A DNA stretch of 64,000 nucleotides, taken from assembly GCA_030694975.1 (NCBI GenBank), contig JAUYTU010000010.1:62001-126000 (forward strand). The letters run 5' to 3'. Source of the stretch: Erysipelotrichaceae bacterium (GTDB lineage Bacteria > Bacillota_I > Bacilli_A > Erysipelotrichales > Erysipelotrichaceae). Below the pieces are notes generated by a model. The model saw only the letters and a program-made list of their open reading frames with translations, was not told the DNA's origin and made no database searches. Made by a program: the position numbers and the translations under genes. Below are positions 1 to 64,000 of the stretch, piece by piece (position 1 is the first letter of the stretch; every line of letters begins with the position of its first letter).

Positions 1-2
1 AT

Positions 3-920
3 TCACACGATAATAAGCGATATTATACGTGGAACCATTATCTCAAATCCACCTTTGATTCAAAGGTTTTTAAAGTACCGCTGGATGCGGGATTTTCATG
101 TCCGAACCGTGACATCCATGGATATGGCGGTTGTACTTTCTGCTCGATTGCGGGCAGCGGTGATTACGCAGGCAACCGAAGCGATTCCTTGAGACAACAG
201 TATGATGAGGGCTTTGCGAGGATGGCGCGCAAATGGCCACAGGCCAAGGGAATTGCCTACTTCCAGGCATATACCAACACCTATGCGCCATTGTCTCGAT
301 TAAAAGAGATTTATGATCCCTTTTTTGATGATCACTCGGCTTTGGGTGTTGCGATTGCGACCAGAGCCGACTGTCTGGATGAAGAAATCATCGAATATCT
401 GGCAGAGAAAAGTCGAATCAAACCGCTGTTTCTGGAAATCGGCGTTCAGACGATTCATGATGAAACCGCAAGAAGATTGAACCGTGGCGAAAGTATCCGT
501 GATATCGAAAAGAAACTTACGATGTTAACATCTGCAGGTCTCAAGGTGGTTTTGCATATCATTAATGGTTTACCCGCAGAGACAGAAGATATGATGGTGG
601 ATACCGCGCGTTGGGTCGCAAAAATGGCTCCCTTCGGTATCAAAATTCATATGTTGCATATCATCAAAGATACAGTGTTAGCAAAGCAATTTGAAGAAGA
701 ACCGTTTAACATCCTTACAAAAGAAGGATATGTGAACATTGTCGTTCAACAACTTCAACTGTTACCGCCTACGACTGTGATTCAACGGCTGACCGGTGAT
801 GCGGTTAGGGAAGATTTGGTTGAGCCGTTGTGGACATTGAAGAAGGTCTCGGTTCTCAATGATATCGATAAAGCCATGGCCCAGTTAAACACGTGGCAAG
901 GACAAATGTATGAAGGCTAG
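3..920 (+). CDS. mnmL: Radical SAM protein of the YtqA/YhcC family (5' end outside window)
   Basis: The reading frame is already open at the left edge, so the true start is upstream; 305 residues are visible. A radical-SAM cysteine cluster is seen near positions 99-143 as C-x10-C-x2-C, in a context rich in Gly and Asn. The C-terminal half has the TIM-barrel-like pattern of this family. In Bacillus subtilis the homologue YtqA sits beside YtqB, and the two were renamed MnmL and MnmM for their part in making mnm5s2U at the wobble base of tRNA. The next gene here is the YtqB homologue and overlaps by 11 bases, so the pair is conserved and probably co-translated. Family assignment is firm; the exact reaction is inferred from the pairing. 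Confidence 0.85.
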   Translation, partial: SHDNKRYYTWNHYLKSTFDSKVFKVPLDAGFSCPNRDIHGYGGCTFCSIAGSGDYAGNRSDSLRQQYDEGFARMARKWPQAKGIAYFQAYTNTYAPLSRLKEIYDPFFDDHSALGVAIATRADCLDEEIIEYLAEKSRIKPLFLEIGVQTIHDETARRLNRGESIRDIEKKLTMLTSAGLKVVLHIINGLPAETEDMMVDTARWVAKMAPFGIKIHMLHIIKDTVLAKQFEEEPFNILTKEGYVNIVVQQLQLLPPTTVIQRLTGDAVREDLVEPLWTLKKVSVLNDIDKAMAQLNTWQGQMYEG

Positions 921-1437
921 AAACATCAACGGAGTCGTTCATGAGTGGTTATTGGAAATTTGTGACAGTAATACCATTGCCATCGATGCTACTGCCGGAA
1001 ATGGGGTTGATACCGTTTTTCTTGCCAACATCTGCAGAGAGGTCATTGCTTTTGATATTTCAAAGCAAGCCATTGAAAATACCAAAAAGGCATGTGCCCA
1101 ACATAGCAATGTTATCATCCTTCACCAAAGCCATGATCAAATGATTAATTTCATCCGAACGGCTGATGTAGCGGTATTTAATTTGGGCTACTTGCCCAAA
1201 GGTGATAAAAGCATTGTAACCTTACCGGAATCGACCCTTCGAGCACTCAATCAAGCACAAATGATTCTGGGATCCGGTTATATCTGTATTACCTGTTACC
1301 TGGGTCATCCCGGCGGAAAAGATGAGCATCGTGCGGTGTTGGATTGGTTATCGCAACATACGGAAATCGTAAAGTCGTATACATATCCGATTGAGGAAGC
1401 TCCTATCGCTTATTTGGCCAAAATAAAGGACCGTTAG
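910..1437 (+). CDS. mnmM: tRNA wobble-uridine methyltransferase, YtqB/MnmM family
   Basis: 175 residues, the family length. Residues about 23-38 form a Rossmann SAM-binding motif I (A-I-D-A-T-A-G-N-G-V-D-T), followed by an acidic strand end (AFDIS) and the NLGYLPKGD segment typical of YtqB. The known role of the family is methylation of 5-aminomethyl-uridine derivatives at tRNA position 34, using SAM in the cytosol. The start overlaps the end of mnmL by 11 bases, with an AAGGAC ribosome site inside mnmL. Its 3' end overlaps the convergent ankyrin gene by 4 bases, so no terminator fits between them. Confidence 0.87.
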   Translation: MKARNINGVVHEWLLEICDSNTIAIDATAGNGVDTVFLANICREVIAFDISKQAIENTKKACAQHSNVIILHQSHDQMINFIRTADVAVFNLGYLPKGDKSIVTLPESTLRALNQAQMILGSGYICITCYLGHPGGKDEHRAVLDWLSQHTEIVKSYTYPIEEAPIAYLAKIKDR

Positions 1438-1925
1438 CGATCCTTAAGTATGTTGATTATTTTCTGACTGTTGCGCTTGTTGGCAATGTCCATCACCGAT
1501 TCATCTTTAAATGACAATGCATAGGTGTCTGCCCCGGCATCGATCAGAATTTGGGCAATCGTGGCCGAATCATCAAAAGCGGCCATATGCAACGGTGTAT
1601 ACCCATTGGAATCCGCAACATCTACGCTATCCATGGCATCAATTAACATCCGGATGATTTCCGGATTTTTCTTTCCGGCAATCGCCGCATGTAAGGCGGT
1701 GTTGGATGGAATGCTGGGGATTTGCGAGTGTGATACCGCATTGGCATCGGCCCCTTTTTCAAGCAATGTGGCCACCATGTCCACTCGGCCATAGTGAGCC
1801 GCCAATCCCAAAGGAGTAAGTCCGCTGCCGTTTTCATGATTGACTAAATGAGGTTGATTATTCAATATCAAAGCAAACGCGGTTTCGTCACCGATTTCTA
1901 TCGCAGACGTGAGTCGATCGATCAT
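1434..1925 (-). CDS. Small ankyrin-repeat protein
   Basis: 163 residues. At least three ankyrin repeats are visible, each with the L-x-x-A-A-x-x-G / G-A-D-x pattern (GLTPLGLAAHYGRVD, NTALHAAIAG, GYTPLHMAAFDD). The start at 1925 is chosen because AGGAGGG lies 6 bases upstream; an in-frame ATG ten codons further up has no such site. There is no signal peptide or membrane segment, so it is probably a cytosolic protein-protein adaptor. The partner is unknown. It converges on mnmM with a 4-base overlap, and the next gene upstream on the same strand (AraC type) ends about 40 bases away. Confidence 0.8.
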   Translation of the reverse strand: MIDRLTSAIEIGDETAFALILNNQPHLVNHENGSGLTPLGLAAHYGRVDMVATLLEKGADANAVSHSQIPSIPSNTALHAAIAGKKNPEIIRMLIDAMDSVDVADSNGYTPLHMAAFDDSATIAQILIDAGADTYALSFKDESVMDIANKRNSQKIINILKDR

Positions 1926-1967
1926 AAATAGCCCTCCTATACCCATATTATGCATGAAAATGGTCGA

Positions 1968-3788
1968 TTATTCACTCGTTTCGACTGTTTCTTCTCTTTT
2001 TTTCTTACGATACTCCTGAGCCGTCATGCCAATTCGATTTTTGAATACGGTGTAAAAATAGCGGGTGTCAGAAATTCCAATCCGATCCCCTATTTCCTTG
2101 GCTGATAACTCTGTTTGCTCGAGTAATCGCTTGGCTTCATCGATCCTTGCGACAATCAGGTATTCATTGTAAGGCACACCCATTTCCTCTTTGAATATCT
2201 GACGGACATAGCCGATTGAATAACCCAAGGCTTGGGCCAGGGAGTCGATGGACATTTGTGAGTCATGGAAATTTTCAACAATGTAACTATGTAACTGATT
2301 TTTAATTTGAAGTCGCGGTTCTGAAGATTCATTGCTGACAATGGTTGAGTAGTACTGAACTTTCACATCGTCTTTGGTAAAAGCAAATTCACAGGCGACT
2401 TTTGCCTGTTTGAAACATTTGTTGATTTGATCCGATTTTTCAACCGGATGACTGATACCCGCAATCCAAGTATCATTGTTCCATTGTTCATAACTCTCTA
2501 TTTGCTCCATGCTCGCAAAAGCAGCCAATGTATATTCATCGATCAGCGTGATATTCGGCTTAAATAACTCCCAGATATGTTCGCTCGTTTTCAGGTTCTG
2601 ACTTTGATTCAGATCAACCAGTCGCGGCTGTAAAACTATGATCTGCGCATCCGTCCAATCGGTATTCGAATTGTCCGTTTTCTTTCCGGCAAAAACATTT
2701 CGTAATTCATCGGAGACTTTTCGCTGACTGATGTCATCGAGTGCTTTATAAATGAATTCGAATTCATCGACTTGAAAATCCGGGTTCAAATGATTCATTT
2801 GGGCGATTTGATAAACCAATCGTTGAATCGGTGAGTAAATCCTCTTTGATAATACCAAACTCAGTACGCCGGTGAGTGCCAGAAAGAATCCAAACAAAAC
2901 CATGACGATCCAATTGCTCTTAGTAACTTCACCGGTAATCTGCTGATAGTTACTGATACTGAAAAAAGTGAGATTGAATTTTGAGGTCTGTTGATAAACA
3001 ACGATGGATTTAACTTCCTGCACTCGAGCTATGTAAGCATTATTGACATCGATGCCTAGATTTTTGCTTACCTCGTTTTCACTATCGAAGTAATTATCAT
3101 TAAAATACTGATTGCTGCTATCGGAAATGATTTGTCCAAATCGATTTACGATGATCATATAACTCGTATCGGATTCGTAATAGAGAAGCTTAGATAACAA
3201 CTGTGCATCAAGATTTACAAACATAACTTTGTCAAGTGCACCTCCAACCGTTCGGCTGGCGAAAGTCAAGGTCAGATACTTCTTTTCCTGTTGGTCGATC
3301 GCGGTTGTCCGTGGATAGAAAATAAGATTGCGAATGGCCGAATTTGCAAGTGCAAGATCATCCAACATGTTCATGATTCCAAGATCGGGTGACTCAGACA
3401 ATCGGGTGGTTCGACTTAAGGAATCCACCATTGTCTGATTGGCAACATCCACCAAAAGGATGGAGTCAACCAGAACATCGTTGAACGCAAGATTGCCGAT
3501 ATAGCTTTGTAAAGTGATATCCAACTGACCCTCTTTATATAAAATTAACTGCGGATCGGTTTGAAACAATTGGAAATAGCGCGCATACACTTCTTCAAGT
3601 AACAACGTCGTACTGGATGTTGCTACTTGTAATGCCGAATCTGCCTGTTTGTAGCGGGCATCGATGATTTGATTGGTTAGCAAATACGAGTAAGTCAATG
3701 ATAAAATACCGGTCAGTATCAGACCGGTGATTATATAAGAAACAATGATGTTCCGCTGTACTTTACTGTTCGTAAATGATTTTTTCAT
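1968..3788 (-). CDS. Membrane-bound AraC-family transcriptional regulator
   Basis: 606 residues. A first membrane helix lies at about residues 13-37, then an extracytoplasmic region of about 250 residues of dCache-like appearance, then a second helix at about 288-312. The C-terminal 100 residues hold two helix-turn-helix units of AraC type, including the signature around RIDEAKRLLEQ and the second helix near GISDTRYFYTVFK. This matches the one-component membrane regulators of Bacillota (YesS/YtdP-like) that sense an extracellular ligand, often a sugar, and act on nearby transport genes. No transporter is adjacent here, so the target is unclear. The start follows a GGTGATG site. Confidence 0.87.
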   Translation of the reverse strand: MKKSFTNSKVQRNIIVSYIITGLILTGILSLTYSYLLTNQIIDARYKQADSALQVATSSTTLLLEEVYARYFQLFQTDPQLILYKEGQLDITLQSYIGNLAFNDVLVDSILLVDVANQTMVDSLSRTTRLSESPDLGIMNMLDDLALANSAIRNLIFYPRTTAIDQQEKKYLTLTFASRTVGGALDKVMFVNLDAQLLSKLLYYESDTSYMIIVNRFGQIISDSSNQYFNDNYFDSENEVSKNLGIDVNNAYIARVQEVKSIVVYQQTSKFNLTFFSISNYQQITGEVTKSNWIVMVLFGFFLALTGVLSLVLSKRIYSPIQRLVYQIAQMNHLNPDFQVDEFEFIYKALDDISQRKVSDELRNVFAGKKTDNSNTDWTDAQIIVLQPRLVDLNQSQNLKTSEHIWELFKPNITLIDEYTLAAFASMEQIESYEQWNNDTWIAGISHPVEKSDQINKCFKQAKVACEFAFTKDDVKVQYYSTIVSNESSEPRLQIKNQLHSYIVENFHDSQMSIDSLAQALGYSIGYVRQIFKEEMGVPYNEYLIVARIDEAKRLLEQTELSAKEIGDRIGISDTRYFYTVFKNRIGMTAQEYRKKKREETVETSE

Positions 3789-3807
3789 TTTACATCACCA
3801 CATTCAC

Positions 3808-3816
3808 ATTATATCA
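3808..3816 (-). promoter_or_regulatory. Extended -10 promoter for the AraC-type regulator
   Basis: On the minus strand TATAAT (3808-3813) is preceded by TG one base away, forming an extended -10 about 20 bases upstream of the start codon. No convincing -35 is present, which suits an extended -10 promoter. Confidence 0.5.
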
Positions 3817-3842
3817 TGCTGAAACTTAAGAAAAGAAGAGGA

Positions 3843-4544
3843 TTAATCTCCATCCTCTTCGTCGTCATCTTCATCATCGATATCATCATCCATGTCATCA
3901 TCTTCATCGTCATCTTCGTCTTCATCATCATCCATATCGTCATCATCATCCATATCGTCATCATCGTCCATATCGTCATCATCGTCATCGTCATCATCGT
4001 CAAATTCTACTTTTGACTCAAGAATAGCGCCGGTAACAGCATCGATCTTTAATTCATATTTACGATCATTTCCCTCAAACTCTAATTCATAGTAGGGCGG
4101 AAGATCATCGTCTTCAAATTCAAATTCTACAAGTGTTGCATCCCCAACGACTGTGCGGGCAATAGCGATTACTTCTTCTTCGGAAAGCAGTTGGGTCGTT
4201 GGTGTGTTATCCACTAGCAGTTCTTTTTTAAGATCTTTGACCAGACCCGATACCGCATGAATTTCTATTTCATATTTGTACATATCACTGGTCAGCTTGA
4301 TTTCATATTCTTTGTCGTCGATGTCCAATTTGACCTCAACCAACACGGTGTCTTCACTGGCTTGTGCCTTTGCGATAGCGATGGCCTCATCACTCGTAAT
4401 CATGGTCTCCGTTGTTATAATTCCGGTCTCATTCAGAATCTTTGTTACGGATGTTTTAACGTCCTCCGCAAATACGGTGATCAATGTCATCGACAGCACA
4501 AATCCGGTAAAAACTAATATTGTATTCTTTACTATATTTTTCAT
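3843..4544 (-). CDS. Secreted PepSY-domain protein with an Asp-rich C-terminal tail
   Basis: 233 residues. The N-terminus is a signal peptide (hydrophobic residues 8-26, then VFA-ED). Two PepSY modules follow at about 42-105 and 118-180, each starting with S/T-x-x-E-A-I-A-I-A and ending in a V-T/S-G strand. The last about 45 residues are almost only Asp with interspersed Met and Glu, encoded by imperfect GAT/GAC repeats. PepSY domains are known as small secreted inhibitory or binding modules. The polyanionic tail could bind cations or the wall surface; that is inference. AGGAGG lies upstream of the ATG. Confidence 0.85.
   Translation of the reverse strand: MKNIVKNTILVFTGFVLSMTLITVFAEDVKTSVTKILNETGIITTETMITSDEAIAIAKAQASEDTVLVEVKLDIDDKEYEIKLTSDMYKYEIEIHAVSGLVKDLKKELLVDNTPTTQLLSEEEVIAIARTVVGDATLVEFEFEDDDLPPYYELEFEGNDRKYELKIDAVTGAILESKVEFDDDDDDDDDDMDDDDDMDDDDDMDDDEDEDDDEDDDMDDDIDDEDDDEEDGD
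3846..4003. repeat. GAT/GAC trinucleotide tract coding the Asp tail
   Basis: Imperfect plus-strand TCA/TCG/TCC trinucleotides with longer units (a block reading as Asp-Asp-Asp-Asp-Asp-Met) repeated several times. Such tracts can change copy number in frame by slippage. Open frames on the opposite strand here are poly-Ser or poly-Ile and are artefacts. Confidence 0.75.
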
Positions 4545-4572
4545 CGTGAACCTCCTGTTGAAGTGAGTATAT

Positions 4573-4606
4573 AAAAAAAAGCGGTTAATGAATATCCAAA
4601 ATCCGC
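4573..4606 (-). terminator. Terminator after the Nudix gene
   Basis: On the minus strand a GCGG-(A)-TT stem pairs with AACCGC and is followed by eight T residues. It lies 35-68 bases past the Nudix stop and just upstream of the PepSY gene. The loop is large, so the stem is modest. Confidence 0.5.
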
Positions 4607-4640
4607 AGAATGATTAACAACTGTACATTTTCAACACATT

Positions 4641-5150
4641 TTACCCCTTTAACACCCGTAATGCTTCCAAAAACGCGACTTTATCCCTTCTCTGAATGAG
4701 TCGACCGATCTTTTCTACCGGCAGATCCAACATTTTCAACACTTCAGTTTCATTCAACCAATGGATTTCATGCATGAGTGCTTGCTCCATTGGTGTACGA
4801 TGGGTTTGGGGTTGGATGTTTTTGACCTCTACCAAAAAGAAATAACTGACGGTCTGCCGTTGAATGAAGTAATAGCGATCCTCGATGACTCCCAACAGCG
4901 TTTTGACCTCAACATCAAACCCAGCTTCCTCCAAACATTCTCTGACAATCGTTGCCTGTGCATCTTCACCTTCTTCGATGCCCCCACCAAGCGATTCAAT
5001 GTGATCACGAATCCCAAAATCATCTTCCCCTCTTATTGACAGAAAGGCAAAACAATCATCTTTTACTGCGATGGCACGCGCCGTAAAACGAACGTGAGTA
5101 ATTTCGTTTGGCGAATATTGATCATCATCGAGATAGCCAAGTATTTTCAT
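4641..5150 (-). CDS. Nudix hydrolase
   Basis: 169 residues with a complete Nudix box G-x5-E-x7-R-E-C-L-E-E-A-G-F at about residues 56-78, so Mg2+-dependent hydrolysis of a nucleoside diphosphate linked to another group is expected. The substrate cannot be told from sequence; an ADP-ribose or NTP-cleaning role are both possible. It is a single gene, with terminator-like hairpins on both sides. The start follows a GGAGGGTT site. Confidence 0.88.
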   Translation of the reverse strand: MKILGYLDDDQYSPNEITHVRFTARAIAVKDDCFAFLSIRGEDDFGIRDHIESLGGGIEEGEDAQATIVRECLEEAGFDVEVKTLLGVIEDRYYFIQRQTVSYFFLVEVKNIQPQTHRTPMEQALMHEIHWLNETEVLKMLDLPVEKIGRLIQRRDKVAFLEALRVLKG

Positions 5151-5224
5151 AACCCTCCAACGTATAAAATAATCAAAATTTTACACTCAATATTGTTAAT
5201 TATACCTGAAATCGCGGATAAATG

Positions 5225-5253
5225 AAAAAAGAACCGGGGCAACGGTTCTTTTA
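5225..5253 (-). terminator. Terminator of the DUF1836-DegV operon
   Basis: A stem AAAAGAACCG / CGGTTCTTTT with a six-base loop, followed on the minus strand by a run of T. It lies about 100 bases past the DegV stop. Nothing else is recognised in the 5151-5351 intergenic stretch. Confidence 0.8.
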
Positions 5254-5351
5254 GACGATATTCCTAGAGAAAGGGAGAAGGAATTTCACACCCTTATCAT
5301 ACGAAATAAGATTGGGTATATTATCGGTTCATTGTGTGAAAATATGTGAAA

Positions 5352-6203
5352 TTAAATCTTTTGAACACAAATACCAAGTAAACCCGGACCGGTGTGAACA
5401 CCCAAGGCCGGTGAAACCGGACCTACAAACACATTGGAAACTGTTTTGAGCTGATCGGTCATTTCCTTTTTGATTTCATTGGCATCGTCCAGGGCATTTC
5501 CATGAGCAATCGCAAGTGAGACAGAAGATGCATCTTTAGCATATTCAAGTGCTAACTCCACCACTTTTCTCAGCGATTGTTTACGACCGCGAGCCTTCGA
5601 GATGGTGGTATAAATCCCCTCTTCATTGCAGGTGATGATTGGTTTGATATCAAAAGCTGAGCCGATGATCGCCGACACTTTCCCGATGCGACCGCCGCGT
5701 TTGAGATACTCAAGGGTGGACAGTACAAAGAAAATTTTGGTATTCTCGATGGCATGCATGGTTGCTTTCACAATTTCATTATACGCAACTCCATCCTTAG
5801 CGAGTCGAGCTGCCTTGATTGCGGATATACCGCTGCCGATTCCGATATTTTTGGTATCAAGAACTTCCATGGGAATCGCGCAATCCGCCGCAGCCAAGCG
5901 CACCATGTTGTGCGTTCCAGAAAGACCACTTGATAACAGTACTCCTAAGATGCGGGTATACCCTTCGTTTTTAATCTTTTCCAACAGGTCCGTCAAATCG
6001 GATCCCAAAGGCAATGAAGTTGTCGGAACTTCCGTTTCCAATCCTTCATAGACGGTTTGTGCATCGATCTCTACACCATCGCGAAAACTGCGTGCTTTGT
6101 AATTAACTTGCAAAGGCAATACAAAAATTCCAAGCTCTTTGGCGATCTCTACTGGGACATCACTGCCCGAATCCGTAAGAATAGCTACTTTTTCTTCAGT
6201 CAT
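5352..6203 (-). CDS. DegV family fatty-acid-binding protein (FakB-like)
   Basis: 283 residues. The N-terminus has the DegV signature (V-A-I-L-T-D-S-G-S-D-V-P), then PTTSLP and the SSGLSGTH segment that contacts the carboxylate of a bound fatty acid. Known DegV/FakB proteins present exogenous fatty acids to the kinase FakA for phosphorylation; no FakA-like gene is in the window. The start at 6203 is preferred over an in-frame ATG 18 bases upstream because GAGGAAG lies at the right distance. The frame overlaps the DUF1836 gene by 8 bases, so the two are translationally coupled. Confidence 0.9.
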   Translation of the reverse strand: MTEEKVAILTDSGSDVPVEIAKELGIFVLPLQVNYKARSFRDGVEIDAQTVYEGLETEVPTTSLPLGSDLTDLLEKIKNEGYTRILGVLLSSGLSGTHNMVRLAAADCAIPMEVLDTKNIGIGSGISAIKAARLAKDGVAYNEIVKATMHAIENTKIFFVLSTLEYLKRGGRIGKVSAIIGSAFDIKPIITCNEEGIYTTISKARGRKQSLRKVVELALEYAKDASSVSLAIAHGNALDDANEIKKEMTDQLKTVSNVFVGPVSPALGVHTGPGLLGICVQKI

Positions 6204-6705
6204 TTTCTTTTTCTTCCTCATTGACTTTCTTATTTATATACACCGTCGTTAGACGTTTTGATGCAAACGTCAGCGCCGCCAGTTTCATAATGATATTATT
6301 ATCATCAATCGTACCTTCCATCAACGCGATTGGACGATTTGATTCACATTGTTTACTGACTAAAGAAACCGCACTTTCGATTTCCGAAGTAAATAAGTTA
6401 TACGCATTCTTTAAACCCAACAGCCGGATTTCCGTCATTACACCGGCCTGAATCTGCGAGATTTCAAACACATCTTTCAATATCGCAATCGCAAAGATAT
6501 AAGCCACATGCATCCGGCTGTACCGTTTTGCTACCGGCTTGGGAATCAGCTTCAATTTGACATAATTATTGATCATCGCAGCCGTAACCGGTTTGACACC
6601 AATGGGCGTCAGATAACGATCGATCAGACTCAACACCTGATCCATGTATAAATCGATATCCGGCAGTTCTTCCCATTGGGGTAAATGAACACTAATCGAG
6701 GTCAT
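6196..6705 (-). CDS. DUF1836 putative DNA-binding protein
   Basis: 169 residues. The central part (about 40-110) has the DUF1836 pattern, a MerR-like helix-turn-helix with Val-Thr-Ala-Ala-Met-Ile-Asn-Asn-Tyr-Val-Lys followed by the KRYSR-x-H-x-A-Y segment. The function is unknown, but the family is often beside DegV proteins in Bacillota and may regulate them. It is the first gene of a two-gene operon. An AAGGATG site precedes the ATG, and a good sigma-A promoter with a palindrome beside it lies just upstream. Confidence 0.85.
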   Translation of the reverse strand: MTSISVHLPQWEELPDIDLYMDQVLSLIDRYLTPIGVKPVTAAMINNYVKLKLIPKPVAKRYSRMHVAYIFAIAILKDVFEISQIQAGVMTEIRLLGLKNAYNLFTSEIESAVSLVSKQCESNRPIALMEGTIDDNNIIMKLAALTFASKRLTTVYINKKVNEEEKEND

Positions 6706-6725
6706 AGCATCACATCCTTGTTCAT

Positions 6726-6754
6726 ATTTTAATCTAATTTAAATAATTAGTCAA
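6726..6754 (-). promoter_or_regulatory. Sigma-A promoter of DUF1836-DegV operon
   Basis: On the minus strand TTGACT (6749-6754), a 17-base spacer and TAAAAT (6726-6731), ending about 20 bases before the start codon. A 14-base perfect palindrome TACATAATTATGTA (6762-6775) lies 7 bases upstream of the -35 and could be an operator. Confidence 0.7.
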
Positions 6755-6783
6755 TCTAGTTTACATAATTATGTAGGTCAAGG

Positions 6784-6812
6784 AAAAAGGACCGTCTCCG
6801 GTCCTTTTTCAT
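6784..6812. terminator. Bidirectional terminator after the SAM hydrolase gene
   Basis: Stem AAAAAGGACCG / CGGTCCTTTTT with a four-base TCTC loop, with T-runs on both strands. It sits about 160 bases past the stop of the SAM hydrolase gene, so the ECF operon has a long 3' untranslated stretch; the A+T-rich bases between show no gene. Confidence 0.8.
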
Positions 6813-6969
6813 TTATAAGGGGAAAGAATATCTGTATGGTATTCAAAAGGGGATATTATGTAGGAGAAGAGGATCCATACAGCGCAAGACTTCTCTTGCA
6901 AGTTAAATATATCAAACAAAGGTGGTTTAAATTTGTACAAATTATGTAAAAATATGTGAAATATCGAAA

Positions 6970-7803
6970 TTAGCGTTTTATTTCTACTTTCCAGTCGATA
7001 CCATAGCGAATCTGATACGTTTTCGCAAAACTTCCCTGACATATCGCAAAAGCCACAACCATCAGTTCATTCACATAAGCAACCGGTGATCCGATTGCAA
7101 CGGATCCAAACGATGATCGCAGCGGCAGAACCTGGTCAAAAACAACGTCATCTTTATGGCGAATCGTCACCCGAATATCGTCTTCTAACGTATATCCGGC
7201 ATCATAAAGCCATTGAATGGGAATATTGGACCAGACATTGCCAAAATTAGGGTCATCGATTTCCAACTGTCCGAAAATCAGATCATTTTCGTTGCCAAGT
7301 GTCAGATCTGGCAGAGAAACAATGTCATTTTTATCGAATGTCTCACCTAACTGTGCAAATGTCAGCTCACCCGAAGCTACCTTTGCGCCTACATAACCAA
7401 AGATATCTCTGCCATGGAATATACTTGTTCCTTTGGTGGATGGCAATCGTAAGTGCGCATGAAGTTGACGAACTTCAGCGATGCCCTGATCTTTGGCGAT
7501 GTGTGTCAATGTGCCATTATCCGGACAGATAATCACATAGCCATCGCGAGTCAGTGCCGCAACTCCTTTGCGAGGCGTCCCCACTCCCGGATCGACCACC
7601 GTAATAAATATCGTACCTTTTGGCCAAAAGCGCATGGACTGATGCAATCGATAAGAAGCTGACCAAATATCATATTGAGGGATTTCGTGAGTGCCATCGG
7701 TAATGTCCAAGGTTGGGTCAATGGTTTTCATCACACCCTTCATCGACATGATGGCCCCCTCCTTATACGTCCAATCCGTAATAAGTACAATCAAAGGTTT
7801 CAT
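6970..7803 (-). CDS. SAM hydroxide adenosyltransferase (DUF62)
   Basis: 277 residues. Family features include the N-terminal M-K-P-L-I-V-L-I-T-D-W segment, VVDPGVGTPRKG and CPDNGTLTHI (the D and N contact SAM in known structures). The family hydrolyses S-adenosylmethionine to adenosine and methionine. The start at 7803 is chosen over an ATG 13 codons upstream that lies inside the dipeptidase gene; AGGTG precedes it and only 7 bases separate the genes. It ends the ECF transporter operon, which suggests adenosine, methionine or a related compound as the transport theme; this is inference. Confidence 0.88.
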   Translation of the reverse strand: MKPLIVLITDWTYKEGAIMSMKGVMKTIDPTLDITDGTHEIPQYDIWSASYRLHQSMRFWPKGTIFITVVDPGVGTPRKGVAALTRDGYVIICPDNGTLTHIAKDQGIAEVRQLHAHLRLPSTKGTSIFHGRDIFGYVGAKVASGELTFAQLGETFDKNDIVSLPDLTLGNENDLIFGQLEIDDPNFGNVWSNIPIQWLYDAGYTLEDDIRVTIRHKDDVVFDQVLPLRSSFGSVAIGSPVAYVNELMVVAFAICQGSFAKTYQIRYGIDWKVEIKR

Positions 7804-7810
7804 AACGCAC

Positions 7811-9163
7811 CTACACATTGGCGATGGCAACCATCGCATCAATCATCAACTTTAAGATATCTCTCAAATACTCAATTTCAATATATTCATCTTTCTGATG
7901 AGCCAACATCGGCGTTGAGGAGCGCGGATCTTTAATCCCATAAGGAACGCATACGCCATCATACATCTTCGCATAGGTTACACCACCGCTGATTAACGGC
8001 AGTGACTCACGATCCTTGGTATAATCCTGATACACCCGGATGCATTCACGGATGAAGGGATTACCTAAATCCGTCAAAAGTGCCCGCGCATCATAATCCA
8101 ACGTTACTTCAATATCTCTTAACAGTTCTTGAAGATGGGTAGTTAAAGCACTTGAATCCACACCCATCGGATAGCGTACATCAACTTCACCGTACAGCTG
8201 TCCGTTTTCAATGCGTAAGACATGCAAACCGCTGGTCAGATCGCCCATGACTGTATGATTGAAGTTACCATCAAAGCCATGACCATAAGCATCGATAAAG
8301 GTGCGGTAGAGCGCTTTAACCGTTGGATCGATGACGATATAGCGCAAGATGTTCAGTGCGTCCACAATCGCATTGTGACCCAGGTGCGGAACTGAAGCAT
8401 GTGCTGCTTTGCCAAACACCTCAACCAAGACACCTTCCTCGATTTCGGTCGCTGTATATTGAACGTTTAATCCATCCGCAACCTTCATCACAAAGGCCAG
8501 TCGCTCACGCACGATCAACTGCGCTTTGTCACAGATGACATTGCACGCGGTTCCGGCAGTAAAGCGAATGAGTTTGGGATGAGAAAAGTTTGATTTTAAT
8601 ATCCACATAAGCGCACCCTTTTCACCGCCGCTGATCGGAAATGCACCGTCGGGAGTAAACGCAAACAGCGGTTGACCCTCTTGGCTGACATAATGACCGA
8701 TATCTTCCATCGTACGCTCTTCATCCATACCAAACACCGCCCGCAACTGATGTTTTAGGGGAATGTTGTTTTCTTTGATATATACCATGGCCATCATGGT
8801 TGCGACTAACGCTGATTTCATATCCTGCGTTCCGCGTCCATAGAGTTTTCCATCCATGATTTGAGCCCCAAAAGGATCGACGCTCCAATCATCACCGACA
8901 CCGACGACATCCATATGAGACACTGTTTCAACACGGTCTTTTCCCTCACCTAAAACCCAGGCTAAAGCATGCCCCGGTGTCTCAATAATGTTGAAGCCTA
9001 ATTTTTCTCCCAGAGATTTCGCCCACTGATAACCCTGAGCAACGCGCTGACCGTACGGTTGGCGTTCATTGACAGTTTCCGGTTGATGAATCGTCGGGAT
9101 TTTCAGACAATCAACAAGAACCTCCATATAGCGATTAAAAAATTCATCATTTACGTTGTGCAT
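7811..9163 (-). CDS. pepV: M20 family dipeptidase (PepV/Sapep-like)
   Basis: 450 residues, the usual PepV length. Zinc-site motifs are visible: S-H-M-D-V-V (His ligand), G-R-G-T-Q-D-M-K (Asp ligand), G-M-D-E-E (general base and ligand), and a C-terminal glycine-rich region before a His ligand. A long lid domain lies between. It cleaves dipeptides in the cytosol in known members. GGAGGT lies 3 bases before the ATG at 9163; the longer frame that starts upstream lies inside ecfT. Its ribosome site overlaps the ecfT stop, so it is coupled to the ECF operon. Confidence 0.87.
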   Translation of the reverse strand: MHNVNDEFFNRYMEVLVDCLKIPTIHQPETVNERQPYGQRVAQGYQWAKSLGEKLGFNIIETPGHALAWVLGEGKDRVETVSHMDVVGVGDDWSVDPFGAQIMDGKLYGRGTQDMKSALVATMMAMVYIKENNIPLKHQLRAVFGMDEERTMEDIGHYVSQEGQPLFAFTPDGAFPISGGEKGALMWILKSNFSHPKLIRFTAGTACNVICDKAQLIVRERLAFVMKVADGLNVQYTATEIEEGVLVEVFGKAAHASVPHLGHNAIVDALNILRYIVIDPTVKALYRTFIDAYGHGFDGNFNHTVMGDLTSGLHVLRIENGQLYGEVDVRYPMGVDSSALTTHLQELLRDIEVTLDYDARALLTDLGNPFIRECIRVYQDYTKDRESLPLISGGVTYAKMYDGVCVPYGIKDPRSSTPMLAHQKDEYIEIEYLRDILKLMIDAMVAIANV

Positions 9164-9164
9164 A

Positions 9165-10022
9165 TTACCTCCACACAATCGGACACCACATACGCGTTTG
9201 TGGCGGCCAGACATTGACACTGATGATATAGCCAATACTGAAAATAAAGAGTATTAGCGTTAAGAACTGAAAAATCTTATCGGCTTTGGTTGATTCATGT
9301 TCACAGTAATAGGTGCGCATTTTATTGCGACCGTATCCCCGCAAATCCATGCCGTTCGCTATGGTCTGGACCCGATCAAACGAAGTAATGATCAGCGGAA
9401 CTAAAATTAAAACCATCTGCTTCAGACGCTCCGTGATTTTTGTGCGTTTGGCATCCATCTCCACCCCGCGCAGCTGCATCGAGATTTTAATGTTCTCATA
9501 ATCACGTGCAATATCCGGTATGTAACGGAACCCCAACGAGACAACGGTGCATACTTTGTATGGAACTCCCAGCGAATATAAGCCCGCCGCAAACTCACTG
9601 GGTGTGATGGTCGTGATGAACCACAGCGATACCATAAAGTTGGTGAGCATTTTAATCAACCGCACAAACAAGTACCAGAAGGTTTCAACGGGAAAGACAA
9701 AGTAGTTATTTAGTTTTCCTAGCATCGTAAGTTGCCCGCACCAATACTCTCCTACGGTCGGATTGGCTACGTAGAACAGAAAGATATTTAACAGATTGAA
9801 GAAGAGAACGACACTCATAATCAATTTTACTTGTTTCCAATTGGGCTTAGCACTGATAACACCGATCAAAGTCAGTATAAATACCGGCAGGATTAACCGT
9901 AAATCAAAGGACATCGTGATAAAAACAAGCAAAGCCACAAACAAGCGAACCTTCGTGGTGCCGCTGAGTTTATGTAAGAAGGTATCGCCAGGAACGATGT
10001 TAATCAGAAATTTATCTTTCAT
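9165..10022 (-). CDS. ecfT: ECF transporter transmembrane component EcfT
   Basis: 285 residues with about five membrane helices in the first 130 and last 40 residues. Two coupling motifs typical of EcfT are seen (S-L-R-Y-like segment near GFRYIPD, and the RGVEMDAKRTKI / ANGMDLRGYGRNK pair with A-R-G-x-type cores). It scaffolds the ATPases and the S component in the membrane. The ATG overlaps the ecfA stop as ATGA, so it is translated directly after it. The C-terminus is close to normal. Confidence 0.9.
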   Translation of the reverse strand: MKDKFLINIVPGDTFLHKLSGTTKVRLFVALLVFITMSFDLRLILPVFILTLIGVISAKPNWKQVKLIMSVVLFFNLLNIFLFYVANPTVGEYWCGQLTMLGKLNNYFVFPVETFWYLFVRLIKMLTNFMVSLWFITTITPSEFAAGLYSLGVPYKVCTVVSLGFRYIPDIARDYENIKISMQLRGVEMDAKRTKITERLKQMVLILVPLIITSFDRVQTIANGMDLRGYGRNKMRTYYCEHESTKADKIFQFLTLILFIFSIGYIISVNVWPPQTRMWCPIVWR

Positions 10023-11719
10023 CGCTTCCCCTCCCGTTCCAGCGTGATGAATTGGTCAATCAACGCTTCCGGGGTTCGGCCGATACGATTCGCAAGACTG
10101 TACAAAGAAGTTTGCTTCAAATTGGCTCGTTCAATGATTTCAGGATCGGACAATACGCGATAAACCTGATCATCGCGAATGCATTCGCCATCCGCAAATA
10201 CAATGGCCCGATCGGTATATTCGATGGCCAGATGCATATCGTGGGTAATAAACAAAATGGTCAGATTCATTTTTTCATGCAGTTCTTCCAAAAATGAGAG
10301 AATTTCGGTGTAATGACGATAATCTTGGCCGGCGGTCGGTTCATCGAGCAATATCACGGTTGGCTTTAATGCCAAAATCGCCGCAATCGTGATGCGTTTG
10401 CGTTGCCCATAACTGACAGCGCTGACCGGCCAGTTACGCATGGAGTACAGATTACAAGTCTTAAGTACTTCATTGACTCGCTCATCAATCTGTTCTTCGG
10501 TCATTTTTCGAAGTTTCAACGCAAGTCCGACTTCATCTTTGATGATGTCCTTAACGAGCATCTGATTGGGATTTTGCATGACATAACCCATCATCTCACC
10601 CAGTTCTTTGATGGTCATCTGACGGTAATCGGATTGATTGATGAGGATATGGCCTTCATCCGGCCGGATGACACCACACAACATCTTCGCCATCGTGCTT
10701 TTGCCGGCACCGTTTTTACCGACGATGGCGATTTTCTCGCCGCTGTATATATCAAAAGATACGTTCTTGAGTACCTTTTCTTTATCGTATGCAAAGGAAA
10801 CATGGTTTACTTCGATCAGTTTCGAAGCGTATTGTTTATCAATGGAAGCTACGTACTTTTTCTCAAACGCTTTCAGTTGATCATCAAAACGGGATAAATC
10901 CATGGTGTGAACATCCCCTGGACCATCGCTTGCGAGTACTTCACATCCGGCATGTTTGAGTGCGGATAAATACAAGGGTTCGCGAATTCCATAGGTCGAT
11001 AACAGATTACTTACAAGGAGTTGGTCGGGTGTCGTATCCGCAACAATGCGTCCCTCGTCCATCAAGATGATTCGGTCAACCGGACGATGCAAGACATCTT
11101 CCAGTCGGTGTTCGATGATGATGACGGTCTTTTGGTTAATATTATGTAAATCATCGATGAGTTCAATGGCCGTTTTTCCCATCGCCGGATCAAGGGAGGC
11201 TAAGGGCTCGTCAAACAGCAGTATCTGCACATCCTCATGGATGACCCCAGCCAAAGAAACTTTCTGTTTTTGCCCTCCCGAGAGGCGATAGGGAACGGCA
11301 GCCAAAAAATCCTGCATACCCACCACGGTTGCGGCATCCGTTACTTTCATCAACATATCTTTGCGCAAGACATTGTCATTTTCAAGGGAAAAAGCGATAT
11401 CTTCACCGACACTTAATCCGACAAATTGGGCATCTGAGTCTTGCAAGACGGTTCCGACTTGCTTGCTTAAATCAAAAATGCTGGCATTGATCGTCTCAAT
11501 GCCAGCAACTTGAACACTGCCCTTGATTTCCCCTTCAAAGGAGAAAGGGATAAGACCATTGATGCAATGCGCCAGAGTCGATTTCCCGCTGCCCGAGGCC
11601 CCGAGAATCAGAATTTTCTGATGCTGATAAATTGTCAGATTGATATCGTGTAAAGTCGCTTCCGTTTGAGATTTGTAACGAAAAGTGAAATCTTTAAACT
11701 CTATCAATGGTTGTTTCAT
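10019..11719 (-). CDS. ecfA: ECF transporter fused double ATPase (EcfA-EcfA')
   Basis: 566 residues with two complete ABC ATPase domains in tandem, about 1-240 and 305-540. Walker A sequences are G-A-S-G-S-G-K-S-T and G-K-N-G-A-G-K-S-T; signature motifs are LSGGQKQK and a degenerate VSYGQRKR; Walker B is LLFDEPLA and ILLDEPTA. ECF transporters usually have two separate ATPase genes; fused forms go with dedicated systems like this one, where S, A and T lie in one operon. The start lies next to the S component stop (overlap of one base). Confidence 0.92.
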   Translation of the reverse strand: MKQPLIEFKDFTFRYKSQTEATLHDINLTIYQHQKILILGASGSGKSTLAHCINGLIPFSFEGEIKGSVQVAGIETINASIFDLSKQVGTVLQDSDAQFVGLSVGEDIAFSLENDNVLRKDMLMKVTDAATVVGMQDFLAAVPYRLSGGQKQKVSLAGVIHEDVQILLFDEPLASLDPAMGKTAIELIDDLHNINQKTVIIIEHRLEDVLHRPVDRIILMDEGRIVADTTPDQLLVSNLLSTYGIREPLYLSALKHAGCEVLASDGPGDVHTMDLSRFDDQLKAFEKKYVASIDKQYASKLIEVNHVSFAYDKEKVLKNVSFDIYSGEKIAIVGKNGAGKSTMAKMLCGVIRPDEGHILINQSDYRQMTIKELGEMMGYVMQNPNQMLVKDIIKDEVGLALKLRKMTEEQIDERVNEVLKTCNLYSMRNWPVSAVSYGQRKRITIAAILALKPTVILLDEPTAGQDYRHYTEILSFLEELHEKMNLTILFITHDMHLAIEYTDRAIVFADGECIRDDQVYRVLSDPEIIERANLKQTSLYSLANRIGRTPEALIDQFITLEREGKR

Positions 11720-12294
11720 TATTCTCTGCTCAGATTTGTGCCTTTGGCATAACGTTTAGCCAAAGCATATAACAGTGGAATTCCTGCCAAAATCAGAACG
11801 GTAATGTTGCTTAAAGAAGCCGCAAAGGATTGCATAAAGGTGATCGTTAATTCACCGCCATATAACAACATTGTCATAATCGGTGTAACAACACCGAAAG
11901 CGATCATATTCGCCAAAACAGCGATCACTGCGAAAATCACAGCATGTTTCGCGTTAAATACACCTTCTTTAATGTTTGCGCCGTATACCGGTAACATACC
12001 GACCATAAAGCCCAACACAGCGTTGCCGGTCGACCAGTCAAACCAGTATCCCCAGCCACCAAGTAAATCCGCAAATACATTTCCAAAGAAACATGCGACG
12101 GCGGCGGGCAATGCCCCAAACAATCCGCCAACAATGACCGGAACTAACATTGCGGTCGTTAAGCGTGTATTTGTGAAAACCGTGATGGAACCATAATTCA
12201 TCAAAACCCCAAACAATGCAGCACCGATGGCAACAGCTACGACGGTAGGTGTATCCCATTTGCCCAGAAGAAGACTACCTAAACTTCTTTTCAT
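11719..12294 (-). CDS. ECF transporter substrate-binding S component (UPF0397-like)
   Basis: 191 residues with about six hydrophobic helices. The N-terminal V-A-V-A-I-G-A-A-L-F-G-V-L and the G-G-W-G-Y-W-F-D-W-S segment resemble the UPF0397/YkoE-like S components, often annotated as riboflavin type without proof. It binds the transported compound at low concentration. The operon neighbours are a dipeptidase and a SAM-hydrolysing enzyme, so a nucleoside, methionine-related or peptide-like substrate is as likely as a vitamin. AAGGAGA lies upstream of the ATG. The 40-base leader is too short for a riboswitch. Confidence 0.82.
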   Translation of the reverse strand: MKRSLGSLLLGKWDTPTVVAVAIGAALFGVLMNYGSITVFTNTRLTTAMLVPVIVGGLFGALPAAVACFFGNVFADLLGGWGYWFDWSTGNAVLGFMVGMLPVYGANIKEGVFNAKHAVIFAVIAVLANMIAFGVVTPIMTMLLYGGELTITFMQSFAASLSNITVLILAGIPLLYALAKRYAKGTNLSRE

Positions 12295-12340
12295 AAACGT
12301 TCTCCTTTCCCCAGAGTGGCTATATCTTAACCATAATCAG

Positions 12341-12369
12341 ATTATAGGATAATTGTTCTGACATTTCAA
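12341..12369 (-). promoter_or_regulatory. Sigma-A promoter of the ECF operon
   Basis: On the minus strand TTGAAA (12364-12369), 17 bases, TATAAT (12341-12346). Transcription would start about 40 bases before the S component gene. No riboswitch or T-box fits in the leader. Confidence 0.75.
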
Positions 12370-12417
12370 TCAATGTTCAAATTTTCTCATGATTGTTTTC
12401 ATTGTTTCATTTGTTAC

Positions 12418-12447
12418 AAAAAAAAGCGGGATCATTTGATTCCGCTT
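12418..12447 (-). terminator. Terminator of the suf-MFS operon
   Basis: Stem AAGCGG-x-ATC / GAT-x-CCGCTT with an AAAT loop, directly after the MFS stop codon, followed on the minus strand by eight or more T. Confidence 0.85.
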
Positions 12448-12448
12448 A

Positions 12449-13609
12449 TTAAACAGCTTTGTTCTTAGGCTGATAAACAAATGACAGTATCAATGGAATC
12501 ACCAGTGATATCGCAAACATCATCAGCGTCGTATCGTAGCCAAAACTATTAACTAAAACGCCTGCCAACAGTGGCGTGATGAAGGTAGGAAGACCGCCAA
12601 ATAGCGCCATTCCCAACATTTGTCCGCTGGATTTTAGATGCGCCGGAGTTTCATCATCGATCAATACTTTTTGAGCGATCATATACAACGGAAACGTCAG
12701 CATTTGCATACCCGACACTGCAATCAGCAGAAACGGTGTCTGAACGATGGCATACAACACGAAGCGGATAATGTAGAAGATTATTGAGAAAATCAAAATT
12801 TTCTTACTTCCCAGTTTTAATAACATCCAACCGCCTAAGAAAAAGAAAGGCAATTCCATGATGGCTTGAAATGACCACTTCAACCCGACATCATCGTTGG
12901 TACCGCCAACCACCAAGATTTTATCAATGACTGTATACATATCGGCAGCCATTACAAAACTGACCAAAACGAATATCACCATTAGTAACATGTAGGGTTT
13001 ATGAGAAAGCAACTGACGGATATCACTAAATCGTAACGATGCGTCTGTTTTCATTTTCGTTGCATCCGGCAAGGTACTGGCAATCCCATAGGTAATCAGT
13101 GCGGCCACAGCCATAAACAAACCCAAATACTGATAGCCAAAAGAGGTCACCAGAAAAGATGTCAGCGGGGCTCCAATCGCCCAGCCAATCGCCCCAAACG
13201 CCCGAATCATGCCAAAATTATCGCGAACTTTCTTACTTGTTTCGATGGTCCACGTTTCTAAGAGTCCATTGGTTACCCGAAACAGTCCACCGACAAACGA
13301 TACGGCGATGATATGGAAGAAGTAGATCTGTGCGGTCACATAGTACATCAGAACAGACGAAATCGTTAATAGTATCCAGAAAATCCCAAAGAATCGTTTA
13401 ACAGTGCGGTATCGGTCACAAAGATAGCCCGACCATAATTGACCAAAAAATGATACAAAGGCAATTGTGGAAAGGATGATGCCTCGTTGCAACGGATCAT
13501 AACCGACATAAATCAAAAACGGAATTAATTGTGTGAAGGCCAGAGCCAAACTTATAAAAGCTACCAGATAAAGCGCAAAATTAATCATGAAAACGCGTTT
13601 TTCGTTCAT
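12449..13609 (-). CDS. MFS transporter (MFS_1-like)
   Basis: 386 residues with 12 predicted helices and a central loop near residue 200. The GYLCDRYRTVKRFFG segment between helices 2 and 3 is the usual MFS motif A. It resembles the LacY/NupG-like branch, so it could be a proton symporter for a sugar or nucleoside, or an exporter. It follows the 5-formyl-THF cyclo-ligase by 14 bases with a GGGGTAAG ribosome site, so it lies at the end of the suf transcript. A folate-related or unrelated substrate cannot be decided. Confidence 0.83.
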   Translation of the reverse strand: MNEKRVFMINFALYLVAFISLALAFTQLIPFLIYVGYDPLQRGIILSTIAFVSFFGQLWSGYLCDRYRTVKRFFGIFWILLTISSVLMYYVTAQIYFFHIIAVSFVGGLFRVTNGLLETWTIETSKKVRDNFGMIRAFGAIGWAIGAPLTSFLVTSFGYQYLGLFMAVAALITYGIASTLPDATKMKTDASLRFSDIRQLLSHKPYMLLMVIFVLVSFVMAADMYTVIDKILVVGGTNDDVGLKWSFQAIMELPFFFLGGWMLLKLGSKKILIFSIIFYIIRFVLYAIVQTPFLLIAVSGMQMLTFPLYMIAQKVLIDDETPAHLKSSGQMLGMALFGGLPTFITPLLAGVLVNSFGYDTTLMMFAISLVIPLILSFVYQPKNKAV

Positions 13610-13623
13610 TATCTTACCCCAAT

Positions 13624-14163
13624 TCAGCCGATAAAGGTTATTTCTGTTATAACTATATCACAATCGACATCGAATGCGTCCACTGAAATTTCATCGACTT
13701 CCTGAAATGCAAAGGCGATGCCGATCTTTCTTGCGTTTGTCCATTTCAAGTAGCGATCATAATATCCTTTACCATAACCGATGCGGTGTTTATAGTCATC
13801 AAAAGCAACCAATGGCACGATGATTATATCCAGATCTTTTGGTTCGATCTTATTTTCAGTTTGAGGTTCTAAGATGCCAAAACTTCCCGGGGATAAGTCT
13901 TTGAAAGATGATATCTTGTAAAAATCCATATCCTTGCCATTCACTCTTGGCGTGGCAATCGTAATATCTTCATCCCAAAACCAATGTTCCATCAGACCGT
14001 AGGTATCCACTTCTCCTCGGGTTGAACAGTAAATTCCAATCGTCTTGGCATCACCGATCGCCATCAGGACATGCTCCTTAATCTGCTCTTCCATCAATAA
14101 GCGTAAAGACAGGGGGAGAGCCTGTCTTTTTTCTATCATTTCTTTGCGGATGGCCGCCTTCAT
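13624..14163 (-). CDS. 5-formyltetrahydrofolate cyclo-ligase
   Basis: 179 residues, family size. The phosphate-binding glycine loop R-I-G-Y-G-K-G-Y-Y-D-R-Y-L is present near residue 130, and the N-terminal Lys/Arg-rich ATP site (IRKEMIEKRQALP) too. It converts 5-formyl-THF to 5,10-methenyl-THF with ATP in the cytosol. The ATG shares one base with the sufB stop (TGATG), which indicates coupling. A TTG one codon upstream is an alternative start. Placing it in a suf operon is unusual but suggests cofactor repair as a shared theme. Confidence 0.9.
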   Translation of the reverse strand: MKAAIRKEMIEKRQALPLSLRLLMEEQIKEHVLMAIGDAKTIGIYCSTRGEVDTYGLMEHWFWDEDITIATPRVNGKDMDFYKISSFKDLSPGSFGILEPQTENKIEPKDLDIIIVPLVAFDDYKHRIGYGKGYYDRYLKWTNARKIGIAFAFQEVDEISVDAFDVDCDIVITEITFIG

Positions 14164-15566
14164 CAACCGATGGAGCCTTCCATTTCTAATCTCAACAACT
14201 GATTAAGTTCAACCGCATATTCCATCGGAAGTTCACGGGTGAACGGTTCAAGGAAGCCCAAGATGATGGTTTCCGCTGCTTGCTCCTCAGTTAATCCGCG
14301 GGACATGAGGTAGAACAATTGTTCTTCTGAAATCTTAGATACCGAGGCTTCATGTTCAACGGTCGAAAGATGCGTATTGACAATGTTGGTCGGCAACGTA
14401 TCACTGCGCGAAATATCATCCAATAACAGTGTGTCACACTCGATTTTTGATCGTGCCCCCACCGCATTGGCATTATGTTTGATCATTCCGCGATAATTCA
14501 CCGAACCGCCGTTACGGGCAATCGATTTGGAAATGATCGTACTTGAAGTGTTGGGAGCGGCATGAATCATTTTTGCTCCGGCATCCAAGATCTGACCTTT
14601 GCCGGCGACTGCGATTGAAATGGTCATGCCGCGGGCATATTCACCGGCCAAAATACACGCCGGATATTTCATGGTGATTCCCGAACCGATGTTTCCATCG
14701 ATCCACTCCATGACACCGTGACTCATCACTTTGGCACGTTTGGTAACTAAATTTAACACGTTGTTCGACCAGTTTTGCACAGTGGAATAACGACATTTGG
14801 CATTTTTGTGAACGATAATCTCTACGACGGCTGCATGTAAAGAATCTTTCGCATAAATCGGCGCGGTACAGCCTTCAACATAGTGAACATCCGCACCTTC
14901 ATCGACGATGATCAGCGTGCGCTCAAATTGTCCCATCGATTCCGTATTGATCCGGAAATACGATTGTAACGGTTTGTCCAGTTTGACTCCCGGGGGCACA
15001 TAGATAAATGATCCGCCCGACCAAACCGCACTGTTCAGTGCTGCGAATTTATTGTCATTAAAGCCGACGACCGATGCGAAGTATTTTTTGAATAAATCCG
15101 GATACTGACGCAGTCCGCTATCGGTATCCAAGAATATAACCCCTTTGTCCTCAACTTCTTTGAGCATGTTGTGATAAACGACTTCCGATTCATATTGGGT
15201 TGAAACACCGGCCAAAAACTTCGCTTCAGCTTCAGGGATACCCAATTTGTAAAAAGTATCCTTAATTGTTTCCGGAACATCTTCCCAACGGTTTTCCATT
15301 CGTTCACTCGGCTTGATGTAATAGGTATATTCATCAAAATCGATTTGCGAAAGGTTGGCACCCCACGTCGGCATTTCCTTTGATTTGAAACTCTCAAAAG
15401 ATTTCAGTCGAAACTCCGTCATCCACTCCGGCTCACCTTTGAGCTTCGAAATTTCTTCAACGATGGCACGATTGATTCCTTTTTTAGTTCTGTATATACT
15501 AACGTCTTTATCAGAAAAGCCGTATTTATATTCTTCTTTTGGTATATTGACATTGTTCTCAGTCAT
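14163..15566 (-). CDS. sufB: Fe-S cluster assembly scaffold SufB
   Basis: 467 residues. SufB-specific sequence runs through the protein: [37 protein letters not shown] and the ARSKIECDT segment with the Cys that corresponds to the essential Cys405 of E. coli SufB. It builds clusters with SufC and SufD. Start 15566 is chosen for GAGGGTAA just upstream; an in-frame ATG 21 bases earlier lies inside sufU. The overlap with sufU is 8 bases. It ends in TGA. Confidence 0.95.
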
Positions 15567-16002
15567 GTTTACCCTCACTTTCTTCAATGATTTGTTTCAT
15601 TGCATTCCAGCCGATGGTCGCACATTTGATGCGGTTGGCTTGCTTGCCAACTTGATAAAAAGCGATTGCTTCTTCCAGGGGTTCTAAATCGACCGGTTTC
15701 AGGTCGATCATTTCAAAATAACGATCAATCAGCACGTTGGCTTCTTCAATACTCTTCCCCTTCAACAGTTCCGTCAAAATCGAGGTCGATGCGGTTGAAA
15801 TCGTACACGCCACCCCATCAAAGCAGATGTCCGTAATCTTTTCGTTTTCAATGGTCGCCCACACTTTAATATCATCGATGCACGATTCCGAAGCCATATG
15901 AATCATATGGTTGTGACGCTGGTTTCCGGCGTGTTTATTGCGGGGATACTGATAGTGGTCCATGATGATTTGGCGTAAAAGCATCGGATCGGTAAGGTCC
16001 AT
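15559..16002 (-). CDS. sufU: SufU sulfur-transfer protein
   Basis: 147 residues. The zinc ligands Cys41, Asp43, Cys66 and Cys127 match those of Bacillus SufU (41, 43, 66, 128), so it should accept the persulfide sulfur from SufS by ligand exchange on zinc. Gram-positive SufU has the insertion between the second and third Cys seen here. Start 16002 follows GGAGGAA; 11 extra in-frame codons upstream would lie in the end of sufS. It overlaps sufB by 8 bases. Confidence 0.95.
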
Positions 16003-16013
16003 CGTCGTTCCTC

Positions 16014-17246
16014 CTAAAAGAACAAATCCACACATTTTTCCAAGGTGATCTCACGGATGACTTGGACGAAATGATCGATTTCTGCTTTGGTATTGTAAAA
16101 GTATAAGCTGGCCCGAATGGTTTCGGACGTCTGTAACATATCCATTAAAATTTTTGCGCAGTGATTCCCGGCGCGAACAGCAATGCCCTGCGAGTTGATA
16201 TACGAAGCGGCATCCTGAGCAAAGATATCTTTAACATTGAACGTAATGATTCCGGTTGCGGCATCCGGGTTATAAATCGTAATATGATCCATATCTCGGA
16301 TTTGTTCCATCAGATAAGCTCTAAGTTCATGTTCGTAGTTGGTAATATTTTCCATTCCGATCGCCGATATATAATCGATCGCGGCCTTAAATCCCAAAAC
16401 GGCTTCGATCGCCGGGGTGCCGGCTTCGAATTTATACGGCGGATTTTTTAACAATATGTTACCGCAGATGTCAAAGCGGGCATTGCTGCCACCCCCCAAC
16501 ATAAAAGGATCGGTAACCTGAAGCAGCTCATATTTACCAAAAAGCGCTCCGACACCGGTCGGTCCGCACAGTTTGTGAGCAGAGAAAGCCAGAAAGTCCA
16601 CATCCCAATCTTCAACATCGGTTGCGATATGCGGAACACCCTGTGCCCCATCGACCACGATGATCGCCCCGTATTCATGAGCAATTTTCGCCATCTCTTT
16701 AATCGGTGCCACATAGCCCAAGACATTGGTAATATTGGCTAAGGTAACAACCTTTACTTTGCTGTGCATCGCTGCCTTAAAATTTTCAAGCGTCAACTCG
16801 CCATTTTCGGCCAGGGGAATGTATTCGAAGATTGCATCCGTCACTTCAGCGGCTTTAAACCATGGAAGGATGTTGCTGGCATGTTCAGCTTCGGTTGACA
16901 GAATGACATCGCCGGGTTTCAGGTGTTTTTGTCCCCAGCCATACGCTACCAGATTCAAGGCGGCACTGGCTCCGGAAGTAAACACGATTTCCCGGGGTTG
17001 AGCGTTGATGAAACGTGCAACGGTTTCGCGGGCACTCTCATAACTTTCAGAAATCTGATAAGACAAGTCATAATCACCGCGATGTACATTGGCGGTTTGT
17101 TCGGTGTAGTATTTGACAACTGCGTCGATCACCGTCTGTGGTTTGAAGGTCGTTGCGGCATTATCAAAATAGACCAAGGGTTTGCCTTGCATCGTACGAC
17201 CGCTGAGCATCGGGTAATCTTGACGAATCTTATTTACATCAAACAT
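16014..17246 (-). CDS. sufS: Cysteine desulfurase SufS
   Basis: 410 residues. The PLP-binding lysine is Lys225 in S-A-H-K-L-C-G-P-T-G; the catalytic Cys363 lies in R-A-G-N-H-C-A; VDGAQGVPH holds the Asp and His that contact PLP. It removes sulfur from cysteine as a persulfide for SufU. The start overlaps sufD by 13 bases with AAGGTGAG upstream; sufU starts 12 bases after its stop. Length and motifs are those of a group II desulfurase. Confidence 0.95.
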   Translation of the reverse strand: MFDVNKIRQDYPMLSGRTMQGKPLVYFDNAATTFKPQTVIDAVVKYYTEQTANVHRGDYDLSYQISESYESARETVARFINAQPREIVFTSGASAALNLVAYGWGQKHLKPGDVILSTEAEHASNILPWFKAAEVTDAIFEYIPLAENGELTLENFKAAMHSKVKVVTLANITNVLGYVAPIKEMAKIAHEYGAIIVVDGAQGVPHIATDVEDWDVDFLAFSAHKLCGPTGVGALFGKYELLQVTDPFMLGGGSNARFDICGNILLKNPPYKFEAGTPAIEAVLGFKAAIDYISAIGMENITNYEHELRAYLMEQIRDMDHITIYNPDAATGIITFNVKDIFAQDAASYINSQGIAVRAGNHCAKILMDMLQTSETIRASLYFYNTKAEIDHFVQVIREITLEKCVDLFF

Positions 17247-18061
17247 GACTCACTCACCTTCTTTGTGATTTCTATACTAAGACGTTCCTTAATCTTCTCA
17301 TCATCAATGACTTCAATGATTGGCAGCAAATATCCCAACGTAATGAGCTTGAGTGATTCACTGCGCGATAAACCACGCGATTGAAGATAGTACACTTGAT
17401 TTAAATCCGGTTGTCCGACCGATGCGGCATGGGAAGCTTCGACATCGTTTTCATCGATGATCAGCTTGGGATTAACAGAGGTTTTCGGCTTTTCATCGAA
17501 ATTCATGACACGGCTGATTTGATGGGTTTTCGCCCCTTTGGCAGCCTTATATATATTACCGATGATATCCAAGGTATATTCACAGCCTTTTAATACGATG
17601 CTGTAGTTATCGATTTGTGCGGAGGTGTTTCCTTTGTAATGCAACGCTGAATAACTGGCAATCAGTTTCGATTGAATCAATGATGCACCGCGCACATTGA
17701 GAACAGCTCCTTCTTCCAACAAATGATAAACGCTGTTTTTGACATGAGATCCAAGGGATAACTCACCGATGGCCAATTGCAAGGATGCGTAGCGTTGCAA
17801 ACTGAATGTTTCATTGATATACAGCTGATGCTCGGATTGATTCATGATCAGCATTGACCAATTGGAATCTGCTTCAAGGGCTACGCGCAGATTTAAGTTG
17901 CCGTTACCGTTGATGGTCAAAAACATGCTGCCCTTGGTTTGTTGGGGTGCGATGATGGTCAGATTGCTGTCGCCCTCGACCAGATAATTGATGGATGTCA
18001 GCGCATCATTGGCTAATGACAGTGACTGATGCGATGACAGATTGAGCGTGACCTCACGCAT
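17234..18061 (-). CDS. sufD: Fe-S cluster assembly protein SufD (short form)
   Basis: 275 residues; classical SufD is about 420-440 residues, so the N-terminal helical domain is largely missing while the beta-helix core and the C-terminal helices (GQPDLNQVYYLQSRGLSRSESLKLITLGYLLPI) remain. The core His that corresponds to His360 of E. coli SufD may be the one in DVEASHAASVGQ. It partners SufB on the SufC dimer. Start 18061 follows GAGAGGACC; it overlaps sufC by 8 bases. Long in-frame extension upstream lies within sufC and is rejected. Confidence 0.9.
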   Translation of the reverse strand: MREVTLNLSSHQSLSLANDALTSINYLVEGDSNLTIIAPQQTKGSMFLTINGNGNLNLRVALEADSNWSMLIMNQSEHQLYINETFSLQRYASLQLAIGELSLGSHVKNSVYHLLEEGAVLNVRGASLIQSKLIASYSALHYKGNTSAQIDNYSIVLKGCEYTLDIIGNIYKAAKGAKTHQISRVMNFDEKPKTSVNPKLIIDENDVEASHAASVGQPDLNQVYYLQSRGLSRSESLKLITLGYLLPIIEVIDDEKIKERLSIEITKKVSESCLM

Positions 18062-18890
18062 TTTTCGGTCCTCTCGGTTCATTGGCAGCGCATGCCCCAA
18101 TGCTACCGACGACCGGACGTACCGTGTCTTCTTTAACGATATTGACACCGGTTTCTTTGGCAATCCAGTCATACCCTTCGGTATCGATGCGATTGACCAA
18201 TGAAGCATCCGAACTCATAACGATGCGACCATCAATCAGGATGTGTGTATGGGTCGGAATGATTAAGTGAAAGAAGCGCTCGTAGTGAGAGACGATCATC
18301 ATACCGACATCCGATTTTGCGACCATATCATTGATGACATTGGCCACGATTTTCAAAGCATCCACATCCAAACCGGAGTCGATTTCATCGAGCATCGCGA
18401 TTTTCGGTTGTAATAACATCATCTGTAATATTTCATTGCGCTTCTTTTCGCCACCAGAAAACCCGTCATTGACATAACGGTGGGCCATATCGGATTTCAT
18501 TTGTAACTCACCGATTGCTTTTTCCATCAATCGGATAAAGCTAAACAGCGGAATGGGTGTATCTCTGCGCGAATTCAGTGCGGCTTTCAGAAAGTCAGAG
18601 TTGGTAACTCCGGATACTTCCTGTGGATATTGCATACCTAAGAATAATCCGGCACGGGCTCGTTCATCGACGCCTTTTGAAAGTAAGTCTTCTCCGTCAA
18701 AGGTGACTGTTCCTTGCGTAATCTCGTATTTGGGATGTCCCATGATTGCTGATAATAAGGTTGATTTCCCATTACCGTTGGGTCCCATGATCGCATGAAT
18801 CTCGTTTGAGTTAATCTCCAGCGATACCCCTCTTAATATTTCTTTTCCCTCAATTTCGACATGAAGGTTCTCTATTTTTAATTGTGACAT
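18054..18890 (-). CDS. sufC: SufC ATPase
   Basis: 278 residues. Walker A G-P-N-G-N-G-K-S-T, signature F-S-G-G-E-K-K-R, Walker B KIAMLDEIDSGLD with the extra Asp pair typical of SufC. It is the ABC-type ATPase that drives shape changes of SufB-SufD. Start 18890 is chosen because AAGGAAGG lies about 10 bases upstream; a nearer in-frame ATG leaves no spacer. It is the first gene of a seven-gene transcript (sufC, D, S, U, B, cyclo-ligase, MFS). A TATAAT-like -10 on the minus strand at 18968-18973 has no clear -35. Confidence 0.95.
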   Translation of the reverse strand: MSQLKIENLHVEIEGKEILRGVSLEINSNEIHAIMGPNGNGKSTLLSAIMGHPKYEITQGTVTFDGEDLLSKGVDERARAGLFLGMQYPQEVSGVTNSDFLKAALNSRRDTPIPLFSFIRLMEKAIGELQMKSDMAHRYVNDGFSGGEKKRNEILQMMLLQPKIAMLDEIDSGLDVDALKIVANVINDMVAKSDVGMMIVSHYERFFHLIIPTHTHILIDGRIVMSSDASLVNRIDTEGYDWIAKETGVNIVKEDTVRPVVGSIGACAANEPRGPKNA

Positions 18891-19096
18891 TTTTATCATT
18901 CCTTCCTTGTACATCATACAAAAAATACGCCGTTTCTTCAATGATAGTTATCAGAAATTGCAGTCTTATTATATCACAATCCGTTTTCTGTGCTTACCAA
19001 GACGCACCCTTTCTTACGAAAAAATCAATTTTATGCAATATATTTTCAACGGTTTGTGCAGCTTATCGACATTTTTTTGCAAGCTGACTTCGTTTA

Positions 19097-19125
19097 TTGC
19101 AAAGATGTCAAAAATAAACTATAAT
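19097..19125 (+). promoter_or_regulatory. Sigma-A promoter of the foldase pair
   Basis: TTGCAA (19097-19102), 17 bases, TATAAT (19120-19125), 30 bases before the ATG of the first parvulin gene, whose AGGAGGG site follows. Confidence 0.8.
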
Positions 19126-19154
19126 AGTAAAGATTTCAATAAAGGAGGGTTCGT

Positions 19155-20135
19155 ATGCTCGATACGATAAAGAAACACTGGTTCATCGTTTTGGTCGGTG
19201 TTTTGTTTGTGGCAGCAACCATTTATTTCGCCTATGATATGACGAAAGGTTTCTTGCCAGGTAAAAATGTTAGCGGAAAAGATGTAGTCTTTGAAATTAA
19301 CGGACAAAATGTAACTGCAGATGATTTATATGAGCGTTTATATGATGATTTAGGGAATTCAGCTTTGTATACCCTTTTCGAAAGAGCGGTCGTCGCTCAA
19401 TCGTTTACGGCGGATAAAGATATGATTTCTCAAGCTAAAATTCAAGCGGAATCAACGATTGAGAACTTTAAGAGTTATTACGGTGAAACTGCTTACGAAG
19501 CAATCTTGCTTCAGGCGGTCAGAGGTGTCGGTTATACTTCAGTCGATGAATTAGATGAGTATTTCTTACATTTAAAAATGGTTGAAGCGATGACAAAGAC
19601 TTATTTCGATACCAATATGGATGAATACCTGCCGGAATTCGTAACTGCGAAGAAACCGCGTATTGCACGTCATATTTTGGTAAAGATGGATGATCCTTCC
19701 AAGCCTACGCAAGTAGAGCAAACCCGTTGGGACGAAGTTAAGAATGCTTTGGCTGGCGGGGAATCTTTTGAAGATGTTGCCAAGCGTTTATCGGATGACA
19801 CAGCCTCTCAACCGGGTAGCGGTTCGTTGGGTTATGTTGATTCGGATACACAGTTTGTTCCTGAATTCTTAGCAGCGACGTTGGCGTTGGATAGCGGTGA
19901 AACGAGTACATGGGTTAAAACGACCTATGGCTTTCATTTGATTCGCGTTGACTCGACCGATCTTGCTGAGTTGAAAAAAGAAGACGGTTTCTATGCTGCT
20001 TTGAGCAGTTATTATCCAAAAGCTGTTTTTGAAATGATTTGGGAAAAAGCAGGCACATTAAATATCGATTTTAAGGGTAATGATGATATCAAAGCTCGTT
20101 TAATTAACTTTATGGGCATTGAGGAGGCTGAATAA
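19155..20135 (+). CDS. Membrane-anchored PpiC-type peptidyl-prolyl isomerase
   Basis: 326 residues. An N-terminal membrane anchor lies at about residues 10-28, with no lipobox. The parvulin domain is at about 170-275 and includes the A-R-H-I-L-V core, G-E-S-F-E-D-V-A, the G-S-L-G-Y strand and the Y-G-F-H-L-I-R-V end. N- and C-terminal helical segments would form the chaperone part as in PrsA and SurA. It should act outside the membrane on secreted proteins. It has a clear promoter and RBS and is followed by a second foldase gene one base after its stop. Confidence 0.87.
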   Translation: MLDTIKKHWFIVLVGVLFVAATIYFAYDMTKGFLPGKNVSGKDVVFEINGQNVTADDLYERLYDDLGNSALYTLFERAVVAQSFTADKDMISQAKIQAESTIENFKSYYGETAYEAILLQAVRGVGYTSVDELDEYFLHLKMVEAMTKTYFDTNMDEYLPEFVTAKKPRIARHILVKMDDPSKPTQVEQTRWDEVKNALAGGESFEDVAKRLSDDTASQPGSGSLGYVDSDTQFVPEFLAATLALDSGETSTWVKTTYGFHLIRVDSTDLAELKKEDGFYAALSSYYPKAVFEMIWEKAGTLNIDFKGNDDIKARLINFMGIEEAE

Positions 20136-20136
20136 C

Positions 20137-20994
20137 ATGAAAAAAATTCTGATTATCGGCGTTCTGGCGCTGGCATTGGCTGGTTGCGGTGATGCTTATG
20201 CAAAAATTTCGGATGCGAATGGCGCGATTGTTTCAATTGGTAACAAATCCGTTACGCGCGGGCAGTTATTTGGTTTAATGATGAATCAAGATCCGGCTTC
20301 GACTGTCATCACGATGGCTAAACAAGTCATCATGGATGAAAAAGTTGAAATTAACGATGCGATCCGTGCGAAAGCGGCGGAGAGTCTTGTGGAAATCAAG
20401 GAGAGTTTCGGTGAAGAATTTGCGGATTATATTAAGCGTTTCGGTTATAAAGATGAGGCGGATTATGTTGAAAAGGCGTTGATTCCTTTTGCTCAGCAGG
20501 AAGCCTTGGTTAAGGAATACGTAGAAGAAAATTTCGAATCCTTGGCAACAACTTATTTCCCACGTAAAATCCGTGTGATTCAAATCAAGACGGAAGAAGA
20601 TGCAAAAGCAGCCATTAATGAAGTTAAGAATGGCGGCAATTTCGAAACAGTGGCTACGAAGTATTCATCCGCTACAGCGTATAAAGGTGAGTTGAAACTG
20701 ATCCACTTGGAATCTGGTTATCCGGAAGTCATTACGACGTTCTTAAAGACTGCTTTACAACCGACGTTGACGGCTGAGCCGCTCAAAGATGCGACAACCA
20801 GTTTGTTCTATGTCGTTCAAGTCGTTGAATCTCAACCGACGCGTTATAAAGAAGAAGCGATTGAAGAACTTGTCGGCTTAAGCAGTATTGCTGAAAAAAT
20901 GTTTGTTGAACTGTTTGAAGAAGGCGGATTCAAAGTTTATGATAAGATCATCTTCGACATCCTAACCTCGGATTACAGCCAATATTTACCATAA
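20137..20994 (+). CDS. PrsA-like foldase lipoprotein
   Basis: 285 residues. Signal peptide and lipobox (L-A-L-A-G-C, lipidated Cys at residue 16) show it is a membrane-anchored lipoprotein. A parvulin-like region lies at about 135-225 (P-R-K-I-R-V-I-Q-I to Y-V-V-Q-V-V) but is weaker than in the upstream protein, and the rotamase site is degenerate; it may be mainly a chaperone. GAGGAGG lies 9 bases before the ATG, inside the end of the first gene. The two paralogues probably arose by duplication and form one transcript. Confidence 0.83.
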   Translation: MKKILIIGVLALALAGCGDAYAKISDANGAIVSIGNKSVTRGQLFGLMMNQDPASTVITMAKQVIMDEKVEINDAIRAKAAESLVEIKESFGEEFADYIKRFGYKDEADYVEKALIPFAQQEALVKEYVEENFESLATTYFPRKIRVIQIKTEEDAKAAINEVKNGGNFETVATKYSSATAYKGELKLIHLESGYPEVITTFLKTALQPTLTAEPLKDATTSLFYVVQVVESQPTRYKEEAIEELVGLSSIAEKMFVELFEEGGFKVYDKIIFDILTSDYSQYLP

Positions 20995-20996
20995 GA

Positions 20997-21024
20997 AATA
21001 CGGAGCACGCTCCGTATTTTTTTA
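20997..21024 (+). terminator. Terminator of the foldase operon
   Basis: Stem AATACGGAGC / GCTCCGTATT with a two-base AC loop followed by TTTTT. It begins 3 bases after the stop and also lies at the end of the convergent GGDEF gene. Confidence 0.9.
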
Positions 21025-23211
21025 TTATTTTTCTTCGTTGTCAACACAGATTTTGTCGCGGCCGGTATTCTTTGCCCGATACAGAGCATCATCGGCTTTT
21101 TTTACCAAATCAAGCGAAGAGGTAAATTGGCCGGCATATCCCGAGGCAATGCCAATGGACAGTGTGACCTTGCGTTGGCTGCGTTGGGGAATCAACCCCA
21201 CATCCGAATCTGAGATCGCTTGTCGGATTTTCATTGCGATAAGTTTTGCTCCGTAAAGATTGGTATCATTAAGTATAATCGCAAACTCATCCCCACCAAA
21301 GCGGGCGACCAAGTCGGTCGAACGATTAACACACGATTGAATGATGTTCGCAAAATGCCGTACAATCTCATCACCCGTTAAATGTCCGTAGTAGTCATTG
21401 ATCAGTTTAAAGTGGTCGACATCAATCATCAGCATCGATATGGGTACCCCGCTGCGGCGGGCATTTTCAAATATCAACGTCAGATATTCATCAAAGTGTC
21501 GGCGGTTCGCCAGTCCGGTCATCGGATCTTGTTTGGATAAATTGGTCAACTCGATGTTAAGCTCATGTAGTTTCATCTGTGCTTTCATACGTTTATTGAT
21601 TTCTTCTTTGAGTTCCATCGCCTGATTGATATTGATGAGTGATATGGATAAATAAGAGGCTAATGTTTCGAGTGTTTTAAGTGATTGGGTAGAGAAGACA
21701 TTGGGTGTGCGACTTTGAACGGATATAACGCCCAGGGTTTTGTCTTCCCAATATAATGGCGCAAACATGATGGCTTCCATGGGTTGGCCATAGGATGATC
21801 GGATTTCTGAGACGATGTCGCTGGTATCTTCCTGACGCGAATTTACGAGCAGACTTTTACGGTTTTTGAAACTCCACACCGCAAAACTGGCGGTTGAACT
21901 CAATAAGATTGAACGACCGGTAATTCTTTCGTTATCTTCCATAATAAACCGATAATCAATGGTTTGCGACTCCGCATTATAAATTCCGATGTTAAAGACG
22001 TTCATATTAATCAGTGTTCGAATTTCATTATATATCAATTGGTAAATGAATTCCAAATCTGTGGATGAGGTGAGTTGTCTGCCGATTTCACTGATAAACT
22101 CCAACGAGTGATACGCAGCGGTCAGTTCACTGGCTTTTCGTTCCAACTGATCATTCAATAAGCGATACGTTTCTTTTTGTTGAAAGGATGTCATCGCTTC
22201 CAATTGCACCTGTAATCCGCGTAAATTCAGTTTTCGGGCATTCTCTTCAATTTCCTCATCAACCGCAAATTTTCGTTTTGCATAGTCCAATGCCTGCGGG
22301 TGATTACCGGTTTGTTCAAACAATCGGACAAACAACGGATAGATACTGGCTTGTAACGGCAATGAACCTATTTCCTGGGCAATTTCCAGTGAGCTTAACA
22401 GCGCTTGCTGAGCCAACTCATACTCTTTTTTGTCTAAGTGAATATTAAAGAATTCCACATAGGCCTCAGCAATGTGATACATCTCGTTGGTTTCACGGTA
22501 TATCTCAATACTACGGTTCAGATAATCTGTAGCATCCGCGTAATTTCCCTTCATTCTGGAAATCGAACTAAGGTGCTTTAATGATACAGATTTCATCATC
22601 AAATCATTGTTTTCCTTTGCGATTCTATTGCCATACATCAAAAGTTCAAAAGCTTGGTCCAACTCATTCTTCTTCAGATGAATCGTCGCAATATTGACAA
22701 TTTGCGTAGCACGCAGTCGATGATTACCGAAATTATCCAGACTTTCCTGATAGTATTTCAAAGCCTGATCATAATCGCCCAGTTCGTTGTATATTTCTCC
22801 GATGTTGTTCAGTATTTTAGCGATAAGAATTCTGTCCTCAAGATTTTTGGCTGTAATCAATGCTTGTTGATAGTAGGAAAACGAAAGATCGTAAACGTGC
22901 ATGTATACATGGGATGTACCCAAGGCATTGAGAATTTCTGCTTCTAGAATCAAATCCCCAAGAACCTTTACATGCTCAAATGAATCAAGTAAGACCCGGT
23001 TGGCTTCTTCCATGTTGCCCAGTCGCATGTGTGCTTTACCAATCAGAAATTGGCTGTGCAGCATCAGTCGTTGATAGCCATGTTTTTGTGAAAGTTGATG
23101 GGCCATTTGAGCATGTTCCAACATATCCTTTACAGATGTTCGCTCAAAAGACTCGGCTTGCCGAATGTGTTCAAAAATGTCGCGTTCGCTGACTATCTTA
23201 TTTTTTTCCAC
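21025..23211 (-). CDS. TPR-GAF-GGDEF diguanylate cyclase
   Basis: 728 residues. The first about 330 residues are tetratricopeptide repeats (motifs such as A-K-I-L-N-N-I-G-E-I-Y-N-E-L-G-D-Y-D-Q-A-L-K-Y-Y). A GAF-like domain follows at about 370-530, then GGDEF at about 560-728 with an intact G-G-D-E-F active site. The product-inhibition I-site R-S-T-D lies exactly five residues before it. It should make cyclic di-GMP in the cytosol under control of the GAF ligand and TPR partners. GTG at 23211 is chosen as start because GGAGGT lies 7 bases upstream; a longer frame runs across the divergent HIT gene. Confidence 0.9.
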   Translation of the reverse strand: MEKNKIVSERDIFEHIRQAESFERTSVKDMLEHAQMAHQLSQKHGYQRLMLHSQFLIGKAHMRLGNMEEANRVLLDSFEHVKVLGDLILEAEILNALGTSHVYMHVYDLSFSYYQQALITAKNLEDRILIAKILNNIGEIYNELGDYDQALKYYQESLDNFGNHRLRATQIVNIATIHLKKNELDQAFELLMYGNRIAKENNDLMMKSVSLKHLSSISRMKGNYADATDYLNRSIEIYRETNEMYHIAEAYVEFFNIHLDKKEYELAQQALLSSLEIAQEIGSLPLQASIYPLFVRLFEQTGNHPQALDYAKRKFAVDEEIEENARKLNLRGLQVQLEAMTSFQQKETYRLLNDQLERKASELTAAYHSLEFISEIGRQLTSSTDLEFIYQLIYNEIRTLINMNVFNIGIYNAESQTIDYRFIMEDNERITGRSILLSSTASFAVWSFKNRKSLLVNSRQEDTSDIVSEIRSSYGQPMEAIMFAPLYWEDKTLGVISVQSRTPNVFSTQSLKTLETLASYLSISLININQAMELKEEINKRMKAQMKLHELNIELTNLSKQDPMTGLANRRHFDEYLTLIFENARRSGVPISMLMIDVDHFKLINDYYGHLTGDEIVRHFANIIQSCVNRSTDLVARFGGDEFAIILNDTNLYGAKLIAMKIRQAISDSDVGLIPQRSQRKVTLSIGIASGYAGQFTSSLDLVKKADDALYRAKNTGRDKICVDNEEK

Positions 23212-23323
23212 GTTCTTACCTCCACATTCATGTTTTATATATTGTAACTTAATTCGCTGAAAAAAATAAGCACATTTCGAATTTTTTACGATTGTGTTAG
23301 AATATCCTAAAGGAGGACTCACT

Positions 23324-23719
23324 ATGTGTATCTTTTGTAAAATTATAAATAAGGAAATACCTGCTTCCATTATATATGAAGATGAGGATGTTTGTGCCAT
23401 CCTTGATGTTGCCCAAGTAACCGAGGGTCATACATTGGTCATGCCGAAGGATCATTTTGAGAGTATACTTGATTGTCCACCCGTTTTGTTAAGCAAGATA
23501 ATCTCAGTCACGCAGATGTTAAGTAAAGACATTGTCAGTAAACTGAATGCGAAGGGAGTCAATGTATTGACCAATGCAAAGGAAGCCGCCGGACAGTCGG
23601 TGATGCATTTCCATATACACATCATCCCTCGGTACACAGAAGATGATGGATTGATCTTGAAATTTCGAGGTAATCCAACACCGGATGTCGCAAAAATTGA
23701 AAAAATCTTAAAAAAATAA
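23324..23719 (+). CDS. HIT family nucleotide hydrolase
   Basis: 131 residues. The histidine triad H-F-H-I-H-I-I-P-R is present at about residue 95, and the N-terminal C-I-F-C-K-I zinc-type motif. Members (HinT/Fhit-like) hydrolyse adenosine phosphoramidates or dinucleoside polyphosphates. AGGAGG lies 7 bases before the ATG at 23324; an in-frame ATG 30 bases upstream has no site. A TAGAAT -10 at 23298-23303 is plausible. Divergent from the GGDEF gene. Confidence 0.92.
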   Translation: MCIFCKIINKEIPASIIYEDEDVCAILDVAQVTEGHTLVMPKDHFESILDCPPVLLSKIISVTQMLSKDIVSKLNAKGVNVLTNAKEAAGQSVMHFHIHIIPRYTEDDGLILKFRGNPTPDVAKIEKILKK

Positions 23720-23769
23720 TCGGAGTGGCGATTCAGATGTATCCGATTTTAAAATTTAACAAGTCGTAA

Positions 23770-23795
23770 AAAAAGGGAAATTTCCCTTTTTCATT
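23770..23795 (-). terminator. Terminator after yhaM
   Basis: Perfect palindrome AAAAAGGGAAATTTCCCTTTTT overlapping the end of yhaM, with T-runs on both strands, so it may also stop the convergent HIT transcript. Confidence 0.75.
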
Positions 23796-24726
23796 TTGTA
23801 CGATAGAAACTGCGGTTTTCCAATGAGAATATACGTCCGGAGAATTGACCGACATCGGTAATTTCGAACATTTTCTCAAACATATTTAAGCGGGCATCCA
23901 GATTATCGATCAGATGCAGAACTTCAGCTTCCGCAACCATGGGTAATACCGGCGAGCCATATTCATATTGGCCATGATGAGATAAAATCATATGTCTAAG
24001 ACAAGTGATTTGTTCACTGTCTTGCCAGTTTTTGGTTAAAGCCAATTCGTACACAATGGATTGCATCATGGAGATATGTCCCAATAATTTGCCTTGCATG
24101 GTGTACTCCGTCAATACCGGACCGGACAGTTCGATGATTTTACCCAAATCATGTGTCAATATCCCGGCAATGAGTAAGTCACGATTTAAAATTTCATAAC
24201 GTTTGCAAACTTCATCGGCTAAATCGATCATCGCGACCACATGGGTAGCCAATCCACCCAAGAAATCATGATGATTTTTTGATGCGGCCGGATACTCATA
24301 AAACTCTTTTTCATAGCGCTCGATACACATTTTGGAAATACCGTAATAGATTTCATCTTGAATCGAATGAATCGCCGCATCAATTTTCCCTTTTAAATAT
24401 TCTTTGGGATATTTTGATACATTGACAAAAGCGGTCGCATCGAAATCACCGTTGACCGGTAAAACGTTGTGAATTCGAAGTTGAAGAGAATTACGGTATT
24501 TTAATACTTCTCCGACGATCGTTACGATCTTACCCGGTTCAGCCAGGGCGGCCTGCTCTTCCTTAACATCCCACAATTTGCCTTCCATGCTTCCGGTCTT
24601 ATCTTGTACCACCAATGACATATACGGTGCTCCGGCAGTCGTTACACCGCGTGTCGATTGGGTGATTAACAACGGTTGATTGATTTTTTCGGCTTCTGCC
24701 CAACTAATTATTGTCTTTTGATTCAT
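23791..24726 (-). CDS. yhaM: 3'-5' exoribonuclease YhaM
   Basis: 311 residues, the size of B. subtilis YhaM. An OB-fold at about 10-95 is followed by an HD domain whose metal motif is seen as H-H-D-F-L-G-G-L-A-T-H and I-L-T-H-D-L-G-K. Known members trim 3' ends of RNA and single-stranded DNA with Mn2+ or Co2+. The start at 24726 has GGAGC upstream and overlaps the end of the glycosyltransferase-RecX gene by 23 bases. It is therefore probably the third gene of that operon. Confidence 0.92.
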   Translation of the reverse strand: MNQKTIISWAEAEKINQPLLITQSTRGVTTAGAPYMSLVVQDKTGSMEGKLWDVKEEQAALAEPGKIVTIVGEVLKYRNSLQLRIHNVLPVNGDFDATAFVNVSKYPKEYLKGKIDAAIHSIQDEIYYGISKMCIERYEKEFYEYPAASKNHHDFLGGLATHVVAMIDLADEVCKRYEILNRDLLIAGILTHDLGKIIELSGPVLTEYTMQGKLLGHISMMQSIVYELALTKNWQDSEQITCLRHMILSHHGQYEYGSPVLPMVAEAEVLHLIDNLDARLNMFEKMFEITDVGQFSGRIFSLENRSFYRTK

Positions 24727-26707
24727 TTTCAAGCTCCATTTCTTCCACGACTTCATTGATATCGCTAAACTTAAATCCCTGAGTGGCTAAGGCCTTTTTG
24801 ATGGCCAAGCGTAATTCTTTCTGATCGGTAAACCTTCGTCTTAAACGGTTGGCGGCTTTTAATGCGGCCTTAAACAAATTTTGCTTCTCAACCACGATTT
24901 CATTTTCAAAGCTTAAAAAGGTCATGGCTTGCTCAGCTGTTGACGAGTCATATCCCTGAGTTAACAGTTTCTGACGTATTTTTTGTTTCTTGGCGATCAA
25001 CGAACGGCCTTTGATGGACGGTTGAATCTTTTCTGCCCAACGGATGGCCAGATTCAGTTCACTTTCTTCTGAATCCGACATGAAAGATTCTTCGATCAAC
25101 GCTTCATCGATTCCCTTTTCTTTCAGGGTTTTGATAATGCGTTTTTTCCCGATCAACAGTGATCGCAGATTTAAAACCATGGCATGCGTATAGCGCAAAT
25201 CATCGATATAGCCGCGTTGACGCAGATGATCGATAACCGCATGGATTTGAACGATCGTACAATCGGTATTTTCATTCAGGAAATCGAAGATTTCTTTTTC
25301 TGTACGATCTTTGACCGCTAGTTTGCGAATGGCTGCCTGATAGGCCTTGGCTACTTTTTCGTTGTCACGATAATCATCCCATGTTTTCTCTGATACCATT
25401 TTGCCCTTCACCAACTCTCTTGCCAAACAGACATCACTCAGCATCGTAACGGTAAACTTGTCGGTGCGGTTGCTGGCACTGATTTCTGCAATTTCATCTT
25501 TTATCATAACACTTTCAATGCGATATGTATTGGTATATCGATCGATTGCGGTTTGATAAACGGTGGAGATGGCTTTTGAAAAACTGCGCATATCATAAAC
25601 TTCTACCTGTTGGCGGGCGTCCAATCGCATTTGGATGCGTTTTATTTCTTCGACCATCAGCCATTCTTCAACTCGTTGCGCAAATTCTTGGGGTGAGCGG
25701 AAGAAGTAGCCGGTCTTACCCTCTTCAATTAAGCCAATCAGCACATCGTCCGGTCGGGCAAACACCGGTAACTGTGAGGCTAGGGCTTCGATGTAGGTCA
25801 TGCCTTGGGTTTCGGTTAAGGACGCAGATACAAAAGCATCGCTTGCATGATAAAAGGCCGGGACTTGTTCGGCTGGTTTTTTACCGACAAAAACGACCGT
25901 ATCCTGAAGTTTCAAAAATTTGACTTTCTCAAGGAGTGACTCTGTTTCCGGGCCCCCGCCCACAATCAGAAATTTCACCGGCAAATCCTTCTCTTTAATA
26001 TATCTGAATCCATCGATTACAAAATCGATGCTCTTTTCTTTGGCTATACGACCGACAAATAAAATGATCTTCTCATTTTCTTTGACTTGAGCCATCGCCC
26101 GGATTTCATTGATTCTGTCATCGTTACTTAAATGTCGGTCGAACCGTTCTAAATCAAGTCCGGTCGGTACGATGAAAATCGGACGTTGTATGTTATAGCG
26201 TAAGAGCATATCTTTGGTTTTCTGTGATGGAGCGATGATTGCTTCACAGGAAGCCCCATACAAACGACTGATTCGTTCGATGGTTTTTTTGGCGAATACA
26301 TCGACCATCTTCGAATTAAATATATTGACGTAATGAGTGTAGTCTTCGTATGTTGTATGGTAGGTCGATACGATTGGAAGTTTTAACATCTTACCGCAAA
26401 AATGTCCGAAGATTCCTGCCCCAAATTCGGTGTGGACGTGAATGATGTCGAGATTCATTTCTCTGACGATGTTATACGCTTTAAAATGCAAAGGTGCTGT
26501 CGCTACGTAGCCGTACATCTTTTTGATTTCAATGCCGGGCAAACGTAAAATACGGTCTTCAAAAGAAGTACTGATCAGCGATGGATGTGTCGTGATGACA
26601 AAAACATCGTGACCGTCATTTTCCAAGGCGCGTTTTAGCGTTACGATGGACGTCACGACTCCGTTGATGTCCGGTAGATAGGAATCAGCAAACATTCCGA
26701 TGCGCAT
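24704..26707 (-). CDS. Glycosyltransferase (GT4) fused to a RecX-like domain
   Basis: 667 residues in one open frame. Residues about 1-385 are a GT-B glycosyltransferase of family 4, like the 1,2-diacylglycerol 3-glucosyltransferases: ADSYLPDINGVVTS at the N-terminus, GAGIFGHF, and the E-x7-E motif region near SLTETQGMTYIEALAS. Residues about 460-660 are RecX-like three-helix repeats (V-K-D-R-T-E-K-E-I-F-D-F-L, LRQRGYIDDLRYT, GKKRIIKTLKEKGID). The junction lies around 390-450 and no stop or start interrupts it. RecX inhibits RecA, whereas GT4 makes membrane glycolipid; the two have no known link. The RBS is GGAGG just before the ATG. Confidence 0.88.
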   Translation of the reverse strand: MRIGMFADSYLPDINGVVTSIVTLKRALENDGHDVFVITTHPSLISTSFEDRILRLPGIEIKKMYGYVATAPLHFKAYNIVREMNLDIIHVHTEFGAGIFGHFCGKMLKLPIVSTYHTTYEDYTHYVNIFNSKMVDVFAKKTIERISRLYGASCEAIIAPSQKTKDMLLRYNIQRPIFIVPTGLDLERFDRHLSNDDRINEIRAMAQVKENEKIILFVGRIAKEKSIDFVIDGFRYIKEKDLPVKFLIVGGGPETESLLEKVKFLKLQDTVVFVGKKPAEQVPAFYHASDAFVSASLTETQGMTYIEALASQLPVFARPDDVLIGLIEEGKTGYFFRSPQEFAQRVEEWLMVEEIKRIQMRLDARQQVEVYDMRSFSKAISTVYQTAIDRYTNTYRIESVMIKDEIAEISASNRTDKFTVTMLSDVCLARELVKGKMVSEKTWDDYRDNEKVAKAYQAAIRKLAVKDRTEKEIFDFLNENTDCTIVQIHAVIDHLRQRGYIDDLRYTHAMVLNLRSLLIGKKRIIKTLKEKGIDEALIEESFMSDSEESELNLAIRWAEKIQPSIKGRSLIAKKQKIRQKLLTQGYDSSTAEQAMTFLSFENEIVVEKQNLFKAALKAANRLRRRFTDQKELRLAIKKALATQGFKFSDINEVVEEMELENESKDNN

Positions 26708-26719
26708 AAGTAAGTCCTC

Positions 26720-27748
26720 CTATTTATTGCGATGGATAAACTTGAATAATACAAACACGATACCGCCGATAGTCATGATCAGATAGAAGTTGCTCAATCG
26801 CCAGATAATCATGGTGGCGGAGGCATTGATATAGCCGACGACCGTTGTAAACATTAAGATAAAGGTAGCTTCGGTTCCGCCGCTGGCACCGGGGACTGGA
26901 ATAAACGCATTGATCATAGCCACAAATGCGGATAGTGCCATAACATCAATCCAAGAATAGCCATCGAGCAGTGAAATCCCCAAGGACTTCATTGCCACCA
27001 AAGGTAAGAAGTAATAGAACATCAAACGGATGATATTTAAACAGACGACTTTACAAATCAACAGTTTGTGGGTCGGAATTTTCGCTTGTTCTACTTGAAA
27101 GCGATCGATCTGTTTTTCCATAAAAGCAATCGCTTTTTCTTTGTTTTTAATCATTCGCATCTTAATGCCGATTTCGATACCACGGGTGGATACCCAGTGG
27201 TGAAAGCGGGGCAGTCGAGCCAAGGACCACAATCCGAAGATGATGGATGCGTTGATGATAAATCCCACAACGACAAAAATGAAAAATGGGGAATGTCGGC
27301 CGAAAAAGTGACGAAAGCGAAACAGCATCAGAATAAACACAGTGACTACCATGGTGCTTTGATAGATAATGAAGTCCAGCCATAACACACTGGCCGAATC
27401 GCTAAGAGCTACTTTTTGTTTGTTAAAGACATATACTTGTGCAAACTGTCCGCCCGAGGCACTGGGGGTAATTCCGTGGAAAAACGCTGCGATGAAGGCA
27501 TTGACGATTCCCTGACGATATTTATAGTGCGGATTGGACATGCGTGTAAGTTGAGTCAGGATAATACCGATAAGCACATGGTAGAATAAGGCCATCAGTA
27601 TAACGACCATCAGCCAACCTAGCTGAATGGATTGTAAAGAAAGTAAAATTTCATCCACAAAATCGCGAATGGTCAGGTAAAGTGCTGTTACTGTAAATAT
27701 CAGAATTAGCAATATATTGAAAGCGTAGCTTTTAAAGATTTTGTCCAT
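26720..27748 (-). CDS. LPG synthase-type / YbhN-like membrane protein (flippase-like)
   Basis: 342 residues with about eight membrane helices. It matches the UPF0104 (AglD/MprF membrane part) family, with the G-x-T-P-S-A-S-G-G-Q segment in the middle and P-V-P-G-A-S-G-G-T-E near residue 285. This family is linked to lipid or glycolipid transfer across the membrane. The neighbour is a glucosyl-diacylglycerol-type glycosyltransferase 12 bases downstream, so a role in moving the glycolipid is a fair inference. GAGGA precedes the ATG; promoter and dyad lie immediately upstream. Confidence 0.83.
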   Translation of the reverse strand: MDKIFKSYAFNILLILIFTVTALYLTIRDFVDEILLSLQSIQLGWLMVVILMALFYHVLIGIILTQLTRMSNPHYKYRQGIVNAFIAAFFHGITPSASGGQFAQVYVFNKQKVALSDSASVLWLDFIIYQSTMVVTVFILMLFRFRHFFGRHSPFFIFVVVGFIINASIIFGLWSLARLPRFHHWVSTRGIEIGIKMRMIKNKEKAIAFMEKQIDRFQVEQAKIPTHKLLICKVVCLNIIRLMFYYFLPLVAMKSLGISLLDGYSWIDVMALSAFVAMINAFIPVPGASGGTEATFILMFTTVVGYINASATMIIWRLSNFYLIMTIGGIVFVLFKFIHRNK

Positions 27749-27759
27749 TACATGTTCCT

Positions 27760-27795
27760 CGACTGTATTATATATGATAATACAGTCGGATACAA
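27760..27795 (-). promoter_or_regulatory. Promoter overlapped by a perfect 12-5-12 dyad
   Basis: On the minus strand TTGTAT (27790-27795), 17 bases, TATAAT (27767-27772). A perfect inverted repeat CGACTGTATTAT-N5-ATAATACAGTCG occupies 27760-27788, covering the spacer, the -10 and the likely start of transcription. This is the geometry of a repressor operator. A hairpin in the 5' RNA is less likely because only half of the dyad would be transcribed. Confidence 0.75.
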
Positions 27796-27891
27796 CAATT
27801 ATCGTATCATGGCAGTATCACAACGTTAGCCTTTATAAGTATAAAAGATTCTTGATACAAGTTCAAGATTGTGAATAATCATAAAATTAAA

Positions 27892-27918
27892 ACAGCCGCC
27901 CTTAAGGGCGACTGTCAA
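27892..27918 (-). terminator. Terminator of nifJ
   Basis: Stem CAG-x-CGCCC / GGGCG-x-CTG with a TTAA loop, 13 bases past the stop, followed on the minus strand by TTTT. Confidence 0.85.
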
Positions 27919-27927
27919 TATTCAGTC

Positions 27928-30900
27928 CTAGTCTCTGGCTAATTTCATCAAGCGACCGAAACGTTTTTCAGCATCGGAAGCTGCTTTTTCGAGCAGTGCT
28001 TCAGCTTCAAACGGATTGGCGTTTGGCAATTGGTTGTAACGGGTCTCATTCATTACGAAGTCACGGAATTTAGTGAAGTCCGGCTTGGTGTAATCCACCG
28101 TCAACGGTTTTTCAGCATCCGGGTTGTAACGGTACAAGGTCCAGTATCCGCACTCAACTGCGCGTTTTTGCGTAATCTGGTGATTGGATAAACCGCCGGT
28201 GATACCATGTTCGATACATGGTGAGTACGCAACGATTACCGAAGGTCCATTGTAGGCTTCAGCTTCTTTGAAAGCCTTAATGGTTTGGACACGGTTTGCA
28301 CCCATCGCAATACTTGCGACATAGACATGACCATACATCATCGCCATCATACCCAAGTCTTTTTTGCCTGTCGGCTTACCGCCGGCCGCAAACTTCGCGA
28401 TCGAGGCTGCTTGTGATGATTTCGATGACTGACCACCGGTGTTGGAATATACTTCGGTATCCAAGATCATTACGTTGACATTGCGGTTGTTCGCGATGAC
28501 ATGATCCAATCCGCCATAACCGATATCATATGCCCAACCATCGCCACCGACGATCCAAACGGATTTCGAGACGAAGTCGCGGGCATTGGCCAATAGTTCT
28601 TTTGCTACGGCAACATTGGATTTTTCCAACTCTTCAACCAGTTTCGGTGCGATTTCTTTTTCTTGATTGCGATCGCCCTTCACTGCTAAGTATTGTTCGA
28701 CAACAGCTTTTAGTGTCGGTTCAAACGACTCAATATTCTCATTCATCACTTCGACTAATCGATTCGCTTTAAATTCTTGAGCGATTTTCATACCGAAGCC
28801 GTATTCAGCATTGTCTTCAAACAGTGAGTTGCCCCAAGCAACGCCTTTGCCACTCTTATCAGTAACAAATGGCGTCGACGGTGTTGAACCGCAATAAATT
28901 GAAGTACAGCCGGTTGCATTGGCAATCATCATGTCTTGACCGAATAATTGTGTTGCTAAACGATAGTACGGTGTTTCACCGCAGCCGGCGCAAGCACCCG
29001 AAACTTCGAAGTACGGCATCAGGAATTGTGTACCCTTGATACTGTCGGTTGGGAAGAATTCGGATTTATAACGGGTTTCTTTGTAAATATAGTTCGCTAA
29101 CGGAGCTTCGTGCAGTTGTTCACTGACATCCGTCATGACCAACGCTTTCTTGCCACCTTTACCAGGACATTCAACAGAGCACAACGAACAGCCGACGCAG
29201 TTGTCCGGTGATACCATGACGCGGTAACGCAGATGTTCGACACCTTTACCTACCGGAGTGATGGTTTCAAATTCTTGAGGAGCGTTTTTAACTTCGTTTT
29301 CATCCAGTAAGAACGTACGAATGGTTGCATGCGGGCATACGAACGAACAGAATCCACATTGGATACAGTTTTCCGGAATCCACTTTGGTACTTGCGTTGC
29401 GATGGTGCGGTGTTCGTTGAAGGCAATGTTGTTGCGCATGGATCCATCCATAATTCCGTCAGTGAATGCGGATACCGGAAGGTCATAGCCTTCCAGTGCA
29501 TTGATTGCGGCGACATGTTGATCGAAATATTCATCACCGGTGGTACTGCGGGTTTTGCTCATTGGCAAGTCCGCCCATTCGGGTTTGACTGCGATTTCAA
29601 GAAGTCCGTCTTTACCGGCATCAATGGCTTTGTAGTTGAGTTCAACCATTTCATCGCCTTTTTTGCCATACGTTGCTTCAGCCGCATATTTCATATAACC
29701 AAGTGCTTCTTCGTACGGAAGGATGCTTGGATTTAATGCAAAGAATGATGCTTGTAAGATGGTGTTGGTGCGACGTCCCATACCGATCGATTCAGCGATA
29801 GCATTGGCATCGATCACAAAGAATTTTGCATTCTTTCTAGCTAACTGCGCTTTGACGCGGTTGGGCAAATGTTTTTCGATATCTTCAGCGGTATAACTGG
29901 TCGAAAGTAAGAAGGTTCCGCCTTTTTTCAGGTTGCGTAACATGTCATATCTAAACAAGTAGCTGTCCAACGAACATGAAATGAAGTCAGCGTTTTTAAT
30001 ATAGTATGTCGAGCGGATCGGTGATTTACCGAAGCGCAAGTGCGAACGGGTTGCTCCACCGGCCTTTTTCGAATCATAAGCAAAGTAGGCTTGCGAGTAT
30101 AAGTCGGTGTGGTCACCAATAATTTTAATGGAGTTTTTATTTGCGGATACGGTACCGTCAGATCCCAAGCCGTAGAAAAGGCAAGATGTGTAATCATTCT
30201 TGACGAAAAATTCAGGGTCGACTTTCAATGACAAGAAGGTTACATCGTCGTTGATGCTCAGGGTGAATCCGGTGAACGGTTGGGCACTGTTTAAGTGATC
30301 GTAGACCGCCTTGATGTCTTGCGGTTGGGTATCTTTGGATGATAATCCATAGCGTCCGCCGATAATTGTTTCAATACCGTTATAGCCATGCAATGAATTG
30401 TAAATATCAACAAACAACGGTTCGCCGGTCGCACCGACTTCTTTGGTACGGTCGAGAACAGCGATTTTCTTGACGGATGCCGGTAAGACTTCTTTCAAGA
30501 ATTCAACGGAGAACGGACGATATAAGTGAACTTTGATCATACCGACTTTTTCGCCGGCAGCATTCAAGGTGTCAATGACTTCAGCGGCTGTTTCAGTGAC
30601 TGAGCCCATCGCAACGATGATGCGGTCAGCGTCCGGTGCACCGTAGTAAACAAACGGAGCGTAGTGACGGCCGGTAAGATTGGAAATTTCTTTCATGTAA
30701 TCAGCAACGATGGCCGGAACTTTAGCATAATGTGAATTTTGAGCTTCACGTCCTTGGAAGTAGATGTCGTCGTTTTCAGCCCCGCCGCGGGTCACCGGGT
30801 TGGTGTGCGGGTTCAGTGCGTTGGCGCGGAATCTTTCCAAGCCTTCTTTATCAATAAGCTTAGCCAAATCTTCATAATCGATAACTTCGATTTTTTGGAT

Positions 30901-31437
30901 TTCGTGCGATGTGCGGAAACCGTCAAAGAAGTGCATACACGGAACGGATGCCTTGATTGCGGTTAAATGGGCAACACCGGCCAAGTCCATGGCTTCTTGT
31001 ACAGAATGGGATGCGATCATCGTAAATCCGGTTTGACGAACCGCATAAATATCTTGGTGATCGCCAAAGATGGATAATGCGCGGGTAGCTAATGAACGTG
31101 CCGATACGTGAATGACGCCCGGTAGCAGTTCCCCTACCCATTTATACATATTCGGAATCATTAATAATAAACCTTGTGAAGCGGTGAAGGTGGACGATAG
31201 TGTTCCGCCTTGCAATGCGCCGTGAACCACGCCTGAAGCGCCGGCTTCCGATTGCATTTCAACTACTTTAACTACTGCACCAAATACGTTTTTTCTTCCT
31301 TGTGATGCCCAGGCGTCTACCAATTCCGCCATGGTCGAGGAAGGTGTGATCGGATAGATTCCTGCTACTTCGGTAAATGCATATGCAACATGCGAAGTGG
31401 CGGTATTTCCATCCATACTCATAAATTTCTTAGCCAT
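27928..31437 (-). CDS. nifJ: Pyruvate:ferredoxin (flavodoxin) oxidoreductase
   Basis: 1169 residues, the size of the single-chain enzyme. Domain order: pyruvate-binding N-terminal domains (ITPSSTMAE, TASQGLLLMIPNMYK), the gamma-like domain, a two-cluster ferredoxin domain with C-I-Q-C-G-F-C-S-F-V-C-P near residue 690 and C-V-G-C-S-L-C-S-V-E-C-P near 745, and the TPP domain with GCAGCGETPYYRL, GGDGWAYDIG and DTEVYSNTGGQSS. It oxidises pyruvate to acetyl-CoA and CO2 and reduces ferredoxin, so the organism is very likely anaerobic. AGGAGG lies 6 bases before the ATG. Confidence 0.97.
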   Translation of the reverse strand: MAKKFMSMDGNTATSHVAYAFTEVAGIYPITPSSTMAELVDAWASQGRKNVFGAVVKVVEMQSEAGASGVVHGALQGGTLSSTFTASQGLLLMIPNMYKWVGELLPGVIHVSARSLATRALSIFGDHQDIYAVRQTGFTMIASHSVQEAMDLAGVAHLTAIKASVPCMHFFDGFRTSHEIQKIEVIDYEDLAKLIDKEGLERFRANALNPHTNPVTRGGAENDDIYFQGREAQNSHYAKVPAIVADYMKEISNLTGRHYAPFVYYGAPDADRIIVAMGSVTETAAEVIDTLNAAGEKVGMIKVHLYRPFSVEFLKEVLPASVKKIAVLDRTKEVGATGEPLFVDIYNSLHGYNGIETIIGGRYGLSSKDTQPQDIKAVYDHLNSAQPFTGFTLSINDDVTFLSLKVDPEFFVKNDYTSCLFYGLGSDGTVSANKNSIKIIGDHTDLYSQAYFAYDSKKAGGATRSHLRFGKSPIRSTYYIKNADFISCSLDSYLFRYDMLRNLKKGGTFLLSTSYTAEDIEKHLPNRVKAQLARKNAKFFVIDANAIAESIGMGRRTNTILQASFFALNPSILPYEEALGYMKYAAEATYGKKGDEMVELNYKAIDAGKDGLLEIAVKPEWADLPMSKTRSTTGDEYFDQHVAAINALEGYDLPVSAFTDGIMDGSMRNNIAFNEHRTIATQVPKWIPENCIQCGFCSFVCPHATIRTFLLDENEVKNAPQEFETITPVGKGVEHLRYRVMVSPDNCVGCSLCSVECPGKGGKKALVMTDVSEQLHEAPLANYIYKETRYKSEFFPTDSIKGTQFLMPYFEVSGACAGCGETPYYRLATQLFGQDMMIANATGCTSIYCGSTPSTPFVTDKSGKGVAWGNSLFEDNAEYGFGMKIAQEFKANRLVEVMNENIESFEPTLKAVVEQYLAVKGDRNQEKEIAPKLVEELEKSNVAVAKELLANARDFVSKSVWIVGGDGWAYDIGYGGLDHVIANNRNVNVMILDTEVYSNTGGQSSKSSQAASIAKFAAGGKPTGKKDLGMMAMMYGHVYVASIAMGANRVQTIKAFKEAEAYNGPSVIVAYSPCIEHGITGGLSNHQITQKRAVECGYWTLYRYNPDAEKPLTVDYTKPDFTKFRDFVMNETRYNQLPNANPFEAEALLEKAASDAEKRFGRLMKLARD

Positions 31438-31471
31438 TTTTTCCTCCTGTTTTTAACTCTTAACCTATATA

Positions 31472-31500
31472 ATTATACTCCAAAATCACTTTTTTGACTA
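31472..31500 (-). promoter_or_regulatory. Promoter of nifJ
   Basis: On the minus strand TAGTCA (31495-31500), 17 bases, TATAAT (31472-31477), with about 28 bases of leader before the ATG. The -35 is weak (4 of 6). Confidence 0.55.
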
Positions 31501-31515
31501 TGACTATTTTTTCAC

Positions 31516-32916
31516 TTATACTTCGATTCGGGTCCATTTGGCTTGTGCGAATCGCCATCTTCCGATAGCATAGCGTAAACTTTGGTCAAGCAATACGGAT
31601 AGCCATGCTCCCACTAAGCCCATGCCTAAGGGATAGGCAAACAGATAAGTTAACAGCGGACGTACGATCGTCACGCTGATCAGTGATATGTATGCGACAA
31701 ATTTGACATCGCCTGCTCCTCTGAGGGAGCCAATCGTAATGACTTGGGCGATTTGAAATAACATAATGACGGCCAGTATAAGCATGATTGTTGATCCTGA
31801 GGAGATGATTTGGGGATCTTTGTTGAATAGAGATATGATTTCAACGCGGAAAATCGCTATAAACAGTCCCAGTGCGATCGCAATCAACAATCCGATTCGC
31901 TGCGATGTTTTTCCGTAGATGATGGCTAAGTCTGGGCGTCTTGCCCCTAAACTTTGTCCGACCAATGATGAGCAGGCAATGGATAGTCCGTCCCCTACCG
32001 CAAAGGATATGGTCATGACGTTCATGACGACTTGATGGGTAGCGAATGCGATGGTGCCAAGTCCGGCAATCGCCAATACGTACGTGAAAAAACCAATCCT
32101 TAAGAAGATTTGTTCGACCAATGCGGATTTGCTTATATTGAACAGAGATAGGATTGTTGCTTTGTGCAGGCGCCAGTCTTGTTTAAAGGATAGTGATAGA
32201 AAGCCGCCTTTGGCACTGGCAGAGCGGATGGCGATCAGAAAGGCGACGATGTTGCCAATCGTTGTCGCAACGGCTGCGCCCATGACGCCCCATTGCGGGA
32301 AGATCCAGATCCCGTTGATCAGTAAAAAGTTGAAAATTACGTTGACTACATTGGCGGAAATATTGGTTTTCATTGAAATACGAGTGTTGCCTGCGCCGCG
32401 TTGGGCTGCGGTAATGGTTGATCCGATGCTATAGAAGAACATGCCGATCAGCACGATGCGGAAATAAATGACCGATGTGTCGATGTAGTCCGCAGAAGCG
32501 CCAGAGAATTTCAATATTTGAGGAGCGTAAATATAGCCTACAGTGTTGAAGAATGCGGATATAATGGTGCTGAGGACGATGGCATTTCGTACCAGCTGGT
32601 TGGCTGAGGCCGCATCTTTCTGGCCTTTGCGTCTGGAGACAATCACGGTAAGGCCGATGTTTAAGGCGATGATCACTGAAAATAAGATGAATTTCGGCTG
32701 ATTGGTTATTCCAACGGAAGCGATGGCACCTGCTCCCAGTTGTCCTACCATCATCATATCGACTGCTCCGATCAAGCTGATAAGAACTGCTTCTGTTGCC
32801 GATGGCCAGGCAATAGTAAAGGTTCGCTTGACGATGTCCTTGGTTGCAGGGATGGGGCCGACGATTTGATCCGGTCTTAGGCCGGTTGTGCCGAATATTT
32901 TTTCTGTCCAGTTCAT
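31516..32916 (-). CDS. MATE family multidrug/Na+ antiporter
   Basis: 466 residues with 12 helices in two similar halves, as in NorM/MepA-type MATE proteins. Seen: the first helix with PSATEAVLISLIGAVDMMMVGQLG and the corresponding second-half region with Q-S-L-G-A-R-R-P-D. It exports cationic compounds with Na+ or H+. The start at 32916 is chosen; the ribosome site (TAGGCGGGA) is only moderate. A sigma-A promoter lies immediately upstream, so the leader is only about 16 bases. Confidence 0.9.
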   Translation of the reverse strand: MNWTEKIFGTTGLRPDQIVGPIPATKDIVKRTFTIAWPSATEAVLISLIGAVDMMMVGQLGAGAIASVGITNQPKFILFSVIIALNIGLTVIVSRRKGQKDAASANQLVRNAIVLSTIISAFFNTVGYIYAPQILKFSGASADYIDTSVIYFRIVLIGMFFYSIGSTITAAQRGAGNTRISMKTNISANVVNVIFNFLLINGIWIFPQWGVMGAAVATTIGNIVAFLIAIRSASAKGGFLSLSFKQDWRLHKATILSLFNISKSALVEQIFLRIGFFTYVLAIAGLGTIAFATHQVVMNVMTISFAVGDGLSIACSSLVGQSLGARRPDLAIIYGKTSQRIGLLIAIALGLFIAIFRVEIISLFNKDPQIISSGSTIMLILAVIMLFQIAQVITIGSLRGAGDVKFVAYISLISVTIVRPLLTYLFAYPLGMGLVGAWLSVLLDQSLRYAIGRWRFAQAKWTRIEV

Positions 32917-32939
32917 TTGTATCCCGCCTAACACGAAAT

Positions 32940-32967
32940 ATTATAACACTATTCAAAATTATGTGAA
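32940..32967 (-). promoter_or_regulatory. Promoter of the MATE gene
   Basis: On the minus strand TTCACA (32962-32967), 16 bases, TATAAT (32940-32945). Confidence 0.6.
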
Positions 32968-32986
32968 TACCGTATGGGAAATTCGC

Positions 32987-33775
32987 TTAAATTTTCACGT
33001 TTTCAAAAATGATCGCATCCACCCGATGTTTATTTTTTTCCATCCAGTTCTTATCTCGGATGGTCCACACGCAAAGAAATCCCTTGAATATCCGTATCCA
33101 AAAGAATACATGAGCATGGTGAAACTCAATAGTCAGATAGTTGGGTTTGGCATAAAAGGCAAAGCCGTTGAAGCTTTGCAAGAGTCGGACAAGGGTGGAA
33201 TGTCTTCGATCGCCCAATATACTTTCGATTAACTGACCGCGAATGAAGTGTTTACGATTCTTCAAAAACCAATGCAGTATTTCCGGTCGAAAAGAGCAGA
33301 TACTGAAATTGCCCGTATATCCATCGAGTATTTCAGCACAACACTGACATACACGTTCGTTTTGGCTGGTGGCTTTGATTTCGATGATGAGTCCGACTTT
33401 GCCGGATACCAAGTTGAGAAACTCGACGAAGGTCAGTACTTTGTCCTTTGAATTTCCGATCGTAACCGATTGAATTTCTTCAAGTGTGAGTTGTTCAATG
33501 TTTCGGTCAATGTTTAACATCCGTTTCCCGTCGCTGTCATGAAAGACGATTAATTGTTCATCCTTTGTGATGCGGATGTCCATTTCGATGTTCAGTCCCG
33601 CATCGATGGCCCTTTGAAATGCACTCGGACTGTTCTCTTCGATATAAAGTTCTTTGTTATGTAAACCGCGATGTGCGCAGTAGCCTTTCATCCACGTTAG
33701 GTCCTTGCCTTCGCGGTGGGGAAATGATACATAGATAATTAGAATGATGATTGAGATGATGATTAGCCATTCCAT
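32987..33775 (-). CDS. Glycerophosphodiester phosphodiesterase, membrane-anchored
   Basis: 262 residues. An N-terminal helix (residues 3-18) anchors it. The GDPD signature follows: A-H-R-G at residues 33-36, E-N-S-P-S-A-F near 48 and E-M-D-I-R near 65, then F-H-D; these give the catalytic His pair and metal-binding Glu/Asp. It cleaves glycerophosphodiesters to glycerol 3-phosphate and an alcohol, for lipid turnover or phosphate recovery. It is the upstream neighbour of the MATE gene, with its own start, and is divergent from the DUF4438 gene. Confidence 0.9.
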   Translation of the reverse strand: MEWLIIISIIILIIYVSFPHREGKDLTWMKGYCAHRGLHNKELYIEENSPSAFQRAIDAGLNIEMDIRITKDEQLIVFHDSDGKRMLNIDRNIEQLTLEEIQSVTIGNSKDKVLTFVEFLNLVSGKVGLIIEIKATSQNERVCQCCAEILDGYTGNFSICSFRPEILHWFLKNRKHFIRGQLIESILGDRRHSTLVRLLQSFNGFAFYAKPNYLTIEFHHAHVFFWIRIFKGFLCVWTIRDKNWMEKNKHRVDAIIFENVKI

Positions 33776-33875
33776 AGTTACGCCCCCCTTTTTCTATATT
33801 ATATAGTAAATATCCCCGCTCTTCTTTTCATTTTCACTTTTTTTCGTTATGATAGTAGAAATGCAGGAGGAAATT

Positions 33876-34730
33876 ATGTTGAAAACGAATAAAGAAAAGT
33901 GTGTCATGCAGTCGGTTCAGGGTCGGATTCATCATCCGGTCATGCGTGCGCCGGGCTATCGGATTGGCAGTGATGGAGTGCCGCGCATTCTGCCGGCTAC
34001 CGCCGCAATTACCTATAATGCGAAAATTGGGGATGTGTGTATGGGGTTGATGGGTGATCATGTGGAGCCGGGAGTTTCGATGAAAAATAGTGATGCCATG
34101 GAAGATGCGGCGTTGAATGTGTTGGCATGTGTGGGAAATGTGGCGAAGGTCATTACAGGTGATGGTAAGGGTGCTTTGGGTGTTGTTACCGGTAAGCATG
34201 GTGGGGCTGATCATGTGATGGTGTACTTTGCGGATGACGTGTTGGATAGCTTGGCGGTGGATGATAAGATTTTGATTAAATCGTTTGGTCAGGGGTTACA
34301 ACTGTTGGACTATCCTGAGGTTATTTGTATGAACATGGATCCGACCATGTTGGATAAGTTAAACATTGAGGAAGTTAACGGTCAGCTGGAAATCGGTGTC
34401 ACTGCAGTGATTCCGGCGCATTTGATGGGCTCGGGGTTGGGTTCAATGACGATGATGTCGGGGGATTATGATATCATGACTCGTGATCCACAGACGTTAA
34501 AAGAGTTGAATCTCGATCAACTGCGTTTTGGGGATATCGTATTTATAGAAGATCATGCCAATAATCATGGTCCGGACTATTTGAAGGGTTCTGGTACGGT
34601 GGGTGTTATTATCCATGGGGATAGTTTCATTGCTGGGCATGGTCCGGGAGTTACGGTATTGATGACGAGTCGTAGTTCACTGTTGAAGCCGAAAATCGAT
34701 CCCAAGGCTAACTTAGTCAATTACTTCTAG
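33876..34730 (+). CDS. DUF4438 family protein
   Basis: 284 residues. The sequence has the DUF4438 look: H-P-V-M-R-A-P-G-Y-R-I near the start, GDHVEPGVS, GKHGGADHVMV, and HGPGVTVL at the end. No reaction is known for this family; many members occur in anaerobes. The repeated Gly-Asp-His pieces suggest a metal site, but this is a guess. AGGAGG precedes the ATG at 33876. A shorter upstream ATG pair in the same frame lies in the promoter region. Confidence 0.82.
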   Translation: MLKTNKEKCVMQSVQGRIHHPVMRAPGYRIGSDGVPRILPATAAITYNAKIGDVCMGLMGDHVEPGVSMKNSDAMEDAALNVLACVGNVAKVITGDGKGALGVVTGKHGGADHVMVYFADDVLDSLAVDDKILIKSFGQGLQLLDYPEVICMNMDPTMLDKLNIEEVNGQLEIGVTAVIPAHLMGSGLGSMTMMSGDYDIMTRDPQTLKELNLDQLRFGDIVFIEDHANNHGPDYLKGSGTVGVIIHGDSFIAGHGPGVTVLMTSRSSLLKPKIDPKANLVNYF

Positions 34731-34733
34731 TGA

Positions 34734-34760
34734 AAAACCGTCGGCGTTGCCGGCGGTTCA
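34734..34760 (-). terminator. Terminator between DUF4438 and the coiled-coil gene
   Basis: Stem AACCGTCGGC / GCCGGCGGTT with a GTT loop; five T follow on the minus strand, so it mainly ends the coiled-coil gene, 4 bases from its stop. Confidence 0.8.
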
Positions 34761-34763
34761 TTA

Positions 34764-35225
34764 TTATGGGAGCAATTCCTTTATTTCTTTAAGCAAAACA
34801 TTGATTTCTTTTAGAATTCCGTTTCGATATTCTTGGATTTCAATTACTTGATTGTAGATTGCTAAGATTTCTTCGGTTTCCTTCTTTTCAATTAACTCTT
34901 TAAGTCCGACGGTCAGTTCACGGATGTCGCCTTGCGTTGCTTTTAACAAGGCGGCTTTTTCTTTGAGCTGTTCAGTCAGGGCTTTGAGTTCCAACTTTAC
35001 AGAGTCTTCCAATGTTTGTCCGCTTTCCTTAAGTTCGATCAGTTGTTCGCGGATGGAAAGTCTCAGACGTTTGTTTTCATTTCCTAATTCTTGGTTATCC
35101 AGGCGATTCTTGCGCATTTCCATAACGGCCGAACGCCATGGCCGTTGGGTTTCTTGAGCCGATACCGGTAGTACGGCTAGTAACAGTAACATTACTGCCA
35201 ACATTGTTGTCCATAGTTTTTTCAT
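34764..35225 (-). CDS. Secreted coiled-coil protein
   Basis: 153 residues. A signal peptide (residues 1-23, ending V-S-A-Q) is followed by a nearly continuous charged helix with leucine heptads (about 40-150). No known domain is recognised. Start 35225 follows AGGAGG; upstream in-frame codons run into the adjacent lipoprotein gene and are not used. It lies 10 bases downstream of the lipoprotein gene, so the pair forms one operon, divergent from a two-component system that may control it. Confidence 0.75.
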   Translation of the reverse strand: MKKLWTTMLAVMLLLLAVLPVSAQETQRPWRSAVMEMRKNRLDNQELGNENKRLRLSIREQLIELKESGQTLEDSVKLELKALTEQLKEKAALLKATQGDIRELTVGLKELIEKKETEEILAIYNQVIEIQEYRNGILKEINVLLKEIKELLP

Positions 35226-35235
35226 GTTTTTCCTC

Positions 35236-35514
35236 CTAAGGTTGCAAAATTTCTTCGTCACTAATATCGTCGAGTGAGTTGAAGACCGTAACGAGCTGGT
35301 CGATGACATTGAGTAATGAGTCGACTTGAACGCCGCTTTCTTCATCCACGACCAGATCTTCGTCGATGTCATCCAAGGAATCAATCGTTGATTCCATTTG
35401 GTCGATTTGTTCAATCAGTTCATCGACTTCAACATTGGTCTGGTCATCCCTTCGCCATCGCCCGCACCCGACCAGCAGTATCGCTATCAGGATCAATATC
35501 ATCGTTTTTTGCAT
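35236..35514 (-). CDS. Small acidic lipoprotein
   Basis: 92 residues. Lipobox L-L-V-G-C gives a lipidated Cys at about residue 17, followed by a short basic stretch and then a strongly acidic region with repeated D-S-L-D-D-I type units. Function unknown; it may be a coiled coil or a partner of the secreted coiled-coil protein encoded next. GAAGGAAG precedes the ATG at 35514, and a minus-strand TATAAT lies at 35537-35542. Confidence 0.72.
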   Translation of the reverse strand: MQKTMILILIAILLVGCGRWRRDDQTNVEVDELIEQIDQMESTIDSLDDIDEDLVVDEESGVQVDSLLNVIDQLVTVFNSLDDISDEEILQP

Positions 35515-35648
35515 AAGCTTCCTTCTTTCTGAGTTCATTATAGTCGTTGTGTTGGGATTTTTCATCGGACAAATATAGGCAAATCTGTGGCAGTTATTTA
35601 TTTTTTAAGGAAATTGTGGTTCACTATAGTTGTTTGGAGGGTTGTGTA

Positions 35649-36353
35649 ATGAGTAAGAAGATTTACATTGCGGATGATGATGCCAATATTCGTTTTATCA
35701 TTGGCAGTTTTCTTAAAAATGAAGGTTATCAGGTGGAGGAGTTTGAGAGCGGTGATGCTTTATATGAGCGCTTTTTGGCTGTGCCTTGTGATTTGATCAT
35801 TTTGGATATCATGATGGAAGGTCGCGATGGGTTGGCAATTTGTGCAAAGCTCCGTGAGAGTTATTCGGTATTGATTATCATTGTGTCGGCGTTGGACAGT
35901 GAGTTGGATCGCATTACCGGCATTACGTTGGGCAGTGATGATTATTTAGTTAAACCTTTTTCGCCGGTTGAGTTGGTAGCGCGGGTGAAAGCGCTGTTTC
36001 GGCGCGTTGATTTGGATAGAAAAGTTGTTTCTGCGGATATTCTTGTGGTTGGGGATATGCGTATCAATGTTAAGTCGCGTGACTGTTGGATCGATCAGAA
36101 GAAAGTTGATCTGACGCCGACGGAATTTACTTTATTAACGTATATGTTTCAACATGCGGATCAGGCGGTTTCGCGCCAACAGTTGCTTAAGCATGTGTGG
36201 GGTGTGGAGTGGGATGCGGATACGCGGGCAACCGATGATATTTTGAAGCGTTTGCGTAAGAAGTTGGTGGACAGTCGAGTGAAGGTTGAGTCGGTTTGGG
36301 GCTTTGGATTTCGGCTAGTGGTGGAGGATGAACATGAAAAGTCTGAAAAGTAG
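35649..36353 (+). CDS. OmpR-family response regulator
   Basis: 234 residues. Receiver domain with the acidic pair D-D-D at 9-11, phosphoacceptor Asp53 (L-I-I-L-D-I-M-M-E-G), and Lys near residue 103 (V-K-P-F-S). A winged-helix DNA-binding domain occupies about 135-230 (L-T-P-T-E-F-T-L-L, TDDILKRLRKKL, VWGFGFRL). GGAGGG lies before the ATG at 35649; in-frame codons further upstream lack a start signal. It overlaps the sensor kinase gene by 20 bases. Confidence 0.94.
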   Translation: MSKKIYIADDDANIRFIIGSFLKNEGYQVEEFESGDALYERFLAVPCDLIILDIMMEGRDGLAICAKLRESYSVLIIIVSALDSELDRITGITLGSDDYLVKPFSPVELVARVKALFRRVDLDRKVVSADILVVGDMRINVKSRDCWIDQKKVDLTPTEFTLLTYMFQHADQAVSRQQLLKHVWGVEWDADTRATDDILKRLRKKLVDSRVKVESVWGFGFRLVVEDEHEKSEK

Positions 36354-37710
36354 GATATCTAAACCCGTAATTACCATGATTGTCATCATTCCGATTGTAA
36401 TAATGATTTTGTTTAATCTGGGTGCGCGGTTGTATGTCAATAATCAGACCGCCTTGGAGTTGAGCAATGTAGTTAAGAATATTCGCAATTGGTCGTCAAC
36501 AGTGTTGAATGAAGATGAGCCTTTTGATGGGAATATCCCGCGGCTGACACTGGTTCGCAATGCACTTCAGATTTCGCGATTTTCGATGAATACAGAAATC
36601 GTGATTGTCAATGATCGTGAACAAGTGATATTCCCCAGAGAATACTCGGATACTTTTTTGTCGGAAACGTTGATTTCGCGCGCATTAAAAAATGTTGATA
36701 AAGAAAATAAAGTTACTCGTTTTCGCAGTGGCGGAAGGTCGTATATGTTTATCTATGAGGAAGTAACTAGCTCACCTTCGAACTATCGGGTTCTGTTTTT
36801 AGCCTCTGCCGCCTCGGCGGATGGTTTGATTCGGATGATGAATTTCATTTTGGTGGCAATATTATTAGTTTCAACAATCCTTGCGATTGGGATCGTTTTG
36901 TCGATTTCTAAGAAAATATCTCAGCCGATCAATGATGCGGTTGTTGCGTTGGATCAGGTGGCGTTGGGTAAGTGGGTGACGGTGGACGTTCAAAGTGATA
37001 CAAAGGAAATCGATGCGTTGATTTCGGGGATGAATCGCATGAGCAAGCAATTGGATCAGTCTGAGCAGATGCAGAAGTCCTTTTTGCAGAACGCTTCTCA
37101 TGAACTGCGGACGCCGTTAATGTCGATTCAGGGATTTGCGGAGGGTCTGCGTCAGGGGATCTTTGTCGATCCGGTGGATATTGGTCGGCGGATTGGGGAT
37201 GAGTCGGTTCGTTTGCGTGATTTGGTGGATCAGTTATTGACTCTTTCGAGGATTCAAAGCGGCGAATTCAAAGCCGATGTACATTTGTTGAATATAAGCA
37301 ATTGTATTTCCGATGTTTTGTTGAAGTTTGAAGGTTTGGCTGCGGTTGCGAACAAGCAGCTAATTTTTGATCAGGCGTTGAGTGATGTTATGGTGCTTGC
37401 CGATGAGAGTTTACTGTCCATGGCACTGTCAAATCTGTTGAGCAATGCGCTTCGCTATGCGAAATCAACGGTTTCGATAAAGGTGGAAGTCCATGGCGCT
37501 AAGGTATCGGTTCAAGTGAAGGATGATGGCCAAGGGATTGATGCGGTTGATTTACCTCACATATTTGAGCGTTTCTATAAGGGTAAACAAGGTCATTTCG
37601 GTTTGGGATTGGCGATTGTTCGCAGTTGTGTTGATTTAATGCAAGGTGAAGTTGTCGCTTATAATGATTCAGGAGCTGTGTTTGAGATTCGTCTGAACAC
37701 TAAAAAATGA
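36334..37710 (+). CDS. Sensor histidine kinase
   Basis: 458 residues. Helix 1 at about 14-34, an extracytoplasmic region of about 130 residues, helix 2 at about 168-190, a HAMP linker, then the H-box A-S-H-E-L-R-T-P (His near 255), N-box L-S-N-L-L-S-N-A-L-R-Y-A, G1 D-D-G-Q-G-I-D, F-box IFERFYKG and G2 F-G-L-G-L-A-I-V. It is a complete kinase and phosphorylates the adjacent regulator. The start at 36334 is chosen because GGAGG lies 6 bases upstream; the ATG at 36328 leaves no spacer. The signal is unknown. Confidence 0.93.
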   Translation: MKSLKSRISKPVITMIVIIPIVIMILFNLGARLYVNNQTALELSNVVKNIRNWSSTVLNEDEPFDGNIPRLTLVRNALQISRFSMNTEIVIVNDREQVIFPREYSDTFLSETLISRALKNVDKENKVTRFRSGGRSYMFIYEEVTSSPSNYRVLFLASAASADGLIRMMNFILVAILLVSTILAIGIVLSISKKISQPINDAVVALDQVALGKWVTVDVQSDTKEIDALISGMNRMSKQLDQSEQMQKSFLQNASHELRTPLMSIQGFAEGLRQGIFVDPVDIGRRIGDESVRLRDLVDQLLTLSRIQSGEFKADVHLLNISNCISDVLLKFEGLAAVANKQLIFDQALSDVMVLADESLLSMALSNLLSNALRYAKSTVSIKVEVHGAKVSVQVKDDGQGIDAVDLPHIFERFYKGKQGHFGLGLAIVRSCVDLMQGEVVAYNDSGAVFEIRLNTKK

Positions 37711-37720
37711 GTGATATCAC

Positions 37721-37727
<7 letters not shown>
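37705..37727 (-). terminator. Short shared hairpin at convergent gene ends
   Basis: Palindrome ATGAGTGATATCACTCAT overlaps the stop codons of the sensor kinase and of the M42 peptidase; six T follow on the minus strand. Confidence 0.6.
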
Positions 37728-39689
<1,962 letters not shown>

Positions 39690-39703
39690 TTTGAATATTC
39701 GAA

Positions 39704-39731
39704 AAGCGCGATCTGTTGGATTGCGTTTTTT
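39704..39731 (+). terminator. Terminator of the small lipoprotein gene
   Basis: A ten-base stem AAGCGCGATC / GATTGCGTTT (two G-T pairs) with a TGTTG loop and a following T-run. Confidence 0.75.
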
Positions 39732-39769
39732 AATGACCCGATTTAACGGTTTTTCTCTTTCATTTGTGA

Positions 39770-39798
39770 TTGAAATGCGCCTATGATTGTGTTATTAT
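39770..39798 (+). promoter_or_regulatory. Promoter of the tRNA pair
   Basis: TTGAAA (39770-39775), 17 bases, TATTAT (39793-39798), 17 bases before the mature tRNA-Glu end. Confidence 0.75.
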
Positions 39799-39815
39799 GT
39801 TTAAGCCTACGACTT

Positions 39816-39891
39816 GGCCCGTTGGAGAAACGGTTAACTCATATGCCTTTCACGCATACATTCACGGGTTCGAACCCCGTACGGGTCACCA
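39816..39891 (+). tRNA. tRNA-Glu (TTC)
   Basis: 76 bases including an encoded CCA. Acceptor GGCCCGT pairs with ACGGGTC (one G-T), the T-arm is GGGTTCGAACCC, and the anticodon loop is CTTTCAC with anticodon TTC (39849-39851). All arms fold; only three bases separate it from tRNA-Trp, so they are co-transcribed. Confidence 0.95.
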
Positions 39892-39894
39892 AGT

Positions 39895-39968
39895 AGGGGT
39901 ATAGTTCAATGGTAGAACAGCGGTCTCCAAAACCGTTAATGTGGGTTCAACTCCTACTACCCCTGCCA
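39895..39968 (+). tRNA. tRNA-Trp (CCA)
   Basis: 74 bases including an encoded CCA. Acceptor AGGGGTA pairs with TACCCCT, anticodon loop CTCCAAA with anticodon CCA (39927-39929). A CCA anticodon reads UGG only, in line with TGA being a stop here. The integrated element starts right after this gene, so its 3' end is the likely attachment target. Confidence 0.95.
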
Positions 39969-39973
39969 ACGTG

Positions 39974-40005
39974 CAAAAAAGCCACTAAAAAGTGACTTTT
40001 TTTAT
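39974..40005. terminator. Terminator after the tRNA pair
   Basis: Stem AAAAAAGCCACT / AGTGACTTTTTT (one C-A mismatch) with a five-A centre and T-runs on both strands; it could serve the tRNAs and the leftmost element gene. Confidence 0.65.
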
Positions 40006-40008
40006 TTC

Positions 40009-40029
40009 GTGACCACATCGTGACCACAT
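40009..40029. repeat. Tandem GTGACCACAT repeats beside tRNA-Trp (possible att/arm sites)
   Basis: Two exact copies of GTGACCACAT with an 11-base period, 40 bases beyond the tRNA end. Integrases with an AP2-type arm-binding domain, as encoded at the other end of this element, bind short direct repeats near the core site, so these may be arm-type sites. This is inference; no second copy is in the window. Confidence 0.4.
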
Positions 40030-40090
40030 TTTCTGGCGATTATTTTTAAGTAAATTCACACTACAATAAATACATCGTTTTACTTTTACA

Positions 40091-41668
40091 TTAAACATCT
40101 AATTTTCGCGCTATTGCATACCCAAATATATGACATTTCTTGAAGTTTTGGGTTGAGTCAACTTCCTCAACCATCCACTGCGGATTGATATCCAACATCT
40201 CCATCCAATCATAGAGTATGTCTATCAAGTGTACCTCTTCCGAATCTTTCATCCGATAGGGATTGGCAATCTTGCTGGACTCCCATGCCAATGGCTGACT
40301 GACCTCTTGTTCATCCACTTCGAACACTTCATCGATGACCCAGTGATCGACACATTCGCCTTGATCGTAGAGTCGTGCCAGGCTTTCAGAAAACTCAAAG
40401 GAGTACAGGAAGAATCCGGAAGTGACTAAAACTTTAGTCAAATGTTTGGATAGTTGGTCATAATCATTAAGGTGTTCATTGGTGATCCCTGACTCATCCA
40501 GTTCCATGATGATCCAAAAGCTTTGAGTCTCCACGATACACCAAGTTCGCTCCCACATCTCTCGATCACTTGTTCTATGATAACCCTTGGTTTTAAAGAA
40601 CTCGTCCATGTATGTCTGAATCTGCTTCCAGTTTTCAGCTCCTCGACGGATTACGATCCTTTCCAAGTTATCGATAACAGGAATACGTGGTGGTATAACC
40701 TTCTGAGTCTTTTTAGGCTTCGATTTCTTATTCTCCATTAGAAGCAATACTTCGGATAAATACTTTTGATATCCGAGGTAAATTTTCGCCTTCTCTGTTT
40801 CAGGATGATTCACCTTATTTCGCCAATAATCTCTTTTGTTTAACAACTCATCAAGTTTTGATCGATATATCGAAACATTATATTTAGCCGTTTCAAGTTG
40901 ATATTCCAGCGATTTTCGCTGTTTTCTGCCTGACTCACTGTCTGCCTCTGATGAGTTTATTTTTCTTAGTGTCTGATCAACACGGTTTACATTTAAGGCG
41001 AGTTCATGTTGCATATTCTCAATCCAAATCATACATTTCAACTCTTCTTCATTTTTGATTGGCTCCGTTTGGTCATGTAACACCAGAAACCCCCAAGGAA
41101 AATTGAGTTGAAAATTATCCGAGAAAGTGTCATATGATTTAAATGGTCTTCTTCTACGCATGTCGTCTATAAACTCAACAATACTCACAAAATTTTCAAC
41201 CTGAAGTCCTTTGAGTAACTCACATCGTAATATTTGTTCAATGGTTTTCATATAGAAATCAATAAAACTCTCATGAATGATGTTGATAGAAACGTATGCC
41301 CGATTCATTGATAAACTACCAAGTCCTTGAAACTCATAGTATAGATCACCAAAATCATCGGATGTTTCTTGGCACATGCCTCTGAGATAAGTAGGAAGAA
41401 AATCATTTATATTTGCGCGAATATTTCCATCCGAAAGGTGTACATCGATCGGACCGAGATACTCTTCATAAAGGTAATGAAAAATTAATTTTGGTTGGAT
41501 TTCAAAACTGGACCAGTCAGTTCTTATTAAACGAATATTCAATATGATTGCACTATCCCTGTCACCGGATAACTTCACATAAGTATCAGCAATTTTCACA
41601 AAGCCATACATCAACATGAGATCTTTAAGATGATGGTGGAAGCTTTTTAAGATTTTTCTTTGATTCAT
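40091..41668 (-). CDS. Candidate immunity protein 3 for Rhs tail 3
   Basis: 525 residues, not firmly recognised. The first about 70 residues look like a DUF4304-type domain (K-I-L-K-S-F-H-H-H-L-K-D-L-M-L-M-Y-G-F then a strand pattern). A long charged coiled coil lies at about 215-315 and a Trp-rich alpha/beta part at about 345-500. It starts 10 bases after the stop of the nuclease-like Rhs tail with an AAGAGGTAAG site, the position of an immunity gene in polymorphic toxin loci. It has no signal peptide, as expected for protection against a cytosolic nuclease. It is much larger than most immunity proteins, so a second role is possible. Confidence 0.6.
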   Translation of the reverse strand: MNQRKILKSFHHHLKDLMLMYGFVKIADTYVKLSGDRDSAIILNIRLIRTDWSSFEIQPKLIFHYLYEEYLGPIDVHLSDGNIRANINDFLPTYLRGMCQETSDDFGDLYYEFQGLGSLSMNRAYVSINIIHESFIDFYMKTIEQILRCELLKGLQVENFVSIVEFIDDMRRRRPFKSYDTFSDNFQLNFPWGFLVLHDQTEPIKNEEELKCMIWIENMQHELALNVNRVDQTLRKINSSEADSESGRKQRKSLEYQLETAKYNVSIYRSKLDELLNKRDYWRNKVNHPETEKAKIYLGYQKYLSEVLLLMENKKSKPKKTQKVIPPRIPVIDNLERIVIRRGAENWKQIQTYMDEFFKTKGYHRTSDREMWERTWCIVETQSFWIIMELDESGITNEHLNDYDQLSKHLTKVLVTSGFFLYSFEFSESLARLYDQGECVDHWVIDEVFEVDEQEVSQPLAWESSKIANPYRMKDSEEVHLIDILYDWMEMLDINPQWMVEEVDSTQNFKKCHIFGYAIARKLDV

Positions 41669-41678
41669 ATCTTACCTC

Positions 41679-43795
41679 TTATCGCAATAAAGTTTGAGAA
41701 CCGAAGGCATCATTATAGACACCAATGGCTCCCCCAGCAATTAATCCGCCAATCGAGTTTCTGATCAGTGATTTGGCAGTCTCAGGATTTAAATTTGGAA
41801 AATTATAAAAAACATCATAAAGAATCAGACCGGTATCATATGTTCGATACTCTACGATAAATCTGTCTGTTGTTATAGTTCCCTTGAAAACTTGACTTCC
41901 AATTAGGGGATTCATTAGTACCTTACCATTTTTAACTGTTGAAAGACTATAGTTTTGTATTTGATTATAGCCTAAAACTATATGACGATAACTATTTGGT
42001 TTAACCTCGTAAAATTGATTGCTTATTGGATCATATACATCCAGTCTACCTTTACCTCCATTAGGAAATGTGCATGGTTTCTCAGTTTCTATGAGAGGGA
42101 AATTCTTTTTAATATCTTTTTGTACTAATAAATGGAATGCACCTTTCCATATACCCAATGGCCAATGACCCGAAGGATCACTCATATTGACCGGATTGTT
42201 GAAACAATATGAGTAGAGGTTATTGCCTTGGATATCGCCGCCAACACCTGCTATTACACTATCCGCACTGATAAACCGCTTGATGGAAGGATCATAGTAA
42301 CGGCTCTGTAAGTAATACAGTCCGCTCTCATGGTCATAGCGGTATCCGCGGTAACGGTACGGATTCATCGTTCCGACCGTCAAAGCCAAGGATCCGGTGA
42401 TGCTGATGGGTTTGCCCCAGGAGTCATAGGTATACTTGACGACCTCAACTCCCGATGCATCGATCAGTCCGGTGATATCGCCCTGTCCGTTGCGTGTATA
42501 GAAATACGGTGTGCCGTTGAGACTGAAGGAGACCAACTGACCCCGGCTGTCATAACTATAGTGTAGCGTATCAGACCCTGTGGTTTCAAGGATTACTTTT
42601 CCACCTTCCAATACATAATCTGTTATGACTTCATTGACTTCTTTGCGCGTCCGGATGCCCGACTCATTGTAGGTATATAGCGCATTTAGGTTGGTATCCG
42701 TGATTTGTGCCAGTTGCCGTCCGGCCTGCCAGCTGTAACTTCTTGTCTTATAGGAAAGCAGGTTGCCATTGGTATCATAGGTAAGATCATCATTACCAAT
42801 CCTGGTCAGCTGGTCTTTCCATGCACTGCCATAGGTATATACGACCGTGGAGGTCGGACTGCCCAGATCTCCGGTGGTATAGGCATACTCATTGACCGCC
42901 AACAGGTTTCCACCTAAATCATATTGGTAGGTGATGCTCTTATTGAGCAACGGGTTGTTCTCCCGGATCAGCTGATTGAAATCATCATAGACATAAGTAA
43001 AGGTATGGGTCCCGTCACTCAGTTGAGTGATGTTTCCATTGGCATCGACTTGGTAGGTGGACGTAGTTGATCCGCTGCGATAAGAGGCCAACACATGGGA
43101 ACTGCTTCCGGTGGAAGGATTGGTTTTATAGGTCAGTGCAGTGGTATACGGCGTAGTGGTATTTAACGATGTCCCACTCAGCCTTCCCAACAGATCATAG
43201 GTATAGCTGTGCGTCTTGCCATCCGCACTCACGGTTGCCGGCTGATTGTCCGCATTGTAGGTATAACTGGAGGTGTAGGTCGTCCCCTTGAGAACTTCAC
43301 TCACACCGCTTAACCGGTTCTTGGCATCAAAGCCATACGTAATCGCATGTCCCTGATTGTCCGTGATCTTCGACAGGCGGTTGGCCAAATCGTATTCCAG
43401 ATAGGTGGTGATGTTGCGCAGGTTGTCTTTGATGATGGCCAGATTACCGGATGCGTCATAGCGGTATTCAAACTGCGGGCTGGTTGCGTTATCGATCTTA
43501 ACCCCAATGACACGGTCAAGGGTATCATAGATATATTCAACTTTACCCCCATTGGCATACTCACTGGATAACAACCGACTGGTCCTCGCTTGGTAACTGT
43601 GAGTGATCAGCGGGGACGTCCCCATCTTCACACTCGTCGGATTGCCCAGAGAGTCAAAGGTGAAGCCATAGCTGAAACCGTTGCGGGTGGTGAGTTTTGC
43701 CCACTGACTGGTCCCATTGAACATGATCTCATAGCCAGACTTACCCAAAGCGAAAGTCGCTCCGTAATTGGTGCAATGATAGCCAGCACTTATCT
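41679..43795 (-). pseudogene. Orphan Rhs core with nuclease-like toxin tail 3 (silent cassette)
   Basis: An open frame without a usable start: it begins inside a remnant of the LamG domain (43,700-43,795) and enters the Rhs core directly. From 43,691 down to 42,261 it matches the complete wapA gene (49,038 to 47,598) closely, up to the R-Y-Y-D-P-S-I-K-R-F-I-S-A-D end of the core. The following about 165-residue tail is unique. It contains G-R-L-D-V-Y-D and F-Y-E-V-K-P, a D...E-x-K pattern of PD-(D/E)xK nucleases, and ends in a Gly-rich segment. With no signal peptide or RBS it is best seen as a displaced C-terminal cassette that becomes active after recombination. Confidence 0.78.
42261..43691 (-). 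repeat. Rhs core homology block, copy 3
   Basis: About 1.43 kb nearly identical in sequence to 47,598-49,038 of the complete gene and to 45,022-46,330 of copy 2. Tyr-Asp repeats such as Y-T-Y-D-L-L-G-R-L-S-G are shared word for word, so homologous recombination between copies is possible. Confidence 0.85.
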
Positions 43796-43817
43796 ATGTA
43801 AAGCGTAATTCATCTGT

Positions 43818-44366
43818 TTACTTTTTTCGTTTAGGATGAATACCATCAATAGAGAATACAATAACCTTCTCATTAATTGAATGCAACAAAAGTGAAGCCT
43901 TAAAATCTTCTAAATCAGATATCTCTTTCTTGTCTATATAATAACGTTTGTCAAAGAATTTTGAACTACCCTGTTTAGAATCTGAACTTGAACCAACTTC
44001 AACAATCCGATTATTTGAAAGTACTTGAATCTCAATAATGTCATTTTTTTCTACAAGGAAAACGATTTCATCGATGGAGTACTCCTTGCTTAGTTTGATA
44101 GCATCCTTTAGCACAATACTTGCTTTCGCTTTTTTTTCATTAATTAGTATGATTTCAGCAATAGAAATATATACACACAAAACACTAGCAATTCCTACAA
44201 CAAAAGAAACTCCTCCCATAATAGCGTTAAAGATTATATTGTCTAAGTTTATAAAATGCCCTCTATATATTGGGAGAATAATCAATACCACACATACTAA
44301 AATCTTCACTAAAGGATAAGTATATGTTGTTAGATTATCATTACAACTAAAAATGTTCAGTTTCAT
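43818..44366 (-). CDS. Candidate membrane immunity protein 2
   Basis: 182 residues with two hydrophobic helices at about residues 18-37 and 48-76, then a charged cytosolic-looking domain with mixed strand pattern. Not a recognised family. It follows the orphan Rhs tail 2 by 31 bases, has a TAGGAGCG ribosome site, and is A+T-richer than the Rhs core. A membrane-bound immunity protein fits a toxin tail that is itself hydrophobic. The start at 44366 is chosen over a frame extension of eight codons. Confidence 0.6.
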   Translation of the reverse strand: MKLNIFSCNDNLTTYTYPLVKILVCVVLIILPIYRGHFINLDNIIFNAIMGGVSFVVGIASVLCVYISIAEIILINEKKAKASIVLKDAIKLSKEYSIDEIVFLVEKNDIIEIQVLSNNRIVEVGSSSDSKQGSSKFFDKRYYIDKKEISDLEDFKASLLLHSINEKVIVFSIDGIHPKRKK

Positions 44367-44397
44367 ATTCGCTCCTATCCATCCAACCATCGTTTAA

Positions 44398-46330
44398 TCA
44401 GTTAAATCTTTGCTGTTTTATTCCAATATAAGCATCCATAGCAAATCCTCCAACAAAACTAGAAATAAGACCTTTTTCATAAACACTATAACTCATTTGC
44501 ACTGCAGTACCATTCCGAAGTTTCGTTAGACCTGATTTATATACTGCAGACATACTATTTCTACCTTTTGTTATTTTTTGAATTCCTGGTATTTTACCTA
44601 GACCATAACTAACTACACCATCTACAACTGCGTTTACACCTATTTCTGACCATGATTTATTAGAAACACCCATCAATTTTTCGAGCGATAATCCTACTCC
44701 AGTAGTCACTATACCGCTTGCGGCATTAGCTAAGGCAATGTTGCCGGTACCACCTAGAATAGCTCCTCCTACCGCACCACCAACAAGTGCACCTGTATAT
44801 GTTTGCATACTACTGAAAGTCCAATTACCATTCAACCAACTCGTTGCTAAATCACTAAGAAGTTGACCCGCAACACCGACTGTGCCTCCAACAGCAGCTC
44901 CAATTATAACATTCCAAAATTCACCACCATCATCTTCCCTTACAATGGGATTATTATCACAGTAAGCATACAGATTCTTGTCAGTCAATGCCATTGGTGT
45001 ACTAGTTAAGACACTCAATGTATCCGCACTGATAAACCGCTTGATGGAAGGATCATCATAGTAACGGCTCTGTAAGTAATACAGTCCGCTCTCATTGTCA
45101 TAGCGGTATCCCCGATAACGGTACGGATTCTTCGCTCCGACCCCCGTTGAAGAGGTATCGGTGATGCTGATGGGTTTGCCCCAGGAGTCATAGGTGTACT
45201 TGACGACCTCAACTCCCGATGCATCGATTAGTCCGGTGATATCTCCCTGTCCGTTGCGTGTATAGAAATACGGTGTGCCATTGAGCTTGAAGGAGACCAA
45301 CTGACCCCGGCTGTCATAACTATAGTGTAGCTCATCGGACCCTGTGGTTTCAAGAATTACTTTTCCACCTTCCAACACATAATCTGTAATGACTTCATTG
45401 ACTTCTTTGCGCATCCGGATACCCGACTCATTGTAGGTATATAGCGCATTTAGGTTGGTATCCGTGATCTTGGCTAGCTGCCTTCCGGCCTGCCAGCTGT
45501 AACTTCTTGTCTTGTAGGAAAGCAGGTTGCCATTGGTATCGTAGGTGAGGCCATAACCCTCGATGCTGGTCAGCTGGTCCTTCCATGCACTTACATAGGT
45601 ATAGGGCACAGAGGTGATTAGACTTCCCAGAGTTCCGGTGGTGTAGGCATACTCATTAACCGCCAACAGGTTTCCGCCGAAATCATATTCATAGGTGATG
45701 CTCTTATTGAGCAACGGGTTATTCTCACGTTTAACTGATTGAAATCATCATAGACATAAGTATAGGTATACGTCCCGTCACTCAGTTGAGTGATGTTGCC
45801 ATTGGCATCGACCTGGTAGGTGGTCGTAGTTGATCCGCTACGATACGAGTTTAACACATGGGAACTGCTACCGGTGGAAGGATGGGTTTTATAGGTCAGT
45901 GCGGTGGTATACGGCGTAGTGGTATTTAACGATGTCCCACTCAGCCTTCCCAACAGATCATAGGTATAGCTGTGCGTCTTACCATCTGCACTCACGGTTG
46001 CCGGTTGATTGTCCGCATTATACGTATAACTGGATGTATAAGTCGTCCCCTTGAGAACTTCACTCACACCGCTTAACCGGTTCTTGGCATCAAAGCCATA
46101 CGTAATCGCATGTCCCTGATTGTCCGTGATCTTCGACAAGCGGTTGGCCAAATCGTATTCCAAATAGGTGGTGATGTTGCGCAGGTTGTCTTTGACGATG
46201 GCCAGATTGCCGGAAGCGTCATATCGGTATTCAAACTGTGGGCTGGTTGCGTTGTCGATCTTCACCCCAATGACACGGTCAAGGGTATCGTAGATATATT
46301 CAACTTTACCCTCATTGGCATAGAGGCTGG
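44398..46330 (-). pseudogene. Orphan Rhs core with toxin tail 2, frameshifted
   Basis: Rhs core homologous to the complete gene from about 46,330 to 45,022, interrupted at about 45,731 where the complete gene has a run of four A (coding strand) and this copy three, which shifts the frame. A GAT codon is also duplicated at the end of the core (R-Y-Y-D-D-P). The unique tail of about 210 residues has long Gly/Ala-rich hydrophobic segments (I-I-G-A-A-V-G-G-T-V-G-V-A) and ends in a K-G-R-N-S-x-S-A-V-Y-K-S-G-L-T-K-L-R-N-G-T-A element common at the ends of Bacillota Rhs proteins. It has no start signal, so it looks like a silent cassette. Confidence 0.8.
45022..46330 (-). repeat. Rhs core homology block, copy 2
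   Basis: About 1.31 kb matching 47,598-48,912 of the complete gene and copy 3. The match stops within the codons for S-L-Y-A-N-x-G-K-V-E-Y; beyond lies unrelated sequence before immunity candidate 1. Confidence 0.85.
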
Positions 46331-46374
46331 GTTCAAAAAAATCCAGTCGTTACCACATCATGTCCAGATTAATA

Positions 46375-47106
46375 TCAAGGCATCATGTCTGACTGTTTCT
46401 TCACTCTTTCAATTTCAGACATTAGATCAGATGCTCGATTTTCTAACTCATTAAAACGGTTTATTTCTCCCATCTCATAATAAACATATGAAAGAATTAG
46501 AAACGTGTAAGCTCTTTCGTAAGCTTCACCTACATTCTCTTTCGTAACTACAAATGGTTCAGGAAGGTTATAGTTTAACGAATATATCAACCTATCATAC
46601 TGTGCATCTGTAAATCTTTTAATATTTGTGTAAAAATGAGCCCATTCTAATAAACTCCATGATGAACCTTGGGAAAAATCTTCGGCCATTAAAGGAAAAT
46701 AATACTGAAACCTTCTTTGATATTCATCGTAATCTTCATTAAAAAATGGATGCATAACATATTCAATCATAAGTTTGTAATATGTACGGTAAGCATTGCT
46801 TTCATTGTCATAAATGGTTCTATTCTTCAACTTTGAGATAAAAATTCGCTCTGAAGACGCTATGTCTACAAAATCAGCGAGACTAAGTGCAACGGGGACA
46901 TATTTATCCATTCGTTGACCATCTTTTTTCTCAACGGATAATACTGCGATGCGAATTAAGTTTTCTGTTGTAGGGTTATTGTTATAATTAAATAGTTCGA
47001 ATATTTGTAGTTGGAAAACAAAGGCCAAAAGACTGAACACAGTCACGATCATCAGTCCTATGGTAAAATACATCCATATTGTTTTGATTTTATTTTTTTG
47101 TATCAT
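46375..47106 (-). CDS. Candidate membrane immunity protein 1
   Basis: 243 residues. One membrane helix at about 12-34, then a mostly helical domain of about 200 residues on the outer face by the positive-inside rule, with an R/K-rich C-terminus. Not a recognised family. It begins 14 bases after the wapA stop with a GGAGGG site, the usual place of the cognate immunity gene. The upstream six extra codons would overlap the wapA end and are not used. Its cognate toxin tail would be tail 1 of the complete gene. Confidence 0.62.
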   Translation of the reverse strand: MIQKNKIKTIWMYFTIGLMIVTVFSLLAFVFQLQIFELFNYNNNPTTENLIRIAVLSVEKKDGQRMDKYVPVALSLADFVDIASSERIFISKLKNRTIYDNESNAYRTYYKLMIEYVMHPFFNEDYDEYQRRFQYYFPLMAEDFSQGSSWSLLEWAHFYTNIKRFTDAQYDRLIYSLNYNLPEPFVVTKENVGEAYERAYTFLILSYVYYEMGEINRFNELENRASDLMSEIERVKKQSDMMP

Positions 47107-47120
47107 GCTTTTTCCCTCCA

Positions 47121-50100
47121 TCAATAAATTACATCATAACCTAGTTTGATAAGATGCAAAGAATAATTAATGAAGAAAGCTTTATAATGTGCGTCTCTAT
47201 CCCAGGTAATCATTTGGGCAATAATCAGATTTTGTCTTTCAAGTGTAATTTCTTCCCATCTTTTATCGATCATATCTTGATTTGATTGTAAGGAAATAAA
47301 AGTCTTGTACTTACTTCGGCATCTTTCCTCATAACCCTCATCCTGTTTAACATACTTCCCGACAAAAGTTTTTGGAGTTGCGTCTGAGTCTATACCCAGA
47401 TTAACCATATTTTCTGAATGTATCCTACGATTTATTTTATTATCTTGAAGAATCATTGGCAACTCAATCATGAATTTTCCAAAATGATAGATCTTTTCCC
47501 AGAACATTCCCCCGGAGTCCGAGCGATTAACTGGATTATTTCCGCAGTAAGCAAACATATTATTCCCAGAGAATCCCTGTCCGGTTGATACAAAGATATC
47601 CGCACTGATAAACCGCTTGATGGATGGATCATAGTAACGGCTCTGTAAGTAATATAGTCCACTCTCTGCGTCGTATCGGTATCCCCGGTATCGATACGGA
47701 TTCATCGCTCCGACCGTCGTTGCTAAGGATCCGGTGATGCTGATGGGTTTGCCCCAGGAGTCGTAGGTATACTTAACGATCTGTGCTCCCGATGCATCGA
47801 TCAGTCCGGTGATATCGCCCTGTCCGTTGCGTGTATAGAAATACGGTGTGCCGTTGAGACTGAAGGAGACCAACTGACCCCGGCTATCATAGCTATAGTG
47901 TAACGCATCGTTCCCTGTGGTTTCAAGGATTACTTTTCCGCCTTCCAACACATAATCTGTTATGACTTCATTGACTTCTTTGCGCGTTCGGATGCCCGAC
48001 TCATTGTAGGTATAATCTGCAGTGAAGATGTTATCCTCATCGGTATCCGTGATCTTGGCCAGCTGCCTTCCGGCCTGCCAGCTGTAACTTCTTGTCTTAT
48101 AGGAAAGCAGGTTGCCATTGGTATCGTAGGCAAGATTATCAGCACCGATGCTGGTCAGCTGGTCCTTCCATGCACTTACATAGGTATAGGGCACAGAGGT
48201 GATTAGACTTCCCAGAGTTCCGGTGGTGTAGGCATACTCCTTGACCGCCAACAGGTTTCCGCCTAAATCATATTGGTAGGTGATGCTCTTATTGAGCAAC
48301 GGGTTGTTCTCACGTTTTAGCTGATTGAAATCATCATATTCATAGGTAAAGGTATACGTCCCATCACTCAGCTCAGTGATGTTGCCATTGGCATCGACTT
48401 GGTAGGTGGTCGTAGTTGATCCGCTGCGATAAGAGTCTAGCACATGGGAACTGCTACCGGTGGAAGGATTGGATTTATAGGTCAGTGCGGTGGTATACGG
48501 TGTAGTGGTATTTAATGATGTCCCACTCAGCCTTCCCAACAGATCATAGGTATAGCTGTGCGTCTTGCCATCTGCACTCACGGTTGCGGGCTGATTGTCC
48601 GCGTTGTAGGTATAACTGGATGTGTAGGTCGTCCCCTGGAGAACTTCACTCACACCGCTTAACCGGTTCTTGGCATCAAAGCCATACGTAATCGCATGTC
48701 CCTGACTGTCCGTGATCTTCGACAGGCGGTTGGCTAAATCGTATTCCAGAGTGGTGGTGATGTTGCGAACGTTGTCTTTGACGATGGCCAAATTGCCGGA
48801 AGCGTCATAGCGGTATTCAAACTGCGGGGTGGCTGCGTTGTCGATCTTCACCCCAATGACACGGTCAAGGGAATCATAGATATATTCAACTTTACCCCCG
48901 TTGGCATAAAGACTGGAGGATAAACGGCTGGTTCTCGCTTGGTAACTGTGAGTGATCAGCGGGGACGTCCCCATCTTCACACTGGTCGGATTGCCCAGAG
49001 AGTCAAAGGTGAAGCCATAGCTGAAACCGTTGCGGGTGATGGTGGACAGTTGATCGCCGGTATAGCCGTAATCGACAATTGCACCGCCACTGCTTACCGT
49101 AGTCAACTTGTCATTGTTGGTATGATAGGTATAGGTCGTTGTAAAACCATTGGCATCCTTGGAGCTGGTCAACAGTCCTTTGTACGCATCCCAGTTGGTA
49201 TCTGTCACATTCCCCAAAGCATCCGTGACTTTGTCGGTGTACTGTCCGTTGGCCTCAGTGGTTGCGGAGGTGGATACAAAGGTTTTATAGGCTGCAATAT
49301 CCAAGGCACCGCTGACGGTCGTCTTGATTTGATCCGGTTTGATGATCCCCGAGAAAAAGGCGAGATCGTCGATTTCCCCGTCGAAATAGTCGGAGATGAC
49401 CGATCCGTCCCAGTCCTGGCCCAACACCCAAGGTTTGCCCGCAGTGGGCTGGATGGGTTGATTGAGCGTTGTCTGATAGATTGGGTTACCCCCGTTAATA
49501 TAGACAGAAACCTTAGTCGAGGTGTCACTCATCTTCTCAAAGGTGAGGACATGGTGCTTGTATTCATTGCTATACTTGGTTCCACCGGTCGTGGTCAGGC
49601 TGCGGATGCGGGTATGGATCCCGTTTTCCCAATAGCCATACAGCCAGATGTTGTTACCACTGCTGTCATGTTTCCCCAAGATCAGCTGGCCATCCGCCGT
49701 GCTGTGAGGTTTGACCCACATCGAAATACTGAAATTGTCCCCGACGGGAAAATCGGTGAGTTGTGCCCACTGACTGGTCCCGTTGAAAACGATCGCATTG
49801 CCAAACCTTCCTGTTGCGAAGGTCGCTCCGACATTGGTACCATGATAGTTATTGCCCGAACTGTCGTTGAGATTGTTTCCGTCAAAGGAATAATAAGCGA
49901 TCAGGTTGGTTTTGGTGGTTAAGGACGTGTTGTTCCCATAGGCATCATAACTCATGGTATAGTTCACGTTGCTGGCCGAAAGTGCACTTAACAGATTGTG
50001 CTTGCTATCATATGTATAGAGAAACTGTCCGCCGATTTCATCCGTCAGTTTGACTAAATCATCATTGGCATTGTATTGCATGCCATTGGTCTCATTGGAT

Positions 50101-53100
50101 AACTGCTGAGTGGAAATGACGTTGCCATTGGCATCGTACTGATACGATGTACTGAACGTTTCTTTAAACAGAGCTAAATCATCAAAGGCGACGGTATTGA
50201 GATTTTTATGGTAACGAGCCAACAGCCGGACTTTTGTATAGCTCCCCGACGCAATCGCGGCACCACTGACATATTGCCAATGCTTAAACGATGGATTGAA
50301 AGCAGCGCTGACACGATTGACCAACGTCGTTCCATTGTAAAATTCCACCGTCACATCGAAGATTTTGGTGGTGTTGGTGGGCACAGAGTCCGCCTTGGCC
50401 CAGCCGCCAAAGGTATACACATCGCCACTGCTTCCCCCGACATTGATATCTTGAGAAACAAATCGATCCAAACTCGCAGATCCGCCGATCTGCAGGGCTT
50501 GGGTACTGACGTTCAAACGGCCCGTGAGCGAACCGATCGAACCGCCCGAGTGAGTCCAACCGGTCAGTCCGCTGGTAAATCCGGAGTTGGACAAAAGATT
50601 ATAGCGATTGGCCACATCCCCTTCTTCAACTTGAACATTGTCAAAATAAGCCGTCCCGGTTTCATTTTTGATTCCCAACCGGATGAGCACGGTGCCATCG
50701 GTGGCATCGGACGGTATGGTAAAGGGTATGGATTGTTTGGTCCAGTCTTGCGAACCGCTTAGTGGGGAAGAGTTCACAGCTACATAGGTTCCGCTGCTGT
50801 TTTTATAAGAAGCTTCCAACCACGCTCCCCCTTGATTGGTTGAAGACACACTGACCGTTTTGATCCTTGAAGAGAGGGTATAAGTTTGACCTTTGGTCAG
50901 TGTCAGGGTTTGGGAGTGTTGAGAGAAAGATGTGGTATTGGTTTTGATTACACGAAGGGAGTAATTCCCTAAAAGCTTATCTGCGGTTGTTATGTCTACG
51001 GTTGCCGTACTTCCCGATCCGTGAACATCACTCCACCCGGTATCGCCACTTTCTCCACCGGAATTAAACAAGGTATTGGTAATGGATTGTTGAAGCTTGG
51101 ATACTGAGTTCAGTTTGTTCGCAGCGGCTCCGCCATCACCGTCGAAAAATTTGAAATACTGAGCATAACCCAAGTCGTTGACTTTCGCTACGGTATGGCC
51201 CCAATCTGTAAACTGAAGCTGTAAACTGCGATTATTGAAATCCGTAAACGTCGTAAAGTTATCACCATAGGTCATCGACAGGGTCGTACCCAACGTCGCC
51301 CCATTCTTCTCCGTCAGGCTGACCACACGCTTTGGTGAGGATGTGCTGTATCCAACCACCAGCTCATAACCATCGTGATTTTTGACACTGGTAAGCAAGG
51401 ATCCGCTATAGGTATAAATACTGGCCAAATTATCCGGATAGGTAATCTGTATCAGATTCCCGCTGGCATCATAACTGTATTGGATGTGTCGACCGGCAAC
51501 ATCTGTGATTTTCTGTAAGTTTCCACTGTACGTCAGCGTCATGGTCCGTCCGCTGCCATCCGCCACACTCGCGACTTTCCCAGAGTCGTACGTAATGGTC
51601 ATCGTGTTGCCGTTGCGATCGATGATCTTCACCAGATCGTTGGCGGAATTGAACTCCATTTTATTATCATCTTTGTCCGTAATGACATACCGAGCAGTGG
51701 TTGACGCAGTATTCTCAACCAGATGGTATCCCAGACCATCCTCATCTTCATACGGACTGGATCCCACTTTCGGGAAATAGTGACTTGTCCCGTCCCCATC
51801 AATATAACGATAGTACGTGATACTTCCCACCACCACCGTCGAAACTTTCTGATGGATGTTTAAGCGGAAGCCGTTGCCATAGCCCATGTTGCTCAAATCA
51901 TTATTGTTATACACATGACGAATCGCAATGGGCATGCGGTTGCCCGATAAACTGGCATCGCTATGCACCAACACCAGATTGCCGGTGACATCCTGGGTAT
52001 AAACGGTTCCGGCTCGCCCGATGGATTGAGATCGGTACGTCCAATACGGTTCCAATCCGCTAGTGTTTCTATAAGAAATCACCACATAGGGCTTCGACAA
52101 CGCTTGGTCTGCGGAATAATACTCATTGTAACTGTTCGAATTTGTGCCTGGCGCACTGTCCTCAAGCATAAATCCGTGATTGGTCCCACTGTTATACCAT
52201 TGTTGTACCAGTCGGGTAATATTCCATTGATGCGATGTTCCTGCTGTTCCACTCATCATGACATAGTCTTCCACCTTGTTACTGACCGGTACACTCGTTC
52301 CTAAGGGTTGTGTGTTCCAAGTGATGGTACTATTCCAATCAGAAGTCACTTCCACCAGGTTTAACTGGCGGGCAGCGATGGTATGATTCGTCTTTTGAGT
52401 CAGAAAAAACACTGCATCGGTAACCATGTCCGCACTGGTTAGGGTAGGAAGATTTAGAAATCGATAATACGTGCGATTAACATGCGAACTTGTACCCCAT
52501 CCGGTCTTCACGATCATACTGGATGCAAAGTTCGTGGTTGGAGTACCTTGCGATACATGGACGTCATTTATATCGTATCGACTCACACTGGTAGCTACGA
52601 CCGGATCAATGATTACCGGATACACCCGCTTCGCATCGGTAAGCCATGCTTCATCCGGGCTCATTGTCAGGATCGTTCCTTCAGCACTTTTTGTTAGTTG
52701 CATTGTGATGTCCGTACTGATTTCACCCGCACTGTCCATCATGTGCGGGGGTTCAAGAAAGAAAACCTCCTTTCCCGATTCCGTGTCCTTGAATATGACT
52801 TGTCCCTCAAACTCTTCCATGCTCAGGTTTTTTGTTTGATAAATAAAGCGGAAATCCCGTACCGCATCCACCGATGCTAAGACGATATCCTCTTTGAGCC
52901 TCTCAGGAAAGATCGTATAACGGAGTTTTACCCCTTTGAATACCTCATCATACTCAATGACTGAGGACAGATTTCGCAGGACTTTCATGCTCTCACTAGC
53001 ACTAAGCCCCTCGACCTCTTGAGACAAGGCTACTTGAGCCAAGGATGACTGAGCATCGAGCAATGAAAAAGAAATTTCATACGATCCCTGACTCAGCTGT

Positions 53101-53504
53101 ACCAGTTTCTTGGACGTGGTGGTTTTCGCGAACAGCACCGAAAAACTGTTTTTCTTATTTTTATATACCTGCTCACCCTTCACATTTTGTTCAGTGAGCG
53201 AATTATCGATATCCACCCACGCACCGTTTTCCTTCACATGAACCGTAGTGGGATACAGGACAGCTTCATAGGAAAAATCATCTTTAAAGAAATGCTTGAT
53301 ATTCCTTTCCCGTTTACTTGTGTCTTCCCCGACAAGTTCCTTTTTGGCGTTGTACTCCCTGGGTTTTTCTTGTTGGTTAACTGGAGCTAAAGCATTTTCA
53401 CCACTTTCGGATGAGGTCTGGGCGAACGACCGTATCGGTGCATGATGAAAAAACAGGCATACGGTTAGCAGGATGGTAAAGCATGATTGAATGGTTTTTT
53501 TCAT
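47121..53504 (-). CDS. wapA: Secreted WapA/Rhs polymorphic toxin with tail 1
   Basis: 2127 residues. Signal peptide 1-28 (S-F-A-Q end). A DNRLRE-type domain lies at about 300-450, first Tyr-Asp repeats at about 480-770, two carbohydrate-binding-like beta domains at about 810-960 and 970-1110, a LamG-like domain at about 1200-1400, and the Rhs repeat shell at about 1450-1960 ending in R-Y-Y-D-P-S-I-K-R-F-I-S-A-D. The variable tail (about 160 residues) is not recognised. WapA proteins deliver their tail into neighbouring cells on contact. AAGGGGG lies before the ATG at 53504. The immunity candidate follows 14 bases after the stop. Confidence 0.9.
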   Translation of the reverse strand: MKKTIQSCFTILLTVCLFFHHAPIRSFAQTSSESGENALAPVNQQEKPREYNAKKELVGEDTSKRERNIKHFFKDDFSYEAVLYPTTVHVKENGAWVDIDNSLTEQNVKGEQVYKNKKNSFSVLFAKTTTSKKLVQLSQGSYEISFSLLDAQSSLAQVALSQEVEGLSASESMKVLRNLSSVIEYDEVFKGVKLRYTIFPERLKEDIVLASVDAVRDFRFIYQTKNLSMEEFEGQVIFKDTESGKEVFFLEPPHMMDSAGEISTDITMQLTKSAEGTILTMSPDEAWLTDAKRVYPVIIDPVVATSVSRYDINDVHVSQGTPTTNFASSMIVKTGWGTSSHVNRTYYRFLNLPTLTSADMVTDAVFFLTQKTNHTIAARQLNLVEVTSDWNSTITWNTQPLGTSVPVSNKVEDYVMMSGTAGTSHQWNITRLVQQWYNSGTNHGFMLEDSAPGTNSNSYNEYYSADQALSKPYVVISYRNTSGLEPYWTYRSQSIGRAGTVYTQDVTGNLVLVHSDASLSGNRMPIAIRHVYNNNDLSNMGYGNGFRLNIHQKVSTVVVGSITYYRYIDGDGTSHYFPKVGSSPYEDEDGLGYHLVENTASTTARYVITDKDDNKMEFNSANDLVKIIDRNGNTMTITYDSGKVASVADGSGRTMTLTYSGNLQKITDVAGRHIQYSYDASGNLIQITYPDNLASIYTYSGSLLTSVKNHDGYELVVGYSTSSPKRVVSLTEKNGATLGTTLSMTYGDNFTTFTDFNNRSLQLQFTDWGHTVAKVNDLGYAQYFKFFDGDGGAAANKLNSVSKLQQSITNTLFNSGGESGDTGWSDVHGSGSTATVDITTADKLLGNYSLRVIKTNTTSFSQHSQTLTLTKGQTYTLSSRIKTVSVSSTNQGGAWLEASYKNSSGTYVAVNSSPLSGSQDWTKQSIPFTIPSDATDGTVLIRLGIKNETGTAYFDNVQVEEGDVANRYNLLSNSGFTSGLTGWTHSGGSIGSLTGRLNVSTQALQIGGSASLDRFVSQDINVGGSSGDVYTFGGWAKADSVPTNTTKIFDVTVEFYNGTTLVNRVSAAFNPSFKHWQYVSGAAIASGSYTKVRLLARYHKNLNTVAFDDLALFKETFSTSYQYDANGNVISTQQLSNETNGMQYNANDDLVKLTDEIGGQFLYTYDSKHNLLSALSASNVNYTMSYDAYGNNTSLTTKTNLIAYYSFDGNNLNDSSGNNYHGTNVGATFATGRFGNAIVFNGTSQWAQLTDFPVGDNFSISMWVKPHSTADGQLILGKHDSSGNNIWLYGYWENGIHTRIRSLTTTGGTKYSNEYKHHVLTFEKMSDTSTKVSVYINGGNPIYQTTLNQPIQPTAGKPWVLGQDWDGSVISDYFDGEIDDLAFFSGIIKPDQIKTTVSGALDIAAYKTFVSTSATTEANGQYTDKVTDALGNVTDTNWDAYKGLLTSSKDANGFTTTYTYHTNNDKLTTVSSGGAIVDYGYTGDQLSTITRNGFSYGFTFDSLGNPTSVKMGTSPLITHSYQARTSRLSSSLYANGGKVEYIYDSLDRVIGVKIDNAATPQFEYRYDASGNLAIVKDNVRNITTTLEYDLANRLSKITDSQGHAITYGFDAKNRLSGVSEVLQGTTYTSSYTYNADNQPATVSADGKTHSYTYDLLGRLSGTSLNTTTPYTTALTYKSNPSTGSSSHVLDSYRSGSTTTTYQVDANGNITELSDGTYTFTYEYDDFNQLKRENNPLLNKSITYQYDLGGNLLAVKEYAYTTGTLGSLITSVPYTYVSAWKDQLTSIGADNLAYDTNGNLLSYKTRSYSWQAGRQLAKITDTDEDNIFTADYTYNESGIRTRKEVNEVITDYVLEGGKVILETTGNDALHYSYDSRGQLVSFSLNGTPYFYTRNGQGDITGLIDASGAQIVKYTYDSWGKPISITGSLATTVGAMNPYRYRGYRYDAESGLYYLQSRYYDPSIKRFISADIFVSTGQGFSGNNMFAYCGNNPVNRSDSGGMFWEKIYHFGKFMIELPMILQDNKINRRIHSENMVNLGIDSDATPKTFVGKYVKQDEGYEERCRSKYKTFISLQSNQDMIDKRWEEITLERQNLIIAQMITWDRDAHYKAFFINYSLHLIKLGYDVIY
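47598..49038 (-). repeat. Rhs core homology block, copy 1 (expressed gene)
   Basis: The part of wapA that recurs in both orphan cassettes. Its left edge is the end of the conserved core, so recombination anywhere inside it would swap toxin tail and immunity gene together. Confidence 0.85.
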
Positions 53505-53969
53505 AAAATCCCCCTTACGATTCAATGAAGGGAGAATAAAGATGAAATGCGAACGACCGTTTTTCAACGCAAAAAAACATGGTTTGAATAGGCTTCACTT
53601 CACCATGTGTGGTCGCATGATTCATACGATATCCCCCTGGCATTATTTATCTAAAAATTACCATTCAACTTCATGGCTGTCAAGAGTGTTTTGTGAAATT
53701 GATTAACAAATTTGAAGCTTTCAAGCTTTCGTGCCTTCAAACAGTGTAAGGTGTGAAGTTCATCTTGTATTGATCGTTGAACCTTCGTAACGGCAAATTT
53801 AGCCGTTCGATTCAAATCATTCGAGCTTTCTGAACTGTTTTCCTTTTCAGGATATCTTCTGCCATCAAAGTGATGATTTGTTAAGACTAAGATTGAGCAC
53901 TTGCAATACCAAAAGCCATTGCCATTTTCTCACCTTTTCGCTGCTTTTTTCATAACTTTCGAGGAAATC
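53505..53969. other. Gene-free stretch upstream of wapA
   Basis: 465 bases between the HNH gene and wapA. No supported gene on either strand. Seen: the wapA ribosome site, a tandem AAGCTTTC pair at about 53,714-53,729, and an inverted repeat AACGGC-N7-GCCGTT at about 53,788-53,806. No clear sigma-A promoter was found. In a normal prophage the large terminase gene would follow the HNH gene at this place. Confidence 0.6.
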
Positions 53970-54746
53970 TCAATTTTTTGGTTTGCGTGCATTTGATGAC
54001 CCCTCTCCAGTTCCCGATTCGGTTCCCTGAAATTCAGACCGGGGGGGAGTCGGAGTGAACTTCAGGAACCAATCGTGGATATAATTCAGCCAGTCTTGTT
54101 GGACAAACTGTTTATCCCGGTCTTGGAGTAATCGTCTGATGCATTCTTCTTGAGGTACGTCGATGAAGATGATCTCTGCTCCGAGTTGTTGTGCGAGTCG
54201 TTCTCGCTCGACGAAGTTGGGATAGCCACCGATGATCCATGCTTGCGACCACTTCCCGGTTCTTGTTTTGATTTGATCCAGCAAGACATCTCGCAGTTGG
54301 AAGATATTTAATGCCAGCTCCGAAGGCTTGTCATACGGTGGTAACAAGGTGATGGCCCGATACAGTTCATCAAGGTCAAGGACAATGTCTTTGCGTCCTT
54401 TACTTGCTCGTACATAGGTGGTCTTACCGGATAACGGTGGACCATAGACGATATAGATCTTTTGTACAGATGTATATCCGAATCGTTCATGGATGGCATT
54501 GTGACATCGATGATGAACCAATAGGATATTCTCTGGGTTCAATGCGATGATCGCATCATGAACATTCGATGGAGTAAGTTCTTTGATGTGGTGGGCAATA
54601 CAGTCGATATCTTTTAGAATGACTTCTTTACAGTGCTCACACAGCAATCCTTGTGCCGGATGGCTGCGCTGTATCATCAATGATTGTCGTAAGCTTCTCC
54701 ACTCATGACTCTTATAAAAGTCCGCTAAGGTTTGGTACTTAGCCAT
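53970..54746 (-). CDS. HNH endonuclease fused to a P-loop kinase-like domain
   Basis: 258 residues. The first about 95 residues are an HNH nuclease: C-E-H-C zinc pair, A-H-H-I-K-E-L, N-P-E-N, H-H-R-C-H. The rest has a Walker A (G-P-P-L-S-G-K-T-T), a D-L-D-E strand like a small kinase or zeta-type ATPase, and a polar tail. The combination occurs in Bacillota phages next to the terminase genes, where HNH proteins assist packaging. ATG at 54746 shares one base with the stop of the TerS-like gene (TAATG); AGAGGAG lies upstream. Confidence 0.82.
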   Translation of the reverse strand: MAKYQTLADFYKSHEWRSLRQSLMIQRSHPAQGLLCEHCKEVILKDIDCIAHHIKELTPSNVHDAIIALNPENILLVHHRCHNAIHERFGYTSVQKIYIVYGPPLSGKTTYVRASKGRKDIVLDLDELYRAITLLPPYDKPSELALNIFQLRDVLLDQIKTRTGKWSQAWIIGGYPNFVERERLAQQLGAEIIFIDVPQEECIRRLLQDRDKQFVQQDWLNYIHDWFLKFTPTPPRSEFQGTESGTGEGSSNARKPKN

Positions 54747-55192
54747 TACCACTCCTCTGCTTTCGCTAGTCGTTCACGGAGTTCTAACTCTTGTCGTTTC
54801 AGCTGTAACATCTGTGGATTGTCTGAGTAATTTTGAGGATCTTTGTTCTTCAATAGACCAAACAATGCTCCGGTATCCGGTGGCTGATGTTTCTTGGTTA
54901 TTTCGGTATAAGTGACCGAGTTTCCATTCTCAGTCTTGGTATAGACTTTCTTCTCTTCGTATTCATATCCTAAGGCTTTCTTGATCAAGGCATTCTCCAA
55001 CTCAGTGATCAGAGTTTCTTTCCCCTTTTTTAAAGCCTTAACAACTTCAAGGTATTGTTTCTTATAGACTTCCAAAGTTGTGACCGATACACCAAGGTTT
55101 TTACAGATCTGATCTTCACGCAAACCATCCCTTGCCCACTTTTCGACAAGATGTAACTTCGATTTGACTTGATCCCATTTGCTCTTGGCCAT
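54746..55192 (-). CDS. Phage terminase small subunit-like protein
   Basis: 148 residues. An N-terminal helix-turn-helix (about 18-45, E-D-Q-I-C-K-N-L-G-V-S-V-T-T-L-E) and a C-terminal coiled part (about 125-148). The middle (Y-E-Y-E-E-K-K-V-Y-T, K-K-H-Q-P-P-D-T-G-A-L-F-G-L-L) matches TerS-like proteins of Bacillota phages. TerS recognises the pac site and hands DNA to the large terminase. No large subunit gene is present. As in PICI satellites, such a TerS could redirect helper phage packaging. Confidence 0.75.
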   Translation of the reverse strand: MAKSKWDQVKSKLHLVEKWARDGLREDQICKNLGVSVTTLEVYKKQYLEVVKALKKGKETLITELENALIKKALGYEYEEKKVYTKTENGNSVTYTEITKKHQPPDTGALFGLLKNKDPQNYSDNPQMLQLKRQELELRERLAKAEEW

Positions 55193-55223
55193 TGCACACC
55201 TCTTCTACTTGTAAATTAGCACA

Positions 55224-55254
55224 TAAAAAAACTCCGGTAAGTACCGAAGTTTAT
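55224..55254 (-). terminator. Terminator after the 47-residue gene
   Basis: Stem AACTTCGGTA / (T)ACCGGAGTT with a short loop and at least seven T on the minus strand; it separates the A+T-rich island from the terminase-like genes. Confidence 0.75.
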
Positions 55255-55283
55255 TTTAAGAGAATTGTTTCATTAAACATTAA

Positions 55284-55427
55284 CTAATCAGATAATATAC
55301 CTTTATTATCTCCAATTTTAACATATAAAATTTTATTCTCATTATAATCTTCCATTTTGACTGACTCTGATCTATCGCTGTAATTTTCCTTTAATAGTTC
55401 TATTATTTTCTTAACTTCTTGTGACAT
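55284..55427 (-). CDS. Small acidic-basic protein of 47 residues
   Basis: Reads M-S-Q-E-V-K-K-I-I-E-L-L-K-E-N-Y and so on, a charged helix followed by a strand-like end; function unknown. An AAGGGAG ribosome site lies 9 bases before the ATG and a terminator follows the stop. It lies downstream of the HEPN gene on the same strand (58 bases apart), so it may be a small partner such as an antitoxin. Confidence 0.5.
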   Translation of the reverse strand: MSQEVKKIIELLKENYSDRSESVKMEDYNENKILYVKIGDNKGILSD

Positions 55428-55485
55428 TTTTATATTCTCCCTTCAACAAGTATATTATCACTCAAACTGAAAAAATATTCAACAA

Positions 55486-56868
55486 CTAAGATTTCTCTGC
55501 TACTTCTTCATATCCGAGTTCCTTTACCAATATCTTAAATTGTTCCGATTTTTGATACTCCCTAAAAATTGGCCAGTCTAGGTAAAAGGTTAGATCGTCT
55601 GAAAATTCATGGTCCTTATGATCCTTTGATTCAATGATTTTTTTAAGGTGTTTATTTGCTTCATCGAAGTTGTCATTTAGAATAGCTATACACATTTTAT
55701 GATTATCATGTGCTAGCGAAAAATCAGTTTCATTTAGTTTTTTGGCATAGTTTTTGTCTCCGAGCCATTTTTTTGTTTGTGACGCATTAATACAGTGCAG
55801 TAATTTATCTTCTCCATTAAATTTATTTGTTTCGGTGTTAATCAAATCAAACAACAAATCGGCAGTGATCAAGTTATTGGCTTTAAGTTTATCATAAGCA
55901 ATGTTATGGAAAAGAGAAAATCTATCACCATAATTCTGTGGTTCAATATGTTGCCAATAGTAAAATATAACACTTAATCCCAGTATCAAAATATTTCTAA
56001 TACTGTTCTCAACATACTCTCTACTAACTTGTATTTTCTTGCCTTTCTTAACATCTTTCCTTAGAGATTCAACAACATTACTCATATAATATGCATTCAC
56101 TACCCCACCATTATGAACAATTATATGCCTGCGCTGGAAAATCTCATTTACTATTGATGTTTCACTTGTCAATTTTTCATGCATTTTCGTGTTCGTGTAT
56201 TTCGAAATAGCTTTTATCCAGTCAACATTCGATTTTCTCATCTGATCGTTTATGATTTCCATAATCAAATGTGATTTTGCTTCATCAATATCACCGATTT
56301 TCATTAAATCGTTAAACGAAATCGTTTTTTTATCGATTTCAATTGTCTCAAACTTTGTTACGATTATATCGCTGAACACTTGACTAACAAGATACTCGTA
56401 ATTGTTTACCAGAGTTAATAGTGAGGAATGAGCGAACATATCTACTTGCATGCCTATTGATTTTTGCCTTTTCATTGCCTCTTGAAGTAGCACTTTCAAT
56501 TTATAGTCCTTTAGTGTATAAGTTAACTTATCTCCGTCAAATTCAAACTTACATAAACTTGATGAAAACAACTCAACGAAATGTCTCACAATTTTTTCAG
56601 GATCATTATCATATTCATCCGGGAAAAAATCACTTCCATTTTTTTTCTTAGTTTTATGAATCCCTGATAAAAATAAACCTGGATCTGCTTTAAAATCTGC
56701 AACCATAAGTGACAAAATTTTCATGCTATCTAGAATTGCTTTTTCGTCGGAACCTTCTCGAAACTTTTGCCCTATTTGATCCAATGTTTGGGCAATTGAA
56801 CTAATGTACTCCATCAATGAATCAAGTTGATCAACAAAACTAAGCGTAATTTTTTTTAAGTTATCCAT
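55486..56868 (-). CDS. HEPN-motif protein, putative RNase or defence effector
   Basis: 460 residues, mostly helical, no membrane segment. Near residue 246 the motif R-R-H-I-I-V-H-N gives an R-x4-H, the catalytic signature of HEPN RNases; the preceding I-V-N-E-I-F-Q and following G-G-V-V-N-A-Y-Y fit the large HEPN (MAE_28990/RiboL-PSP-like) type. HEPN proteins act in abortive infection and toxin systems by cutting RNA. The gene is A+T-richer than the phage genes around it, has its own promoter and a GGGGGG ribosome site, and is followed by a 47-residue gene. The defence role is inferred. Confidence 0.65.
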   Translation of the reverse strand: MDNLKKITLSFVDQLDSLMEYISSIAQTLDQIGQKFREGSDEKAILDSMKILSLMVADFKADPGLFLSGIHKTKKKNGSDFFPDEYDNDPEKIVRHFVELFSSSLCKFEFDGDKLTYTLKDYKLKVLLQEAMKRQKSIGMQVDMFAHSSLLTLVNNYEYLVSQVFSDIIVTKFETIEIDKKTISFNDLMKIGDIDEAKSHLIMEIINDQMRKSNVDWIKAISKYTNTKMHEKLTSETSIVNEIFQRRHIIVHNGGVVNAYYMSNVVESLRKDVKKGKKIQVSREYVENSIRNILILGLSVIFYYWQHIEPQNYGDRFSLFHNIAYDKLKANNLITADLLFDLINTETNKFNGEDKLLHCINASQTKKWLGDKNYAKKLNETDFSLAHDNHKMCIAILNDNFDEANKHLKKIIESKDHKDHEFSDDLTFYLDWPIFREYQKSEQFKILVKELGYEEVAEKS

Positions 56869-57213
56869 TATTCCCCCCATAGCTTCTTAAGAATATTTTA
56901 GCATCAAAACTTGATTATACAATATTTAATCAATCGTTTTTTCTAAAACTGGTGTTTGTTATAGTAATAAAGTTGGAAGATAACCTTATAGTTATATTTC
57001 ACACCGGTAAATGCTCAAAAACCTACCTAAATGACCACTTTTTATATCATAATAAAGGCCAATACTTTTTGATTTTTTTGACCTAATATTTCTTCTATTT
57101 ATTTTCTTCTTTCGTTCTCTATGAAAGCCTTAAACAGATCCACAGCTTCTTTTTCATCTATTTTTGAGTTGTTTGGCAAACAAGCCCAATTATATAGCGT
57201 CCTATATGTTTCA
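56869..57213. other. A+T-rich intergenic stretch with promoter and a gene fragment
   Basis: Holds the HEPN gene's leader (56,869-56,984), its promoter (56,991-57,018) and, on the minus strand at about 57,099-57,219, a 39-codon open fragment without a start (ending D-L-F-K-A-F-I-E-N-E-R-R-K-stop) that reads like the tail of a lost gene. Confidence 0.5.
56991..57018 (-). promoter_or_regulatory. Promoter of the HEPN gene (copy 1 of a duplicated promoter)
   Basis: On the minus strand TTGAGC (57013-57018), 16 bases, TATAAC (56991-56996). The spacer end G-T-G-A-A-A and the downstream AAGGTTATCTTCC are shared with the second copy at 57,484-57,511. The leader to the start codon is about 115 bases. 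Confidence 0.65.
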
Positions 57214-57219
57214 TTAACT
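57099..57219 (-). pseudogene. Possible 3' gene fragment
   Basis: Thirty-nine sense codons with protein-like composition (Y-N-W-A-C-L-P-N-N-S-K-I) ending in TAA, preceded by an in-frame TGA and lacking a start codon. It begins where the small membrane protein gene ends. Family unknown. Confidence 0.25.
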
Positions 57220-57405
57220 CACCAAAATTAGCAAAAATGCTACTCCGAAAATGGCCCAACCACTTAAATATACTTTTCGATATTTTTTTAAATCATCTGA
57301 AGTAAATCCATCTCCAAGTTTTAACATGTAACTTAGCATCATTATCTTCCCATAAGCTACCGGAAATATCGATATAACCAATAAAACACCTGCAATTTGA
57401 CCCAT
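57214..57405 (-). CDS. Small two-helix membrane protein
   Basis: 63 residues with helices at about 5-24 and 46-62 separated by a polar segment (K-L-G-D-G-F-T-S-D-D-L-K-K-Y-R-K). GGGAGGG lies 5 bases before the ATG. Function unknown. It has its own promoter, a close copy of that of the HEPN gene, so the two probably respond together. Partner or phage-sensing role is only a guess. Confidence 0.6.
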   Translation of the reverse strand: MGQIAGVLLVISIFPVAYGKIMMLSYMLKLGDGFTSDDLKKYRKVYLSGWAIFGVAFLLILVS

Positions 57406-57483
57406 GTTGCCCTCCCACTTTTACTTCATTTTATATCTTCATTAAAACAGTTTCAACAATAATTCATGGAAGATAACCTTAAT

Positions 57484-57511
57484 ATTATATTTCACCCCGA
57501 AAAGTACTCAA
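57484..57511 (-). promoter_or_regulatory. Promoter of the small membrane protein gene (copy 2 of a duplicated promoter)
   Basis: On the minus strand TTGAGT (57506-57511), 16 bases, TATAAT (57484-57489), followed by the shared AAGGTTATCTTCC. Conservation reaches beyond the -10 and -35, which points to a recent duplication or a shared regulator site. Confidence 0.65.
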
Positions 57512-57695
57512 TAACCGGCTTGAAAGGTACTTTTTTGTAACATATTTGAGTGACGATACTTTTTAGTTTTTTTAACACCTCAATTATGCCTTTTCCCGCA
57601 ACTTTAATGTAATTTTTTCCAATTGAAGATTCAACTATTTACTACAACTTTTCATCATGTTACTATTGATTTATAAAATAACGGGGGAAATAATA

Positions 57696-58028
57696 ATGAG
57701 CGAAATACTAATATGCAAGAGTTGTAAGTCTACTTGGGGTGGAGATCGGGAAACAACTATCAGTTGTCCAGATTGCAAAGAAAGTTTATTACCTCTTCAA
57801 ATTTCTACGGATGTGTGGCGCAGTTATAGTCAAGAACAGAAAGACAGTATAAAAGATAAGTTTTTAGATGATCTTAAAAAAAGCGAAGGTAGTTTGAGTC
57901 CTTATCATGTCATGGAATCATATATGAGAAATATGGATAAGAACATTCAGACAATCAAAAGTATAATGATCTTCTTCACGGTTTTATGGGGGATATTCAT
58001 TCTTATAGCCATATTCTCCCTGGGCTAA
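57696..58028 (+). CDS. Zinc-ribbon protein with C-terminal membrane helix
   Basis: 110 residues. Two Cys pairs, C-K-S-C near residue 6 and C-P-D-C near 26, form a small zinc ribbon; one helix at about 88-107 anchors the C-terminus. GGGGGA lies upstream of the ATG at 57696; the in-frame ATG 13 codons upstream has no site. It is the only plus-strand gene in the middle of the element, which together with its A+T-rich composition marks it as accessory cargo. Function unknown. Confidence 0.65.
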   Translation: MSEILICKSCKSTWGGDRETTISCPDCKESLLPLQISTDVWRSYSQEQKDSIKDKFLDDLKKSEGSLSPYHVMESYMRNMDKNIQTIKSIMIFFTVLWGIFILIAIFSLG

Positions 58029-58070
58029 TTGAAACTGGTTGACTACTGTTTTGTTTCATACTTCAAATTA

Positions 58071-58101
58071 AAAGCCAATACTCTTCAGGGTACTGGCATT
58101 T
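58071..58101. terminator. Terminator between zinc-ribbon and methyltransferase genes
   Basis: Stem GCCAATAC-like / GTACTGGC with a T6 run on the plus strand and an A/T-rich flank on the other side; serves the convergent genes. Confidence 0.65.
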
Positions 58102-58105
58102 TTTG

Positions 58106-59419
58106 TTATTTGATTGTTTGTGCAATCAGGCCGGAGTGTTCTTCCCAGCGTTTGACTATGACATCCACATACTTTGGATCGAGCTCCATACAGTAACACA
58201 CCCGGTCCAACTGGTCAGCTGCTATCAACGTTGATCCACTTCCCCCAAAGGGCTCATAGAGCAGCTCTCGGGCTTTGCTGCTGTTTTTGATGAGCTTACC
58301 GACTAAGGGAATCGGCTTCATGGTTGGATGGATATCACTGCGTAAGGGTTTGTTGTCATAGATGATCGTGGTCTTAATTTGGCTGATGATGTCCTGAAGC
58401 ATGGTGATGAGTTCTTCTTTTTTGAGTTTCTCAATGTTGACGGATTCATCGAAGATGGTGGATTGGGTACGGTCGTCCACGAAGTAATGTCCTGCGCCTT
58501 CCTTCCAACCATACAGGATCGGTTCATGTTTCCAGTGATAATCATTGCGACTGAGGTTGAAGGAGTTTTTGACCCAGATCAGATTCTCTGAGAACTTGAA
58601 TCCAGCGGCGGCCATCGCTAATTGGAAGCTCACCCGCTCGACGTCACTGTGGAAGACATACATCACTCCACCGGGTTTGATGACCTTGTTGGCGAGGATA
58701 TACATGGCTAGTAAGAAGTCGAAGAACTTGTCCGAATCCATGTGATCGTTCATGATTGCATTGTTTTTGCGTGTGTCGTTTTTAAACATTTTGTGATAGT
58801 CGATTTTATTCTCGTAGTTGACGTTGTACGGTGGATCGGTGACAATGAGATCCGCAATCTTTCCATTCATCAACTTCTCGACATCATCCCATTCGGTGCT
58901 ATCTCCACACATCAACCGGTGAGGTCCTAAGATATAGACATCCCCTCGTTTCGATACCGGTTCAATGATTTCTTCCAGGGCTGCTTCCACATCGAAGTCA
59001 TCATCCACCGCTTGAAGAACATCCATTGAAGCGAGCAGTTCTTTGAACTCCTCATCATCAAAGCCGGTCATGCCCAAGTCGATTTGCTGCTCCAGTTCCA
59101 AGAGTAACTCTTTCAACTTGTCCATCTGCCATTCACCGCTGATCTTGTTTAAAGCGATGTTTAAAGCCTTCTCCTTGACCTTATCGACCTCAACGATAAC
59201 GACATCGACTTCGGTGTATCCCAAGGCCTTGAGGACAGTGGCTCGTTGGTGTCCCCCGATGATCGTGTAGTCCTTGTTTACGATGATCGGATCGACGTAT
59301 CCAAACTCTCGGATACTGCGACTGATCTTCTCAAACTCCGAGTCTCCCGGTTGTAAGGATTTGCGAGGATTGTAATTGGCATAGATGAGTTGGTCTAGAT
59401 TGATTTTTTGAAATTGCAT
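58106..59419 (-). CDS. ParB-like domain fused to a beta-class DNA methyltransferase
   Basis: 437 residues. A ParB/Srx N-terminal domain at about 5-95 (P-R-K-S, I-G-G-H-Q-R) is followed by a methyltransferase with D-P-P-Y at about 193 and F-G-G-S-G-S at about 390. Motif IV before motif I gives the beta class (N4-cytosine or N6-adenine). Such fusions are common in Bacillota phages, where they protect or mark phage DNA. No restriction enzyme is adjacent. AGGTGAG precedes two consecutive ATG codons; the second is used. Confidence 0.9.
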   Translation of the reverse strand: MQFQKINLDQLIYANYNPRKSLQPGDSEFEKISRSIREFGYVDPIIVNKDYTIIGGHQRATVLKALGYTEVDVVIVEVDKVKEKALNIALNKISGEWQMDKLKELLLELEQQIDLGMTGFDDEEFKELLASMDVLQAVDDDFDVEAALEEIIEPVSKRGDVYILGPHRLMCGDSTEWDDVEKLMNGKIADLIVTDPPYNVNYENKIDYHKMFKNDTRKNNAIMNDHMDSDKFFDFLLAMYILANKVIKPGGVMYVFHSDVERVSFQLAMAAAGFKFSENLIWVKNSFNLSRNDYHWKHEPILYGWKEGAGHYFVDDRTQSTIFDESVNIEKLKKEELITMLQDIISQIKTTIIYDNKPLRSDIHPTMKPIPLVGKLIKNSSKARELLYEPFGGSGSTLIAADQLDRVCYCMELDPKYVDVIVKRWEEHSGLIAQTIK

Positions 59420-59427
59420 CATCTCAC

Positions 59428-59721
59428 CTAAAACGGTTTGATCAGTTGCATATAGGCTGCTTGCAACGTGATCTCATTAATCAACCGGTTCCGCCAGACA
59501 TAGAAGGTCGTTTTCTCGATGTGCAGCTTCTCAAAGATTTCCTGCTCAGCCATCTTTTCGTCATACTTCATCGATAACAGTTTCCCTAATTCCGATTGCT
59601 CATAACGGCTATAGACAGTCTCGATGATGGTGGACCAGGCTCTCTCTTCTTTATCCAAACTGGTCTTGATGTTGTTGCGGTTGTATAGATAATACTCCAC
59701 ATCTTTGCGATATTTATTCAT
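59428..59721 (-). CDS. ArpU/RinA-like phage late transcription regulator
   Basis: 97 residues with an N-terminal helical part (Y-Y-L-Y-N-R-N-N-I) and a sigma region 4-like helix-turn-helix at about 58-85 (E-K-L-H-I-E-K-T-T-F-Y-V-W-R-N-R). This is the ArpU type that activates late phage genes in Gram-positive phages; such proteins also control cargo in satellites. Eight bases separate it from the methyltransferase gene. Confidence 0.65.
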   Translation of the reverse strand: MNKYRKDVEYYLYNRNNIKTSLDKEERAWSTIIETVYSRYEQSELGKLLSMKYDEKMAEQEIFEKLHIEKTTFYVWRNRLINEITLQAAYMQLIKPF

Positions 59722-59731
59722 AGGTGTTTCC

Positions 59732-60520
59732 TCATTTCAGTCGCATGTTCTTGCGTTTGTCCGGATGAATTTCGATGATATAGTACTTGGCCATCTGCAC
59801 GATCCTGGAGCCGATGGCTTCATCGATGTCGAGCATTTCATTGACCAGTTTCTCAGAGCTAAATAAGGTAATCAGCTCCTTGTTGTTGTACCGATAGTTG
59901 ATGATCTCAAAGGCAATCTGGATGTCTGCTTGGGTGGGTGGTTTGCCTTTCTCACTTTTGAAGAGGTCATCGATGTAGAGCACTTTGATCTCTTTCCAGG
60001 CCATGATGGCTTGTTGATAGTCAGCACTTTCCATTGTGATCGCTTTGAGTTTGACGATTTCATCCCGCCATAACATATACCTTGCCGGATGTCCTTGTTC
60101 CATCAGCTTGTTGACGATGGCGGTACAGATGTGCGTCTTTCCGACCCCTACTTGTCCACCGATGTAAAACCAACATCGATCGTGATGAATCATAAACTCC
60201 AGGGCTTTGTTTTTGATATAATGCTGCCATTGTTCTTTGACCAAGTAACTCTCGAAGGTGTATTCATGGACCATCTTGCTTAACCCACTTTTGTGGATCA
60301 AGGAACGACTCATTCGAGAGGCATGACACTCACATTCTTGTAAGGCAGTATATTCCCCGACTTCCACCAAGATATACCCTTTGTTTTTACAGGTTCGACA
60401 ATCATTGCCTTCGAGGGTTCCTTCGGTTTGGTTATACAGGGTACATTGGTTGAGGTTATAGTTGGAGGGTCTTTTCAACGTTCCAACGGTCGTCGTTATC
60501 ATTTCTTCCACTTTGCGCAT
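59732..60520 (-). CDS. DnaC/IstB-like helicase loader ATPase
   Basis: 262 residues. A zinc-finger-like C-R-T-C and C-E-C cluster at about 41-65 precedes an AAA+ domain with Walker A G-G-Q-V-G-V-G-K-T-H (about 125-134), Walker B V-L-Y-I-D-D-L, and an Arg finger near S-R-I-V. It should load the host helicase DnaB at the element's replication origin. AAGGAG precedes the ATG, and the frame overlaps the replisome organiser by 65 bases. Confidence 0.9.
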   Translation of the reverse strand: MRKVEEMITTTVGTLKRPSNYNLNQCTLYNQTEGTLEGNDCRTCKNKGYILVEVGEYTALQECECHASRMSRSLIHKSGLSKMVHEYTFESYLVKEQWQHYIKNKALEFMIHHDRCWFYIGGQVGVGKTHICTAIVNKLMEQGHPARYMLWRDEIVKLKAITMESADYQQAIMAWKEIKVLYIDDLFKSEKGKPPTQADIQIAFEIINYRYNNKELITLFSSEKLVNEMLDIDEAIGSRIVQMAKYYIIEIHPDKRKNMRLK

Positions 60521-61259
60521 GATGATCTCCTTTTTTGAGTGGATAGACGCTAAACCAATTACTGACGATGCTTTGATGAATACAGGCGACCAGGTCTTCT
60601 CCTTCTTCCTGTAACTTACGGAGTTGAGTACATAGCAGTTCCTTGGCTCGAGGGGTCAATTGTTTATTCTTCATGGACTTACGCATCGCTTCATAATCAT
60701 GCAACGCTAAAAGTAAATCAACATTTCCCTGAGCAAAGGTTTCAAAAACATCATCGTCTTTTTTCTTTTGTCTTTTTTCTTTATCTTTCTCTTTATCTTC
60801 TTCTATATCTAATTCTATATCTATATCTGTGTCTGGACATGATTGACATGTCATTGACATATCTTCAAGCAAGAGTTTCTGTTTCGCTCGGGAGACTTGT
60901 TTCTTTTCCCGGTTATAGTCCCGGATGGATTCGAGCCGGGTTTGGCTTTGATACTTCTCCCAGTTGGATACCATCAGGATGTCATTGACGATTTCAATCA
61001 TTCCAAAGCGTACCAAGATGCTTAACGCCAAACGGATGGTCGCGACCGGTCGATCAAACTCGGTCGATAGCATTTCATCGGTATAGGGGATATCTTTGGA
61101 GAAGTAGACAAGACCATTGTCATTGGTATGACCGGCTAAACATAAGATTTGTAACCAGATGACGATGATCGCATCGCACTCTGGCATTTTTCGGATCTGT
61201 TTGATTTTACGATTGTCAAACATATCGGAAACCAATTTGATCCATTTGACCGCAGCCAT
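60456..61259 (-). CDS. Phage replisome organiser N-terminal domain protein
   Basis: 267 residues. The first about 125 residues match the phage replisome organiser N-terminal winged-helix domain (K-W-I-K-L-V-S-D-M-F-D-N-R-K-I-K, W-L-Q-I-L-C-L-A-G). A charged linker with a Lys/Asp-rich run lies at about 150-175 and a helical DnaD-like end follows. It likely binds the element's origin, recruits the DnaC-like protein, and forms with it a two-gene replication unit. Confidence 0.85.
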   Translation of the reverse strand: MAAVKWIKLVSDMFDNRKIKQIRKMPECDAIIVIWLQILCLAGHTNDNGLVYFSKDIPYTDEMLSTEFDRPVATIRLALSILVRFGMIEIVNDILMVSNWEKYQSQTRLESIRDYNREKKQVSRAKQKLLLEDMSMTCQSCPDTDIDIELDIEEDKEKDKEKRQKKKDDDVFETFAQGNVDLLLALHDYEAMRKSMKNKQLTPRAKELLCTQLRKLQEEGEDLVACIHQSIVSNWFSVYPLKKGDHHAQSGRNDNDDRWNVEKTLQL

Positions 61260-61285
61260 TGAATCACCGTTGGATAAGAAAGGGG

Positions 61286-62119
61286 TTATCGTGCATCTCG
61301 CTTTCTTCCTTTCATGTTTTCGAGTTTTCTGCGCTTCTCTTCTAAGGTGGAACGGGTATAGATTCGGGTGGTTTCCAGGGAGCTGTGTCCCAAGATATCC
61401 GCAAGATCCAACACGTTGTTGTATTGATTCATAAATTCTTTGGCAAAGAAATGCCGGAAACTATGGGGATGGACTCGCTTTAAATCGACCTTTGCGGAAG
61501 AAGCCACTTGCTTCATGTGTCTGTAGATGGTGGAGTAACTGATCCGAAAGATTTTCCCTTCCATCAGCCCCTTTTCTTTGCAATAGCGTCGCAATTCTCT
61601 TGCCAGTTCCTGGGTCAAGATGATCTCTCGTTCTTTGCCTTTGTTATAGGTGGTGAAGGTAAATCCTTGAATATTGGACACAGTAAAGGACTCCAGCTCA
61701 CTGATCCGTATGCCACAGGTCGTAATGATTTTGATGATGTGATATAACTCTATTTTCTCTAGTTTCTTCGCATGTCGCAGGAGTCGCGAAACATCCGACT
61801 CACTGACGACATTGGGAAGACTGGATTTCTGTTGGGTTTTGATTTCCCGTACGCGATGATCACTTAATTCACACCACTTTAAAAAAGTATTGACGATGGT
61901 GATGAAGTTATTGATACTGCTGGTTTTATACTGTCCCTGACACAAGGAATCCTTATACGCCAATACATGGTGCTTTTGGATTTCTTCATCGTCTGGTAGA
62001 TATTCTATAAAGGCACGGATGTCTCGCTGGTACTTCTTGATGGTCACCGGACTACGCTCCAACAGGGTCTGTGCCTGGCTGTATGCGCCTAACTTAATTC
62101 GTAGTTGTCCTTTATCCAT
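61286..62119 (-). CDS. Second tyrosine recombinase (XerC/D-like)
   Basis: 277 residues. All active-site residues are present: Arg138, Lys160 or 162, His219, Arg222, His245 and the nucleophile Tyr254. The N-terminal part is a SAM-like core-binding domain. It has no AP2 arm domain, unlike the integrase at the element end. Its place between early regulators and the replication genes is unusual; it might resolve multimers, act on an internal site or use dif-like sites. It overlaps the next gene upstream by 8 bases. Confidence 0.88.
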   Translation of the reverse strand: MDKGQLRIKLGAYSQAQTLLERSPVTIKKYQRDIRAFIEYLPDDEEIQKHHVLAYKDSLCQGQYKTSSINNFITIVNTFLKWCELSDHRVREIKTQQKSSLPNVVSESDVSRLLRHAKKLEKIELYHIIKIITTCGIRISELESFTVSNIQGFTFTTYNKGKEREIILTQELARELRRYCKEKGLMEGKIFRISYSTIYRHMKQVASSAKVDLKRVHPHSFRHFFAKEFMNQYNNVLDLADILGHSSLETTRIYTRSTLEEKRRKLENMKGRKRDAR

Positions 62120-62447
62120 CCTTGGGCTTAGTCTCTAACATCCCTTCAAATTGGCCAAACAAGTCCTTCAGTTTCTGATCTTCCAGATACTTCTTCATCG
62201 GAAGCATCGTATTGAAATACTGGGTCTTGAAGTGCTTGGCTTGCGCTTGGGCATACTGCTCAATTTCATCCCGGTGCGCGGTATCGATACGAACGTAAAT
62301 CCCTTTTCCGAGCTTTGAGGGGATAAAGATAACCCCTTCTTTGCGCAGTTGGCTCAGCAGTTGCCGGATGGTCCGTTCGCTTTGGTAGTCGGATGTTTTT
62401 ATGATGGTCAGTTCTGCAACCATCTTTTTGAATTCGATCGGTTGCAT
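62112..62447 (-). CDS. Small early protein, winged-helix-like
   Basis: 111 residues. The first about 55 residues have a helix-helix-wing pattern (S-E-R-T-I-R-Q-L-L-S-Q-L-R-K-E-G-V-I-F-I-P-S-K-L-G-K-G-I-Y-V), which suggests DNA binding; the rest is helical and charged. Family not recognised. It is translationally coupled to both neighbours. Confidence 0.55.
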   Translation of the reverse strand: MQPIEFKKMVAELTIIKTSDYQSERTIRQLLSQLRKEGVIFIPSKLGKGIYVRIDTAHRDEIEQYAQAQAKHFKTQYFNTMLPMKKYLEDQKLKDLFGQFEGMLETKPKDG

Positions 62448-62689
62448 CAGACACCTCGTGCCGGTGCCAAGTGTTTGGCTTGGCGGTATTGTTGCAGGGT
62501 GAAGTCATAGTCGATGCCCAACATTTTAAAGACCAGATGAGACGGTACTTTGGTGGGTCGTAAATCGAAGGGATCATTCTCCAGCTTCTTACATTCCTTA
62601 AACACGACACAAGCGCTGGACCACCGTACCCCACCCATCAGTTCTTGAATGTCACTCTTGGAGGCATACGGTTGAAATAGTATTTTCAT
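62447..62689 (-). CDS. Small helix-turn-helix-like early protein
   Basis: 80 residues; the N-terminal part (S-K-S-D-I-Q-E-L-M-G-G-V-R-W-S-S-A) resembles the DNA-binding turn of excisionase- and AlpA-like proteins. Its place among early genes near the integrase would fit an excisionase, but I do not assign it. The end shares its last base with the start of the next gene; the start overlaps the Cro-like gene by 4 bases. Confidence 0.5.
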   Translation of the reverse strand: MKILFQPYASKSDIQELMGGVRWSSACVVFKECKKLENDPFDLRPTKVPSHLVFKMLGIDYDFTLQQYRQAKHLAPARGV

Positions 62690-62913
62690 GATGACTCATC
62701 CGACTTCGTGACATCGTTCTTGAAAGAAAATAGCTTCGACCGATGAGTGATAACATTGAGCGATCGCCAGTTAACAGAATCTCTGGGGGTCCGTTGTCCG
62801 GTTTCATAAGACTCCAAGGCACGGATGGATATATTTAGTTGTAAGGCCACTTCTTCTTTGGTTCGGTTACCTCGTAAGAGTATCAACCGTTGGGCAATGA
62901 GTTCTTTGTCCAT
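62686..62913 (-). CDS. Cro-like helix-turn-helix protein
   Basis: 75 residues. HTH_3 fold in the first about 50 residues (T-K-E-E-V-A-L-Q-L-N-I-S-I-R-A-L-E-S-Y-E-T-G-Q-R-T-P). The C-terminal 20 residues are unlike the family and may be a replaced end. It is the first gene of the leftward early operon, opposite the repressor gene, with AAGGAGA 7 bases before the ATG. Confidence 0.75.
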   Translation of the reverse strand: MDKELIAQRLILLRGNRTKEEVALQLNISIRALESYETGQRTPRDSVNWRSLNVITHRSKLFSFKNDVTKSDESS

Positions 62914-63030
62914 TGTCAGGTCTCCTTTCGCAAGTTTGCTTCATGCATGGGGTTGGATTTTCATCCATGATGATTTACGTTGCAACCAAGCTCCTCTGTC
63001 GACCGAGTGAGATTGACCCTTCACGTGGGG

Positions 63031-63127
63031 TGTAACTTCATCTTAGAAGGGTTCACAAACAAAGTCAACACGAAATGTGATGAAACTTCTTTGTAACAAC
63101 CACGAATTGTGTTACACTGTTTGTGAG
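63031..63127. promoter_or_regulatory. Lysogeny control region with repressor half-sites
   Basis: Between the Cro-like and repressor genes. A plus-strand promoter TTGTAA (63091-63096), 17 bases, TACACT (63114-63119) overlaps an inverted repeat TGTAACA-N11-TGTTACA (63092-63116). TCACAAAC (63053-63060) and GTTTGTGA (63119-63126) form another inverted pair, and a further TGTAAC lies at 63031. These are likely operators for the repressor and Cro-like proteins; the leader before the repressor start is only about 12 bases. Confidence 0.6.
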
Positions 63128-63136
63128 GTGATAACT

Positions 63137-63775
63137 ATGGCATCCTTTGGGGAACGCTTACGCGAGTGTCGAAAACTCGCAAATCTAACACAAAAAAAAC
63201 TTGCCCAAGCAGCGCAAGTAGCTGAAAGTACGATCAGTATGTATGAAATGGAAAAACGCCAACCGGACTTCGAAACGTTGGAAGTCCTGGCGGATTTCTT
63301 TAACGTGGATATCGACTATCTGCTGGGACGAACGGATTGCATTACGGTGATTCCTAACAGTCGGGTAACGTCTATGATAACCAAAATTCCGGTCTATGGC
63401 AAGATATCTGCCGGCAAGCCTTTTGAGGCCATCGAAGAAATCCTGGAGCATATTGAAGTTCCCAGTTGGCTAGCCAGTCGGTCCAATTTGTTTGGGTTGA
63501 TGGTGGTTGGGGATAGCATGAACAAAGTAATTCCCAACGGCTATATAGCGGTTATTCAGAAGACTTCTTCCCTGGATGATGGCTGTATTGGGGCTATTAT
63601 GGTGGGTGGTTCAGATGCGACCTTAAAGCGCTACTATACCATCAGCGATGGCATCGTTTTAGAAGCGTTGAGTTTTAATCCGGAGCATAAAGATCTGATT
63701 ATTAAAAAAGATGATCACATTGAAGTAACCATAATTGGCAAGCTCGTATGGAGCTGCGCAGCGAAGAGTTTCTAG
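63137..63775 (+). CDS. CI/LexA-like repressor with S24 peptidase domain
   Basis: 212 residues. XRE helix-turn-helix at about 6-62 and an S24 domain at about 88-205 with the Ala92-Gly93 cleavage site (I-S-A-G-K-P), Ser127 nucleophile (G-D-S-M) and Lys164. This is a RecA-responsive repressor that cleaves itself on DNA damage and so links induction of the element to SOS. PICI repressors usually lack this and respond to helper-phage proteins, so this points to a prophage-type origin. GAGGTG lies before the ATG at 63137; the longer frame is rejected. Confidence 0.92.
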   Translation: MASFGERLRECRKLANLTQKKLAQAAQVAESTISMYEMEKRQPDFETLEVLADFFNVDIDYLLGRTDCITVIPNSRVTSMITKIPVYGKISAGKPFEAIEEILEHIEVPSWLASRSNLFGLMVVGDSMNKVIPNGYIAVIQKTSSLDDGCIGAIMVGGSDATLKRYYTISDGIVLEALSFNPEHKDLIIKKDDHIEVTIIGKLVWSCAAKSF

Positions 63776-63793
63776 AAGTTCCAGAAATAAAAA

Positions 63794-63847
63794 GTACCCC
63801 ATTAGTTCGGGGTACCTGCAATTGATAACTCTGGGGGAAGAGTTATC
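63794..63847 (+). other. Two hairpins between repressor and integrase
   Basis: GTACCCC / GGGGTAC (63,794-63,815) and GATAACTC / GAGTTATC (63,824-63,847) with a GGGGGA in its loop. Neither has a T-run, so they are not classical terminators. They may limit read-through into the integrase gene. Confidence 0.4.
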
Positions 63848-63890
63848 TTACAATTAAATTCTATCAGACATGAAGGAGGGTTACAATCAT

Positions 63891-64000
63891 ATGGCACTAT
63901 ACAAAGATGAAAAACGTAGCACATGGTACTGCAAAGTCAACTACCTCAATGAGGTGGGGAAACTGATTTCTCATACCAAACGAGGGTTCAAACTCAAGCG
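63891..64000 (+). CDS. Tyrosine integrase, N-terminal part (3' end outside window)
   Basis: The visible 36 residues begin M-A-L-Y-K-D-E-K-R-S-T-W-Y-C-K-V-N-Y and match the AP2-like arm-binding N-terminus of Tn916/phage integrases; AGGAGGG lies upstream. It reads away from the element, so the right attachment site is expected soon after its end, beyond the window. Confidence 0.8.
   Translation, partial: MALYKDEKRSTWYCKVNYLNEVGKLISHTKRGFKLK

Follow-up and report, generated by a model that had tools for sequence, protein, structure and literature searches.

A GT4 glycosyltransferase fused to a complete RecX in Erysipelotrichales

RecX, a regulator of RecA, has been studied in detail as a free protein. 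In the window (the whole 64,000-nucleotide stretch of Erysipelotrichaceae DNA analysed here), it occurs instead as the end of a protein that begins as a lipid-type glycosyltransferase (GT), which raises the questions of whether the attached part is still a RecX, whether the two halves are made and act as one protein, and what a regulator of RecA might do on such an enzyme. The sequence-only reading that drew attention to this gene gave no strand for it. It is the minus strand that carries an open frame of 667 residues at 24704–26707, and the plus strand has many stops there. The features discussed below are, in window coordinates:

24704–26707, minus strand: fused gene, GT4 glycosyltransferase plus complete RecX, 667 aa, one open frame (Pfam, NCBIfam; intact in relatives)
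25532–26707, minus strand: GT4 glycosyltransferase part, residues 1–392, GT-B fold (Pfam, NCBIfam, invariant residues, Foldseek)
25481–25558, minus strand: junction, residues 384–409, GT helix 373–392 followed by RecX strand 394–403 (AlphaFold secondary structure)
24707–25528, minus strand: RecX part, residues 394–667, beta domain 394–439, repeats and C-terminal helices (Pfam, NCBIfam, AlphaFold)
Within the fused protein: RecX repeats RecX_HTH1 (455–477), HTH2 (502–540) and HTH3 (548–595), and extra C-terminal helices (601–666)
23791–24756, minus strand: yhaM-type gene, OB fold and HD domain, directly downstream and overlapping the 3' end of the fused gene
26720–27748, minus strand: flippase-like/LPG_synthase_TM membrane protein, 342 aa, 12 bp upstream of the fused gene

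The two halves and their neighbours

The description of the gene as a GT4 lipid-type glycosyltransferase fused to RecX was borne out by Pfam, NCBIfam and AlphaFold/Foldseek. In the GT half, Glycos_transf_1 (PF00534, E 1.7e-32) and Glyco_transf_4 (PF13439, E 3.2e-30) both score above their cut-offs, the two GT-B halves and an E-X7-E motif (E299-X7-E307) are present, and E299, G302, E307, R220 and K225 do not vary among 45 sequences. Foldseek with the model of the whole protein returned GT4 enzymes, such as MshA and BshA, as best matches. This part looks like an active GT4 enzyme, and its substrate would be that of the diacylglycerol glucosyltransferase type. The closest NCBIfam model for residues 1–390 is alpha-monoglucosyldiacylglycerol synthase (alMGS, NF049988), and since the score of 294 bits is below the equivalog cut-off of 400, the half is labelled alMGS-like and not alMGS; none of the models specific to a lipid GT is matched above its cut-off. 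The protein resembles Acholeplasma alMGS in this best match, in its E-X7-E motif and in its upstream genes, of which one is flippase-like and another frequently encodes a further GT of lipid type, but differs from it in its lower score and in carrying RecX. A lipid product is thus likely from kinship and context, rather than established. alMGS binds the membrane peripherally (PMC6506492), and by analogy the GT half probably does so too. The alMGS trait of a basic N-half and an acidic C-half was compared with the corresponding pI values in this protein, 7.8 and 5.2 (medians of 90 relatives 7.1 and 4.9), and a scan for amphipathic helices picked out stretches at 140–157 in the GT and, of basic character, at 609–628 at the RecX end.

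RecX-like repeats had been read from about residue 440; the repeats are there, but their extent was underestimated, as a whole RecX including its beta domain starts at residue 394. The domain search of the C-terminal part that had been proposed found all three Pfam repeats above cut-offs (RecX_HTH1, E 6.5e-12; RecX_HTH2, E 1.3e-06; RecX_HTH3, E 1e-05), with scores of 45.7 (PF21982), 29.0 (PF02631) and 26.1 bits (PF21981) against a Pfam cut-off of 26 each. It also matched residues 416–658 to positions 25–264 of the 267 in the NCBIfam RecX model NF010733 (E 2.1e-39). The score of 135.8 bits does not reach the curated cut-off of 240, which is non-discriminating here because no RecX of the class reaches it (0 of 302 matching genomes). 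The best solved relatives by sequence are the RecX entries 3d5l, 3e3v and 3c1d. The AlphaFold model of the RecX part (pLDDT 90.8) gives a TM-score of 0.81–0.84 against 3d5l, normalised to 3d5l, its top six Foldseek matches are all RecX, and the RecX signature residues D467, D503, L528, G532 and G585 are invariant or nearly so. The likeness to Firmicutes RecX of the Bacillus subtilis YfhG type (3d5l, 3e3v), which is 212–272 residues long (PMC3527212), therefore covers the whole length in sequence, the fold and the order of a beta domain, three-helix repeats and a longer C-terminus; the difference is that these are free proteins, whereas here RecX is the C-terminal 40% of a glycosyltransferase.

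Whether the genome has another recX had been raised as a check, and the search for a second one in the genome of the window found none: its single RecX is the one within the fusion, and it has one RecA. Both halves are under strong purifying selection, dN/dS among close relatives being about 0.04–0.07 for RecX and about 0.03–0.04 for the GT, for which several of the comparisons were saturated. Genome annotation from the first domain alone would overlook RecX in these genomes.

The fused gene had also been reported to adjoin yhaM, and a yhaM-type gene does lie directly downstream and overlap it. The encoded protein matches NF010007 over nearly its whole length with E 8.1e-104, its 347 bits falling short of the cut-off of 460, and has both the Pfam HD and OB domains. 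Among the fused and GT-less loci inspected, yhaM adjoins recX wherever the contig reaches that far. On the other side, the 342-aa protein matches PF03706 (E 1.6e-27) and, weakly, the glucosaminyl-PG flippase model NF053789, and its gene holds the same position relative to the fused gene in most relatives. Downstream of yhaM, a predicted frame of 791 aa (21025–23400, minus strand) appears by eye to encode a signalling-like protein of TPR - GAF - GGDEF composition; its long 5' end overlaps a HIT-family gene on the other strand (23294–23719, plus strand), so that translation probably begins further in. Tandem PrsA/foldase-like genes with a 17 bp overlap lie at 19155–20135 and 20119–20994 (plus strand); relatives have counterparts of the first in the vicinity of yhaM and hit.

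The junction and its spread

In the AlphaFold model there is no linker, the GT helix ending at residue 392 and the RecX strand starting at 394, and the segment 384–400 is 17 residues long in 90 of 90 fused sequences. A search for an internal start in residues 381–430 found a Shine-Dalgarno-like site with a start codon in 1 of 90 fused genes; control windows gave 0–3 of 90, whereas the true start has such a site in 48 of 90. Because start signals are no commoner at the junction than in the controls, a separately translated RecX is unlikely, and the want of both an internal start and a spacer suggests a single two-headed protein. These findings bear on the possibility that the halves act separately, a free RecX being released by an internal start or by cleavage and the fusion being spatially meaningless. 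That RecX is free in unfused loci and that fission happened twice (see below) would suit such an arrangement, but the junction is of invariant length, offers no flexible spacer of the kind favoured by a protease and has hardly any start signals, so that we regard it as improbable. The full-length AlphaFold model of the two-headed protein has a pLDDT of 88.6 and a pTM of 0.63, and the lower pTM suggests that the placement of the GT relative to the RecX part is not firmly predicted.

An assembly error at the junction and an absence of the fusion from close relatives had been named as what would overturn the fusion; neither was found. The fusion is intact from residue 1 to about residue 660 in most of 60 genomes in the search for relatives, and the in-frame stops listed in these sit at natural ends, where checked. 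The same fused frame is present in isolates (Dielma fastidiosa JC13, Longicatena caecimuris DSM 29481) and in the complete chromosome of Erysipelothrix inopinata. The named records, from L. caecimuris, D. fastidiosa, E. inopinata, Bulleidia extructa, Holdemanella biformis and Breznakia pachnodae, are the basis on which the fusion is assigned to Erysipelotrichales; those nearest to the fusion of the window are uncultured Firmicutes assemblies, at 86–87% identity. In a survey of the order restricted to genomes at least 90% complete, RecX was present in 203 of 209 genomes. Two genomes listed as 98–99% complete (G021 and G271) had neither RecX nor RecA candidates and were counted as unsearchable, not as losses. 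Conservation across the order, one of the points proposed for checking, is seen in the RecX frames listed, 127 of 150 of which have the fused length of at least 560 aa, the other 23 being shorter. Frame breaks in single genomes, within the GT in G424 and at the junction in locus L122, are the kind of observation that an artefact of assembly or gene calling would produce, but 127 fused frames with the same junction, in complete genomes and cultured strains among others, make this explanation extremely remote. Assembly error was rejected, fused open frames being found in nearly all relatives.

The fusion marks Erysipelotrichales, an order with gut and environmental members, because the RecX frames listed outside the order, in a class-wide search of 394 genomes, stay RecX-sized (244 to 349 aa). 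A phylum-wide search gave matches from the same class alone. GT4 and RecX are known families, and in the open-access literature searched we found no description of their architecture here, of its age or of its unfused counterpart, and no paper dealing with RecX joined to a glycosyltransferase or with recX and ugtP together.

Origin and loss of the fusion

The unfused counterpart is found in a family of the same class, f8, in which the order GT4 - recX - yhaM occurs in at least 23 of 29 recX loci, in most of these with overlapping GT4 and recX frames and with a convergent HIT-family gene behind yhaM. In one such locus examined in detail (L208), the overlapping GT4 and recX genes are in different frames, so that an indel of one or two bases in the overlap could join them without a spacer. 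Fusion by an indel between overlapping operon genes is most likely the origin of the two-headed protein: an ancestral operon of GT4, recX and yhaM would have had overlapping GT4 and recX neighbours in different frames, and a small frame-changing indel within the overlap would have joined them. A spacer-free junction of constant length is what this origin predicts. The change may have been a fusion on the stem of the order or an earlier fusion followed by fission in f8. The latter would be allowed by the RecX tree, in which f8 falls inside the fused set (support 92); the YhaM tree, rooted on f8, cannot decide between the two polarities, and the choice of a fusion from an f8-like state is based on one-change parsimony and taxonomy.

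Within Erysipelotrichales, the GT was lost and recX-yhaM kept at 18 loci, and in 18 of the 18 GT-less loci examined recX is followed directly by yhaM. The YhaM tree requires a minimum of five changes for loss of the GT with retention of RecX, and two for fission into overlapping genes. In genus g3, free RecX was found in ten sampled genomes, nine of which were searched for the GT without finding a close copy. In the opposite direction, G523 has the GT without RecX, and so apparently does G405, but there the GT is at a contig end. The free RecX proteins are strongly divergent from one another, and most of them fall among fused RecX in the RecX tree, which is why they look like remnants and why import by transfer was disfavoured. 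Since RecX has been kept beside yhaM after repeated loss of the GT, it has a selected role of its own, and the two halves are independent. The association of recX with yhaM is steadier than that with the GT, and, given these losses and fissions, the fusion is not indispensable.

Several GT-less or altered loci have features of their own. In four GT-less genomes, a gene for a small phosphatase-like protein of the HAD family (about 190 aa; L142 3724–4293, L144 6194–6760, L145 5927–6487, L179 4376–4948) lies directly upstream of recX, which it touches or overlaps in three of the four. Residual N-terminal extensions of about 75–230 residues are seen in the RecX genes of L146 (4299–5618), L147 (4764–5918), L178 (4352–5722) and L171 (3071–4096). 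Part of the extension in L146 (genome G020) matches the GT (E 2.7e-6) and looks like a decaying GT half. In L177 (3946–5822, one contig of G424), where the frame break lies within the GT part, the RecX part is open; this may be a sequencing error or recent decay, the two being indistinguishable.

The sequence-only reading saw no obvious link between a GT of this kind and RecX, a view that needs amending, as recX lies directly behind two unrelated lipid GT families in several bacterial families. In families f7, f9, f13 and f18, an MGDG-synthase type GT is directly upstream in 13 of 14 recX loci, all outside the order (L152, L153, L157, L189–L193, L195–L197, L199 and L202), and overlaps recX by 8–44 bp in 12 of 14, its type having been checked by Pfam in three loci. 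These pairs are like the fusion in that recX immediately follows a lipid GT gene, but the GT (GT28-like) belongs to a different family from GT4 and no fusion has occurred. The pairing of recX with two lipid GT families may reflect history or function. In other loci surveyed, YitT and PrfB neighbour recX. The neighbourhood of recX in Firmicutes was described as not conserved in a study of B. subtilis RecX (PMC3527212), in comparison with which the present surveys reveal a lineage-specific yet strong conservation of context, including two unrelated lipid GTs upstream.

These patterns also bear on the idea that the RecX part has ceased to act on RecA and now serves the glycosyltransferase as a structural or regulatory tail. 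The RecX part evolves faster than the GT (mean pairwise identity among 90 fused proteins 29% and 48%, respectively), and a role with the GT is imaginable given that RecX genes of other lineages also overlap lipid GT genes. However, the divergence among free RecX indicates that fast change is normal for RecX, the part is the only RecX of its genome, keeps the fold and the signature residues under strong purifying selection, and stands alone beside yhaM after at least five losses of the GT, while G523 has a GT that does without it. We therefore consider such a tail very unlikely, and with it the earlier suggestion that the RecX-like part took another role, which a sole and complete RecX, selected and surviving alone at least five times, makes hard to uphold.

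A possible RecX at the membrane

The reading that we favour, with good though incomplete confidence, is that of a bifunctional two-headed protein with a GT4 end and a RecX end that regulates RecA. The C-terminal RecX would, like RecX in other organisms, bind RecA filaments on single-stranded DNA and limit or remodel them, and the two ends would perform separate jobs and be made 1:1 from one message. If the protein is left uncleaved, as we infer, it would bring RecX to the inner face of the membrane, the GT being probably a peripheral membrane enzyme. Such tethering is plausible but hypothetical, and would fit both a junction that lacks a linker and an internal start and the membrane association known for RecA, which in Escherichia coli forms membrane-associated storage structures and bundles (PMC6363387). 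The repeated loss or splitting of the fusion argues that tethering, if real, is not essential. The glucosyltransferases UgtP and OpgH set a precedent: both are membrane-associated and have a second role as regulators of FtsZ, a polymer of the cytoplasm (PMC3723540). There, however, the enzyme itself is the regulator, whereas here a separate domain known to regulate RecA filaments is attached, and the parallel is a lead only.

A bolder version, which we put forward tentatively and think doubtful, is that RecA control in this order is membrane-bound by design, with a glycolipid synthase holding RecX at the inner membrane, the site at which RecA storage structures and bundles collect in E. coli, so that recombination and the SOS response are tuned to lipid synthesis or to the supply of UDP-sugar. 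If true, the repeated pairing of recX with two unrelated lipid GT families would point to a broader connection of RecX with envelope glycolipids that has gone unrecognised. In any case, with an old, order-wide fusion nature supplies a test of whether RecA can be, or is, regulated at the membrane, for which the GT-less relatives in the order and the unfused operon of f8 are ready-made controls.
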